A DNA stretch of 45,023 nt from Oscillospiraceae bacterium (GTDB taxonomy: Bacteria > Bacillota > Clostridia > Oscillospirales > Acutalibacteraceae). The translations under genes and the position numbers were made by a program. The notes under the pieces were generated by a model that saw only the letters and a program-made list of their open reading frames with translations, was not told the origin of the DNA and did no database searches. Each line of letters starts with the position of its first letter. Position 1 is the stretch's first letter. The DNA lies in assembly GCA_910574935.1 (NCBI GenBank), contig CAJTCU010000022.1, positions 1-45,023 on the forward strand, read 5' to 3'. Shown piece by piece: positions 1 to 45,023 of this stretch.

Positions 1-767
1 TCTCTGCTGCCGGACTTGAACGCGCTGTTGCCGGAGAGGTTGCGGAGCAGGATTTTCCGCTCGTCTTTGAACTCGGCCCCGATAAAGCCCAGCCGGAGCA
101 GGAAGCACCGGAAGGCGTACTTGTCGTTGTCGGTGGCCTTTTCCTTGGCGGTGATGCGTTTCTGGCTCCGGGCCATATCGCAGAGGGCGGCGATCAGGTG
201 GGTGTAGGTCTTGACCTCATCAGCATCGAGGTCCCGGCCCTCGAACCAGGGGAAGGAGACCGTGTCGGGGCTGACCTCCACCGGGAGGGTCTCCACACCC
301 AGGGCCTTGCGGATGAGCCGTCCCTTGGCGGCGAGGAGGCTGGTGAGGTTGTCCAGTGCCTCGGAGGGCAGGCTGGCGGCGGGGAGGGTGACTGTCAGGC
401 CGAAGCCGTGGGGCTGGGTGATGCCCTCCTCGGCGGGAGCGGACTCCGGCTCGGTGCCGGCCTGGGCCTCGTCCGGCTGGGCGGCATCCCCGCCGCTGTT
501 GGCCTCCGCCTCGGTGGTGTCGGCCTTGGCGATGGTGTCCTCGGTGTGGAAGCCCTGGCCCTCCAGCTCCGCCATCAGCGCGTCGATGTCGCTGTTGTAG
601 CCCCGATCCTCAAAGCTGACCGCGCCATCCTTGCTGACGGTGAGGTAGCCAATCTGGTAGGCGAAGGTCGGCGCGCCCAGGTACTTCTTGTCCGTACCCA
701 TAAAGCCGGAAATGTAGTCGGCGAGGCGCTTGCGCTCGGTGCCGGTCACGTTGTAGTTGATTGTCAT
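1..767 (-). CDS. phage-associated protein of unknown function (3' end outside window)
   Basis: An open frame runs from ATG at 767 leftward to the window edge without a stop (about 255 codons visible), so the protein is truncated by the window. It begins MTINYNVTGTERKRL. A roughly 100-residue N-terminal part is followed by a linker rich in Ala, Glu, Pro and Gly, then a second predicted folded part. I recall N-terminally similar proteins beside replication cassettes in Clostridia prophages, sometimes labelled virulence protein without evidence of function; that is memory, not a search. It is the last visible gene of the minus-strand phage operon, 87 bases after the C5 methyltransferase. No catalytic motif is visible. 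A structural or replication-accessory role cannot be decided from sequence alone. Confidence 0.7.
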   Translation of the reverse strand, partial: MTINYNVTGTERKRLADYISGFMGTDKKYLGAPTFAYQIGYLTVSKDGAVSFEDRGYNSDIDALMAELEGQGFHTEDTIAKADTTEAEANSGGDAAQPDEAQAGTEPESAPAEEGITQPHGFGLTVTLPAASLPSEALDNLTSLLAAKGRLIRKALGVETLPVEVSPDTVSFPWFEGRDLDADEVKTYTHLIAALCDMARSQKRITAKEKATDNDKYAFRCFLLRLGFIGAEFKDERKILLRNLSGNSAFKSGSR

Positions 768-854
768 GGTGGAAACCCCCTTGTTTTATTGTAGTCCCAT
801 ATTCGCTCTACTGGCCCGGAATAGCAAGTTGTTTCCCACCATAACTGTGACAAA

Positions 855-2519
855 TTACTCTGTGCCAAATTGTGTACTCCACACAATGCCCGCCAGGACA
901 AAGAACACATTCGGCAAGGCAACCCCGTTCCCCCACATTTTATATTCAGCGGAATCGGAGTGGGGGGCCTTCAGCCACTTGACGATCTGGTTCCGGCTCT
1001 TGGGCCGCGGGGAGCCGCTGACCAGCTTTCGGTGTGTTTCCCAGATGGCAGACCAGGACTCGATGTCGGCCTCGGTCGGCTCCGGCGTTTCCAAGCCAGC
1101 ACACCACCAATCCGGGAACCCTTGCAACCTGGCGCATTCGGTCGGGGTAAGCCTTCTCACATAGTAGCCGCTGTTGACAAAGGTAGGGTCTTTGTAGTCC
1201 CGTGCGTTCAGAGTGGGGGCCTTCTCCTTGTCTATCTGAGTGAAGGTGCAAGGAGTCATGGCGTAGGTTGGCCCTCCCACCACGGCGATGCCGCCCTGGT
1301 TGCAGGCCGGATTGCCGCCGCCCTGGTCGAGTGTCCGGGAGGTGTCTGCCTCATAGATACCGGCACGGGGGTTTTCCGAAAGCATCCCGGCACTGAAAGC
1401 GGCACCGATGCTGAAGGCCCGAACCGCCGCGTCTGCGTCCTGGCAGGGAACAAACACAGTCTGGTCATTGTTGCAAGAGAGGGTGGCGGATTTGTCCTCT
1501 TGGATGAGTGCGCCCTTGCCGCCGCCCTCGCAGCCGGAGCGAATCTTCAGCGTCTTGGGGGTGGGGGCCTCGCCGACCACGAAGGGCTGGTTGTTGCCCC
1601 CGGCGCCGTAGGTGGCGGACACAGTCGGTGCCGTGTTCAGAGGCCCCACATACCGGGTGTCCTGGCTGTGGTTTTCAAAGACCACACCATTCTGTTCCAC
1701 GATGCAGGGTGGATGTCCATGCTCCTGGGCGCGGAGGGTAGCGGTCACCCCCTGGGAAATGTCCATCCGACTGCCGCCTTGGTCGTTCAAGCAGATGCCG
1801 CCTGCCGCTCCAGAGCCAGCCGGAGAACCTCTGGCAGCTCTTTGCCACGAGCGGAAGCCCTCCGCAGAATACCCCGACAAGCCTTCGGACTCAAATAGTA
1901 CCCTTCCGGCACCACGGGCTGCAAAATCTGCGACAAGGTAGACCCTGCGTCTTCGCTGGGGGACTCCCCAATGTTGCGCATCAAAAGTGCGGTACGCAAC
2001 GCTCCATCGCTCTCCCATGTAAATGTCGGCGTAGGGCCAGCGGTCTTTCTCAGGCATAGGCACCTCGGCCCCCGGCTCGCTGATGCCGATGACCGCTTCG
2101 AGGACCGCTTTGAAATCGAAGCCCCGGTTTGAACTGAATGCACCGACAACATTCTCCCAGCATATCCATCGCGGGTATCTCCCATTGGTGGCACACCTCA
2201 TTTCCTGGATGATTCGGATGGCCTGATAGAACAGCGAGGACTGAGCGCCATCCAGCCCAGCCCTTTTCCCGGCGATGCTCATGTCGGTGCAGGGGGAGCC
2301 GAAGGTGATGATGTCCACTGGCTCGATCTTCCCGCCATCCATCCGGGAAATGTCGCCGTAGTGTTTCATAGTGGGGAACCGCCTGGTGGTCACCCGGATG
2401 GGGAACGGCTCGATCTCCGAAGCCCAGACTGGAGTGACGCCAGCCAGCAGCCCGCCCAAGGGAAATCCCCCGGAGCCGTCAAACAGGCTGCCGAGGGTGA
2501 GTGGGTTTTTCTGTTCCAT
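855..2519 (-). CDS. phage DNA (cytosine-5) methyltransferase with long repetitive target-recognition region
   Basis: This 554-residue protein should transfer a methyl group from S-adenosylmethionine to C5 of cytosine, probably shielding phage DNA from host restriction. Motif I (LFDGSGG, residues ~13-19), the motif IV catalytic Pro-Cys (GSPCTDMS, ~75), the motif VI ENV, the motif VIII QRRRRV and the C-terminal motif X (GNGVALPN) are all present in order. The region between VIII and IX is unusually long, ~230 residues. It contains serial short modules of the form xxTLxA or APTVSA followed by an N/P-rich turn, as expected for a repeated target-recognition region. The start at 2519 has GGTGGAG upstream and lies inside the 3' end of the PP-loop gene (41-base overlap), implying translational coupling. 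Not to be confused with the paired methyltransferases at 26.7-28.5 kb, which are shorter and unlinked. Confidence 0.92.
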   Translation of the reverse strand: MEQKNPLTLGSLFDGSGGFPLGGLLAGVTPVWASEIEPFPIRVTTRRFPTMKHYGDISRMDGGKIEPVDIITFGSPCTDMSIAGKRAGLDGAQSSLFYQAIRIIQEMRCATNGRYPRWICWENVVGAFSSNRGFDFKAVLEAVIGISEPGAEVPMPEKDRWPYADIYMGERWSVAYRTFDAQHWGVPQRRRRVYLVADFAARGAGRVLFESEGLSGYSAEGFRSWQRAARGSPAGSGAAGGICLNDQGGSRMDISQGVTATLRAQEHGHPPCIVEQNGVVFENHSQDTRYVGPLNTAPTVSATYGAGGNNQPFVVGEAPTPKTLKIRSGCEGGGKGALIQEDKSATLSCNNDQTVFVPCQDADAAVRAFSIGAAFSAGMLSENPRAGIYEADTSRTLDQGGGNPACNQGGIAVVGGPTYAMTPCTFTQIDKEKAPTLNARDYKDPTFVNSGYYVRRLTPTECARLQGFPDWWCAGLETPEPTEADIESWSAIWETHRKLVSGSPRPKSRNQIVKWLKAPHSDSAEYKMWGNGVALPNVFFVLAGIVWSTQFGTE

Positions 2520-3327
2520 CCAACTCCACCAGCCTTTCCCGCAGGGCAGAATAAAACGCCTTGGTCCCGAGGCGGTTCCCGGCCTTCAGCCATTCGTCCT
2601 CGAAATCAAAGCGTTGTTCCAGTTGTAAAACAGTGTAGTCCGATTTGAAGGAGCGCCAGGTCATGGCGTCCCACCGCTTGAGCTGCTCCCACAGGTCGGG
2701 AAAATCCCGGTACAGCACACGGCAATCCGCCAGAGATTGGAGCGGGCAGCACCAGCAGGACACGCGATGGAACTTCTCGTAAAGCCCGCCCCAATCGTAG
2801 CCGCGCTCCTTACAGTAGGCGAGGCAGTCGGCCTCCGTCATGCCCCATTCCACCAGTGGGAGCCGCGCCCCATCCTTCTGGTTGCACTTTCGGTTGATGC
2901 GGTGGGTCTCATCGGCGGCGATGCCGATGTACTCCAGCACCTCGTATTCCTCTCGGAGCCGCTGGAGGTACTGCTCCCTGGGGCGGTTTTTGAGGACTTC
3001 GGTACACCAGCGCAGCTTTGGACCGGCCCAGCTATAACCGTCACGATCCGTCCCGTATTTCATAGCATTGCGCGACCTGGGTTTTCGATTGATGGGCTTA
3101 TGCGCAAACAGATACTCGAAATCGTCCGGGCATCTGACTGTGGTAATCTCCCTGCCGATGTTCCGCTCTACCTTCCGAATGTGGTCGTAGAGGGCAGGAA
3201 ATTCAAGCCCCGTATCGCAGAAAAGGATAACATCAACCGGCACACCTTCCTCCAGCAGCCGGAGGAGCATAGCGGTCGAGTCCTTCCCGCCAGAAAAACT
3301 ACAGACCCGGAAAATCGGTTTTTCCAT
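2479..3327 (-). CDS. PP-loop ATPase of the PAPS-reductase family (phage DNA-modification neighbourhood)
   Basis: This 282-residue protein opens with the PP-loop SGGKDST (residues ~13-19), the adenylating loop of the PAPS reductase/adenine nucleotide alpha-hydrolase superfamily. A cysteine set follows (WCTEVL near residue 107, then CWCC near residue 194), suggesting thiol chemistry or a metal/Fe-S site. True sulfate-assimilation PAPS reductase is unlikely in this setting. Phage and DndC-type members act on nucleic acids or nucleotides by adenylation or sulfur transfer. The gene lies between two DNA methyltransferase genes, overlapping the C5 enzyme and following the ParB-methyltransferase by 12 bases. 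Its start has GAGGGGG upstream. That context suggests a role in modifying phage DNA, but the substrate is unknown. Confidence 0.88.
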   Translation of the reverse strand: MEKPIFRVCSFSGGKDSTAMLLRLLEEGVPVDVILFCDTGLEFPALYDHIRKVERNIGREITTVRCPDDFEYLFAHKPINRKPRSRNAMKYGTDRDGYSWAGPKLRWCTEVLKNRPREQYLQRLREEYEVLEYIGIAADETHRINRKCNQKDGARLPLVEWGMTEADCLAYCKERGYDWGGLYEKFHRVSCWCCPLQSLADCRVLYRDFPDLWEQLKRWDAMTWRSFKSDYTVLQLEQRFDFEDEWLKAGNRLGTKAFYSALRERLVELDGTEKPTHPRQPV

Positions 3328-3339
3328 CTGCGTACCCCC

Positions 3340-4593
3340 TCAGAACAGCGGGATTTCCTCACCCACCAGCTCATCGTAGGTGTAGGTGGCACCGTTCCGC
3401 AACACCGATACCCCATCGGAGGAGCCGACCTGCTCGATGTACCGTTTGACGATAACATCCATGAACTTCTCGTCCAATTCCACCCCATAGCAGATGCGCC
3501 CGGTTTCCTGGCAGGCGATCAGCGTGGAGCCGGAGCCAAGGAAGGGGTCGAGGACGATGCAGTTGGTCATGGTGGAGTTTTTGATGGGGTAGGCCATCAG
3601 AGCAATGGGTTTCATGGTGGGATGGTCCTTGCTGGACTTGGGCCTGTCGTATTCCCAGATGGTTGTCTGTTTGCGATCTGAATGCCATTGGTGAGACCCG
3701 CCCTTTTTCCAGCCGAACAGACACGGCTCGTGCTGCCATTGGTAAGGGGAGCGGCCCAGAACCAGGGCGTTCTTCTTCCAGATACAGCAGCCGGAAAGGT
3801 AGAACCCGGCATCGGCGAAGGCTCGCCGGAAGGTCAGCCCTTGGGTGTCGGCGTGGAACACATAGATGGAGGCATCCTTCTCCATGTTCTGCTCCATGTT
3901 CACGAAGGCACAGAACAGGAAGTTGTAGAAGTCGGCATCCGGCATATTGTCGTTTTTGATCTTGCCAGCCGTTTCCTCCACATTCACGTTGTAGGGCGGG
4001 TCCGTCAGAACGAGGTTAGTCCGTTTGCCCTCCATGAGCAGCTTGAAAGTCTCCGGGAGGGTGGAGTCGCCGCAGAGAACGCGGTGACGGCCCAGCGTCC
4101 AGATGTCCCCGGTCTTGGAGAAGGGCGGATTCTTCAGCTCCTCCACCACATCGAAGTTGTCCTCCTCGATGTCCTTGTTGTGGAGCTTGGAGAAAATCTG
4201 GTCGATCTCCGGGGCCTCGAAGCCGGTGAGGTCGAGGTCAAACTGTGCGTCCTGCAAATCCACCAGCAGGTCGGCGAGGAGCTGCTCGTTCCACTCGCCG
4301 GAGATTTTGTTGAGGGCGATGTTCAGTGCCTTGACCTTGGCCTCGTCCTCGATGTGGAGGACAACGCACTGCGCCTCGGTATAACCGAGGTCCTTCAAAA
4401 CGGTCAGCCGCTGGTGGCCCCCGATGACCGTCATGTCGTAGTTGACGATGATCGGCTCCACATAGCCGAACTCCTGGATGGAGTTTTTGATTTTCTGATA
4501 CTCCTTATCGCTGGGTTTGAGTGCCTTCCGAGGGTTGTAGGCCGCGGGGCGCAGTTGACCGAGCGGGAGCGTTTGCCATTGCATTTCACTCAT
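3340..4593 (-). CDS. ParB-like nuclease domain fused to beta-class DNA methyltransferase
   Basis: This 417-residue fusion starts at ATG 4593 behind AGGAGG. The longer upstream frame has no ribosome site and overlaps the previous gene. Residues ~1-150 carry a ParB/sulfiredoxin-like domain with the VIGGHQR signature. The rest is an amino-methyltransferase with TDPPYN (motif IV) before DPFLGSGS (motif I), the order of beta-class N6-adenine or N4-cytosine enzymes. The ParB-N plus N4/N6-methyltransferase fusion is common in phages and integrative elements of Firmicutes, where it methylates element DNA. The start overlaps the stop of the zinc-ribbon gene (ATGA), showing operon coupling. Target sequence cannot be read from the protein. 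No companion endonuclease is adjacent, so it acts as an orphan or phage-protective enzyme. Confidence 0.93.
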   Translation of the reverse strand: MSEMQWQTLPLGQLRPAAYNPRKALKPSDKEYQKIKNSIQEFGYVEPIIVNYDMTVIGGHQRLTVLKDLGYTEAQCVVLHIEDEAKVKALNIALNKISGEWNEQLLADLLVDLQDAQFDLDLTGFEAPEIDQIFSKLHNKDIEEDNFDVVEELKNPPFSKTGDIWTLGRHRVLCGDSTLPETFKLLMEGKRTNLVLTDPPYNVNVEETAGKIKNDNMPDADFYNFLFCAFVNMEQNMEKDASIYVFHADTQGLTFRRAFADAGFYLSGCCIWKKNALVLGRSPYQWQHEPCLFGWKKGGSHQWHSDRKQTTIWEYDRPKSSKDHPTMKPIALMAYPIKNSTMTNCIVLDPFLGSGSTLIACQETGRICYGVELDEKFMDVIVKRYIEQVGSSDGVSVLRNGATYTYDELVGEEIPLF

Positions 4594-5069
4594 GACGAAT
4601 CCTCCTGACGCAGCCGGGGAGAAGCATACGGCTCCCGACCTTCCTCCGCTCTCCAGAAGCGGTCGTGGATGTAGCACTCATGGCTGCAATATTTTCTGGT
4701 CTGGTTTCCGTAGGACTGAAAGGGCTGTCCGCAGTAGGCGCAGGTGCCGTGGTAGGTGGCCTCGGCACTGTGTGCGCTCTGCTCCGGGTGAGCTGCCCAC
4801 CAGTGCCGTCTGCATTGATCTGAGCAGAACCGCCGCCGCCTGCCGGTGCGCGGCTGCTCCAGCGGCCTGCCGCAACCAGCGCAGGCGAGGCCCTTCTCGA
4901 TCTGCTCCTTCATGTTCATAGTGAACACAGCAGCCAGCCCGTCAAGGCCGTGGCTCTTGCAGTAGTTGCGCACGATGTCGCGGGAAAGCCCGGTAGCAGA
5001 GGCGATGGCCTTATAGCCCGCGCCCCGCATCCGCAGCCCGCGAATCTGACTCTCCTGATATTCCGTCAT
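4590..5069 (-). CDS. HTH and double zinc-ribbon phage protein
   Basis: This 159-residue protein has an N-terminal helix-turn-helix-like segment (residues ~8-40, including GYKAIASATGLSRDIVRNY) followed by two similar zinc-finger units. Unit one is CAGCGRP with FCSDQC (~63-84), and unit two is CAYCGQP with YCSHEC (~110-136). Each offers four cysteines for one zinc ion. Similar phage proteins are often labelled sigma-70-like or hypothetical; no sigma-factor region is visible here. A DNA-binding regulatory role in the phage early operon is the most economical reading. It overlaps the ParB-methyltransferase start by four bases. Confidence 0.8.
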   Translation of the reverse strand: MTEYQESQIRGLRMRGAGYKAIASATGLSRDIVRNYCKSHGLDGLAAVFTMNMKEQIEKGLACAGCGRPLEQPRTGRRRRFCSDQCRRHWWAAHPEQSAHSAEATYHGTCAYCGQPFQSYGNQTRKYCSHECYIHDRFWRAEEGREPYASPRLRQEDSS

Positions 5070-5152
5070 GGCTGTGGTATCCTTTCTTGGCGCAAGAAAA
5101 ATGCCGCCGGGGAGAGGTAAAACTTCATCCCAAGCGGCAGTATTGGTGAACT

Positions 5153-5262
5153 TTTTCGCAAAACGGGGGTCTGCCCATTTTGCGAAAACCTATGGTGCGG
5201 AGGGGCTTGGCCCACTCCGGCCCCAGCTCCGGGGGTGTCCCCCCTGGCGAATTTTGCGAAAA
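5153..5262. repeat. three copies of TTTTGCGAAAA, two forming a dyad
   Basis: TTTTCGCAAAA at 5153-5163 is the exact inverse of TTTTGCGAAAA at 5178-5188, giving an 11-bp stem over a G/C-rich 14-base loop. A third copy, TTTTGCGAAAA, lies at 5252-5262. They occupy the 265-base gap between the HNH gene and the zinc-ribbon gene, which holds no convincing gene. There is no T-run after the stem, so a terminator is unlikely. Protein-binding sites or a structured mRNA element are possible. Confidence 0.55.
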
Positions 5263-5334
5263 AACACAAAAGAGGGCGCCCCGGTCAGCAGGGGGAGGGC
5301 CGTAGAGATTTGGACCACCCCTGGGGGCCGCGGC

Positions 5335-5694
5335 TCAGTACCGAAACTCCTGGTAGCGATCTTCCGTCATAGTCTTTTGGTCGTGGCATCGCTTGCACAG
5401 CGGCTGCCAGTTGTCAGTGTCCCAGAACAGTTCGGGGTCACCGCGGTGGGGAATGATGTGGTCGACCACAGTGGCCTTGACCAGTTGGCCCTTCGCTTGG
5501 CACCTGGCACACAAGGGGTGCGCATGGAGGAAAGCTGTGCGGGCCTTCTGCCAGCGGCGACCGTATCCCTTCTCGGTGGTGGTCTTGGTGTCGTGCGCGT
5601 GGAGCGGTCGATGCTCCTCGCAGTACGCCTCACCGTAGGGGACCAGCCGACCACAGCCGGGGTGCTTGCATGGGGTGTTGGGTCGGCGCGGCAT
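5335..5694 (-). CDS. phage HNH endonuclease
   Basis: This 119-residue protein starts at ATG 5694. It carries an N-terminal zinc-ribbon-like pair (CKHPGC, YCEEH), then CARCQAKGQ, the HNH core VVDHIIPHRGD, and the closing WQPLCKRCHDQKT. Cysteines in CxxC pairs bind a structural zinc, and the His-Asn-His centre binds the catalytic metal. In HK97-type phages this type of HNH protein assists terminase in packaging and usually lies next to the terminase genes or cos. Here the downstream genes are methyltransferases instead, so terminase presumably lies beyond the left edge. Longer in-frame extensions upstream have no ribosome site and cross a strong terminator hairpin at 5797-5825. Confidence 0.88.
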   Translation of the reverse strand: MPRRPNTPCKHPGCGRLVPYGEAYCEEHRPLHAHDTKTTTEKGYGRRWQKARTAFLHAHPLCARCQAKGQLVKATVVDHIIPHRGDPELFWDTDNWQPLCKRCHDQKTMTEDRYQEFRY

Positions 5695-5696
5695 GG

Positions 5697-5729
5697 TCAG
5701 CCACCGCCGCCCGTGTTCTGACGTTTCAT
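5697..5729 (-). CDS. possible 10-codon leader peptide before HNH gene
   Basis: ATG 5729 is preceded by GAAAGGAG at good spacing and opens a frame MKRQNTGGGG that stops two bases before the HNH start codon. A ribosome site this good on a 10-codon frame suggests a translationally coupled leader or the residue of a larger gene. There is no homology argument, and the frame could be fortuitous. Confidence 0.25.
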   Translation of the reverse strand: MKRQNTGGGG

Positions 5730-5787
5730 AAACACACGCTCCTTTCCTATGTACGGACACGGGGAAAGGATGTAAGCCGCGTCCGGC

Positions 5788-5825
5788 AAAGGAAAAGGAC
5801 CCAGGAGGCGGTCGCCTCCGGGTCC
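5788..5825 (-). terminator. intrinsic terminator of the NYN accessory unit
   Basis: On the minus strand a near-perfect hairpin (GGACCC + GGAGGCG arms paired with CGCCTCC + GGGTCC, one bulged base) spans 5797-5825. It is followed by TTTTCCTTT. It lies after the stop of the 5893-6528 gene and before the HNH gene, closing the inserted two-gene unit. Confidence 0.8.
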
Positions 5826-5892
5826 CTACAGTCTTTGCGATTTTAATCATAGCACATGGAAAATGAAAAGTCAGTATGCACTTAGTATGCGG

Positions 5893-6528
5893 TCACACCT
5901 CTGGAAGGAAGCGGCGGAGCCAGTTCTCCTCATTGTAGCTATCAATGCTATCGAGCAGTTTGGCCAGATAGGGCTTCGCCTCCTCCTCAACGGGGTACCA
6001 GACCATCGATTGCCCAAAACCATACGCTCGTGTATAACGCGCCGAAGGGATCGACCACTTGGCCCGGTTGCGCTCACCTTCCGGGAGAAGCACGCAGTCC
6101 GAGGCTTTTGCCCGAATATTAAAACACCGCTCCTCTTCCGTACCATCTTCATACTCAACAATAAAGCCTTGCAGGTCACGCCAGACCGTAGCGTGTTTGT
6201 ACCAGCCAACAACGGTGATATCTTTCTGCTGCCGGGTGGCGCACCAGACCACAAGGACATCCTCCACAAAAGGCTCGTCCTTCAAAGCGGCGCAGCCCTC
6301 GATGTTTTCGATATGGAACGTGTTCCTCCGGCCCTTGTTAGATTTCGGCTCCACAAAGCCCAGGCATTCTTCTTCTGACTCACCTTCCATGAGCCAGGGA
6401 AGGAAATTGAACTCTTCGTGCCCATATCCATGCTCTTGGACGTATTTGCCTCCATTCAGAGGCACATCGGCATCGCAGTGGCCCTTGTAATACTTCATGC
6501 AGGAAATTTTACAGAATAGCATCCTCAT
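5893..6528 (-). CDS. uncharacterised partner protein of the NYN nuclease
   Basis: This 211-residue protein starts at ATG 6528 (MRMLFCKISCMKYYKG) behind AGAGAGGG. It follows the NYN gene by about 20 bases in the same unit. The fold looks mostly beta, with conserved-looking stretches VVWCATRQ and VVGWYKHATVWR (residues ~100-125) and FGFGQSMVWY-like aromatic motifs near residue 175. I associate the GWYKxATV pattern with N-terminal modules of some restriction-type HNH or McrB-like proteins, perhaps a PUA/EVE-like nucleic-acid reader; this is recollection and needs a profile search. No nuclease residues are evident, which fits a sensor or partner role beside the NYN protein. It is visibly AT-richer than the surrounding phage genes. 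Confidence 0.7.
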   Translation of the reverse strand: MRMLFCKISCMKYYKGHCDADVPLNGGKYVQEHGYGHEEFNFLPWLMEGESEEECLGFVEPKSNKGRRNTFHIENIEGCAALKDEPFVEDVLVVWCATRQQKDITVVGWYKHATVWRDLQGFIVEYEDGTEEERCFNIRAKASDCVLLPEGERNRAKWSIPSARYTRAYGFGQSMVWYPVEEEAKPYLAKLLDSIDSYNEENWLRRFLPEV

Positions 6529-6549
6529 GTTGCGCACCCTCTCTTTCTG

Positions 6550-7938
6550 TCATTTGACCTTGATTGCCAAGGACACATCCCCGGCTTCATTGATTACAAG
6601 CTGGAGCGTTTTGATGTATTTGTCATAGAATTGCTTTCTTTCCGAGGAGGGCATCGTGATCCGGGTGACCCGGAGCGCATCGTCCAGCATGGCGTTGACA
6701 TTCAACTTCACAGCTTGTTCCATGTAGATGCGCATCTCCCGGAACAGGGCGTTCATCTTCAGTTCTTCCGAATCGCCGGAATAGAAGTCATCCAAGTAGC
6801 AGTAGAAAATCCCGGAATCCGTCAATGCCGCTTTCATGTCGGGACCACACTTTTCCCGTTCGATCATAACCAGGAACCGCGCCCTCGGCAGCGAGGATAT
6901 AAGGCCCCAATAGTCGGAATCGCTGGAAACGATAATGAAGGAGTCGATTTTATTCTCGTAGTGCTCCTGACAGGCCCTCGCCGTCAGCCTGATATCCACC
7001 AGCGACTTATTCTGCTTGATCCGCTCGATAGTGATGTGTTCCACAGGAATACTGGTGAACTTCTCCAGGATGCTCCAAGCTGATGCGGTGTGGACATCAT
7101 CAAAGAGGATTATGGTCTTGATTTTATCCAGATATTCACGGTTCAGCCGCCGAAGGGTGGCACTCAGTTTGTAGGGGTCGGAATTCTCGCAATCGACCAC
7201 TACGACCACCTGTTCGCTATCGGCAATGTAGTCGTAGATGTTTCCCTTGACGTAGCTACCGGCATCGGACACCTTGCTGTACTCGGTAAACTCATCATTA
7301 TGCCACTGATAGAGGAGGGTCACGAACTTTTTGTCATTATACAGAATGTTCCCTTCATCTTGGGGAATCCAGTTTATATACATCTGATATGGGTAAAATG
7401 AGAGGCTCTCATAATACACCACTGCGGCATCCTTGGTATCCTTCTCGCTCAGACCGTTCGGCATGATGAAAAGATCACGCACATACTGCCAATCCAGCCA
7501 AAGCGGGAAAAGATGTTTGCAATTGTTGATGCGGTCTGAAATAATGCGGTTGATCTCCACAATGTGGCCGGAGAGCATCGTGCTTGATTTTTTAATGAAG
7601 TTGATGCCGTCTGCCGTCAATTCGTTTATGGCAGAGGCTGACACATATTCCGGCAGAGAAATGATCGATTTCAAATCCATCCGCATTTTGTCATTTATTT
7701 TTTTAAAGTTTCGCTCGATGTCAGTTCGGACGATACATAAATTTCTGATAATTCTGGCGTTTTTATCCTGCGCCAGCTTTTGATAGACAGCCATTTGCGG
7801 CGACTCGTGTTCATTCTCAAATATCCGAAATGGAACACCTATTAGGTATGCGACTTTTGACACGATCTCATATGTACTGTCTTTGTACTGAATTTTTTCT
7901 GTAGGTGGATGCGTCTGTTCAAATACTGCTGCTTCCAT
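6550..7938 (-). CDS. NYN/PIN-fold RNase-like protein
   Basis: This 462-residue protein has a long N-terminal region (1-~240, helical, no recognised motif) and a C-terminal NYN (LabA/PIN-like) domain. VVDCEN at 247-252 supplies the first catalytic Asp, KSLVDIRL at 311-318 the second, and IIVSSDSDYWGLI at 336-348 the third acidic pair. These residues form the metal site of NYN ribonucleases. A final ~80 residues may mediate oligomerisation. Start 7938 follows AGGAGG. Promoter, leader hairpin and terminator make it and its downstream partner an independent transcription unit inserted within the phage operon. NYN proteins cleave RNA in maturation, silencing and defence settings. A prophage-encoded exclusion or defence role is inferred from position and composition only. 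Confidence 0.88.
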   Translation of the reverse strand: MEAAVFEQTHPPTEKIQYKDSTYEIVSKVAYLIGVPFRIFENEHESPQMAVYQKLAQDKNARIIRNLCIVRTDIERNFKKINDKMRMDLKSIISLPEYVSASAINELTADGINFIKKSSTMLSGHIVEINRIISDRINNCKHLFPLWLDWQYVRDLFIMPNGLSEKDTKDAAVVYYESLSFYPYQMYINWIPQDEGNILYNDKKFVTLLYQWHNDEFTEYSKVSDAGSYVKGNIYDYIADSEQVVVVVDCENSDPYKLSATLRRLNREYLDKIKTIILFDDVHTASAWSILEKFTSIPVEHITIERIKQNKSLVDIRLTARACQEHYENKIDSFIIVSSDSDYWGLISSLPRARFLVMIEREKCGPDMKAALTDSGIFYCYLDDFYSGDSEELKMNALFREMRIYMEQAVKLNVNAMLDDALRVTRITMPSSERKQFYDKYIKTLQLVINEAGDVSLAIKVK

Positions 7939-7960
7939 GATGATACCTCCTGCTTTATTT

Positions 7961-7989
7961 GCAAAAGCCCGTAGCAGCGAGGCTTTTGC
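7961..7989 (-). promoter_or_regulatory. 5'-UTR hairpin ahead of the NYN gene
   Basis: GCAAAAGCC (7961-7969) and GGCTTTTGC (7981-7989) form a perfect 9-bp stem with an 11-base loop. The stem lies between the promoter and the AGGAGG site of the NYN gene. No T-run follows on the transcribed strand, so it is more likely an mRNA control element or processing site than a terminator. Confidence 0.55.
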
Positions 7990-7996
7990 CGGAACC

Positions 7997-8026
7997 AGTA
8001 TACCATAGGCTTGGCCCTGTCAGCAA
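7997..8026 (-). promoter_or_regulatory. promoter of the NYN unit
   Basis: On the minus strand TATACT (complement of 7997-8002), with the extended -10 dinucleotide TG one base upstream, lies 18 bases downstream of TTGCTG (complement of 8021-8026). CTGACA at 15-bp spacing is an alternative -35. The site begins immediately after the MazF stop and drives the unit independently of the phage operon. Confidence 0.6.
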
Positions 8027-8027
8027 G

Positions 8028-8393
8028 TTAATAAACTTTGTCCACAGCCCCGATCTGGATTTGGAGAGCCTTGGTGACCCTCGCCATGATGCCGTGATCC
8101 TTGATGTGGCCCCGGCGCTCCACCAGCTTGCTTTTGTCCATAGAGGTCACCTGCTCCGCCAGGGCCACGCTGGGCTGGGTGAGGCCGTGCCGCTTGGAGC
8201 AGGGGATCAGCACATGGGTCGGCAGCGACCGCTTCTTCCGAAGCTGGCCAGTCAGCGGCACCACAGTCACCACGGGGGAGTGGGCGTTCGCCACATCGTT
8301 GCTCACTACCAAAACCGGGCGCACACCGCACTGCAAGGAGCTGCTGGTGTCGCATCCGCAGTTCACAAAGTAAATGTCCCCTCTTTTACACAT
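8028..8393 (-). CDS. PemK/MazF-family protein without visible antitoxin
   Basis: This 121-residue protein begins MCKRGDIYFVNCG and contains VRPVLVVSNDVAN and HSPVVTVVPLT. These are the hallmarks of the MazF/PemK fold, an SH3-like barrel acting as a sequence-specific mRNA interferase. A second ALAEQVTSMDKSKL block completes the fold. The start follows AGGAGG. The gene is in the phage operon 12 bases after the ArpU-like gene, and no MazE/PemI-like small gene is adjacent. Lone MazF-like genes are frequent at this position in Clostridia prophages, so it may act as a transcript processor rather than part of a toxin-antitoxin pair. Only modestly similar to the second copy at 44521-44901. Confidence 0.9.
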   Translation of the reverse strand: MCKRGDIYFVNCGCDTSSSLQCGVRPVLVVSNDVANAHSPVVTVVPLTGQLRKKRSLPTHVLIPCSKRHGLTQPSVALAEQVTSMDKSKLVERRGHIKDHGIMARVTKALQIQIGAVDKVY

Positions 8394-8405
8394 TTCTGCT
8401 GCCTC

Positions 8406-8897
8406 CTATCGCAGTATGTAGTCCGCCATCTCCTTGTCATGGGCGGCGTAGAGTGCATCCAACTCGCAGATGGCCTTTTTTCGATATTTTCCGATGGTGG
8501 CCCGGCACACATGGTGCTTTGCCTCCACAGCATCCCAGGTGAGCCGCTCCACGGTCAAATCCCACATCAACGGAGCCAGCTCCGGGGATATGGCCCGAAT
8601 CGCCGAATGGAAAAAGTCTATCTCCTCCTCCAAGGCCAGCAGCTTGACGGTCAGGTGGTCGATCCAATCCCGGTTGATGCGGTGGACCCGGTCACGGAAG
8701 GAAATGGCGATGGAGGCCGTTTTATCCGTGATGTTGCTGGTCTGAACGCGCTCCCCCTCCGGGGAGGAGAAGGTCATGGAGTCAATGACCTCCTCCTCGG
8801 TGATCCCTTGAAAGTTGGCGAGTTGGTGCCGAAGGCAGTCCCGCTCCATGACCATGCTGGGGTACTCTTTGATCATCCTTTCCACTCGTTCACTCAT
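8406..8897 (-). CDS. ArpU/RinA-like phage transcriptional regulator
   Basis: This 163-residue protein has a C-terminal helix-turn-helix resembling sigma region 4 (WDAVEAKHHVCRATIGKYRKKAICELDALY, split here as residues ~120-150). A helical N-terminal part precedes it. This matches the ArpU/DUF1492 and RinA group of late-gene activators found at the end of early operons in Gram-positive phages. It starts behind GGAGGTG, and its ATG overlaps the stop of the SNF2 gene, so it is coupled to the replication operon. A role in switching on the packaging and structural genes beyond the left edge is inferred. Confidence 0.78.
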   Translation of the reverse strand: MSERVERMIKEYPSMVMERDCLRHQLANFQGITEEEVIDSMTFSSPEGERVQTSNITDKTASIAISFRDRVHRINRDWIDHLTVKLLALEEEIDFFHSAIRAISPELAPLMWDLTVERLTWDAVEAKHHVCRATIGKYRKKAICELDALYAAHDKEMADYILR

Positions 8898-10240
8898 GTG
8901 ACACCTCCAATCCGGGCCTTGACCGCAGCAATCAGAGCGGTCTGGCTCATGTCCTTTTTCTCCAGCGCATTCATGATGTCCTCGTCATGGGTCCCCGCCG
9001 CCACGATGTGCTGGATGACCACCGTGTGTTTCTGGCCCTGCCGCCAGAGCCGTGCGTTTAGCTGCTGGTAGAGCTCCAACGACCAGGTGAGGCCAAACCA
9101 TACGATGGTGGACCCGCCGTCCTGGAGGTTGAGGCCGTGCCCGGCAGAGGCGGGATGGATGAGGGCGACAGGGATTTTACCCTCATTCCAATCGGCGATG
9201 TCCTTCGGGGTGTCGATGGTGCGGACCTCGAACCGCTGGCGGATGCGCTCCAAGTCGTGCTTGTACCAATATGCCACCAGGAGCGGCTTGCCGTTTGCCG
9301 CCTCGATGATGTCCTCCAAGGCATCCAGCTTTCGGTCGTGGATATGGTGGACTTTTCGGTTCTCGCCATAGACCGCGCCGTTCGCCATCTGCACCAGCTT
9401 GCCGGAGAGGGCGGCGGCGTTCACGGCATCCAGGTCGCCGTCCTTCAGATCGAGGACCATATCCCGCTCGAACCCCTCATACAGCTTCTGTTCCTTGGCA
9501 TTCATCTGAACCTCGACCCTGCTGGCGACCAGCTCCGGCATATCCAAGTAGTCGGCGGCTTTCATAGAGATGCAGATGTCGGAGATCAACTCGTAGATCT
9601 TCTCCTCTGCGCCCTCCTTGGGCTTGTAGCTGTAGATGACCTCCCGATTGCGCTTGTCCGGCAGGAAGAACCGCTCCCGGTATCCACCTACGAACCGGCC
9701 CAGCCGCTGGCCCATGTCCAAAAGGTACATCTGGGGCCACAGGTCGAGGAGGCCGTTGGGCTGCGGGGTCCCGGTCAGGCCGATGACCCGGTTGATACGG
9801 GGCCGCACCCTTTTCAAAGCCCGGAACCGCTGCGCCTTGCTGCTCTTGAAGGAGGACAGCTCGTCAATGACCAGTGTGTCGAAATCCCAGCGGTAGTTGT
9901 CAACCAGCCAGGTGACATTCTCCCGGTTGATGATGTAAATCTTCGCCCTGCGCTGTAGGGCGGCGCGGCGGTCCTTCTCGCTGCCCAGCACCAGCGACCA
10001 GGTGAGGCCGTCCAGATGCTCCCACTTTTTCAGCTCGGTGGGCCAGGTGTTCTCCGCCACTCGCTTGGGGGCCACCACCAGCACCTTGCCCACATCGAAG
10101 CTGTCCAGGAGCAGAGACCAGAGGGCGGTCAGCGTGATGACGCTCTTGCCCAGGCCCATATCGAGGATCAGGCCGCAGGCCGGATGCTCCAGCACGAAGT
10201 TCGTGGCGAAGGTCTGATAATCATAAGGCTTGTACTTCAT
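8894..10240 (-). CDS. SNF2-family DEAD-like helicase (phage replication)
   Basis: This 448-residue protein starts at ATG 10240 (MKYKPYDYQTF) behind GGAGAG. A longer upstream frame is spurious because it overlays the VRR-NUC gene. It has Walker A DMGLGKS (27-33), motif II DELSSFK in place of DExH, motif III LTGTPQPNG, and motif VI QLNARLWRQGQ. It is therefore a complete two-lobed superfamily 2 translocase of the SNF2 group. In Firmicutes phages this gene follows VRR-NUC and VapE, as here, and is thought to remodel DNA during replication or recombination. It overlaps VRR-NUC by 20 bases. Confidence 0.93.
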   Translation of the reverse strand: MKYKPYDYQTFATNFVLEHPACGLILDMGLGKSVITLTALWSLLLDSFDVGKVLVVAPKRVAENTWPTELKKWEHLDGLTWSLVLGSEKDRRAALQRRAKIYIINRENVTWLVDNYRWDFDTLVIDELSSFKSSKAQRFRALKRVRPRINRVIGLTGTPQPNGLLDLWPQMYLLDMGQRLGRFVGGYRERFFLPDKRNREVIYSYKPKEGAEEKIYELISDICISMKAADYLDMPELVASRVEVQMNAKEQKLYEGFERDMVLDLKDGDLDAVNAAALSGKLVQMANGAVYGENRKVHHIHDRKLDALEDIIEAANGKPLLVAYWYKHDLERIRQRFEVRTIDTPKDIADWNEGKIPVALIHPASAGHGLNLQDGGSTIVWFGLTWSLELYQQLNARLWRQGQKHTVVIQHIVAAGTHDEDIMNALEKKDMSQTALIAAVKARIGGVT

Positions 10241-10502
10241 CCATAATCTCTCCAATCTGCTCTTTGCTGTCCAGGACGTACACCTGGAAGCCCAGAGCGG
10301 TAAGCTGCTCGATGCGTCTGCGCTGGATGGGCCGGGGCTTTTCCCCAGGAGCCTTGACCTCCACGAAGGCCAATTTACCACCAGGGAACAGCAGGAGGCG
10401 GTCGGGCACCCCATCCAAACCGGGTGACACGAATTTGGGTGCCAGCCCCCCACGCTTAACTGCCTCGGTGACGAGCTTTCGCTCGATGGCACTTTCCTTC
10501 AC
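10221..10502 (-). CDS. VRR-NUC domain nuclease
   Basis: This 93-residue protein starts most plausibly at GTG 10502 (VKESAIERKLV) behind AGGAGG with 9-base spacing. The in-frame ATG at 10544 lacks a site. The catalytic PD-(D/E)xK signature is visible: GVPDRLLLFPGGKLAFVEVK, followed by a conserved GEKPRPIQ stretch. VRR-NUC proteins of this length are single-domain, Holliday-junction-like nucleases found between VapE and SNF2 genes in phages. The product probably resolves replication or recombination intermediates. The 3' end overlaps the SNF2 start. Confidence 0.9.
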   Translation of the reverse strand: MKESAIERKLVTEAVKRGGLAPKFVSPGLDGVPDRLLLFPGGKLAFVEVKAPGEKPRPIQRRRIEQLTALGFQVYVLDSKEQIGEIMDEVQAL

Positions 10503-10503
10503 T

Positions 10504-10715
10504 GTTTCCGGCCTCCTGTTTCTATCTGTGTTTCTTAGCTCCAAAACCCCTATACGCGCATATAGGCGTGTTTCCGCTACTTCTTTTTATCTATTTCAAT
10601 ACTCCATAAGGAAAGATAGAAACACAGAAACAAGGAGCCGAAAACCCCTGTGGATACTGACTTTCTCCCTGTTTCTGTGTTTGTTTCTACCGTGATACTG
10701 GAAACAGTAGAAACG
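10504..10715. repeat. GTTTC/GAAAC-rich repeat cluster, candidate origin or binding array
   Basis: Ten GTTTC/GAAAC pentamers occur in about 210 bases. They include an exact inverted 12-mer AACACAGAAACA (10621-10632) against TGTTTCTGTGTT (10670-10681), and a CCTATA-CGCGCA-TATAGG dyad near 10549-10566. The cluster covers the gap after VapE and the start of VRR-NUC. Density and symmetry suggest replication-protein binding sites. It has not been shown to be an origin. Confidence 0.45.
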
Positions 10716-10719
10716 CAAT

Positions 10720-13083
10720 CTATCCCCGCACGAAGGTCTTCTGCGTCCCGTACAGAGGGAACCGGGTCTTGCCGAACTTGTTCTCAGTGGTGATGGCCCA
10801 GCCGCCGATCTTCTGGAGGATGCCCTCGATCTCGTAGGAGTCCGTCCGCTTGATGTTCTCGCGTTCCTTGCCGAAGCACTCACACCAAATCTCCATGCAG
10901 CACACCCGCTCCCGGCGCACAGTGCCGGTGGCGGCAGAGCCGGAGAACTCACCTCCGCCCAGGTAGCTCCTGCGCTGGTAGAGGTCCATGCTGGCCCAAT
11001 TCTCCGGGAGAAGGCATTCCAGATACTGCTCCACCAACCCCTCGCGGTCATCGGTCTCCATGGCATCCTGCTGGGCCTGGTAAGCCTCCTCCGCCACATC
11101 GCCCTTGAGGTACAGCTCCTCCCCGGCACGGTACCGCTCCAGAGCCTCGGCCCACACCTGGTCTACCTCCGCCAGCTCCCACGGATGCTTGGCCCCAAGG
11201 CCAGTGACATTGACGGGCCAGAAGCGGCGGTTGCCGGTCACATCCCGGAGAAAGCCCCGGTCGGCGTTGCTGGAGCCAACGATGATATTGGTGCGCGGAT
11301 GGCTCTCCACCACGGTGCCGTATGCCTGCCGGAACTTATCATCCGACCGGCTGAGAAAGGACTTGACCGTTTCCACGTCCACCTTCTTGATGCCGTTCAT
11401 CTCAGCAATCTCCAGAATCCAGTAGCCCTGGAGCTTCTCGGCGGCGGTCTTGTCCCGCATATCGGCAATGGAGAGGGAGTCGGAGAACCACTCCCGGCCC
11501 AGCAGGGCGTAGAAGGTGGACTTGCCCATTCCCTGGGGGCCGTTGAGGACGAGCATGGAGTCGAACTTGATCCCCGGCTCATAAATCCTCGCTACCGCCG
11601 CACACAGAGTTTTCCTGGTCACCGCCCGGACGTAGGCCGTGTCCTCGGCACCCATGTACTCTACCAGCAGGGTGTCCAGCCGCTCGGTCCCGTCCCAGGT
11701 CAGGCCGTTCAGATATTCCTTTACCGGGTGGTAGAGCCGCTCGGCGGACACCACCGCCAGCAGAGCGTCCTTGAACTTAGAGGGCGACCACACGCCATAG
11801 ACCCGCTCGAAGTACAGCTTGGCGTTGGCGAGGTCGGCGTCATTCCATCCGGGACGCACCTGCTTCCAGGGCAGCGGCCCGATCACATCCACCATGCCCT
11901 TGAACTCGTTGTAGACGATATTCTGGAGGTTGGGATCGTTGCGGACGATGGCGGCGATGTTGGTGAGGGTGTCCTTCACACGGCCTCGCTTGTCCAACTC
12001 CAGCTCGGTCTGCCAATCGTCCCCGGTCTGGGCGGAGAACTCGGACTCCGCCACAGCCTGACGCTCCTTGGCAAGCTGGAGCTTCACCTGGGTGTCCTGG
12101 ACGGCGAAGTCCTGCATGGCCTGGAAGGAGGGCAGCTTGGAGGGGGGATCGTCCGGGTCGGCCTTGCCGTCCAGAGCGCCGAACTTGTGCAGCCGCACCA
12201 CGTCAAAGGCGTTCAGCAGCCGACCACAGGCCGGGTCGGTGGCATGGTGGCTGTAGGCAAAGCAGTCATCGTAAATGACCACACCGGCATGGGAATCGGC
12301 GGGGATGTAGTCGTAGCGCCCCGGCATGGAACTGTGCTTATAGACATCCGGGAGAAAGGTGTCAATGGCGGCGGTGATGGAGTAGGCGCGGCAGAATGCT
12401 CCGACCATCCCCGCCTTGGTCAGCGGGTCGGCCTGTTTCTTGATTTCCCGCTGCACGATAATCTGTTGGCGGCGGGACACAGGCCACTCCGCCGTATTGT
12501 GCCAGTCGGTGTACTTTGCCAGGATGGTATCCGGGTCGAGCAGGTCGCCATCGATCTCCTTACACACGAACTCGCCGTCCGAGGAGGTGGAGGGCCAGTA
12601 CATCAGGCGGCTCGGCTCGTAGGTGGTGTCATCGAACTGCTCGATGCCGATCTCCTCCGCCACCTTCCGGGCCACCGCCATGTACTCGTCCGGCCCGACC
12701 TCGCGGGACAAGGGGATGATGAGCCGGAGCCGGGGGGCCTCCGGGGTGTGCTTGTGGGTGGAGTAGAAGTAGCAGCGGAAGGAGAAGAACATCTCCACCT
12801 GCTCTATGACCTCCGGGGAGGCGTAGTCCATGTCCAGAGACAGGGCCGAGCGGGTCAACACACAGTCCTTCTTCCTGCGGCCCCCCTTCAGAGTGCCGAG
12901 GACAAAGCCGCCGATGTCCTTGATGGCATCCTGCTGGGCCTTGGGCATTTTCTTGAACTCCGCCAATGTCTCGGCGGTCACCTTGGTCTGGAAGATGCGG
13001 TCGCGGAACTCGTCCAGCTCCATTTCCGACAGCCTCCACTTTTTGTCCATCCGGCTGTTGCCGATAGATACCTTGATTTTCAT
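10720..13083 (-). CDS. VapE-type primase-helicase
   Basis: This 787-residue protein combines an N-terminal archaeo-eukaryotic primase-like region with a VirE/VapE superfamily 3 ATPase. In the first part, LSLDMD near 81-86 gives the metal-binding Asp pair and a later HTPEAPRLR segment fits the primase core. In the second, Walker A GPQGMGKST is at 515-523, ILEIAEMNGIKK is the Walker B region, and TNIIVGSSN is the sensor region. VapE proteins prime and unwind DNA for phage and island replication. The start at 13083 overlaps the stop of the upstream gene by four bases. Length is normal for the two-domain form. The repeat cluster directly downstream may be where it acts. Confidence 0.94.
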   Translation of the reverse strand: MKIKVSIGNSRMDKKWRLSEMELDEFRDRIFQTKVTAETLAEFKKMPKAQQDAIKDIGGFVLGTLKGGRRKKDCVLTRSALSLDMDYASPEVIEQVEMFFSFRCYFYSTHKHTPEAPRLRLIIPLSREVGPDEYMAVARKVAEEIGIEQFDDTTYEPSRLMYWPSTSSDGEFVCKEIDGDLLDPDTILAKYTDWHNTAEWPVSRRQQIIVQREIKKQADPLTKAGMVGAFCRAYSITAAIDTFLPDVYKHSSMPGRYDYIPADSHAGVVIYDDCFAYSHHATDPACGRLLNAFDVVRLHKFGALDGKADPDDPPSKLPSFQAMQDFAVQDTQVKLQLAKERQAVAESEFSAQTGDDWQTELELDKRGRVKDTLTNIAAIVRNDPNLQNIVYNEFKGMVDVIGPLPWKQVRPGWNDADLANAKLYFERVYGVWSPSKFKDALLAVVSAERLYHPVKEYLNGLTWDGTERLDTLLVEYMGAEDTAYVRAVTRKTLCAAVARIYEPGIKFDSMLVLNGPQGMGKSTFYALLGREWFSDSLSIADMRDKTAAEKLQGYWILEIAEMNGIKKVDVETVKSFLSRSDDKFRQAYGTVVESHPRTNIIVGSSNADRGFLRDVTGNRRFWPVNVTGLGAKHPWELAEVDQVWAEALERYRAGEELYLKGDVAEEAYQAQQDAMETDDREGLVEQYLECLLPENWASMDLYQRRSYLGGGEFSGSAATGTVRRERVCCMEIWCECFGKERENIKRTDSYEIEGILQKIGGWAITTENKFGKTRFPLYGTQKTFVRG

Positions 13084-13475
13084 AGCTGCCTCCCCGCTGT
13101 CAGGTCACGGATGTTCCGAGTGAGCTGTGTGTGCTGCCGGGTCAGGGCCTTGAACCGCCGAAGCCGCTCCTGGTACTCCTTCGGGTCACACGGCAGATCG
13201 TCCAGGGACCCTTCCATGCTCATGGCCTCCTCCAAGCAGGACTTGGCCTTGTGGACCAGTGCCGCCAGCAGCTCCTTCTGCTGCGCCTCGGAGCAGTAGG
13301 CCCGGACGAGCCGGAACAGTTTCTTCGCTTTGGTGGTCGTGCAGGGGAAGAAGGTCTCCATATTGACCTCGATGTAGCCATTGGGATGGTCCACCCGGAA
13401 GGACTCAATGTTGCGGATGGCCTCGTAAGCGGTGGGGTCCGCATACCCCTCCGAGTTGTATCTGCTGATACCCAT
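13080..13475 (-). CDS. conserved-type phage protein, function unknown
   Basis: This 131-residue protein (MGISRYNSEGYADPTAYEA) has a charged helical C-terminal half (residues ~70-125) that may form a coiled coil. No catalytic or metal-binding motif is visible. Start 13475 follows AAAGGGGGG, and the ribosome site overlaps the stop of the antirepressor gene. The stop overlaps the VapE start. Proteins of this size occur between antirepressor and VapE in related phage cassettes, and the tight coupling suggests an accessory of the VapE primase. Confidence 0.75.
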   Translation of the reverse strand: MGISRYNSEGYADPTAYEAIRNIESFRVDHPNGYIEVNMETFFPCTTTKAKKLFRLVRAYCSEAQQKELLAALVHKAKSCLEEAMSMEGSLDDLPCDPKEYQERLRRFKALTRQHTQLTRNIRDLTAGRQL

Positions 13476-13477
13476 AG

Positions 13478-14230
13478 TCAGGCCCCCCTTTCGATCAGCG
13501 GCAGGATGCCGTCCTCTTTCATCAGGCCGTAGATGAACAGGCGGCCCTTCTGTGTCCAGTAAGTATGCACCTTGGTGTGCGGCTCCCCATCGGTGCCGGA
13601 GTAGCTGTGGGTCTTAGTGCTGGTGTAGCCCTTTTCGGCGTACTTCTGGTAAAGAAGCCAGATGTCGCCCTGCTTGAACTGCACACCCTTTTCGTGGAGC
13701 CAGCGGTTCATCCAGACCGCCGACTTGCCGTAGTCCTTGGCGATGGCGGAGGTGGAAATGAGGTCCTTGCAGTTCAGCACCAGGTCGTAGTAGCTGGCCT
13801 TGGGCTGCAGCTCCGCAATCTGCTGGTTCTGAACAGCAATGGTGCCGGTCAGCTCGGCGTTCTGCTGGGTCAGCATCGCCAAACGGTCATTGGCGAACTG
13901 CAAGGCCCGCGTCATGATTGCGTCCGGGCTGTTCCATGCCGCCTCCACCTGGAGGAAATACTGCCGCACCTGCTTACCGATGTCGGTGCGCTGGATCATG
14001 CACAGCTCCTTCGCCATGTTGATGGTGAGCTGGTGGTCGGTGCTGGGCCTGCCGCCGGTACTTTCGCTCAAAATTGCGCTAAAGTCCACTCCTTCGGCAA
14101 AACCGTACTCGCACATCCGGGGAAACCAGTCTTTGTATGCGGTCCTGATCTGCAAAGCCCGGTGCAATTCCCGACCGCTGACGGTGGGGCGGTCGCCGCC
14201 GCTATAGTTGATTTTCACAAGTTCATTCAT
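13478..14230 (-). CDS. AntA/KilAC-type phage antirepressor
   Basis: This 250-residue protein has an N-terminal AntA/AntB-like domain (residues ~10-80, GRELHRALQIRTAYKDW then LTINMAKELCMIQRT). A short coiled coil (~105-140) leads into a C-terminal KilAC DNA-binding domain (ISTSAIAKDYGKSAVWMNRWLHE ... TYWTQKGRLFIY, listed as separate pieces). Such antirepressors bind or titrate phage repressors and favour lytic growth. It lies 12 bases downstream of the polymerase stop in the replication operon, an uncommon but recurrent place in Clostridia phages. Confidence 0.92.
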   Translation of the reverse strand: MNELVKINYSGGDRPTVSGRELHRALQIRTAYKDWFPRMCEYGFAEGVDFSAILSESTGGRPSTDHQLTINMAKELCMIQRTDIGKQVRQYFLQVEAAWNSPDAIMTRALQFANDRLAMLTQQNAELTGTIAVQNQQIAELQPKASYYDLVLNCKDLISTSAIAKDYGKSAVWMNRWLHEKGVQFKQGDIWLLYQKYAEKGYTSTKTHSYSGTDGEPHTKVHTYWTQKGRLFIYGLMKEDGILPLIERGA

Positions 14231-14241
14231 CTAAAAAACAC

Positions 14242-15603
14242 CTAATCCTTTCGATAAAATTCACATTCGTAACCGTCCGCCCGGAGCGGGAGGCCAACGG
14301 CCCAGGCCGGGGCCTCGGACATGATGCGGCAAATCTCATCCACGGAGGACACACCCTCCGGCACCTCCACCACGGCCTCGTCATGGATGTGCATGACGAT
14401 CTCAAAGCCGGCGTTCCGCAGGCGGAGCATGGCGAGGGCCAACAGGTCGCGTGAGGTAGCCTGTACGATGTTCTCGGTCAGCTTGGGGCCGTAGGTCTCG
14501 ATGCGTGACCACTTCTTGTTTTCGCCCACACCCTCATAGGTGAGGCTCTCCCGATTGAAACGGTTTGGCATCAGCCGGGGCTTGACATAGGAGAGCCGCC
14601 GCCCGGAGGGGAGGGTAATAAACATCATCCCAGAACGGCAGGCGAAACACAGCGAACCGAGCCGCACCTCGGTCTTGGCCCGGAAAGCCTTCATCGCCGC
14701 GGCATCCACGTCCCACCAGAATTTCACGATGTGGGGGTTGGCTCCCCGCCACTGATCCACCAGCGGCTGAAGCTCCTCCTCAGCCAGCCCCATGTCCAGT
14801 GCGCCCATGGAGGTGAGCGCACCCACGCTGCCGCCGTAGCCGAGGGCCAGTTCCGCGATCTTGCCCTTCTGACGGAGATGTGCGTTCTGGCCATGTTTCT
14901 CCACTGGGACGTGGAACATCTTGCTGGCCGAGGCGCAGTAAATATCGCCGCCCTGCTGGAAGGTGTCCAGCCGCCACTGCTCCCCAGAGAACCAGGCCAG
15001 CACCCTTGCCTCGATTGCTGCGAAGTCCGCCACGATGAAGCGGCACCCAGGCTTGGGGACGAAGGCGGTGCGGATCAGCTCCGAGAGGACTCCGGGGGTG
15101 GAGTCGTAGAGCATCTCCACCTGGTCGAACTCGCCCCGCTTGACCAGGCTCCGGGCCAGGGCCAGGTCGGGAATGTGGTTCTGCGGGAGGTTTTGCACCT
15201 GCACCAGCCGCCCGGCCCAGCGGCCTGTGCGGTTGGCACCATAAAACTGGAGCAGCCCGTGAACTCTGCCATCAGAGCAGACTGACCGCTGGATGGCCTC
15301 GTACTTCTTCACAGAGGTTTTTCCCAGCAGGAGCCGCAGTTCCAGCATCTGCCGCACCTCGCCAGTGGCCTGGGGGAGAAGGCCCTTGATGGTCTTTTTG
15401 TCGAGGCTGTCCACCTCGATCCCCCGCTCCGCCAGCCAGCCCTTCAACTGGGCCAGCGAGTTGGGGTTGGAAAGCCCGGTGAGCTGCTGGGCCTGGGTGG
15501 TGGCCCTCGCCTTGAACTCGGCATCACAGCGTACAGCCTGAGCAGCAAGCCGCTGGTCGACCATGATGCCCCTGTCGTTGATCTCCTGGTCTAAACGGTA
15601 CAG
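14242..15603 (-). CDS. phage family A DNA polymerase, exon 2 (polymerase domain)
   Basis: This is the second exon of a gene broken by a group II intron. Joining base 17990 to 15603 restores the frame across Pro-Ile-Pro-Asp-Ser-Glu-Met-Glu / Leu-Tyr-Arg-Leu-Asp-Gln-Glu, the normal linker of this phage polymerase family. The exon supplies 453 residues of polymerase domain: motif A DFAAIEARVLAWF, motif B helix around KIAELALGYGGSVGAL, and motif C HIHDEAV. The spliced protein is 645 residues, the usual length. No separate start is needed; a frame that reads into the intron from upstream is an artefact. The product replicates phage DNA together with VapE, SNF2 and DUF2815 proteins. Confidence 0.93.
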   Translation of the reverse strand: MYRLDQEINDRGIMVDQRLAAQAVRCDAEFKARATTQAQQLTGLSNPNSLAQLKGWLAERGIEVDSLDKKTIKGLLPQATGEVRQMLELRLLLGKTSVKKYEAIQRSVCSDGRVHGLLQFYGANRTGRWAGRLVQVQNLPQNHIPDLALARSLVKRGEFDQVEMLYDSTPGVLSELIRTAFVPKPGCRFIVADFAAIEARVLAWFSGEQWRLDTFQQGGDIYCASASKMFHVPVEKHGQNAHLRQKGKIAELALGYGGSVGALTSMGALDMGLAEEELQPLVDQWRGANPHIVKFWWDVDAAAMKAFRAKTEVRLGSLCFACRSGMMFITLPSGRRLSYVKPRLMPNRFNRESLTYEGVGENKKWSRIETYGPKLTENIVQATSRDLLALAMLRLRNAGFEIVMHIHDEAVVEVPEGVSSVDEICRIMSEAPAWAVGLPLRADGYECEFYRKD

Positions 15604-15644
15604 GTCGGGTAAGACCCCGGCATTACTGCCGGAGCCTCCCCTAA

Positions 15645-15678
15645 GAACCGTACATGAGAGTTTCCCCTCATACGGCTC
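15645..15678 (-). ncRNA. group II intron domain V
   Basis: The minus strand reads GAGCCGTATGAGGGG, the GAAA tetraloop, then CTCTCATGTACGGTTC. It is a 34-base hairpin with the two-base bulge and stem sizes of domain V, the catalytic heart that binds the splicing metals. It directly follows the maturase stop and precedes domain VI. Confidence 0.92.
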
Positions 15679-15685
15679 AAGCCTT

Positions 15686-17368
15686 TCAAAGCTCCCCTTC
15701 GGGAACCGGCTCAAAGGAAACATCATTTTTACGGACCTTTCTATAGCATTCCGGATGAAGCATTTGCTTGTGATTCTGGCGATTTCCTTTATCATCATAG
15801 ACCTGGAATCCCGTGTCCACGGTGATTTTCTTTCCGCAAACAGGACACAAACCTTTCTGCTGACGGAAAAGTTTCGCCAATATCTTTCTGCCCTTCAGAC
15901 TATTGCGCATTTTCTCGGTGTTGCGTTTTCCAAAATATTCCCGGTCGTCCGCGTCGAATGGATTGGAACAGTTGCGGATTTTTGTAAAGCGGATAATATC
16001 CGTATCGGCAGCGTAAACCAGCCGTATAAACAGGGTTTCCCCATTGTTCATTTTCAGCTTTGTTGGAACAGAAAACGTCCAGCTTCGGTTGCCAATACGG
16101 TGGAAATATTTTGTGGCTATCCACGTTTTGCTTTTCTTTGGATGCCTGCGCCTGCACCAAGCCCACAGACATTTGAACACTTGATAATCTACATATTCAA
16201 ACGCCACAGCAGACACATTGAACTGCTGGTAATTGACCCAGCCGCGAATCATGGGATTCAGCTTGCGAATCAGCCATTCCTGCTTGATAGTGGGGTTTCC
16301 CTTCACGGTTTTCCGGATTTTATCCAGAATCCCTTTGAGATTTTTCTTGGACGGCTTAATCAGCAGCTTGCCCTTGTATTTGCGGATGTTGCAGCCAAGA
16401 AAATCAAAGCCGTCGTCAATATGGGTAATGACCGTCTTTTCCTCCGAAAGCTGCAAACCTCTTTCCGCCATAAACTCCCGCACCATGGGCAGTACCTGTT
16501 CCTGTAGTAACTGTCGGTTTTCACCGGTGATGATGAAATCATCGGCGAAGCGCACGAAGTTAACCATAGGGGAGTATTGCTTACCCTTACGGGTGGTTTG
16601 ATGGAAATGTTTTTTGAGGAGCGGCTGTAATCCGTCCAGCACCATGTTGCAGATTACCGGCGAGATAGGCGAACCTTGCGGCGCACCCTCATCGGTCGGG
16701 AACAGCTTTTTCGTTTCAATGTACCCGCATTTCAGCCACTTGCGGAGTATCTTCTTGTCTATGGGGATGTGTTCCAATATCCACTGGTGGCTGATGTGGT
16801 CAAAGCACCCCTTTATATCTCCCTCCAGCACCCATTTGGGCGACACCTTTTTCGCCAGGTCATTGAAACATTGTTCAATAGCATCCTGGGGACAACGCTC
16901 TGGGCGGAACCCAAAGGAGCAAGGGTCAGCACTCATTTCTGCCAGCGGTTCCAGTGCAAAACGGTAGAGCGTCTGCATGGCCCTGTCCAGCATGGTGGGA
17001 ATACTGAGTGGACGCATTTTGCCGTTCTTTTTGGGGATATATATCCGCCGGAGCGGCTTGGGATGGTAACCTTTTTGCGTCAGTCTGAAAATTGCTTCAT
17101 ACTTCATTTTGGGTGTAGACCATATTTCACTGTCTACCCCGGCAGTTCGTTTTCCTGTGTTTTCCGTCACCCTTTTCACCGCCAGAGCCTTGGCGAAAAA
17201 GGATGTGGTCAGTAGTCGCTGCAAGGCTTTCACCCTGCCGGTCCTGCCTTCCTTTTGAGCCTTTACAATACGCGCCTGCAGTTTTCTAACGGCGGATTCC
17301 GCATAGTCCCAATCGATTTCAGACCATGCGGTTGTGCCGTCAAGAGATGCACACAGTTCCCTGTCCAT
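15686..17368 (-). CDS. ltrA: group II intron reverse transcriptase/maturase with HNH endonuclease
   Basis: This 560-residue intron-encoded protein starts at ATG 17368 (MDRELCASLDG) behind GAAAGGAG. An in-frame extension to 17476 lacks a ribosome site. Reverse transcriptase blocks are clear: KRTAGVD (RT-0/1), KKNGKMRPLSIPT (RT-2), SFGFRP (RT-2a/3), GDIKGCFDHI (RT-3), APQGSPISP (RT-4), and the catalytic FADDFII (RT-5). The maturase X domain (WLIRKLNPMIRGWVNYQQ) follows. An HNH zinc nuclease (CPVCGKKI ... HPECYRKV) ends the protein. It helps the intron fold and splice, cuts target DNA and primes reverse transcription for retrohoming. All catalytic residues are intact. Confidence 0.96.
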   Translation of the reverse strand: MDRELCASLDGTTAWSEIDWDYAESAVRKLQARIVKAQKEGRTGRVKALQRLLTTSFFAKALAVKRVTENTGKRTAGVDSEIWSTPKMKYEAIFRLTQKGYHPKPLRRIYIPKKNGKMRPLSIPTMLDRAMQTLYRFALEPLAEMSADPCSFGFRPERCPQDAIEQCFNDLAKKVSPKWVLEGDIKGCFDHISHQWILEHIPIDKKILRKWLKCGYIETKKLFPTDEGAPQGSPISPVICNMVLDGLQPLLKKHFHQTTRKGKQYSPMVNFVRFADDFIITGENRQLLQEQVLPMVREFMAERGLQLSEEKTVITHIDDGFDFLGCNIRKYKGKLLIKPSKKNLKGILDKIRKTVKGNPTIKQEWLIRKLNPMIRGWVNYQQFNVSAVAFEYVDYQVFKCLWAWCRRRHPKKSKTWIATKYFHRIGNRSWTFSVPTKLKMNNGETLFIRLVYAADTDIIRFTKIRNCSNPFDADDREYFGKRNTEKMRNSLKGRKILAKLFRQQKGLCPVCGKKITVDTGFQVYDDKGNRQNHKQMLHPECYRKVRKNDVSFEPVPEGEL

Positions 17369-17989
17369 TTGCTTTTCTCCTTTCGAAAATTCTGTAAGTT
17401 CTCTTGTAAAGAAAGACCGCATGGAAGTCTGCCCGCTTTTGCGTGGGATAATGTTATCGAATATTTTACGATTCAATCCCTATCCGCCCCATTACAGAGT
17501 GGCGTTCGCTTTTTCCATGTTCCTTTACCCGCACCCCCAACGGCACACCTTACGGTGGGCTTTCCCGCGTATCGTGGGGAGGATACGGGCTTACCACGTT
17601 CCGCATAATTGATAAAACGGCAACTTAGGCTCCGCCTCTCCGCCGGCAGTCTTGTGTCCGTGTATCCCCATTGGAAAAGAGGATATCCGACTGCGCACCA
17701 TTTTGGTTCAGGCCAGTCAGCAGCTTTGGCCTGTTCAGCGTAACGACGTTTATCAGCGGTTCACATTTGTTAGCCATATTGCCAAGACCAGCTCCCAAAC
17801 CGTATTGTGCTAACAGCTTCGCCGTCCCCTCACGGTTCCAGCTTCTCCCTTTCGGGTGGGCTACCTTGTCCTATCCGCTCCCTCATAGCACTTGCGCGCC
17901 ACTTCGGGGATAGTAGGTCTTGCTAACGGAATAGCAAGTTCAATCACCTTTCGGCGTTGAACAATCAATTATGCGACGACGTGTCGCAC

Positions 17990-18565
17990 TTCCATCTCGC
18001 TGTCAGGGATGGGATAGTTGTGCATCTTCTGGCGGATTTCCCGCTCGGCATCCACATCCCGGATGCAGTAGGCTTTGAACCGCTCCCACAGCTCCGGGGC
18101 ATCCTCCGGGCGGTTCCGGGTGCGGCCCCCATTGGCCTTGGTGGGCTTGCAGAGCATGGAGAAGTAGCGCAGAAGGGACACACCCTCCTTCAGCTTTTTC
18201 CGTTTGATGCTCAGCACCTCGCCTACTCCGTCCAGGGTGAGGGGGAGGGCCAGCATCGCCGATTGGACGGCGGTACACTGCCAAGAGGCCGGAGAGAGCT
18301 GCCGCCCTAAGTAGCGGGAAATACACGTCCGCTCGAAGGCGGCGTTGAAGGCTGTCTTGATGACAGTCTCATCCTCCAGAGCCGACAGCACCCGGTTCGG
18401 GAGCTGCTCCCCACGGGCCAGATCGACCACCTGGGTCGGTTCATCGTCAAAGGCATAGGCAAAGAGGAGGATTTCAAATCTGGGGGAATCTGAATAGGCG
18501 TACACTCCGCACTTCGGAAGGTCAACGTCAGAAAAGGTCTCGATGTCGATTGCTAACAGGCTCAT
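17990..18565 (-). CDS. phage family A DNA polymerase, exon 1 (3'-5' exonuclease domain)
   Basis: This is the first exon, 192 codons from ATG 18565 (MSLLAIDIETFSD) behind AGGAGG. It encodes the 3'-5' exonuclease domain: Exo I DIET (residues 7-10), Exo II NAAFER (~74-79) and Exo III RDVDAE (~169-174). Reading on without splicing adds only VRHVVA and a stop, so an unspliced transcript would yield an exonuclease-only protein of about 198 residues. The intron sits at the junction between proofreading and polymerising domains. The exon follows the DUF2815 gene after a strong hairpin. Confidence 0.93.
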
Positions 18566-18586
18566 ACTTGCCTCCTGATATGGCAA

Positions 18587-18613
18587 AGAGGGGTGGAGGC
18601 TCTCCACCCCTCT
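18587..18613 (-). promoter_or_regulatory. 12-bp perfect hairpin between DUF2815 and polymerase genes
   Basis: AGAGGGGTGGAG (18587-18598) pairs perfectly with CTCCACCCCTCT (18602-18613) across a 3-base loop. On the transcribed strand only TTTG follows, so it would be a leaky terminator at most. It may lower polymerase expression relative to the DUF2815 protein or stabilise upstream mRNA. Confidence 0.6.
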
Positions 18614-18633
18614 CGCCAAAAGTCGTGTGTTTG

Positions 18634-19179
18634 TCAGGAGAGGAAATCCTCGTCCTCGTCCGCCATGGCCTCGAAGTCATCGCTGGCCTTGGAGCGACCG
18701 CCGAGGGCCTCGCCGTCCTTCACGAACTGGACATTGCCCAGGCCAGCGGCGATGCCGCGGTTCCCGTTGGAGTTGTAGCCGTAGAAGGTGACGCTCACGT
18801 TGCAGTAGCAGCCGGAGTACACCTCGCTCTGGTCGATGATGGGCTGGACCTTGCGATCCACCACCTGTGGGGCCTGACGGCTGTTGGCGTTGAGGAAGTA
18901 GCACCCGGCATACGCCTCGTCATCGGGCCGGTCGGTGTCGCCGTCCCGGAGCGGGGTCTTGAGGTTGGGGGGAATCTTGCCGCCCCACTTGCCCACGGAG
19001 TCCTTCTTGGCCTGCTCGATGGCGTTCTTGATGGCGGTGATGGTCTTGGCATCCTTCTTGGACACGATCAGCGAAGCGCCGTACTTGGGGTCGGAGCCGT
19101 TTACGCTGGTCGGCTCGAACAGGTGGGCGTAGCTGATGCGGCAGGGAATGATGACCTTAGTCGGATTGATGGCAGCCAT
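18634..19179 (-). CDS. DUF2815 family phage protein (ssDNA-binding-like)
   Basis: This 181-residue protein starts at ATG 19179 (MAAINPTKVIIPCRISYAHLF) behind GGAGG. An earlier in-frame extension is a shadow of the DUF2800 gene. The protein is a beta-rich domain with an acidic tail ending EDEDFLS. An acidic C-terminus is typical of single-stranded DNA-binding proteins that recruit partners. DUF2815 proteins are found immediately before the family A polymerase in Firmicutes phages, as here, and are thought to coat ssDNA during replication. Its ribosome site lies inside the last codons of the DUF2800 gene. Confidence 0.92.
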   Translation of the reverse strand: MAAINPTKVIIPCRISYAHLFEPTSVNGSDPKYGASLIVSKKDAKTITAIKNAIEQAKKDSVGKWGGKIPPNLKTPLRDGDTDRPDDEAYAGCYFLNANSRQAPQVVDRKVQPIIDQSEVYSGCYCNVSVTFYGYNSNGNRGIAAGLGNVQFVKDGEALGGRSKASDDFEAMADEDEDFLS

Positions 19180-19181
19180 GA

Positions 19182-20312
19182 TTAAACCTCCTGAAATTCC
19201 GCAGATGCGGTCGTAGTGTTGATGGCGTTGCGCTTGTCGGAATCGGGGACGAGGGTCAGCTTGCCCTGGGGCTTGTAGACCAGGGAGCCAAGGACACGCT
19301 GGAACTCCTCCTTGCCCATGAGCCGCTCCATATCGCCGATGCCGATGAGCGTTTTCTTGAAGATGTCGGTATAGCCGCTTGCCTGGGCCGCAGCGATGAC
19401 CTCCTCCTCGGAACTGTACTTCCGAACGGAGCGGCCTTCCACCACTTTGTATCCGGGCCACTTCTTTCCGTGGATGATTGCCTCGTCCTGGGCGAAGGCA
19501 TACACGTCTGCCGCCCACTTCGCAAGCTCGTCCGAGCGGCGGAGGACTTCGGCGATCTCCTCATCGTCCAGCAGGGCAGGCTGGCGGAACTCCATCTGGG
19601 CCAGCTTGAGGAACTCCTCGGCCCTGGCGCGGCACTGGTTTCGGGCCTTGCAGAACCGGCACCAGGAGCCAGCGGCGAACTCCCCGGCCCCCATGAGGGC
19701 CATGGCCCCGGTGGGGCGGAGGACCTCCTCACCCCACTTCTTCAGCTCCTCCGGGGTGATCTCCCAAGTGGAGCAGTGGCAGAGTCGGGGCTGGAAGATG
19801 GTCAGCCGCACCACCTTGGGGTCGTAGAGCAGCTCGGCCTTGCTGAGAACACCCAGGCCGTAGATCATAAGCTGGGGGTTGCGCTCGGCATCCACCTGCA
19901 CACCCCGGCCCAGCTTAAGGTCGATGATGTGGATGTAGGAGTCGGTCACGATGACCATGTCGGCGGTGCCGAAACAGCCCTCCACATACTCGGATGCATC
20001 GACCCTCTGCTCTACGGTGAAGACGGGGTCCTTGCAGACCCGCCGCGCCTCCTCGATCTCGCCCTGGACGAAGGAAACGTACTCGTCCACGGCCTCCAGC
20101 AGCTCGTCCGAGTAGTAGTCGGACACGGGGCGGCGGGTGCGCTGCTTGAGGTACTTCTTGATGAGATGTTCGGCCATCGCGTGGCCAGCGGTGCCCTCGG
20201 CGGCATAGGCGCTCTCCTCATCCTGGAACTGTTCCTCCAGCATCAGGGAGGGAGGGCAGTGCAAGCGGCGGTTCGCTGCCGAAGGGGAAAATCTCGCATG
20301 AGTGGAAGGCAT
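19182..20312 (-). CDS. DUF2800 family PD-(D/E)XK nuclease
   Basis: This 376-residue protein opens MPSTHARFSPSAANRRLHCP and carries EGTAGHAMAEHL (the conserved His near residue 45). CFGTADMVIV and IIDLKLGRG follow, giving the D...(D/E)xK metal site (~residues 115-135). Cysteines near residues 195-225 (CHCSTW, WCRFCKARNQC) match the Fe-S cluster ligands of Cas4/RecB-like nucleases. DUF2800 is the recombination nuclease next to DUF2815 in phage cassettes and probably resects DNA ends for annealing. The start overlaps the preceding stop by one base. Confidence 0.92.
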   Translation of the reverse strand: MPSTHARFSPSAANRRLHCPPSLMLEEQFQDEESAYAAEGTAGHAMAEHLIKKYLKQRTRRPVSDYYSDELLEAVDEYVSFVQGEIEEARRVCKDPVFTVEQRVDASEYVEGCFGTADMVIVTDSYIHIIDLKLGRGVQVDAERNPQLMIYGLGVLSKAELLYDPKVVRLTIFQPRLCHCSTWEITPEELKKWGEEVLRPTGAMALMGAGEFAAGSWCRFCKARNQCRARAEEFLKLAQMEFRQPALLDDEEIAEVLRRSDELAKWAADVYAFAQDEAIIHGKKWPGYKVVEGRSVRKYSSEEEVIAAAQASGYTDIFKKTLIGIGDMERLMGKEEFQRVLGSLVYKPQGKLTLVPDSDKRNAINTTTASAEFQEV

Positions 20313-20593
20313 CAGAGCGCCTCCACTTCTTGGAGGAGGTCGGCGTAGTCCTCCGGCTTGACGCCAGACAGCTTGCCAGCGTCATACTTCATCAACAGGG
20401 CCTTGACCTGGGCGGTCTTGCCCTCATCGCTCTTGGCGGACATGACGGCACGGACCTGTTCGATGGTGATCTTCTTGGTCGGCTCCGGGGCCGCTTCGGG
20501 GGTGGCCTCCGCTCCCTGTTCAGCCAGGGAGCGGTAGCCAGCCGCCAGCAGCTCGAAGCCTTCAGCCAATTGGCTGTAGACTTTCTTATCCAT
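20312..20593 (-). CDS. small acidic phage protein, unknown
   Basis: This 93-residue protein starts MDKKVYSQLAEGFELL. It has an amphipathic N-terminal helix, a Pro/Ala/Glu linker, and a C-terminal helical domain (KKITIEQVRAVMSAKSDEGK onward) resembling the small helical module of phage rho-like or replication accessory proteins. No catalytic residues are seen. It is coupled to DUF2800 by a one-base stop/start overlap. Small genes at this place are constant companions of the DUF2800/DUF2815 pair. Confidence 0.75.
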   Translation of the reverse strand: MDKKVYSQLAEGFELLAAGYRSLAEQGAEATPEAAPEPTKKITIEQVRAVMSAKSDEGKTAQVKALLMKYDAGKLSGVKPEDYADLLQEVEAL

Positions 20594-20609
20594 GTGTGAT
20601 ATCCTTTCT

Positions 20610-21005
20610 TCAGACGAGAGTCGCGCCCTTCAGCTCGGCGAGGAACTCGGCATTCACCCGGTCATCGATGGACAGCGTGTCCGGGGTGATGCGGTCCAGC
20701 CTCTCATCGTAGCAGCGGATGGGGATGCGCATCTTCTTGGCGATCTCCAACTCGTACTTCATGCCCTTGGTGATCTTGGTGCCGATGAGCCACATCATGT
20801 CGCTGGCCTTCAGCAGCTCGGCCCCCAGCTTGATGCCGAGGATGCGCTCGTCCGGCAGGTCATCGTTGAGGAACTGCGGATAGACCAGGTGGGGAATGAC
20901 GGGGACGTAGCCGATCTTAGCAGCGATGCGCCCGGCATCCCTGGCGACCTTGACGTTGTGCTCGATGTCCCCGCGGTACGGGGAACAGATGAAAACTTGC
21001 TGCAT
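20610..21005 (-). CDS. DUF4406-like / nucleoside deoxyribosyltransferase-fold protein
   Basis: This 131-residue protein starts at ATG 21005 (MQQVFICSPYRGD) behind AAAGGA. The longer frame from 21068 has no site. VFICSPYRGDIEHNV, PVIPHLVYP and a central MWLIGTKITKGMKYELEIA fit the Rossmann-like fold shared by DUF4406 and nucleoside 2-deoxyribosyltransferases. The catalytic Glu of the latter may be the Glu in KYELEIA. A nucleotide-handling role in phage replication is plausible. This is the first gene of the early operon, about 190 bases from its promoter. Confidence 0.8.
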   Translation of the reverse strand: MQQVFICSPYRGDIEHNVKVARDAGRIAAKIGYVPVIPHLVYPQFLNDDLPDERILGIKLGAELLKASDMMWLIGTKITKGMKYELEIAKKMRIPIRCYDERLDRITPDTLSIDDRVNAEFLAELKGATLV

Positions 21006-21149
21006 TTTACATATCCTTTCATACATTCGGGTGCATCCCGTTAGGTTGATGGTTGATGCCGCCGCCACCCGGTCGGGCGGGCGGTGGCTGTATGAGTGGC
21101 CACCTCATGGCCCTAATAATAGCCGTCCAGACCCCGTTTGCCCCGGATG

Positions 21150-21251
21150 TTGAAAACCCGGAATCAAGCTGATTTTCAAGGCTTGGAGCGGAGTATAATT
21201 TTGAAAACCAGCCTATTCCAAGGGACAAGCAGCCGGACTTTGAAAACCCGG
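21150..21251 (-). promoter_or_regulatory. early-operon promoter overlapped by repeated GGTTTTCAA operators
   Basis: On the minus strand TTGGAA (complement of 21216-21221), 18 bases, then TATACT (complement of 21192-21197) form a promoter pointing at the early operon. TTGAAAACCCGG at 21150-21161, TTGAAAACCAG at 21201-21211 and TTGAAAACCCGG at 21240-21251 are direct repeats. The middle copy lies in the spacer. A partial inverted copy, TTTTCAAGGC, lies near 21173-21182. Placement is that of a repressor-controlled lytic promoter. Confidence 0.55.
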
Positions 21252-21267
21252 TCACTCGAAAACTTTT

Positions 21268-21771
21268 TTATTTCTCCTTCGCCAGCAGGGGAACTCCAGT
21301 GTTGCGGAGTAGTGCGTTGCAGTCGTAAATGCTGCTCCCTGTCATGGTGGAGAGGATCGTCAGATAGGCGATGTCGCTTGGTTCACCAGCAAAGGTGTGT
21401 CCGGCCTTATGTACCAAATCGAGGCTGAACGGCAGAGGGAGCCGGAGGCCCACGCACAGTGCGACAACGGTCTGGATATTGGGCTTCGATTTGTTGGAGC
21501 CATTTCGATACTTGCGGATAGTGTCCTCGTTGATAAGGCACAGGCCAGCCAGAGCCTCGTTAGTCAGGCGGAGCTTGTCCATGTGGTAGGCCAGGGTCGC
21601 TCCGAACTTACCAGGTAGCTCGTCCATGATGGCAGAGGCCTGCTCCACATAGGTCTTGAACTCCGGCGTGTGGGCGGGGACGTCACTGACCGCCTTATTG
21701 AATGCGGTATCTTGATAGGTGGCCTTGACCATGGCGATGTCCTTGGCTGTTTGTTTCTGATGATTCTTCAT
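21268..21771 (-). CDS. HTH phage regulator (candidate repressor of early operon)
   Basis: This 167-residue protein starts at ATG 21771 (MKNHQKQTAKDIAMVK) behind GGAAAGGG. The frame extends upstream to 21963 but without a ribosome site. Residues ~60-115 form a helix-turn-helix of XRE type (NEALAGLCLINEDTIRKYRNG). The following CVGLRLPLPFSLDLVHKAG resembles the C-terminal HTH tail of the ImmA-like gene at 23.4-25.3 kb, so the two may be related regulators. It lies just upstream of, and in the same orientation as, the operator-bearing early promoter. It could bind the GGTTTTCAA repeats. Confidence 0.78.
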   Translation of the reverse strand: MKNHQKQTAKDIAMVKATYQDTAFNKAVSDVPAHTPEFKTYVEQASAIMDELPGKFGATLAYHMDKLRLTNEALAGLCLINEDTIRKYRNGSNKSKPNIQTVVALCVGLRLPLPFSLDLVHKAGHTFAGEPSDIAYLTILSTMTGSSIYDCNALLRNTGVPLLAKEK

Positions 21772-22181
21772 AGCTATGCCCTTTCCGCCTGGGCGGGCAA
21801 AGGATGCAGAAAAGCCTGGAGCGATACAGCGCCCCAGGCCCATGCAGTCGAAAATGGATGCACAGAACCAAGGGTGCCATATGCGCCTTCTCTTCATTGA
21901 AGAGTTAGCGACTATAGCATCCTTTGCCTGTATGCATCCAGGCTTCGATATTTTTATCTCCACGGCGGTGCCGTTTTGACCTTGTTATGTATAACGATTT
22001 TCCAAGGGAAACAAAAGCGGGTGTCGATGGGCACCTGATATGCTGCCGTATTATTGGGCTTTACCCGCGCCTTCAGCGGTTGCCTTTGAATCGACTGTTG
22101 CTCGTTTCCTTGTGCCTCTTGCGACTATGGTAACACAGAAAAATTTGCTGTATCGGACACGCCGTGTCCGGTCCAGAACGC
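21772..22181. other. non-coding gap with regulatory-looking dyads
   Basis: No gene with a ribosome site is visible. The segment holds a CTCTTCA-TTGAAGAG dyad (near 21886-21901), a possible minus-strand -10 TATAGT near 21911, and the perfect 17-bp palindrome described separately. The frame upstream of the 21771 start stays open here but reads as non-protein-like sequence rich in Cys, Arg and Trp. Confidence 0.4.
22154..22170. promoter_or_regulatory. 17-bp palindrome CGGACAC-GCC-GTGTCCG, copy 1
   Basis: A perfect 7-3-7 dyad lies between the terminator of the lysogeny operon and the HTH regulator gene. A second copy at 23344-23360 matches 15 of 17 positions. Paired sites of this type around regulator genes usually bind a dimeric regulator; the protein is unknown. 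Confidence 0.5.
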
Positions 22182-22230
22182 AAAAAAAGAGCCAGAGTCA
22201 ACTGGGTGTAACCCAGTGAACTCTGGCTCT
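22182..22230 (-). terminator. intrinsic terminator of the lysogeny operon
   Basis: On the minus strand an 11-bp stem (AGAGCCAGAGT / ACTCTGGCTCT) encloses a second 7-bp stem (ACTGGGT / ACCCAGT). Seven T residues follow. It closes the operon that ends with the 22289-23314 gene. Confidence 0.92.
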
Positions 22231-22288
22231 ATAGTATCGCTATTGGGTTCAGTCTACTAAGAACGGAAATTCGGAAAAATGGCAGTCC

Positions 22289-23314
22289 TTACAGTTTCGG
22301 CGTTTCCTGATCCATTCTTGTGGCCTGATAGAGATTCCGTACATACCGAATCCTGCTGTTAGTCCAATCCTTGCGGGTGTAGATTTTCCTTAAATCGTAG
22401 TGCTCCCGGATAAAGCTGGCCCATTGCGCCCTGGTAGTCATGCCGCAGAAGTATTCGGGCAATGACCATTTATGTATAATCTCTTGTTTGAGATAGTACC
22501 GAATTGTAAGGTAGACACACAGCTTGGCCTCGACTTCTTCCCAATCCGAATCCGAGAACATAACAGGGACCAATGACATCCGGTGGAGGACAAACCGGCT
22601 CTCTGTGTGCAGTATCGTTGTAAACTCCGGGGGAATCGGAAACGCCAACTGGGCGCATAGGGCCGCAAATCTGTCGAGAGGGACATCCTTAGTTCCGGTA
22701 CGTTCGGAGTTAACAGCACAGGAGTACGAAAGCTCGACACAGTATTTCCATTCCAACGTAAAAAGGGCAATAGTAGCAAAGATTACGTCTTCGTCTGAAC
22801 CATCCAGCCTTTTTAACAAATCTTGCGTTAGGCTCTCATAGTCCGCCATGAAATCACGGAACGTATTATTGGATATCTTTTTGACATCGCAAATCCGCTT
22901 GTTCACGATTGCTTTGAAAAGAGGGTGATCTACCATGGTGTTCAATTCAAAATACTGCATCTCGGTAAAATGGTAACCTTCCAGTCGTCCATTTATGGAT
23001 CGCACATCATCGGGCAGCAGTTCTGGGACTTCCCACCCAATGTTGCTTTTAATATGTTCAAACTGAAGAGTCCGATAGTGCTGAGCGTACTTAGCAATCC
23101 GGCTATCCCGCATTCTGGCATCATCGTCATCCCTCCCGCGAAGCGCCCGTAGGGACTGTCGGGGCGCTGTCTCATGGTAGGCATCCTTAATCAGTTCCAT
23201 GATGAAGCAATCGCGGAAATCCGCCAGACTGAACGGAGATACATCGTACAGTGTAGGGTCTGAGCAGTAGCCGGAAATTCGCCGGTCAATAAACTCAATC
23301 ATGCTCATGCCCAT
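22289..23314 (-). CDS. uncharacterised lysogeny-module protein
   Basis: This 341-residue protein starts at ATG 23314 (MGMSMIEFIDRRISGYC) behind GGAGG. It is mostly helical with many aromatic residues and no recognised catalytic motif. A YHFTEMQYFELNTMVDHPLFKAI-type stretch (given in part) near residue 125 and WASFIREHYDLRKIYTRKDW near the C-terminus are its most distinctive parts. It follows the ImmA-like gene in the same orientation and ends at a strong terminator. The 17-bp palindrome copy 2 lies 30 bases upstream of its start, so it may have its own regulated promoter. I do not recognise the family; a partner of the ImmA-like protein is possible. Confidence 0.75.
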   Translation of the reverse strand: MGMSMIEFIDRRISGYCSDPTLYDVSPFSLADFRDCFIMELIKDAYHETAPRQSLRALRGRDDDDARMRDSRIAKYAQHYRTLQFEHIKSNIGWEVPELLPDDVRSINGRLEGYHFTEMQYFELNTMVDHPLFKAIVNKRICDVKKISNNTFRDFMADYESLTQDLLKRLDGSDEDVIFATIALFTLEWKYCVELSYSCAVNSERTGTKDVPLDRFAALCAQLAFPIPPEFTTILHTESRFVLHRMSLVPVMFSDSDWEEVEAKLCVYLTIRYYLKQEIIHKWSLPEYFCGMTTRAQWASFIREHYDLRKIYTRKDWTNSRIRYVRNLYQATRMDQETPKL

Positions 23315-23343
23315 AGCGGCACCTCCATTAGAGGATTTAATAC

Positions 23344-23360
23344 CGGACACACCATGTCCG
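23344..23360. promoter_or_regulatory. 17-bp palindrome CGGACAC-ACC-ATGTCCG, copy 2
   Basis: Same 7-3-7 geometry as the site at 22154-22170, with two substitutions. On the plus strand it is followed by seven T residues, which could make it a weak plus-strand terminator. Its position upstream of the 23314 start also fits an operator. Confidence 0.5.
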
Positions 23361-23378
23361 TTTTTTTGCCAAAAATAT

Positions 23379-25261
23379 TTAGATTTCCACTCCGAATGCT
23401 TCGAGATAGCTCTGTGTAGATTTAAACGGCTCCGGGTATTTAACGTGCAGAGCCTCGTTGATCCATTGGTGGCTTGGATTCATCGGCATCAGTCGGCAGC
23501 CCAGCACTTCCAGCAGTTTTTCGCTTATGACTGGAGGAAGATTGAGTCCGAAACAGATACCAGCCGCTGTTTTCAAATCCGGCTCAGTTTCGCCTTTGAC
23601 CGTTCTGCTTATGGTTTTGGGGTTTCGACCGATGACTGCTCCGAGGCCGGTGTAGTTCATTCCGCGCCATTCAAGCAGGAGTTTCATACACTGCTCCGGA
23701 TCATCCGTCATTTGCCTTCGAATACCGAGCCATTCCTCCTGTTGCTTTTTCCGTATAGCAATCTGACGCTCTGGAGGAGCATTCTGAAAACCGTTGTGGA
23801 ACGTGATGTCGAAGGTAATGTCGCTTGGCTCCCGATTTAAAAAACAGACAGTGTGATAGGCATCGGCAACTTTGCTGGTAATCTTCATATCGAAGACCAA
23901 GCAGCATTCGTCCATGTGGGATCGGGCGTAGGCAGTCAGATCAAGTTGCCCGTCCACATCGGTTTCAACATAAAGCGGAGTGTTGTAGACAAAGTGGTTG
24001 TCTATGAACAGATAGTCTCCGGTCTCGGTTAGTTTTCGCAACTCGGGATTTATGAACCGTTGGATAGCGGCATCTTGGGCACTGATGGAAAAGGTCTGGT
24101 CTACCCGGATTGCTCCCTTGCGGAAAGAATAGGGTTTCACATAGTGGTCATCGATATATGTAAAGGTGCCAATCGCCGCTTCAAAGCCCAACTCCACCAA
24201 GCGGATTTTAACTGACTGCCTGGACACAACAAAGTCGGTGGCCAACTGCTGGATCACGGCCTCCATAACTTCAATCTCGTGGCGGGCACCCATCTCGCGC
24301 ATAAAACGAGAGATGTAATCATTTGCCTTTGCTTTGAATGGAGCCACCGGCATCTGAATACGGGGGCCAGCCGGTTGGCTTGGCTCTCCATCCGCTCTGT
24401 TGCACGCCGGGAAAGGTCCGCCTGGACACCGCCGGTTACCTCGCAGGTGATTCCGCGAGCCTTGTCATTGTATAGCTTTTCCAACATATATACCTTGCGG
24501 TGCTTTGCCCAATGGACGCATTCATGGATTATGGTATTGCCAGGAGAGCCATAATTGGTGAGCAGAAACATCGTTGGGTCAACAATGATCGTTTTGCCGG
24601 GGATGTGAACCGGAACTATTTCATTCTGATTGCTGTCGTACATCTCGGTATCGGCATCATCAAAGAAAAGCTGACCGAAAACTGCGCCATCCTCTCGGAT
24701 GGGGCGGGTCACGACCTGTAGACCCAACCTTTTTGCCAAGACCATCGGATCAACAAAGACCGGTGGTTCTTTTGGCTTTGTGATTCGGAGAGCTTCTGGG
24801 TAATACTCTCTTAGAAAGGCTGTGGCAGCATCATCCATCTTATCATTTCGAATGTCTGGAACCAAGGCATCGGACATGGAGTTCTCGGGGAAATTCTGTT
24901 TGCGGTAAATGCAGGTATTGGTGATTGTCCAGTCATTCAGTCCTTGCGCCAGATCACCCTCACAGGAAATGCGGAGCCACTCGGTAAGCTCATCGCTGAA
25001 GTCATTGTGATGGTCTGCGGAAGATACCGCGATTTGAACCTCCAGTCCTACATCGAAAGCAATGCGGTCGCCGGGAAGGTCGGAAACATACACTCTACGC
25101 ACCCAGGCATCCGCCAGCTCCGCAGTCTGGATATCCGGCACACGTCGGGACTCCAAGCCCATAGTCTCCCAATGTTTGGCGATATACTCAGCTGCAGCGT
25201 CGTACAAGCCGTTATAGCACTTCTTATCCACATATGAAAAAATTGACCTGACTTCCGCCAC
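23379..25261 (-). pseudogene. ImmA/IrrE-type metalloprotease with C-terminal HTH, frameshifted
   Basis: The first frame (start GTG 25261 behind GGAGG; GTG 25276 is an alternative) encodes an ImmA/IrrE zinc protease with HECVHWAKHR near residue 245. Near position 24362 the reading shifts. The continuation (APRIQMPVAPFKAKANDYIS) is in the next frame and runs to 23379. One extra C in the five-C run at 24362-24366 would fuse the halves into a product of ~628 residues. The C-terminal part carries an XRE-like HTH (LGAVIGRNPKTISRTVKGE). ImmA-type proteins cleave phage or ICE repressors to trigger induction. Either the gene is broken, the tract slips in vivo, or the base is a sequencing error. Confidence 0.8.
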
Positions 25262-25391
25262 AGAGAACACCTCCACCCATCCTGCTTATGAAACCATTTT
25301 ACTCCATAAACAGTAAAATAACAAGGATATCAACAACGGTGCAGCTCAGTTTTACAGAAAAAGGCAAAAGCTCTGGCGAATTTTCAGTTTT

Positions 25392-25700
25392 TTACTTTGC
25401 ATTCATAGCTCGGATCATCTGCAACGCCGCCTGTTTCTGCTCCGGGGTAAGCGACACCCAATTGTCAAACAGTTCCTTCAGTTCGGGGGTCAATTCCACC
25501 ATCTCGCTCTCGGCGAAGAACTGGGCCAAGGAGATGCCAAAGGCGGAACATACGGACTCCAGAGTTGAGATGGAGGGAACGGTGTTCCGCTTAAAAATGT
25601 TCGCCAGCGTGGACTCGGAGAGGCCGCTCTCTTTCGCCAGCCGATAAGCAGTCCAACCCCGCTCCGCCATTAACTGCCGCAGCTTGGAATGTGTGTCCAT
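25392..25700 (-). CDS. XRE-family repressor
   Basis: This 102-residue protein has a clear N-terminal helix-turn-helix (LRQLMAERGWTAYRLAKESG, then STLANIFKR), residues ~7-50. A short helical tail follows, ending in VSLTPEQKQAALQMIRAMNAK. It starts at 25700 behind AGGGAGGTGG. It is divergent from the SLOG gene and shares a 120-base control region with an inverted ATACAGTT repeat. It lies upstream of the ImmA-like gene in the same direction, the usual arrangement of a cI-like repressor and its protease. Confidence 0.9.
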   Translation of the reverse strand: MDTHSKLRQLMAERGWTAYRLAKESGLSESTLANIFKRNTVPSISTLESVCSAFGISLAQFFAESEMVELTPELKELFDNWVSLTPEQKQAALQMIRAMNAK

Positions 25701-25743
25701 AATGCCACCTCCCTCTGGTCAATATTTTACCGTTCACTTAAAT

Positions 25744-25798
25744 GGTTTTATACAGTTGACTTGTATGGCTAATACCGTTATATTAAACTGTATCAACC
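25744..25798. promoter_or_regulatory. divergent promoter region with inverted operator
   Basis: On the plus strand TTGACT (25756-25761), 17 bases, TATATT (25779-25784) is a near-consensus promoter for the SLOG gene. GGTTTTATACAGTT (25744-25757) and AACTGTATCAACC (25786-25798) are inverted copies differing by one inserted base and flank this promoter. The XRE protein encoded to the left is the obvious candidate binder. Confidence 0.65.
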
Positions 25799-25817
25799 AT
25801 CACGGGAGAGCGGTAAA

Positions 25818-26300
25818 ATGACGGAGCGAGAACTGCGGCAACATCGGTGCTGCTTCACTGGACACAGGCCGGAAAAGCTGGAACAGCCGGAGGCGGTGGT
25901 CGTAGAGGCACTAAAAAAAGAAATCCGCACAGCAATTGCTGACGGATTTCAAACATTTATTTCTGGAATGGCGAGAGGTGTGGACCTTTGGGCAGCGGAG
26001 ATCGTGTTGGCTCTCCGTGATGAAGGTGCGGCAATCCGGCTAATCTGTGCCAGCCCCTATCAAGGATTTGAAGCCCGCTGGAGCCAGAACTGGCAGGAGC
26101 GGTATCGGCGGGTCTTGGAGCGTGCCGACCTGGTGCGCTTCATCTGCCCCGAATACAGCCGGGAATGTTTTCAGATGAGAAATGAGTGGATGGTGGATCA
26201 TTCAGCGCGGATCATTGCGGTCTACAATGGAGGACCTGGGGGTACGAGGAACACGGTCGAGTATGCTCGAAAGAAACAGATTTGCATAGCTCTCATATGA
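25818..26300 (+). CDS. SLOG-domain protein (DUF1273/YpsA-like)
   Basis: This 160-residue protein begins TERELRQHRCCFTGHRPEKL. It has FISGMARGVDLWAAEIVL near residue 45-65 and ends VYNGGPGGTRNTVEYARKK. These are the nucleotide-binding landmarks of the SLOG (Rossmann-like) family that includes YpsA/DUF1273. SLOG proteins are proposed to bind or process nucleotide signals and occur in many defence and phage loci; the ligand here is unknown. It is the only plus-strand gene of the lysogeny block and has its own promoter flanked by operator repeats. Start ATG follows GGGAGAGCGG. Confidence 0.85.
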   Translation: MTERELRQHRCCFTGHRPEKLEQPEAVVVEALKKEIRTAIADGFQTFISGMARGVDLWAAEIVLALRDEGAAIRLICASPYQGFEARWSQNWQERYRRVLERADLVRFICPEYSRECFQMRNEWMVDHSARIIAVYNGGPGGTRNTVEYARKKQICIALI

Positions 26301-26412
26301 CTGTCTTTTGGCCCAGAGGTTCTCAATTTGTTAATTAATAGCGTTCCAAGAGGATGAGTTTAAAGAGAAATATCTCAAATACAATCAAATAGCGCAAAAG
26401 TAAAGAAATAGA

Positions 26413-26441
26413 TTGAAATGTGTGCAAATATATGATATGAT
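26413..26441 (+). promoter_or_regulatory. promoter of the LlaJI-like restriction operon
   Basis: TTGAAA (26413-26418), 17 bases, TATGAT (26436-26441) lies in an AT-rich stretch about 45 bases before the HTH gene start. The 26301-26412 stretch contains no gene. Confidence 0.65.
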
Positions 26442-26482
26442 AAAATACATAATGTGGCCAAACGAGGACGAGGTGCATAAGT

Positions 26483-26674
26483 ATGTCTAATTCACCAAAC
26501 GAAAATTATATTGGCATTGAAGATGCTGCGCTATTCCTTAATATCAAGCCAGTTACTTTGCGAAAGTGGGTAAAGGATAAGAGTGTTCCAGCCCACAAAA
26601 TTGGAAAGCAGTGGAAATTTAAAAGGTCTGAGCTGGAAGAGTGGGTAAAAAGTGGAGAAAGCGCAATCAGTTAG
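26483..26674 (+). CDS. small helix-turn-helix (excisionase/MerR-like) protein of the restriction operon
   Basis: This 63-residue protein (MSNSPNENYIGIEDAALFLN) is a single winged helix-turn-helix of the excisionase/HTH_17 type: IEDAALFLNIKPVTLRKWVKD, then VPAHKIGKQWKFKRSELEEWV. It starts behind GACGAGG and lies 42 bases before the first methyltransferase. In this position it could act as a control protein of the restriction-modification operon, delaying nuclease expression, or contribute to DNA recognition. An excisionase role is less likely because no integrase is adjacent. Confidence 0.85.
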   Translation: MSNSPNENYIGIEDAALFLNIKPVTLRKWVKDKSVPAHKIGKQWKFKRSELEEWVKSGESAIS

Positions 26675-26716
26675 AATAGCCTCCTTGCCCAGCCCCCATG
26701 AAAGGATATATGCTTA

Positions 26717-27634
26717 ATGACAGTTAACATAAGATGTGTTGATTTGTTTTGCGGATGCGGCGGAATGTCACTGGGCTTTGAAAAAGCCGGATTTAATGTC
26801 GTTTCGGGAATTGACAACTGGAAAGCGGCACTTCGTGTATATGAAATGAACTTCGAACATTCTGCTATTGAACAGGACCTATCAGATGTAGATGGAGCCG
26901 TAAAGGTTGTGTCAAAGTTCGTCCCCGATTTAATTATCGGGGGGCCTCCTTGCCAAGACTTTTCAACGGCAGGCTTTCAAGATGAAAGCCGTGGGAGAGC
27001 CATTCTATCGATTTGCTACTCTCAAATTGTAAGTGAAATTAGACCAAAATACTTTGTTATGGAAAATGTTGCGGCAATCCGCAATACGAACTCTTTTAAC
27101 AAGGCCCTTTCGCATTTCCGTAAAGCTGGATATGGGCTGACACAAATGGTTCTGGACGCAGCTTATTGTGGTGTGCCGCAAACCCGTAAAAGAATGTTTG
27201 TGGTAGGTATGCTCGGCGCTGCCGATGGCTTTTTGGACGGAGAGCTTCGCCTTAATCTGGCACAAAAGCCCATGAGTATTCACGATTATCTTGGGGATTC
27301 ACTTGGAATTGATTATTACTTCAGGGTTCCAACGAACTATAACCGTAGAGGCGTTTTTAGCGTTCATGAACCATCTATGACAATACGTGCAGTAGACCGA
27401 CCCATACCAAACGGCTATAAAGGGCATCCGAATGATCCAGTCCCGGTAACACAGGTGCGTTGCCTTACGCCGAAAGAAAGAAGCTACATTCAAACTTTCC
27501 CAGAGAGCTTTCAGTTCATAGGTGGCAAGTCCGACATCAATTCAATGATTGGAAATGCCGTTCCTGTGAATTTGGCTAAATTTGTGGGGGCAGCTTTGAT
27601 GAGATATATTATGGGAATAGAAGGTAGCAAATGA
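26717..27634 (+). CDS. C5-cytosine methyltransferase 1 of LlaJI-like system
   Basis: This 305-residue protein has all core motifs: DLFCGCGGMSLGFE (I), IIGGPPCQDFSTAG (IV, catalytic Cys), MENVAAI (VI), VPQTRKRMF (VIII), LTPKERSYIQTFP (IX) and GNAVPVNLAKF (X). The target-recognition region is short (~residues 180-245). It is followed after one base by a second, clearly related methyltransferase. Two C5 enzymes of this type are needed when the recognition sequence is asymmetric, one for each strand. LlaJI itself recognises GACGC by this logic. Target here is unknown. The start lacks a strong ribosome site, though AAAGGAT lies ten bases upstream. Confidence 0.93.
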   Translation: MTVNIRCVDLFCGCGGMSLGFEKAGFNVVSGIDNWKAALRVYEMNFEHSAIEQDLSDVDGAVKVVSKFVPDLIIGGPPCQDFSTAGFQDESRGRAILSICYSQIVSEIRPKYFVMENVAAIRNTNSFNKALSHFRKAGYGLTQMVLDAAYCGVPQTRKRMFVVGMLGAADGFLDGELRLNLAQKPMSIHDYLGDSLGIDYYFRVPTNYNRRGVFSVHEPSMTIRAVDRPIPNGYKGHPNDPVPVTQVRCLTPKERSYIQTFPESFQFIGGKSDINSMIGNAVPVNLAKFVGAALMRYIMGIEGSK

Positions 27635-27635
27635 T

Positions 27636-28541
27636 ATGAAAGCGATTGACTTGTTTGCTGGCTGCGGTGGTATGTCATTGGGATTTGAACAGGCTGGTTT
27701 TGATGTTATTGCAGCTTATGATAACTGGGATGCTGCGATAAAAATATATGAGAGCAATTTTTCTCATCCCATTTATAAAAGGGATTTGGCGGATGACAGT
27801 GTAGCCCAGCAGATTGTAAAAATGTGTCCAGACCTCATAATGGGAGGCCCCCCATGCCAAGACTACTCTATAGCTGGCAAACGGGAATTAGGAAAGCGAG
27901 CAAATCTTACCATACGATTTGGTGAGATCGTTGCGGAAGCTAAGCCCATGTGGGTAGTGTTCGAAAATGTTTATAATATTGAGCGTTTTTCTACCGTGGC
28001 GCAATTAAAGCACATACTATCAACAGCGGGATATGGATTAACATCACGAGTTTTAGACGCAAGTCGTTGTGGTGTGCCGCAAAAACGACATAGGTTCTTT
28101 TTGATTGGTAAGCTTGGTGAGACAGATGGGTTTCTCGATGATGCGTTAGTTTCTAATTTGTCAACAAGGCAAATGTCTGTGCGGGATTACCTTGGCGATG
28201 CTTTAGATACAGAGTTTTACTATATGCATCCAAGAAGTTATAACAGGCGTGCAGTTTTCTCAGTAGACGAACCAGCGGCAACGATTCGAGGCATTAACAG
28301 GCCGATTCCTGAAAACTACAAGCGACATCATGCGGATAAGGCCGATATACATGAGGGTGTGCGGCCACTGACAACACGAGAACGAGGATATATTCAAACT
28401 TTCCCGGATAGCTTTTCATTGCCTGGCGCAAAAACAGATGTGGAGCTTGCGATAGGAAATGCTGTTCCACCTGCACTTGCAAAATATGTGGCAAAATGCA
28501 TTATCCAGTATTCTTCTAATTTTAATCAAAGTGAGGTGTGA
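27636..28541 (+). CDS. C5-cytosine methyltransferase 2 of LlaJI-like system
   Basis: This 301-residue paralogue of the preceding gene has DLFAGCGGMSLGFE (I), IMGGPPCQDYSIAG (IV), FENVYNI (VI), VPQKRHRFF (VIII), LTTRERGYIQTFP (IX) and GNAVPPALAKYV (X). The paralogues align throughout and differ most in the region before motif IX, where target choice is made. They share RPIPxxYKxH before it, suggesting recognition of related (probably complementary) strands. It follows the first methyltransferase by one base and overlaps the restriction gene region at its 3' end. Confidence 0.93.
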   Translation: MKAIDLFAGCGGMSLGFEQAGFDVIAAYDNWDAAIKIYESNFSHPIYKRDLADDSVAQQIVKMCPDLIMGGPPCQDYSIAGKRELGKRANLTIRFGEIVAEAKPMWVVFENVYNIERFSTVAQLKHILSTAGYGLTSRVLDASRCGVPQKRHRFFLIGKLGETDGFLDDALVSNLSTRQMSVRDYLGDALDTEFYYMHPRSYNRRAVFSVDEPAATIRGINRPIPENYKRHHADKADIHEGVRPLTTRERGYIQTFPDSFSLPGAKTDVELAIGNAVPPALAKYVAKCIIQYSSNFNQSEV

Positions 28542-28543
28542 CT

Positions 28544-30691
28544 ATGCCATATTTTGAGGAAATAGCAGAGTATTCAACATATTCTGGTCACGATGCTGAT
28601 TTTCATTTCATATATAATTCGAACAGTGGTGGTGGGCAGGCCTTTTTAGCAGGCAGGTTTTACGACGAAAGTGGACAACTGGTTTCTCCAGAATCTTTGG
28701 ATGGGAAAACTGCTCTTTTTAGGTATGTTTTTCGCTCCCAATCTGGAGAAGATCTTTGCATCATATTGAACGATGATAAAGCGAAATATGAAGTTAAGCC
28801 GCGCGGGAACGGCTCTACATCGATGAAACTGGGCGTTGGTACAGGCCGTGTATCACCAAGTAAAGTGATGTCCTCGTTTATGATGCTACCACCTACTTGT
28901 GGGGTAAAAATGCCCAATAATTTACAGTGGTCCATTTTGAGCGCAAATAACTTTTGGCTCCAGTCTATGTGGCTTGAATGTTGTCCCAACGCCGACAACC
29001 CAAATGAAGTTTTGTTTACTGTTAAAGACTGCGTGTTTTGTGGTGGTGAAAGCAAAGACTCAACCGATAGAACGGGCCGCTACTTTAAGCTAAATTTTGA
29101 TAAGAGAATAGCTGACATTATTGAGTTATCCAACCATTTAGATGCATTTGATGAGCGGATAGCCGCTATAATCGGACAATTTGCAGATACATATCTCGGT
29201 AGGAGAGCATTCCAATACGAGGAGTGCAGCGAGGCAACCAAATCCCTAATGATGCTATTGCCTCAAGAATACCCAGAAAGCTATTCTGGTATTATGGACC
29301 CACTCCCGATTCTGCAAGAAGTGATGATAATGCATGAGAACAGGATGGCGGATGGAGAAAGAGACCTTGAGAGTGCGTTTAAGGAGTGGCTATCTTGCGT
29401 TACAAAAGCAAACGGCGAGCTATACTCAGAAAACACAAGAAATCAGTATATCAGTGCGCTAAAGGCTGTAGGGGCTTCATTTGCTGGCGCTATTGCACCA
29501 TGCACATCCATATTTGAAATTAGAGATACCGATTCGTTCAGCAGGGTCTATGACAGTATAAAGGCTTCTGAAGGATATGAAGCCTTCAACCAGGCGCGAG
29601 GCAATGGAGCGCTTTCAGCCGGACTCGAGTTATACAATCGTTTTTTACGAGAACATCCTATTACAGTGGAGTCCTGTCCAGTCAATTTTAAGACAGGGCT
29701 TGTTAGTGACCAGCCGCATAACCGCATTCTCTTTGGCGCACCTGGTACTGGTAAGAGCTTTACCCTTAATTGTGATAAAGATGCCCTCCTTGCTGCAGGC
29801 GGCGAATATGAGCGTGTAACCTTCCATCCAGACTATTCGTATGCAAATTTCGTTGGTACATATAAGCCTGTGCCGTGCAAAGACAGCGACGGCAAGGACG
29901 CCATCACTTATGCGTATGTCCCAGGACCGTTCATGCGTACCTATGTGAAAGCGCTTCAGAACAGCAGAACGGCCGAGCCTAAGCCTTTCCTCCTCATCAT
30001 TGAAGAGATTAACCGTGCCAATGTGGCCGCTGTGTTTGGCGATGTGTTCCAGCTTCTTGACCGTGGTGAGGATGAGGTTAGCGAATATCCGATTCAGGCA
30101 TCCGAGGACATCAAAAAGCATTTGGCAGAGAAGCTCGGCGGTGCGCCGGACGATTATTCGGAAATTCGCATCCCGGACAATATGTTTATATGGGCAACGA
30201 TGAACAGCGCAGACCAAGGCGTTTTTCCGATGGACACGGCATTTAAACGCAGATGGGATTTCACCTATTTGGGGATCGATGACAGCGAAGCCGGGATTGC
30301 CGGTAGGAAGGTAATTCTTGGTCAAGGCGAATATCGCCGCATCGTTGAATGGAATGCGCTCCGTAAAGCCATCAACAGTGAGCTTCTGACCTATAAGGTT
30401 AACGAAGATAAACTGATGGGTCCGTATTTCATTTCCAAGAAAAGCCTGCCAGATGGCGATACAATTGACGCCGAAACCTTTGCCCGCATATTTAAAAACA
30501 AGGTCATTATGTACCTGTTTGATGACGCCGCAAAACAGAAGCGTCTCAGTCTATTTGGCGGCTGCGACGAGAAATCGAGAAATCAGTATTCGAAAATCTG
30601 CAGAGAATTTGACACCAAAGGTGTGTACATTTTCTGCGATGGGATCAGTAGCCAGTTTATTGACGGTGTGCCAGAGGATGAAGGGGTATGA
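28544..30691 (+). CDS. McrB-like AAA+ restriction subunit (R1)
   Basis: This 715-residue protein starts at ATG 28544 behind GAGGTG; GTG 28538 is less likely. Residues 1-~380 form a non-AAA N-terminal region that probably reads the target site. The AAA+ motor has Walker A GAPGTGKS (398-405), Walker B LLIIEEINRANV (483-494), and the McrB-type MNSADQGVFPMDTAFKRRW (553-571), where MNTAD is the usual GTPase signature. McrB motors hydrolyse GTP and translocate DNA, delivering it to McrC. The gene is coupled to McrC by ATGA. In LlaJI-type systems the motor recognises unmethylated DNA, unlike classic McrBC, which cuts methylated DNA. Confidence 0.92.
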   Translation: MPYFEEIAEYSTYSGHDADFHFIYNSNSGGGQAFLAGRFYDESGQLVSPESLDGKTALFRYVFRSQSGEDLCIILNDDKAKYEVKPRGNGSTSMKLGVGTGRVSPSKVMSSFMMLPPTCGVKMPNNLQWSILSANNFWLQSMWLECCPNADNPNEVLFTVKDCVFCGGESKDSTDRTGRYFKLNFDKRIADIIELSNHLDAFDERIAAIIGQFADTYLGRRAFQYEECSEATKSLMMLLPQEYPESYSGIMDPLPILQEVMIMHENRMADGERDLESAFKEWLSCVTKANGELYSENTRNQYISALKAVGASFAGAIAPCTSIFEIRDTDSFSRVYDSIKASEGYEAFNQARGNGALSAGLELYNRFLREHPITVESCPVNFKTGLVSDQPHNRILFGAPGTGKSFTLNCDKDALLAAGGEYERVTFHPDYSYANFVGTYKPVPCKDSDGKDAITYAYVPGPFMRTYVKALQNSRTAEPKPFLLIIEEINRANVAAVFGDVFQLLDRGEDEVSEYPIQASEDIKKHLAEKLGGAPDDYSEIRIPDNMFIWATMNSADQGVFPMDTAFKRRWDFTYLGIDDSEAGIAGRKVILGQGEYRRIVEWNALRKAINSELLTYKVNEDKLMGPYFISKKSLPDGDTIDAETFARIFKNKVIMYLFDDAAKQKRLSLFGGCDEKSRNQYSKICREFDTKGVYIFCDGISSQFIDGVPEDEGV

Positions 30692-32160
30692 TTTCAGTTT
30701 TTCTGCGAGAACAAAAGCGATATACGCAAAATGAACTGGTGGATCAGTTCCAATGCTCCGAGGAAAGGACTGTCCATATTCTGAAGCGGCTCAAAGAGTA
30801 TGGCGTTCTCAAGGCTGTAAAAGCAAATGACACACAAAAAGACCTTACCGAGCTGATAGACGAGGACATTGAAATAGCAGATGTTGAGGTTGGCGAAAAC
30901 GAGTACCTGTATGTATTTACCTTCGTAGGGGTTATCACGATAGAGGGCCGGGTACTAAAATGCTTTCCAAAATACCTGCTCGATGCTACTGCGCCCACGC
31001 CAGAGCTAAAACAGGTGCTTAAGGTGCTGGAAAAGTACAATACCAAAGAGCAGATCATTCGGATGTATAATGATACGAGCGACAGCAGCGCGTTTAATAT
31101 GCTTGCGGTCATGCTGTTCCTCCTTCAGGACTATTTCGAATACGGTGCCTATACAAACACACAGGATATCATCGAATCGAATGGTGCTGGGGATATTCTT
31201 TGGGATAAAACCATCAACGAGACATTTACCCTTCTTAGCAATAACCGGCCATATTACCCGGAATTGTTGACGATGAAGCGCGTAAACGATGATTTTGATT
31301 ATTTTAAGCGACTGCATGAGTGTATCCTCACAAAATGCAGTATGGAACTAAGAGACGCCGATCTGTTAGACCTGTTTGACATTATGGGCGTTGATATTTC
31401 CGATGAACAGATTGAGGACTTTGGTGACAAGGAGTACATTCTTGAGCGAATCACCAAGGAACTCAACATCCAGTTTAACACCCGCAAACAGCTTCTGCTA
31501 AAAACCCTGTATGCCTACATAGCCAACAGCAGCGCCTTGGATGATTTGGATTGCTTCAGTATGTTCGGCACGAACAGTTTCAACCTGGTATGGGAAAAAG
31601 CCTGCGCCGAAGTGTTGGACAACCAGTTGCAGAGGCCAATTGGCGGTCTGCGTCTGCCTGTCCAGTTGGCGGGACAATACCGCGAGATGCGGCACAGGAA
31701 ACTCATTGATTTGATTGAAAAACCGGAGTGGTGCGGGTTTGCACCAAGCGGCGAGCCGTTTTCGAAGAGAGCGGAGGATACACTCATTCCTGACCTCATC
31801 TCTATCGTAGATGTCCATGGGGATTACCAGTTTATCATCTTTGACGCAAAGTATTATAACCTCCAGCTTCAATATAATAAAGTGCTTCGAGGTCATCCTG
31901 GGATAGAATCTATCACAAAGCAGTATCTATATCAGCTTGCCTATCAGCCTTTTGTGGATGCCCACCAGATTGGTACAGTGAGAAACTGCTTTTTAATGCC
32001 GACCGCTGCTTCAGCGATTATCAGCAAAGGGTCAGTTTCAATGTCTATGCTGGAAAATCTGGGTTTACAACCCATCCAAGTGCGCCTATTGCCCGCAGAT
32101 TTAATGTACCGACACTATTTAGAAAACACTAAGCTGGACATTCTGAAACTCAATTTATAG
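30688..32160 (+). CDS. McrC/LlaJI-family restriction endonuclease subunit (R2)
   Basis: This 490-residue protein starts at ATG 30688, overlapping the McrB stop. The N-terminal ~100 residues look like a winged-helix and McrB-binding segment (SEERTVHILKRLKEYGVL). The C-terminal nuclease shows IPDLIS (Asp ~369) and IFDAKYY (Asp 386, Lys 388), the PD-(D/E)xK centre. The length and architecture match the LlaJI restriction endonuclease family rather than the shorter E. coli McrC. It should cut DNA only in complex with the McrB-like motor. It ends the operon; the 20-bp-periodic repeats begin 11 bases after its stop. Confidence 0.9.
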   Translation: MISVFLREQKRYTQNELVDQFQCSEERTVHILKRLKEYGVLKAVKANDTQKDLTELIDEDIEIADVEVGENEYLYVFTFVGVITIEGRVLKCFPKYLLDATAPTPELKQVLKVLEKYNTKEQIIRMYNDTSDSSAFNMLAVMLFLLQDYFEYGAYTNTQDIIESNGAGDILWDKTINETFTLLSNNRPYYPELLTMKRVNDDFDYFKRLHECILTKCSMELRDADLLDLFDIMGVDISDEQIEDFGDKEYILERITKELNIQFNTRKQLLLKTLYAYIANSSALDDLDCFSMFGTNSFNLVWEKACAEVLDNQLQRPIGGLRLPVQLAGQYREMRHRKLIDLIEKPEWCGFAPSGEPFSKRAEDTLIPDLISIVDVHGDYQFIIFDAKYYNLQLQYNKVLRGHPGIESITKQYLYQLAYQPFVDAHQIGTVRNCFLMPTAASAIISKGSVSMSMLENLGLQPIQVRLLPADLMYRHYLENTKLDILKLNL

Positions 32161-32171
32161 GGGGAAATCCC

Positions 32172-32240
32172 AACGATTACCCCATACTCTTAACGATTAC
32201 CTCATTATTCTAACGATTGTCTTAAAGTTTCAACGGTTAC
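32172..32240. repeat. four AACGRTTRY boxes on an exact 20-bp period
   Basis: AACGATTAC at 32172-32180 and 32192-32200, AACGATTGT at 32212-32220, and AACGGTTAC at 32232-32240 are spaced 20 bp start to start. The 11 bases between boxes are not conserved. Near-helical phasing puts all boxes on one face of DNA, as for cooperative protein binding (integrase arm sites, iterons or a regulator). They lie between the nuclease stop and the terminator, beside the tRNA gene. Confidence 0.75.
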
Positions 32241-32265
32241 AGAGCCGGATTAACACCCGAAAAGC

Positions 32266-32318
32266 AAAAAAGCACCGCCGCCAGCCGGGATTTCCCCAGC
32301 CAGCGACAGTGCTTTTTT
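32266..32318. terminator. bidirectional terminator after the restriction operon
   Basis: AAAAAAGCAC (32266-32275) and GTGCTTTTTT (32309-32318) form a 10-bp stem over an imperfectly paired G/C-rich interior. A- and T-runs allow use in both directions. Confidence 0.75.
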
Positions 32319-32360
32319 CAAAAATATACGAAAATCGGCGGTTTTCAGCCATTATAGGCA

Positions 32361-32410
32361 AAAAGAAGGGGTGGAAATCTTGATGCTCCTTGTATCAAAA
32401 TCTCCACCCC
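32361..32410 (-). terminator. terminator of tRNA-Leu
   Basis: GGGGTGGAAATCTTGAT (32368-32384) pairs with ATCAAAATCTCCACCCC (32394-32410) at 15 of 17 positions. On the minus strand it is followed by CTTCTTTTT. It starts five bases after the tRNA 3' CCA. Confidence 0.85.
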
Positions 32411-32414
32411 TACA

Positions 32415-32498
32415 TGGTGCGCGAGACGGGACTTGAACCCGTACGCCATAAGCACACGCACCTCAAACGTGCCTGTCTGCCAGTTCCAGCACTCGCGC
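32415..32498 (-). tRNA. tRNA-Leu, anticodon GAG, CCA encoded
   Basis: Minus-strand cloverleaf of 84 bases including encoded CCA. The acceptor is GCGCGAG/CTCGCGC with A73. The D-arm has GGAACTGGCAGAC. The anticodon stem is CACGT/GCGTG with loop TTGAGGT, the anticodon being the complement of 32462-32464 (GAG). A long class II variable arm follows, and the T-arm contains GGGTTCAAGTCCC. Its 3' end points left toward the restriction operon and prophage, so an element integrated at the tRNA 3' end would lie on that side. Confidence 0.96.
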
Positions 32499-32512
32499 AA
32501 ATGAACATTGTT

Positions 32513-32541
32513 ATTATATCACCCGACCGCCTGTTTGTCAA
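32513..32541 (-). promoter_or_regulatory. consensus promoter of tRNA-Leu
   Basis: Minus strand TTGACA (complement of 32536-32541), 17 bases, TATAAT (complement of 32513-32518): both hexamers match consensus exactly at ideal spacing. The tRNA begins 15 bases downstream of the -10. Confidence 0.92.
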
Positions 32542-32570
32542 CAAGAACTTCGGGGAGATTTCCCTCTAGC

Positions 32571-32804
32571 ATTGAAAACCAGAAACTGCTTCTCCAAAAC
32601 CAGGTGCGTCAGCGCGGCTGGAACGAAGTGGACGTATATATTGATGGATACTCCGGTACAAATTTCAACCGGCTCGGCGTCTAGCGCCTTATTGAAGATG
32701 CAAAGACGAAGCGTATCAACCTGCTCTTGGTCAAAGACCTTTCAAGGTTCGGGCGCAAATACATCGAATTTGGACAGTACACGGAGAGTTTTTCCAGAGT
32801 GTGA
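32571..32804 (+). pseudogene. remnant of large serine recombinase (resolvase domain)
   Basis: The frame reads IENQKLLLQNQVRQRGW, then VYIDGYSGTNFNRLGV, a TAG stop, RLIEDAKTKRINLLLVKDLS, then RFGRKYIEFGQYTES, and a stop. This is the N-terminal catalytic domain of a conjugative-transposon serine recombinase, lacking the first ~20 residues (including the catalytic Ser) and everything after residue ~100. An internal stop confirms decay. It lies only 30 bases beyond the tRNA promoter and marks an old insertion on that side. Confidence 0.85.
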
Positions 32805-32831
32805 GGTGTCATTACTTTGGGTAAGGCTTCC

Positions 32832-33008
32832 TTATGGCACTTGTTGTACTTCTTTACAAGCCCCCCGGAACATATTGAAATAATTCACACCCGTTTTCGG
32901 GCTGCCGTCCCGGTTGAGGAAAAGGGAATTGCGGTACCCGTCAATGGTGGTCGCTTTCGCTCCCTTGCGGTTCTCTAACCAGCGCCCCAACGCTTCATAC
33001 ACTTTTTA
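32832..33008 (-). pseudogene. remnant of tyrosine integrase (Tn916-like)
   Basis: The minus strand encodes VYEALGRWLENRKGAKATT, then IDGYRNSLFLNRDGSPKTGVN, then YFNMFRGACKEVQQVP and a stop (shown in pieces). The segment matches the stretch of Tn916-type integrases ahead of the catalytic HxLRH region (the SGFLFLNRDGxPK-like loop). Only ~58 residues remain and no catalytic Arg or Tyr is present. It is opposite in orientation to the neighbouring serine-recombinase relic, so at least two elements have decayed here. Confidence 0.65.
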
Positions 33009-33111
33009 TAGGAAAAATAAGGAATACAGAAGATCTAATCTTTATTGTTTACATTTTGTTGTTTGTTTTATTCGAGCAAAAGAAGTAAAATACAAATATC
33101 TGCGGTGCAGC

Positions 33112-33300
33112 ATGGACTATATGTCTTTGAAAAAAGCGGGCGAAAAATGGGATGTTACCCCACGATGGATAAACTACTACTGCGCGGATGGGCGTATTCC
33201 TGGCGCTGCAAAAATGGCAACAATCTGGCTGATACCCAAAGATGTCAAGAAATCTATTGATGGTAGAACACAACGTGGAAGGGGACTGCACGATGAGTAA
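33112..33300 (+). CDS. small HTH protein heading the two-component/ABC cassette
   Basis: This 62-residue protein starts at ATG 33112 or 33121 (MSLKKAGEKWDVTPRWINYY). It is a compact DNA-binding module: helix-turn-helix SLKKAGEKWDVTPRWINYYC, then RIPGAAKMATIWLIPKDV, the winged HTH_17/excisionase-like pattern. Its stop overlaps the response regulator start (ATGAGTAA). Homologous small genes often precede RR-HK-ABC cassettes in Clostridia conjugative elements and probably modulate their transcription. The upstream AT-rich stretch (33005-33111) likely holds the promoter, but no clear hexamer pair stands out. Confidence 0.75.
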   Translation: MDYMSLKKAGEKWDVTPRWINYYCADGRIPGAAKMATIWLIPKDVKKSIDGRTQRGRGLHDE

Positions 33301-33991
33301 AATTTTGTTGCTGGAAGATGATATAAGCCTGGTAGACGGTTTGAAGTATTCTTTGAAGAAAAACGGATTTGAGGCCGAAATGGTTCGCACTGTTTCCGAA
33401 GCGATCAACAACATCGAGAATATTGGAAAGTACGACCTGCTCATTCTGGATGTCACTTTACCTGATGGAACAGGTTTTGATGTTTGTGAGGCAGTACGCA
33501 GGCAGGGCCAACAAGTCCCGATTATTTTTTTGACTGCCTCTGATGAAGAAGTGAACATTATCCGAGGTCTGGACAGCGGAGGCGATGATTACATTACAAA
33601 ACCGTTCCGATTAGGGGAATTATGTTCCCGCATTCGGGCGCTGCTTCGGAGAGCGGGCGCATCAAACACGGGCAGTACAACACTTATAGAATGTGGAGAT
33701 ATAACGATGGATCTTTTAGGCAGTCGGGCCTTGTTAAACGGCAAAAAGTTGGAACTGACAAGTGCGGAATACCGGCTGCTATGCCTTCTGATACGAAACG
33801 CAAACCGCATCGTTACGCGGGAAATTATTTTGAGTGAGTTGTGGGACGAAGCGGGAAGTTTTGTCGATAGCAATACTCTGTCTGTCTATGTGCGGCGGCT
33901 CCGGGAAAAGGTAGAGGCAGACCCCTCGCATCCTAAACACCTGATAACGGTTCGTGGGTTTGGCTATCAATGGAAAGAGGCAGCCATATGA
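33293..33991 (+). CDS. OmpR-family response regulator
   Basis: This 232-residue protein starts at ATG 33293 (MSKILLLEDDISLVDG) behind GGAAGGGG. An in-frame extension to 33242 overlaps the HTH gene. The receiver domain has Asp9/Asp10, phospho-acceptor Asp53 (LILDVTLPDGTG), the Thr in FLTAS and Lys103 (ITKPF). The C-terminal winged helix has LTSAEYRLLCLLIRNANRIV and VYVRRLREKVE. Its histidine kinase follows with a four-base overlap. It probably binds the TTGTAA repeats before the ABC genes and activates them. Confidence 0.95.
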   Translation: MSKILLLEDDISLVDGLKYSLKKNGFEAEMVRTVSEAINNIENIGKYDLLILDVTLPDGTGFDVCEAVRRQGQQVPIIFLTASDEEVNIIRGLDSGGDDYITKPFRLGELCSRIRALLRRAGASNTGSTTLIECGDITMDLLGSRALLNGKKLELTSAEYRLLCLLIRNANRIVTREIILSELWDEAGSFVDSNTLSVYVRRLREKVEADPSHPKHLITVRGFGYQWKEAAI

Positions 33992-35217
33992 GTTTTTACC
34001 AGGATAAGCAAATTAAAATTTATGGATATTTCTTAGCTGCTTTTGGCTTTTTAATGGTAGGAGCATGGCTGTTGTTCTATCTATATCAGACAAACTCCGT
34101 GAAAACGACGTGCCTCTTGCATGATGAAGCGGTTGTTTCTTCTCTTTTGGAGCAGGGCGTTTCAAGAGACATCATAGCGGCAGCGATCACAAATACCCAC
34201 ATTAGTATAGCCGGAGAAGAATTATCAGCCGCAGTTGGTATAAAAAGCCTAAAGAATCGTTCTGGCTTGCCCGATATCACTCAAATTCAACATACCTCCA
34301 TTTGTTCCATGATCGCCATTTCCATATTGCTGGCCGTGGTTCTTTTCATCGGAACATGGTGGTTTTTTTGGCAGCGAAAACGGTTATATGAGCAGGCAGA
34401 GACGATCATTCAAAATTACATCAACGGCGACTATTCCTGCCATCTGCCGCAAAACAGCGAGGGGGCCGTTTTTCAGTTATTCGGACAGATCGAACAGCTT
34501 GCCACAATGCTGCAAGCAAAAAATGAAGCAGAGCGTAAGGCAAAAGAATTTTTGAAAAGCACCATTTCAGATATTTCCCACCAACTGAAAACACCCCTTG
34601 CCGCACTTACCATGTATCAGGAAATCATTGCGGGTGAGCCAGATCATCCCGAAACGGTCAAAGAGTTTTCAGGCAAACTAGGAATTGCCTTAAAGCGTAT
34701 GGAACAGCTAATTCAATCCATGCTGAAAATCGCACGGTTAGACAGCGGAAATATTCTTTTTGAAAAAAGCAACTTTCGTATGTCGGAATTGATTTCTCGA
34801 TCCATCAACGAGTTAACGACAAGGGCAGAAAAGGAAAACAAAAAAATACAGATTGAGGGAAATGCAGAACAGCAGCTTGTTTGTGATCTGGAATGGACAA
34901 GTGAAGCGATTGGCAATATTGTCAAAAATGCGTTAGACCATGTAAGGCCGGGTGGAATAATTCAAATCACCTGGGAGCGCACACCAGCAATATTTCGCAT
35001 ATTCATATCTGATAATGGAAATGGCGTCGCGCCGGAGGACATACATCATATCTTCAAACGCTTTTACCGAAGCAGACATTCTCTGGATACGCAAGGTGTT
35101 GGGCTGGGCCTGCCTCTGGCAAAATCTATTATTGAGGGGCAGGGCGGATGTATCGCGGTACAGAGTGAAGGAAACAAGGGAACAACATTTACAATTTCTT
35201 TCCTTACGGAATTGTAA
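33988..35217 (+). CDS. sensor histidine kinase
   Basis: This 409-residue kinase starts at ATG 33988, overlapping the regulator stop. TM1 spans ~13-33 and TM2 ~105-128, enclosing a ~70-residue external loop, so it may sense a signal directly or through the ABC transporter. The H-box SDISHQLKTPLAA has the phospho-acceptor His198. The ATPase domain shows an N-box IVKNALDHV, G1 ISDNGNGVAPED, and G2 GVGLGLPLAKSI. It is a typical HPK1-type kinase paired with an OmpR-like regulator. Arrangement with an ATP-binding protein and FtsX-like permease suggests response to antimicrobial peptides or cell-envelope stress. Confidence 0.95.
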   Translation: MSFYQDKQIKIYGYFLAAFGFLMVGAWLLFYLYQTNSVKTTCLLHDEAVVSSLLEQGVSRDIIAAAITNTHISIAGEELSAAVGIKSLKNRSGLPDITQIQHTSICSMIAISILLAVVLFIGTWWFFWQRKRLYEQAETIIQNYINGDYSCHLPQNSEGAVFQLFGQIEQLATMLQAKNEAERKAKEFLKSTISDISHQLKTPLAALTMYQEIIAGEPDHPETVKEFSGKLGIALKRMEQLIQSMLKIARLDSGNILFEKSNFRMSELISRSINELTTRAEKENKKIQIEGNAEQQLVCDLEWTSEAIGNIVKNALDHVRPGGIIQITWERTPAIFRIFISDNGNGVAPEDIHHIFKRFYRSRHSLDTQGVGLGLPLAKSIIEGQGGCIAVQSEGNKGTTFTISFLTEL

Positions 35218-35243
35218 GCTGAAATTCACCTGATTGTAAGCTG
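35189..35243 (+). promoter_or_regulatory. TTGTAA repeat operator before the ABC genes
   Basis: ATTGTAAGCTG occurs at 35211-35221 and again at 35233-35243, exactly 22 bp apart. TTACAATT at 35189-35196 is the inverse of AATTGTAA at 35210-35217. OmpR-type regulators bind such helically phased repeats. The site overlaps the kinase 3' end and precedes the ATP-binding gene by ~40 bases. Confidence 0.55.
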
Positions 35244-35280
35244 TATCTGCTATCTTTTTGGTGAAGGAGGTTGATATCCG

Positions 35281-35976
35281 ATGGAAATTCTAAAAGTACA
35301 AAATTTGTGTAAAACCTATGGCAAGGGCGAGGCCAGAGTGGACGCGCTAAAAAATGTTTCTTTTTCATTGAACAAGGGAGAGTTTGCCGCTGTGGTCGGA
35401 GCGTCCGGCTCTGGCAAGAGTACCCTGCTGAACTGCATCGGCGCTCTGGACACACCAACTTCCGGAAATGTTCTCATGGATGGGCAAAACCTGTTCTCCA
35501 TGAAAGAGGAAGAACGCACAATTTTCCGGCGGCGCAACGTCGGCTTTATCTTCCAGTCCTTTCAGCTCGTTTCTGAACTGAACGTAGAGCAGAATATCAT
35601 GTTCCCTTTGCTCCTGGATTACCGAAAGCCTGCCCCCGCGGAAGTCCGAGAGATTTTGGATTTGCTGGGCCTAGGCGAACGCAGCCGCCACCTGCCCAAC
35701 CAGTTATCCGGCGGACAGCAGCAGCGTGTCGCCATTGGCCGTGCCCTCATTACAAGGCCAAAGTTGATTTTAGCCGATGAGCCGACCGGAAACCTTGACA
35801 GCAAGAACAGCCAGGATGTTATTGATCTGCTCACGCGGGCCTCCCGGCATTACCAGCAAACGATCCTGATGATTACCCACAACAAAAACCTGACAGCGTC
35901 CGTAGACCGGGTATTCCGAGTAACAGATGGTGTCCTTACCGATTTGGGAGGAAAAACGGATGAAGCGCTATCTTGA
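35281..35976 (+). CDS. ABC transporter ATP-binding protein (MacB/LolD type)
   Basis: This 231-residue ATPase has Walker [10 protein letters not shown] (residues 40-48), Q-loop FQSFQL, signature [15 protein letters not shown], Walker [13 protein letters not shown] and the H-loop His in MITHN. The LDSKNS-like element after Walker B and the length place it with the LolD/MacB/BceA group that pairs with FtsX-like permeases. It starts behind GAAGGAGG and overlaps the permease start by 17 bases. It energises export or mechanotransmission by the permease. Confidence 0.96.
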
Positions 35977-38320
35977 CCTGGTTCCCATATCCGCAAAGGT
36001 GCATAAGAAGCAAAACAGAATGTCGATTTTCTGTATTGCCCTGGCTGTATTTTTGGTAACAACTATTTTCGGCATGGCAGATATGTTTATCCGCAGTCAA
36101 ATCATTAAGACGCAGGCGGAAACCGGAAACTGGCATATTGGCATTCAAAATATTTCCCGCGAAGATGCGGCGATCCTAGCGGCACGGCCAGACATTGCCG
36201 CACTTGCCCCGTATAATGTGCTTAACTATGAGGGAAACCAAGGGTACACGTTAGCGGAAACGGAAGTTGTCCTTTGCGGCAGCAATGATCGTCTATTTGC
36301 AAAAATATTTCCCAATATGCTTTTCGAGGGAACTTTCCCAAAGACGGACCATGAAGCGATGGTGACGGAGAGCGCCAAGGATATGCTTGGTCTGCATATT
36401 GGAGATGAAATTACGATCCATACTCCCGCCGGCCTCCACCTGATATTTACGTTGTCAGGCTTTGTAAAAAATACTGCCAATCTAATGAGCGGCGATACCT
36501 ATGGCGTATTTTTAACAACGGAAAAGCTGTATGACATTTTTTCGATGAACAAGAGCGAGGGACGAACCGATTATCCCACAGCTTACTATGTTCAGTTTGC
36601 CAGTACATGGAATGTGCAGAGTGAAATTGAGAATTTGAAATCTCAATGCGGCTTGTCCGGCGATCAGGTTTCGGAAAATACAAAGCTGCTCGGTCTGCTG
36701 GGCCAAAGTACTAGTTCCTTTATGATGCAGGTCTATGCCGCCGCCGCAGTCCTGTTTGTCCTTGTTCTGTTTGCGGGTATTATGATGATCGCAAGCAGCC
36801 TGAACAGTAATGTGGCGCAGCGTACAGAATTTTTCGGATTGATGCGCTGTGTTGGAGCAACGCCTAAACAGGTTATGCGGATGGTACGCAAAGAGGCCCT
36901 TACCTGGTGCAAATCTGCCATTCCTGCCGGTGTTGGGATCGGCGTTGTTGTAATATGGATACTTTGCTTTATCCTGCGGCTTTTAAGCCCGGAATACTTT
37001 GGCGCAATGCCTCTTTTCAGTACAAGTTTTCCAAGCATTATTGCCGGTGTGGTCGTTGGGCTGTTGACGGTACTCTTGGCGGCTCGTACCCCCGCAAAAA
37101 GAGCCGCAAAGGTTTCTCCATTATCGGCGGTTTCTGGCAGCGCAAATGATACCCAGCCGGTCAGGAAAGCAGCCAATACAACCTTGTTCAAAGTTGATGC
37201 CGCGCTTGGTATACACCATGCAACATCAAGCCGCAAGAACTTTATCTTGATGGTCGGCTCCTTTGGACTTAGCATTGTTCTTTTCCTTGCCTTTTCTGTT
37301 ACCATTGAGTTTATGAACCATACTCTGCGGCCGTTACATCCGTGGACGCCGGATATATCTATTGTGAGTTTGGATAATACTTGTTCTGTCAATCGGGCTT
37401 ATCTTGAGGAACTGAAAAGTAATGCGGCTGTCAGGTCAGCGTATGGCCGGATGTTTGCGTATAATGTGCCAATTACAGCCGATGGGCAGGAACAACAGAC
37501 AGACTTGATTTCTTATGAGCAAAAGCAATTCGAATGGGCAAAAAGCTATATGCTGGGCGGTCCTTTGGATACGGTGCAAAATAAACTGAATACTGGACTG
37601 ATCGTGTATGAGCCGCAGAACACGATCCAAATTGGTGATACAGTATCGTTAAGCCTTCATGGACAAACAGCAAAAATAGAAATTGTAGGGATGCTCTCTG
37701 ACAGTCCGTTCTACAATTCCGCTGATGTCAGAACGATCATTTGCTCCGAAGATACATTCCGGCAATTGACCGGTCAGTCAGATTACACGGTCATTGATAT
37801 GCAGCTGACAAATCGTGCTACGGATGTAGAGGTAAATACTATACACCGCACCTATGGAGCAGGATATTCCTTTGTTGACAAGCGGATGGATAACAGCAGC
37901 ACTTTGAGCGTCTACTATTGCGTTTGGTTGTTCCTCTACGGTTTTTTGGCGCTGATTGCCCTGATTACAGGTTTCAATATAATCAACAGTATCGCTATGA
38001 GTGTTACGGCGCGCACAAAGCAATATGGGGCGTTCCGGGCTATCGGCCTAAGCGATCATCAGCTTTCCAAAATGATTATTGCAGAGGCGGCTACCTATGC
38101 AATCCTAGGAAGTATTGTAGGAGCTGTCTTGGGAGTAATCTGCAACAAGTTCCTATTTGATTTGTTGATAAGCCGTCAATGGGGCGACCCGTGGTTACTC
38201 CCGTGGGGAAAGCTGATGGTAATTATTTTGATTGTGCTTTTCTCAGTGGTTGTAGCGGTATATGGGCCGATCAAAAGAATACGAAATATGTCCATTGTTG
38301 AGACAATTAGCGCACAATAA
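35960..38320 (+). CDS. FtsX-like ABC transporter permease, two FtsX units
   Basis: This 786-residue permease starts at ATG 35960 ([17 protein letters not shown]), inside the ATPase 3' end. TM1 (~residues 20-42) leads to an extracellular MacB-PCD-like domain (~45-255). Three more TMs (~260-385) end in RTPAKRAAKVSPLSAV. A second copy of the plan follows: TM5 (~430-455), external domain (~460-650) and three TMs (~655-785), ending MSIVETISAQ. Eight TMs and two FtsX domains fit a monomeric two-unit permease. Regulation by the upstream two-component system and absence of a membrane-fusion protein argue for peptide-antibiotic resistance or sensing rather than tripartite efflux. Confidence 0.93.
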   Translation: MKRYLDLVPISAKVHKKQNRMSIFCIALAVFLVTTIFGMADMFIRSQIIKTQAETGNWHIGIQNISREDAAILAARPDIAALAPYNVLNYEGNQGYTLAETEVVLCGSNDRLFAKIFPNMLFEGTFPKTDHEAMVTESAKDMLGLHIGDEITIHTPAGLHLIFTLSGFVKNTANLMSGDTYGVFLTTEKLYDIFSMNKSEGRTDYPTAYYVQFASTWNVQSEIENLKSQCGLSGDQVSENTKLLGLLGQSTSSFMMQVYAAAAVLFVLVLFAGIMMIASSLNSNVAQRTEFFGLMRCVGATPKQVMRMVRKEALTWCKSAIPAGVGIGVVVIWILCFILRLLSPEYFGAMPLFSTSFPSIIAGVVVGLLTVLLAARTPAKRAAKVSPLSAVSGSANDTQPVRKAANTTLFKVDAALGIHHATSSRKNFILMVGSFGLSIVLFLAFSVTIEFMNHTLRPLHPWTPDISIVSLDNTCSVNRAYLEELKSNAAVRSAYGRMFAYNVPITADGQEQQTDLISYEQKQFEWAKSYMLGGPLDTVQNKLNTGLIVYEPQNTIQIGDTVSLSLHGQTAKIEIVGMLSDSPFYNSADVRTIICSEDTFRQLTGQSDYTVIDMQLTNRATDVEVNTIHRTYGAGYSFVDKRMDNSSTLSVYYCVWLFLYGFLALIALITGFNIINSIAMSVTARTKQYGAFRAIGLSDHQLSKMIIAEAATYAILGSIVGAVLGVICNKFLFDLLISRQWGDPWLLPWGKLMVIILIVLFSVVVAVYGPIKRIRNMSIVETISAQ

Positions 38321-38416
38321 GTATGACGCCGAATTATAATGCAATCTGCTGAATGGCGGCAAAGAAAAAACCGCCGTCCAGCAGGAGAACTGGTAGGTAA
38401 CAAGAAATGAGGAAAC

Positions 38417-38560
38417 ATGGAAAAACGCCCTATCCCAAAAGCGGAACACTCGGTATGCACACCATGTAGACCGCAATCTGCAAAGCGAAATCGCAGAAAA
38501 GAAGCTGGCACAGGGCTGAATGTTGGGGGAACAGAATACGCCATTGGCTACTTCAAATAG
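38417..38560 (+). CDS. possible 47-residue protein
   Basis: ATG 38417 follows GAGG at six-base spacing and opens MEKRPIPKAEHSVCTPCRPQ ... YAIGYFK, a basic protein with one CxxC. Its end overlaps the convergent transporter gene by 13 bases. No family is recognised; it could be a relic of a longer gene. Confidence 0.25.
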   Translation: MEKRPIPKAEHSVCTPCRPQSAKRNRRKEAGTGLNVGGTEYAIGYFK

Positions 38561-39315
38561 TTTACCGCTAAAATTGCAACTCCAAGCACCGCCAGGATCA
38601 CCCCGGTAACGCGGTTCAGTGTGGCGGGGCTGGCCTTATTTGCAAACTTTGCAGCGACTCTTGCCCACAGTAAGGTGGAAACCACGCAAAGGACCAGGCA
38701 CCAGATGTCTGGCATACCGCCAATGGCAAAGTGGCTGGCCGCGCCTGTGAGGGCCGTGAAGGTCATGATAAATACGCTGGTACCGACAGCGGTTTTTAAC
38801 TCATACCCAAGCACGCTGGTGAGAATCAGCAGCATCATCATGCCGCCGCCAGCGCCTACAAAACCGCAGATAAAGCCCACCATTGTGCCGGATATAACAG
38901 ACTGAACCACCCTTTTTTTTGGACTGACCGCGCCCATGGCCTCCTTGGTGGTCATAACTGGCTTCACGATAAATTTTATCCCCAGCAGCAGAGTCATAAA
39001 CACCGAAAAGCTTCCCATGGTGGTGTTTGGCACCAGGCTTGCCACAAAGCTGCCCACCATGGTGAACACCAGCACCGCCGCCATCATCACCAGCCCGTTT
39101 CGCACATCCAGATTCTTATTCTTGCCGTAGGTGTACGCGCTGACGGCGCTGGCGAGTACATCACTAGCCAGGGCGATCCCGACCGCTTCATAAGCCGGGA
39201 GTCCCAGGAATGTAATGAGCATTGGGCTGATGACCGCGGCGGCGCTCATGCCTGCAAAGCCGGTGCCCAGCCCAGCCCCCATTCCCGCAATAAAGCAAAC
39301 CAGTAGTGTCAGCAT
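38548..39315 (-). CDS. TSUP family (TauE/SafE) membrane transporter
   Basis: This 255-residue protein has about eight hydrophobic segments and the TSUP hallmarks: GAGLGTGFAGMSAAAVISPM near the N-terminus and its internal repeat GFICGFVGAGGGMMMLLIL near residue 150. TSUP carriers move sulfite, sulfoacetate, thiosulfate or other sulfur-containing anions across the membrane. It starts at 39315 behind GGAGGAC, inside the last codons of the MarR gene, so the two form an operon. The C-terminal Gly-Ala-Gly repeat is intact, and length is normal. Confidence 0.92.
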   Translation of the reverse strand: MLTLLVCFIAGMGAGLGTGFAGMSAAAVISPMLITFLGLPAYEAVGIALASDVLASAVSAYTYGKNKNLDVRNGLVMMAAVLVFTMVGSFVASLVPNTTMGSFSVFMTLLLGIKFIVKPVMTTKEAMGAVSPKKRVVQSVISGTMVGFICGFVGAGGGMMMLLILTSVLGYELKTAVGTSVFIMTFTALTGAASHFAIGGMPDIWCLVLCVVSTLLWARVAAKFANKASPATLNRVTGVILAVLGVAILAVNYLK

Positions 39316-39752
39316 TTTGTGTCCTCCATTAATCTGTCAATATTGTTTTGCATCCTCCGGCTAAAATCTTCCAGAGCCTCTATCTCACAGGTTGAAAAAT
39401 CCTTGAGGATGGCAGCAAGAAACCGTTCCTGCGCCAGCTGCCCCTCGCGCACGATTGGCATAGCCTTTTCGCAAAGCTTCAGGTGCGCGGTCTTGCGGTT
39501 GCCATGCGCGTATTCCCGAAACAGCATCCCGCGCTGCTCTAAAGCTTTCACAGAGGCCGAGACCTGAGATTTGGCCAGATAGCGTATCTCCACGATTTCA
39601 GCAGCGGTATCGTAGCAGGGATTATTGGCTAAAAAAAGCAGGATATCCAGCTCGGCGCGGGTCATGCCGTGCCGCTGGCAAATTGCGGACACGAATTTAC
39701 TGTAGAGCATCTTAAATGCGTTCTGGTGCTCCCAGGGGTTAAGTGGGATCAT
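39309..39752 (-). CDS. MarR-family transcriptional regulator
   Basis: This 147-residue protein has a winged helix-turn-helix (residues ~30-100): LDILLFLANN, TAAEIVEIRYLAKSQVSASV, KALEQRGMLFREYAHGNRKT. Flanking helices provide the dimer interface. It starts at 39752 behind AAAGGAG and overlaps the TSUP start by seven bases. The AGTTC-N6-GAACT dyad over its promoter suggests autoregulation. The inducing ligand is probably the anion exported by the TSUP protein or a related oxidant, which is inference from linkage. Confidence 0.93.
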   Translation of the reverse strand: MIPLNPWEHQNAFKMLYSKFVSAICQRHGMTRAELDILLFLANNPCYDTAAEIVEIRYLAKSQVSASVKALEQRGMLFREYAHGNRKTAHLKLCEKAMPIVREGQLAQERFLAAILKDFSTCEIEALEDFSRRMQNNIDRLMEDTKC

Positions 39753-39766
39753 ACCGCGCTCCTTTA

Positions 39767-39811
39767 AGTTCTTTTTTGAACTATTTTATCAGACAGATCC
39801 TCCCTTGTCAA
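39767..39811 (-). promoter_or_regulatory. MarR-TSUP promoter with dyad operator
   Basis: Minus strand TTGACA (complement of 39806-39811), 17 bases, TAAAAT (complement of 39783-39788). Immediately downstream lies the dyad AGTTC-TTTTTT-GAACT (39767-39782) at the transcription start, a position where MarR binding would block polymerase. Confidence 0.75.
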
Positions 39812-39846
39812 GAGACAGGAATGGTTTTAAGTTTGGAGTTGATATC

Positions 39847-40536
39847 ATGACCGCAAAAGACCGCTGCAAAACAGGCCGCACCGATCTGAGGCACTGGCTC
39901 TGCTCCCACGGCGGAACGTTGAAAAATCCGGCTCTGAATGGGAGCGGAAGCATCAGGGGGAGCGCGTCACTGTACGCAACAATATCTGGTTCGGCCAGTA
40001 CATCCAGGAGGACTGCGATGCTGTGAAGTTCTATGGGATGTCTGAAGAAAACGCCGACGAACACAGCTCGGTGTTCGTCGGCAAAGACAACATGGCCGGG
40101 TGAAGCACATCTATAATCCGAGGGACGCTCACCGCCTCCGGTTTCCGGCAGACCCTGGCGGCAGCGAGAAAGCCTACCGCTTTCACCATACCGGCGCTGG
40201 GCCGCAGTTATATGTGCTCAAGGCGCCTATTGATATGCTCTCCTACATCAGCCTGCACCCGGAGAACTGGCAGGAGAATTCCTGCCGTTGCCCTGTGCGG
40301 TGTAGGAATTGCTCCCATCCAGCCTTTCCTAGAGGAAGTGTCCCCGCTGGAGGAACTCCGTCGTCTGCTTGGACAATGACGGGGGCGGATATACGGCCGC
40401 CAAACATATCGCGCAGGCGTTGCCGGGGGAATGAGACGTACCGGTTAGCACACATTTCCCCCAGCAAAAGGGCTGGAACGAGGAACTCCCGCATCCTTTC
40501 CCGGAGAAAAACCTGGATCCGGTGATGGCCATGTAA
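39847..40536 (+). pseudogene. degenerate DUF3991/TOPRIM conjugative-element gene
   Basis: Pieces in different frames reconstruct a DUF3991-TOPRIM protein: TDLRHWLCSHGGTLKNP, then (shifted) SEWERKHQGERVTVRNNIWF, then VKHIYNPRDAHRLRF ... YVLKAPIDMLSYISLHPENW, then (shifted) VALCGVGI and LDNDGGGYTAAKHIAQALPG. The APIDMLSY and LDNDGGG blocks are the Glu/Asp-type TOPRIM landmarks. At least three frameshifts and a stop show it is dead. Intact versions sit in ICEs of gut Firmicutes, probably as primase-like or DNA-processing proteins. Confidence 0.75.
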
Positions 40537-40540
40537 CCAC

Positions 40541-41257
40541 TTAGTGGCCAGAGGGCTTCCGGCTGAGCATATCATGCTCAGCGCCCAGGTCGGCGCGAAT
40601 CAGCTTTACCAGCACGATGCCCATGGGCACAATGGTAACCCAGACGGCTTTCTCCGCCAGGATTGGGCAGAGAAAGGCCAGCAGCCCCGCCCCGGCGAAA
40701 AACGCAAAGACCATCCCGGCATGAATTAGCCCCCGGCGCAAGGCCAAGCTGTCCCCTTTGTGCACAGCCTTCGCCAGACCCACTCCAATCTGCCGGATGT
40801 GATTGGTGCAGAAAGTGGTGGCCATGGGGATGCCCTCGGCCTGCCGGAAGGTGTTGTACTGCATGGATGCGATGAAGTTGACCATCACCTGCACCACCTG
40901 ATGGGGCATGGACAGCGGGATGAAACCTAGGAGGAACAGCACCGCCGTTTCAAAAATAATCAGGTAGGTGTCCCAGCGCAGAAGCCCCAGCCGTTTTACC
41001 GGCGAGGGCAAAATCTCCGACACGAACGCGCCCAATAGATACGCGGAGATGGGGATCAAAAAGTACAGCCCGCCCAGCCAATCGCCTTTGCCGAAGTTGA
41101 TGGCCATGACCACCACATTGGCGGTCTGTGCGTTGCAGAACACTCCGCCCCGCAGGACGTAGGTGTAGGCGCCCATCATCCCGGCGCTGATCATAAGCAG
41201 GGCGTAGATCATTTTCTGTTCACAGACGAGATAGTTATGTTTCGATTTGGTTTTCAT
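40541..41257 (-). CDS. DUF1275 (YoaK-like) membrane protein
   Basis: This 238-residue protein starts at ATG 41257 behind AAGGGAC; ATG 41284 in frame is an alternative. About six hydrophobic helices are visible, starting MIYALLMISAGMMGAYTYVL. The family-typical RGGVFCNAQTANVVVMAI and RQAEGIPMATTFCTNHIRQI blocks follow. DUF1275 proteins are small polytopic membrane proteins of unknown transport role. The frame is intact although both neighbours are pseudogenes, so it is likely cargo or a host gene captured among element debris. The upstream ATG lies within the recombinase relic. Confidence 0.9.
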   Translation of the reverse strand: MKTKSKHNYLVCEQKMIYALLMISAGMMGAYTYVLRGGVFCNAQTANVVVMAINFGKGDWLGGLYFLIPISAYLLGAFVSEILPSPVKRLGLLRWDTYLIIFETAVLFLLGFIPLSMPHQVVQVMVNFIASMQYNTFRQAEGIPMATTFCTNHIRQIGVGLAKAVHKGDSLALRRGLIHAGMVFAFFAGAGLLAFLCPILAEKAVWVTIVPMGIVLVKLIRADLGAEHDMLSRKPSGH

Positions 41258-41269
41258 AAAAAACAGTCC

Positions 41270-41700
41270 CTTGTGGATGTCCATGCCCCGCCGTATCTTC
41301 TAAGACGGCTCCGCTGAGTTAGTATTCGGCCATTGCTCTTCAACACGCTTTCCACCAAAATGCCGCTGGCTTTGTCACGGATATTTTCCCTGGCGGGGAT
41401 CCCCTGGACACCGTTCTTTTTCCGTTTTGCTTTGTTGATGGCGCTGTCATAGCAGTTCCCGGCGAAGCGGTCAAGCTGATAGACAAGCATGCCCTCAAAA
41501 ATGTGCTTGCCGCTGTCGGCAATCTCACGCTGGAACTCGGCCCGACTGTCTGTTGTGCCGCTCTGTGCCCAGTGGATATATTCGCCAATCACAATATATC
41601 CATGGTTCTTGGCAAACTCGTAGCAAGTTTGAAGCTAGCCCTTGATGGACTGCTCCGTCTGGCTGTGGCTAGAATATCGGGCGTAAATGACAATGTTCAC
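41270..41700 (-). pseudogene. serine recombinase N-terminal relic
   Basis: From GTG 41700 the frame reads VNIVIYARYSSHSQTEQSIKG, then a TAG stop, LQTCYEFAKNHGYIVIGEYI, EGMLVYQLDRFAGNCYDSAI, NGVQGIPARENI and GILVESVL. It then shifts frame near 41340 into EEQWPNTNSAEPS. YARYSS includes the catalytic Ser and LDRFA the conserved Asp-Arg. An internal stop and a frameshift, with no C-terminal DNA-binding domain, mark it as dead. The original start overlaps the end of the XRE relic as in intact XRE-recombinase pairs of ICEs. Confidence 0.85.
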
Positions 41701-42060
41701 TCTTTCACCCTCTCCAACAGTTCAATGATGGCCTTTTCAAGCGGTCATACATGGGTGAGGCGGGGTCAAAGCACCTTTCCACAAACCGCCTCATGGCCCG
41801 ATCCTCTTCCCAAATTTGGGGCTTGCACTCGTACAGCTTGCCCTGGAGCTTTTCAGTGCAGCAGCAGATATAATCATCGAGACATCGAAGTAATCCGCGC
41901 ATACCAGATCCGCACTTTGATGGGAGCGGCAGAGCAGCCTGTTTCGTATCGGTTCATGGTAGCCTGGGGGGCCATCAATTTTTCCGAACTTGGCTTGAGA
42001 TAGCCCGATGCCCTCCCGGAGTGTTCCCATTCTTTTGCCGATATCGCTCAAAATGCTCAC
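41697..42060 (-). pseudogene. XRE regulator relic upstream of recombinase
   Basis: The start (GTG 42060 or TTG 42051 behind GGAGG) gives SDIGKRMGTLREGIGLSQAKFG, broken here into an HTH that then loses frame. ADYFDVSM, then KLQGKLYECKPQIWEEDRAM, FDPASPMYDRLK and, after one more shift, AIIELLERVKE are recoverable in order. It was a ~115-residue XRE-type regulator with a C-terminal helix. At least three indels separate the blocks. Divergent from the initiator-like fragment at 42146, it preserves the control-region layout of an ICE. Confidence 0.7.
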
Positions 42061-42145
42061 CTCCTATGGTACTGATAGTATAGCACAAAATGAGAGTCCT
42101 TTCAATTCTAAATTATGAATTACAAGGAAAGGGGATGTGAATACA

Positions 42146-42190
42146 ATGCCAGTATTTCATGTCAAGAAAGCCTCAGATTACACTATCATG
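42146..42190 (+). pseudogene. first codons of a replication-initiator/DnaD-like ICE gene
   Basis: ATG 42146, behind GGAAAGGGG, begins MPVFHVKKASDYTIM. This resembles the beginning of RepA/DnaD-like ICE proteins (MPVFHVKKTxDYTVMSNHHL type). After about 15 residues the frame passes into unrelated GC-rich sequence, so the gene is truncated by a rearrangement near 42190. Identification from a short match by eye is tentative. Confidence 0.45.
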
Positions 42191-42870
42191 GTACATTACG
42201 CCGGGGCTGCGGCAGGCACAGGCCGGACGAATCCAGCCGCCAGCCATTGCTCAAAGTCCTTGTGGGACACGGAGACCGGCTCCTGCTTAGGCAAGTCCAG
42301 GAAACGATACAGAATAGTCTCCGCCCACAACGGCAAACTTCCACCCGCCTTGCAGCGTGTAGCGCTCTTCCTGAAAGATTGGAGCAGGACGGGCTTTAGA
42401 TGGGCCGCTGGTGCGGCCTGTGCCCTCCGCGCAGCCTTGGCAATCAGGCACATGGCGGCGGTCTCCACCACGGCGCTGCTCAGGATGTTCAAGGGCGAGG
42501 GCGTGCTGAAGTCCAGTAGGCCGCGAAAGGCCGCGTCTGTCAGGTACGGAGCGAGGTCAATCCCGCAGCGTGAGGGCAGCATGGTGCCCACGCTGCGGTT
42601 GGCCTTGCCCCCCCTGTACCGGGCGGTTTCCACGTCTTGGCCGCCCAAGTACAGGCAATGGTGGCAGTTGTTGAGAAGGGTCATAGGCCGGAGCCAGGCC
42701 GAGAATCCGCTGCATCCGCTCCCACTGCTCCGCCTTGGGGAAAAAATAGGAGGCGGGGGTGTTCCCCCAGGTTTGGAGGATTTTGGGCAGTATGGCAGGG
42801 TCGGCGCAGCCCAGTTCCCCCAGGCTTTGCAGCCGGCCCCATAAAGATATTGGATGGATGGCGGCACACT
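42191..42870. other. rearranged GC-rich debris, no intact gene
   Basis: Both strands carry long stop-free frames because of high GC, but none has a ribosome site or reads as a normal protein. On the minus strand pieces such as LNNCHHCLYLGGQDVETARY (near 42600-42680) look protein-like. They vaguely recall conjugative coupling proteins, flanked by frameshifted sequence. Best described as decayed element DNA. Confidence 0.4.
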
Positions 42871-42891
42871 CCTTTCAAGTATAGTTAACGC

Positions 42892-42948
42892 AGTCCAAAA
42901 GCGGTAACACCTCTTTTGGACTTAGCGGCACGGGTGTACCCGCGCCGC
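42892..42948. repeat. two adjacent strong hairpins at a composition boundary
   Basis: AGTCCAAAAG (42892-42901) pairs perfectly with CTTTTGGACT (42913-42922). GCGGCACGGGT (42925-42935) pairs with ACCCGCGCCGC (42938-42948) with one mismatch. They sit exactly where GC-rich debris changes to AT-rich sequence and may be the end of an inserted element or a terminator-like structure; no T-run follows. Confidence 0.55.
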
Positions 42949-42953
42949 TCTGC

Positions 42954-43601
42954 TTGAAAATCGGTAAATTTACATTTGTGATAGTATCAATTTTTGCTGC
43001 GACATGTGTTCTCTTGTTAATTAACTATGTTGCTGTAACCTATTGTGTGAGAAATTTGCAGTTATTTACGGCATTGGTGCTTGTCGTTCCAATCATATGT
43101 ATTGCTGCCATTTCCTTCATCATAGGGTATCGGATAAAATGGAATTGGAAATATGGCATCTGCATAGCACTTATTCTTACTCTTATATCATGGGGAACAA
43201 GCCAGATTATTGTACTTGTGGCAGGAAATGACTTGAGTAGTATAGAAGAAAGTGAATTACCAGATAATTCCCCAAAAACTCCAAATGATGAACTAATGGA
43301 TGAACTATATGACGAATTGGATAAAAAGGCATATGAGTATATGCTTGAACAGGGACTTATTTCAGAGGGCGAGGAAATATATGGTGGTGATAAAACCATT
43401 GGAGGCGAAAGTTCAGAGAACGCAAAGGAAAAGGGAAATATAGATGACAATGAAATAGCAAGTACAGAAATGTATGTAGGTATCCAAAAATCCGACCCCG
43501 TTACAGAACTGATAGGCAATATCATTGCTTTTCTGATTGCCTATGGATTAAGTTATGCAGGATATAAAGTTAGCAGAAGAAAAGCAAGAAAAATAGTCTG
43601 A
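42954..43601 (+). CDS. predicted membrane protein, possibly 5'-truncated
   Basis: This 215-residue frame begins at TTG 42954 (KIGKFTFVIVSIFAATC) with no ribosome site. It abuts a strong hairpin, so its true 5' end may have been lost. Hydrophobic segments lie at ~5-27, 35-60, 68-92 and ~185-205. Between the third and fourth is a long acidic, low-complexity stretch rich in Glu, Asp, Asn and Lys (~95-165). No family is recognised. The AT-rich composition matches the following KTR fragment rather than the preceding debris. Function unknown. Confidence 0.6.
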   Translation: MKIGKFTFVIVSIFAATCVLLLINYVAVTYCVRNLQLFTALVLVVPIICIAAISFIIGYRIKWNWKYGICIALILTLISWGTSQIIVLVAGNDLSSIEESELPDNSPKTPNDELMDELYDELDKKAYEYMLEQGLISEGEEIYGGDKTIGGESSENAKEKGNIDDNEIASTEMYVGIQKSDPVTELIGNIIAFLIAYGLSYAGYKVSRRKARKIV

Positions 43602-43603
43602 TT

Positions 43604-43735
43604 ATGTATGTAAATAGAAAAAAGACAGAATGGGTGCGCTGTCCTGCTTGTGGCAGCAAAACCCGTAATAGAATTAGAGAGGATACCATTTTGAAAAACT
43701 ATCCTCTTTACTGCCCGAAATGCAGGCAGGAAAAC
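43604..43735 (+). pseudogene. cysteine-rich KTR protein fragment
   Basis: ATG 43604 opens MYVNRKKTEWVRCPACGSKT, RNRIREDTILKNYPLYCPKC. This is the CPxCGxKT ... YCPKC zinc-ribbon of the KTR proteins found in Tn916/CTn elements. After RQEN the frame continues into the sigma-like gene sequence in the wrong frame, so the original C-terminus is lost by a deletion joining two genes. The zinc ligands themselves are intact. Confidence 0.7.
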
Positions 43736-43748
43736 CGTTGTCCGCAGA

Positions 43749-43937
43749 ATGATGTTGGACAAGCTGAAATCTTCCCTCACACTGCTGTCGGAAGAAGAAC
43801 GGAAGCTCATACAACAGCATTTCTATGAGGGCAAATCGCAGGTTGAGTTAAGCCGTATCTATGGGATTAACCAGTCCAGCGTCAGCAGGCACATCATGAA
43901 AATCCTGCAAAAGCTCAAAAAACTTTTGGAAAATTAA
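43749..43937 (+). CDS. sigma-70 region 4-like fragment of conjugative element
   Basis: These 62 residues (MMLDKLKSSLTLLSEEERKL) contain a complete sigma region 4 helix-turn-helix: LIQQHFYEGKSQVELSRIYG, INQSSVSRHIMKILQKLKKL. Full-length ICE sigma-like regulators of Tn916-type elements carry an additional ~70-100 N-terminal residues, which are missing here. VVRR codons upstream in the same frame suggest truncation by the deletion that also cut the KTR gene. It could still bind DNA. A strong terminator follows 12 bases after its stop. Confidence 0.7.
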   Translation: MMLDKLKSSLTLLSEEERKLIQQHFYEGKSQVELSRIYGINQSSVSRHIMKILQKLKKLLEN

Positions 43938-43948
43938 ATTTTCCGTGC

Positions 43949-43990
43949 AAAGCCCCCTCATTTTTTCCTTTGGAAAAGTGAGGGGGCTTT
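43949..43990 (+). terminator. intrinsic terminator after the sigma-like gene
   Basis: AAAGCCCCCTCA (43949-43960) pairs perfectly with TGAGGGGGCTTT (43979-43990), followed by TC. The A-run and T-run around the stem make it usable in both directions. Confidence 0.9.
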
Positions 43991-43994
43991 TCTA

Positions 43995-44458
43995 TGGGCT
44001 TCCCGCAGCTCCTTGACAACTGAATACCCATTCACCAAATACATTCTCTTTGTGATTGTGATGAGCAAAAGCGTGTGCAGCGGTACGCCATGACCTGCCG
44101 AAAAGCAGAAGCGATGAAAGGTGGTGAGCGGAAATTACCGACTCAAAATATCGGGCAGCCCCCGATTTCGCCATGACCCACAAAGAGGACAATGATACTC
44201 CCGTCCAGTCACAGTCCGAGCGGTAGCCAATCCGCCGCAGACAATGAGGGCGGCTCTGTCAGACCGACAGTTGGGGTGCGATTCCCGTGGCGTCAGTTCG
44301 CTGCTGACCGTTTGGTGACTTCCCTTACGTTTAACGTATCCGCATTTCGGGGTGTCGAGGACAAATAGAAATGCTCCTATCATATCAAGCCAGATGCAGG
44401 GCGGTCTATGGAAACAGGGCTTTGTTTTTATGCCCCGCTGACCTTAAACACTCCCTTG
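43995..44458. other. non-coding stretch of the ICE right end
   Basis: About 460 bases without a credible gene. Visible structure includes GTCAG-TTCGCTG-CTGAC near 44293-44309. The position between a sigma-like gene and xis matches the control region of Tn916-type elements. No promoter could be assigned confidently. Confidence 0.4.
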
Positions 44459-44504
44459 TATCTGGCTGCTACATAGGCAGGAATCTCCTGCCTAAATCCA
44501 GATA
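44459..44504 (+). promoter_or_regulatory. folded leader of the MazF-like gene
   Basis: TATCTGG (44459-44465) pairs with CCAGATA (44498-44504). Inside, TAGGCAGGA (44474-44482) pairs with TCCTGCCTA (44486-44494) over a 3-base loop. The outer stem ends directly at the GGAGG of the MazF-like gene, and TCTCCTG in the inner arm could alternatively pair with that site. Translational control is plausible. Confidence 0.55.
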
Positions 44505-44520
44505 GGAGGTCAAACACATA

Positions 44521-44901
44521 ATGGAAAGGACTATCAAGCATGGGGACATCTTCTACGCAGACCTAAATCCCATTGTCGGCTCCGAGCAGGGCGGCAGGCG
44601 ACCCGTACTCATCGTTTCTAACGACATAGGGAACACCCACAGCCCCACCGTCATCATTGTGCCAATCACGAGCCGAGTGCATACAAAGGCAAAGCTGCCC
44701 ACACATACCGAGGTAGGCAGCTTCGAGGGGCTTGACAAGAACTCCCTCATCCTTGCAGAGCAAATCCGCACCATAGACAAGCGGAGGTTAGAGAACTACA
44801 TCGGCAGGCTCCCCGAAAGCATCCTGCCAAAGCTCAACCGCTCCCTCGCCGTCAGCATAGACCTGGCGGCAAAGGCGGCGGCAACAGAACAGCAACCCTA
44901 A
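44521..44901 (+). CDS. PemK/MazF-family protein of the conjugative element
   Basis: This 126-residue protein begins MERTIKHGDIFYADLNPIVG and has RRPVLIVSNDIGNTHSPTVI and LILAEQIRTIDKRRL, the MazF fold blocks with the conserved Arg/Ser of the RNase centre. Start follows TAGGAGG. No antitoxin gene is adjacent on either side. It precedes the Tn916-type excisionase by 51 bases, a recurrent arrangement in Tn1549-like elements, where it may process element or host mRNA at excision. Closer in length and motif spelling to chromosomal MazF than is the phage copy at 8028-8393. Confidence 0.92.
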   Translation: MERTIKHGDIFYADLNPIVGSEQGGRRPVLIVSNDIGNTHSPTVIIVPITSRVHTKAKLPTHTEVGSFEGLDKNSLILAEQIRTIDKRRLENYIGRLPESILPKLNRSLAVSIDLAAKAAATEQQP

Positions 44902-44952
44902 GTGACGCTTGTGCCTATCCCGCACAGGCTTATTTTTTTGACAGGAGGTTTT

Positions 44953-45023
44953 ATGAACTACGCAGAGGTTCCCATCTGGGAGAAATACACCCTCACAATC
45001 GAGGAAGCCGCAAAGTATTTCCG
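44953..45023 (+). CDS. xis: Tn916-type excisionase (5' end only)
   Basis: ATG 44953, behind ACAGGAGG, begins MNYAEVPIWEKYTLTIEEAA then KYFR, and the window ends. IPIWE-YTLTIEEA-KYFR is the near-invariant opening of Tn916-family Xis, a ~67-residue winged-helix protein that bends DNA and directs the integrase toward excision. Only 23 codons are visible. An integrase gene is expected directly downstream, outside the window. Confidence 0.88.
   Translation, partial: MNYAEVPIWEKYTLTIEEAAKYF

Follow-up and report, generated by a model that had tools for sequence, protein, structure and literature searches.

Two adjacent genes on the minus strand of a Clostridial prophage, one encoding an NYN-type nuclease and the other a protein here called B, raise the question of whether they were inserted as one self-contained unit or came together from separate histories. 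In the window, i.e. the whole 45,023-nucleotide stretch of DNA that was analysed, the NYN-family gene (6550..7938, minus strand) encodes 462 aa comprising a helical N-terminal domain (~20–240), the NYN nuclease domain (~241–388) and a C-terminal region. Gene B (5893..6528, minus strand) follows as a stand-alone domain with a GWY motif, likely a PUA-like modified-base reader. Its ORF opens with GTG at 6537; the ATG at 6528, which matches the start position of the relative in contig L002, yields a protein of 211 aa and leaves a gap of 21 nt to the NYN gene. Directly upstream lies a MazF/PemK-like gene (8028..8393, minus strand; PF02452, E 1.2e-26), and the downstream border is formed by the backbone HNH endonuclease gene of the packaging operon (5335..5694, minus strand; PF01844, E 7.1e-11; phrog_144, E 2.2e-40). 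Our preferred reading, with a probability of roughly 0.55, is that this is an accessory slot holding two independently gained and lost, probably anti-phage genes, an NYN RNase and a B reader.

Both ORFs are present and are AT-richer than their surroundings, as the sequence-only reading had stated. The GC content is 46.7% for NYN and 52.9% for B. Of 14 other genes measured in the phage region, 13 have 56.5–62.9%, and only the reverse transcriptase of a group II intron deviates (48.1%). Likewise, GC3 is 0.62 and 0.63, respectively, versus 0.70–0.86 in 12 of these 14 genes (exceptions: the intron RT with 0.57 and a VRR-nuc ORF with 0.65). The group II intron itself occupies 15604–17986 (RF00029 at 15604–15680, RT/maturase ORF at 15686–17476, RF02012 at 17792–17938), apparently inside the DNA polymerase gene; the near-identical phage L059 is continuous there, a presence/absence polymorphism of the intron. 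Elsewhere, the window contains a LlaJI-type restriction system (26483–32160: HTH_17, two C5-cytosine methyltransferases, a McrB-like AAA_5 protein and RE_LlaJI), and, within 44189–44901, a pemK cis-regulatory RNA (RF02913, E 3.3e-5) upstream of a MazF/PemK-like ORF (44521–44901).

The related phage L123 shows what the site looks like when empty. Its identity to the window is 70% for the helicase, 54% for the sigma-like gene, 61% for MazF and 67% for HNH, and the backbone leader and the HNH gene come immediately after its MazF gene, with neither NYN nor B in between. This empty site and the lower GC content identify about 5893–8027 as an insert. Searching for helicase relatives of the window phage gave 101 hits, 80 of which were kept; 79 of the 80 lack both NYN and B, a number that is no frequency because the helicase search did not return the NYN-carrying contigs L002, L003 or L078. 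The content of the slot varies, since other relatives hold in the same stretch a DUF559-type nuclease-like gene (scanned in L138, 8067–8735, E 8.7e-8; similar by eye in L131, L137, L140, L141 and L186) or a RelB-like gene (L145, 2081–2674, below its cut-off; L187 is alike). Together with the promoter of the NYN gene and the occurrence of relatives in a second phage slot and in restriction–modification (RM) and McrBC islands, both described below, presence or absence at a fixed backbone site upholds the earlier proposal of an accessory (moron-type) insert, and one that arrived late.

The same comparison bears on the idea that the genes serve the phage itself, with NYN trimming phage transcripts and B reading the methylation introduced by methyltransferases that the phage itself encodes. 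A Dcm-type methyltransferase and a ParB–methyltransferase fusion are recognised by reading in the phage region, and both NYN and B adjoin replication genes. However, their absence from 79 of the 80 loci shows that they are dispensable, and an own promoter and low GC content are marks of accessory genes, which makes such self-service very improbable.

For the preferred reading of an accessory slot, the regulatory sequences are informative as well. The promoter and leader of the NYN gene lie at 7939..8027 (minus strand). The extended −10 element TGGTATACT (7997–8005) begins 67 nt upstream of the NYN ATG and is followed by a 9-bp hairpin (~7961–7989); the leader also contains an AGGAGG ribosome-binding site. 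TATGGTATACT occurs once each upstream of NYN in the window, L001, L002, L003 and L078 and nowhere in the empty-site contig L123, which argues that the promoter travels with NYN and confirms that the gene has its own promoter in these five contigs of the phage lineage. The claimed leader hairpin stands for the window, but it is altered in L001, weak and different in L002, and L078 has another strong hairpin in its place. Of 34 NYN genes examined, many are preceded by hairpins, which have no sequence in common; a conserved regulatory element at this position was therefore rejected.

The terminator previously ascribed to the insert belongs to the phage backbone. The hairpin in question (~5798–5825) is part of a backbone leader outside the insert (5786..5892, minus strand), in which a promoter-like site (5874–5846) stands between B and the hairpin. 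At the same place, a hairpin with a T-run but of different sequence is found in L002, in the B-less L003 and L078 and in L123, where the same arrangement exists without the insert, so this terminator was rejected as a part of the insert. Because it lies downstream of a backbone promoter-like site and is present without the insert, we assign it to the leader of the HNH/terminase operon, although transcripts arriving from B may end there as well. A generic consensus scan gave 8 promoter-like sites versus 2.7 expected and 1 terminator-like site versus 2.9 expected, and listed neither the NYN promoter nor the claimed terminator. Of the two signals that mark a moron, the promoter thus goes with NYN and the terminator in the window is backbone, while L089 and L090 have a terminator-like hairpin 3′ of NYN. 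As a separate observation, the HNH/terminase leader hairpin (window 5786–5835) keeps its place while its stem sequences differ in L123, L002, L003 and L078, which suggests a conserved attenuator or terminator in the leader of these phages.

Whether NYN and B form one unit was assessed by counting distinct contigs. Repeat contigs were dropped beforehand (L006, L036, L093 and L097, repeating the window; L122, L001; L087, L005; L009–L020, L042–L053; L037–L041, L054–L058), as were the weak B matches L058 and L096 and NYN-domain-only matches; near-duplicates were counted (L059/window, L002/L003/L005, L064/L065, L072/L077, L079/L086/L007, L083/L084, L089/L090 and L091/L092). Six contigs, all of the window phage lineage, have B next to NYN, out of 40 contigs with NYN and 25 with B; two more B contigs carry B as a stand-alone protein (L054 and L071). 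In the remaining 34 NYN contigs examined, NYN occurs without B. Outside the window phage lineage, no B was found on the NYN contigs examined and no NYN on the B contigs within the available flanks, some of which are short (only 225 bases after NYN in L043), so that the absence of B there applies to those flanks. At the genome level, both genes occur in 2 of 300 genomes, the own genome and G196, and in the latter they reside on different contigs.

The separation can be located precisely in two phages. L002 and L003 are 99.75% identical over 2032 bp through the NYN stop codon and 87% identical beyond it; B sits exactly at this break in L002 and is absent from L003. B is also missing behind NYN in L078, a different contig, and the tree unites the five NYNs of the phage locus with 100/100 support and places the B-less L078 outermost; the sister of this group is the type I RM/plasmid cassette clade, with weaker support of 85/77. 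The co-occurrence counts, the L002/L003 comparison and the B-less L078 mean that NYN and B are separable and, as far as genomic comparison tells, they are separately travelling genes and no conserved two-gene unit; L002 versus L003, L078 and the tree likewise speak for separate histories. The view of a self-contained pair is consequently not supported, since NYN stands alone at the same locus in L003 and L078 and joint occurrence is confined to six of 40 contigs in one lineage. It had also been proposed to look for the pair at variable positions in other phages and defence islands, with a failure to co-occur elsewhere counting against it; when this was done, the two genes met on none of the contigs examined outside the lineage.

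A fixed two-gene system was accordingly rejected as the main reading and kept as a rival, in which B would detect the modified DNA of an invader and activate NYN for abortive infection. The genes share a strand, are 21 nt apart and have one promoter, and their order is kept in window/L059, L001, L004 and L002/L005 although B has diverged to 72%; moreover, B is joined to nucleases elsewhere, so that nuclease pairing would be a habit of this domain. Against this stand NYN without B at the same locus and in other contigs examined, and the fact that B meets no NYN elsewhere, its other partners being DNases or helicases. We consider such a system doubtful, even for this lineage. Since B was kept behind NYN while diverging to 72%, some benefit of a joint operon is possible. 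A toxin–antitoxin module of NYN toxin and B antitoxin would be in line with two adjacent, co-directional genes and an RNase-type toxin, but the obligate pairing of such modules is not seen (6/40 and 6/25 contigs), and B is the distal gene with DNA-reader-type relatives; this alternative is highly implausible. The two genes of the accessory slot are therefore considered individually below.

The NYN protein matches Pfam PF01936 (E 1.8e-7, residues 244–355) with 32.2 bits compared with a curated cut-off of 24.2, and the same profile is matched by 19 of 19 family members at E≤0.05. D249, D315, D340 and D342 are identical in 19/19 rows of alignment A2 and 16/16 rows of alignment A4, in agreement with the claim of intact NYN RNase residues. 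The N-terminal domain of ~240 residues is conserved and helical, and a Pfam match at E≤0.05 to this part was obtained in no more than one of the 19 members. A PDB sequence search returned no match to NYN at E≤1 and none to the NYN profile at E≤0.01, and Foldseek with the NYN model gave nothing at E≤0.001, its weak list consisting of unrelated proteins (potassium channels, LarE). From the fold and the residues, the gene is predicted to encode a metal-dependent RNase of the NYN/PIN type. It differs from known NYN-domain RNases (MARF1 NYN; VPA0982 fold) by the additional N-terminal domain.

Among 300 genomes of the GTDB family to which the own genome belongs, 13 from nine genera, the own included, have a full-length relative of NYN; 15 further genomes (15 of 28 matching genomes) gave an NYN-domain-only match. 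The other 12 full-length copies are solitary chromosomal genes within the fetched flanks. A phylum-wide profile search in 299 genomes found the full-length protein in the own genome only, with NYN-domain-only matches in 23 others; relatives also occur in Lachnospiraceae (L060, L067). Besides the window-type phage locus (window, L001, L002, L003, L004, L005, L059 and L078), a second phage slot between tail genes holds NYN in L089 and L090, where, according to the scan of L090, NYN is preceded by a 238-aa protein without Pfam match and followed by a PF06605 tail protein. In a type I RM context, NYN stands between HsdR and a DEAD_2-type helicase (L079, L086 and L007, the last with an AbiU2-type HEPN gene upstream), and in L080 the order is McrBC–NYN–HsdR. 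NYN also follows mobC and a relaxase in L066 and L069, with the order relaxase–NYN–helicase in L066. Two side observations concern these contigs. The NYN and DEAD_2-type helicase couple (L066 7959–11428; L079 and L086 5959–9428; L007 4772–7335) is kept while the upstream gene varies (relaxase, two kinds of HsdR), a possible cassette. In addition, short proteins of 74–89 aa with a KGIGE-type end, helix-hairpin-helix-like by eye, are encoded just before NYN in three mobile-element contigs (L008 7147–7416; L069 7728–7982; L091 5725–5949); a Pfam scan of the one in L069 gave no match.

These neighbourhoods (RM, McrBC, AbiU2 and phage slots) are what points to an antiviral purpose of NYN, which is the weakest step of our reading. 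A location beside HsdR would fit the idea, put forward in PMC3710099, that R-M-linked RNases are restrained and become free to act once R-M is overcome; the HEPN RNases treated there are a model for an RNase backing up R-M, although NYN is not HEPN. Alternatively, NYN could be a host RNA-decay or stress RNase that mobile elements have acquired and that plays no antiviral part, with B as a chance neighbour. Most genome copies are indeed solitary chromosomal genes, and L048 and L052, from two genomes of one genus, have common surroundings, as for a vertically kept gene. In contrast, NYN is patchy across genera, its surroundings differ within genus g1, and it appears repeatedly on phages, on plasmids and inside RM islands; a plain host RNase thus seems unlikely, and we retain NYN as a probable anti-phage gene of the slot.

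B had been described as a protein with a GWYKHATV motif and no known function. The motif is a genuine family feature, with G107 and Y109 identical in 15/15 B-family rows and W108 in 14/15, and B has no match at E≤1 in Pfam, PHROGs, NCBIfam or PADLOC. The family was gathered from genomes, plasmids, phages and viral contigs. Twelve longer members were given to Pfam, excluding L065 and L077 (near-copies of scanned ones) as well as L070, L094 and L095. HNH was found in five (L055, L057, L061, L064 and L074), NOV_C (DUF3883) in five (L063, L072, L073, L075 and L076) and no domain beyond B in two (L056 and L062); DUF3883 has been termed a novel REase domain (PMC3710099). By eye, the C-terminal end of L062 resembles a PD-(D/E)XK motif. 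PADLOC matches within the family fall in the nuclease parts, and nuclease fusions of the B domain were seen only in relatives. A ResIII/DEAD-type helicase adjoins L054 (scanned) and L056 (by sequence similarity). Two Ruminococcus phages encode a B–HNH protein (L064 7965–8942; L065 7962–8939) on the opposite strand, in a moron-like position between the genes for the tape measure and the major tail protein. A functional link of the window B with the neighbouring HNH gene (5335–5694) is not favoured, because an HNH homologue is present with or without B, in 80 of 80 helicase-sharing loci.

An extra N-terminal domain in L055 and L075 is EVE-like (hhalign probability 85%, E 6e-6), and Pfam reported no EVE in these two proteins. 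B itself was rejected as an EVE domain (PF01878) by sequence, with no Pfam match and an hhalign probability of 0.2%; the EVE profile gave zero matches in 60 relatives. The predicted model of B (pLDDT 79.8, pTM 0.84) yielded a VIA list headed by PUA-type readers, namely YTH, McrB-N and VcaM4I, while Foldseek returned nothing at E≤0.001 and the PDB sequence search only ribosomal S19 at E 0.8–0.9, with one weak row for the B profile. Phylum-wide, B was found in 4 of 299 genomes including the own, one of them as a fragment with many stops. The label of no known function thus holds as regards database matches and falls short otherwise, since the nuclease fusions, the VIA list and the EVE-like neighbour domain make B a likely PUA-like modified-base reader domain, judging by the predicted model. 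The window B is a reader-like domain alone, so it lacks the combination of reader and nuclease of a type IV restriction endonuclease.

In this respect B differs from the EVE–HNH modification-dependent endonucleases (VcaM4I, PMC7897488), whose EVE domain its profile does not match and whose nuclease domain it does not have. It is 9% identical to the Thermococcus McrB N-terminal reader of the YTH type and is no McrB. EVE proteins that occur by themselves next to type I RM (PMC7641849) resemble the arrangement in L054 and L056, in that a reader domain is encoded alone near restriction genes or helicases; however, B is a different domain family, and in the window it resides in a prophage beside NYN. 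HHPV4I (PMC10101028), a virus-encoded modification-dependent endonuclease, offers a precedent for viruses that carry such a nuclease to keep rivals out, whereas B is without a nuclease domain. In the literature searched on NYN domains with phage defence, defence islands or prophage toxins, and on DUF3883 with HNH, the NYN–B pair and the B domain are undescribed.

Combined, two defence-type genes subject to independent gain and loss would share an accessory slot of this prophage that is bordered by the MazF-like gene and the HNH/terminase operon. The NYN gene arrived with its own promoter, which is present only with the gene. Its N-terminal domain may hold the RNase in check and sense infection; once released, NYN would cleave RNA of the phage or the host and prevent rival phages from propagating in the lysogen. 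B would have been gained later behind NYN and be read from the NYN promoter, as the 21-nt gap without a terminator suggests. When a phage with modified DNA comes in, B may bind this DNA and either bring in a nuclease or block one, a role proposed on account of the relatives fused to nuclease domains and the PUA-like model.

A bolder version, which we hold to be improbable, is that B founds a new PUA-like modified-base reader family (a ‘GWY’ domain), a sensor that bacteria and phages alike would combine interchangeably with HNH, DUF3883 and other nucleases. In this prophage it would be re-wired as a stand-alone sensor behind an RNase, such that the modified DNA of a rival phage triggers RNA cleavage by NYN. 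If true, NYN–B would be an RNA-targeting counterpart of type IV restriction. On the preferred reading of two separately acquired genes, the analysis yields two candidate defence genes that had not been catalogued. One, NYN, stands for a mobile family of RNase-type proteins in gut Clostridia; this family has a conserved N-terminal domain and moves between phages, plasmids and restriction islands. The other, B, stands for a widespread domain family that has no entry in the Pfam copy searched and is joined to several nuclease types; for these reasons it may be a new modified-base reader. As such, it could point the way to new modification-dependent enzymes, and it suggests a testable explanation for the exclusion of modified rivals by prophages.
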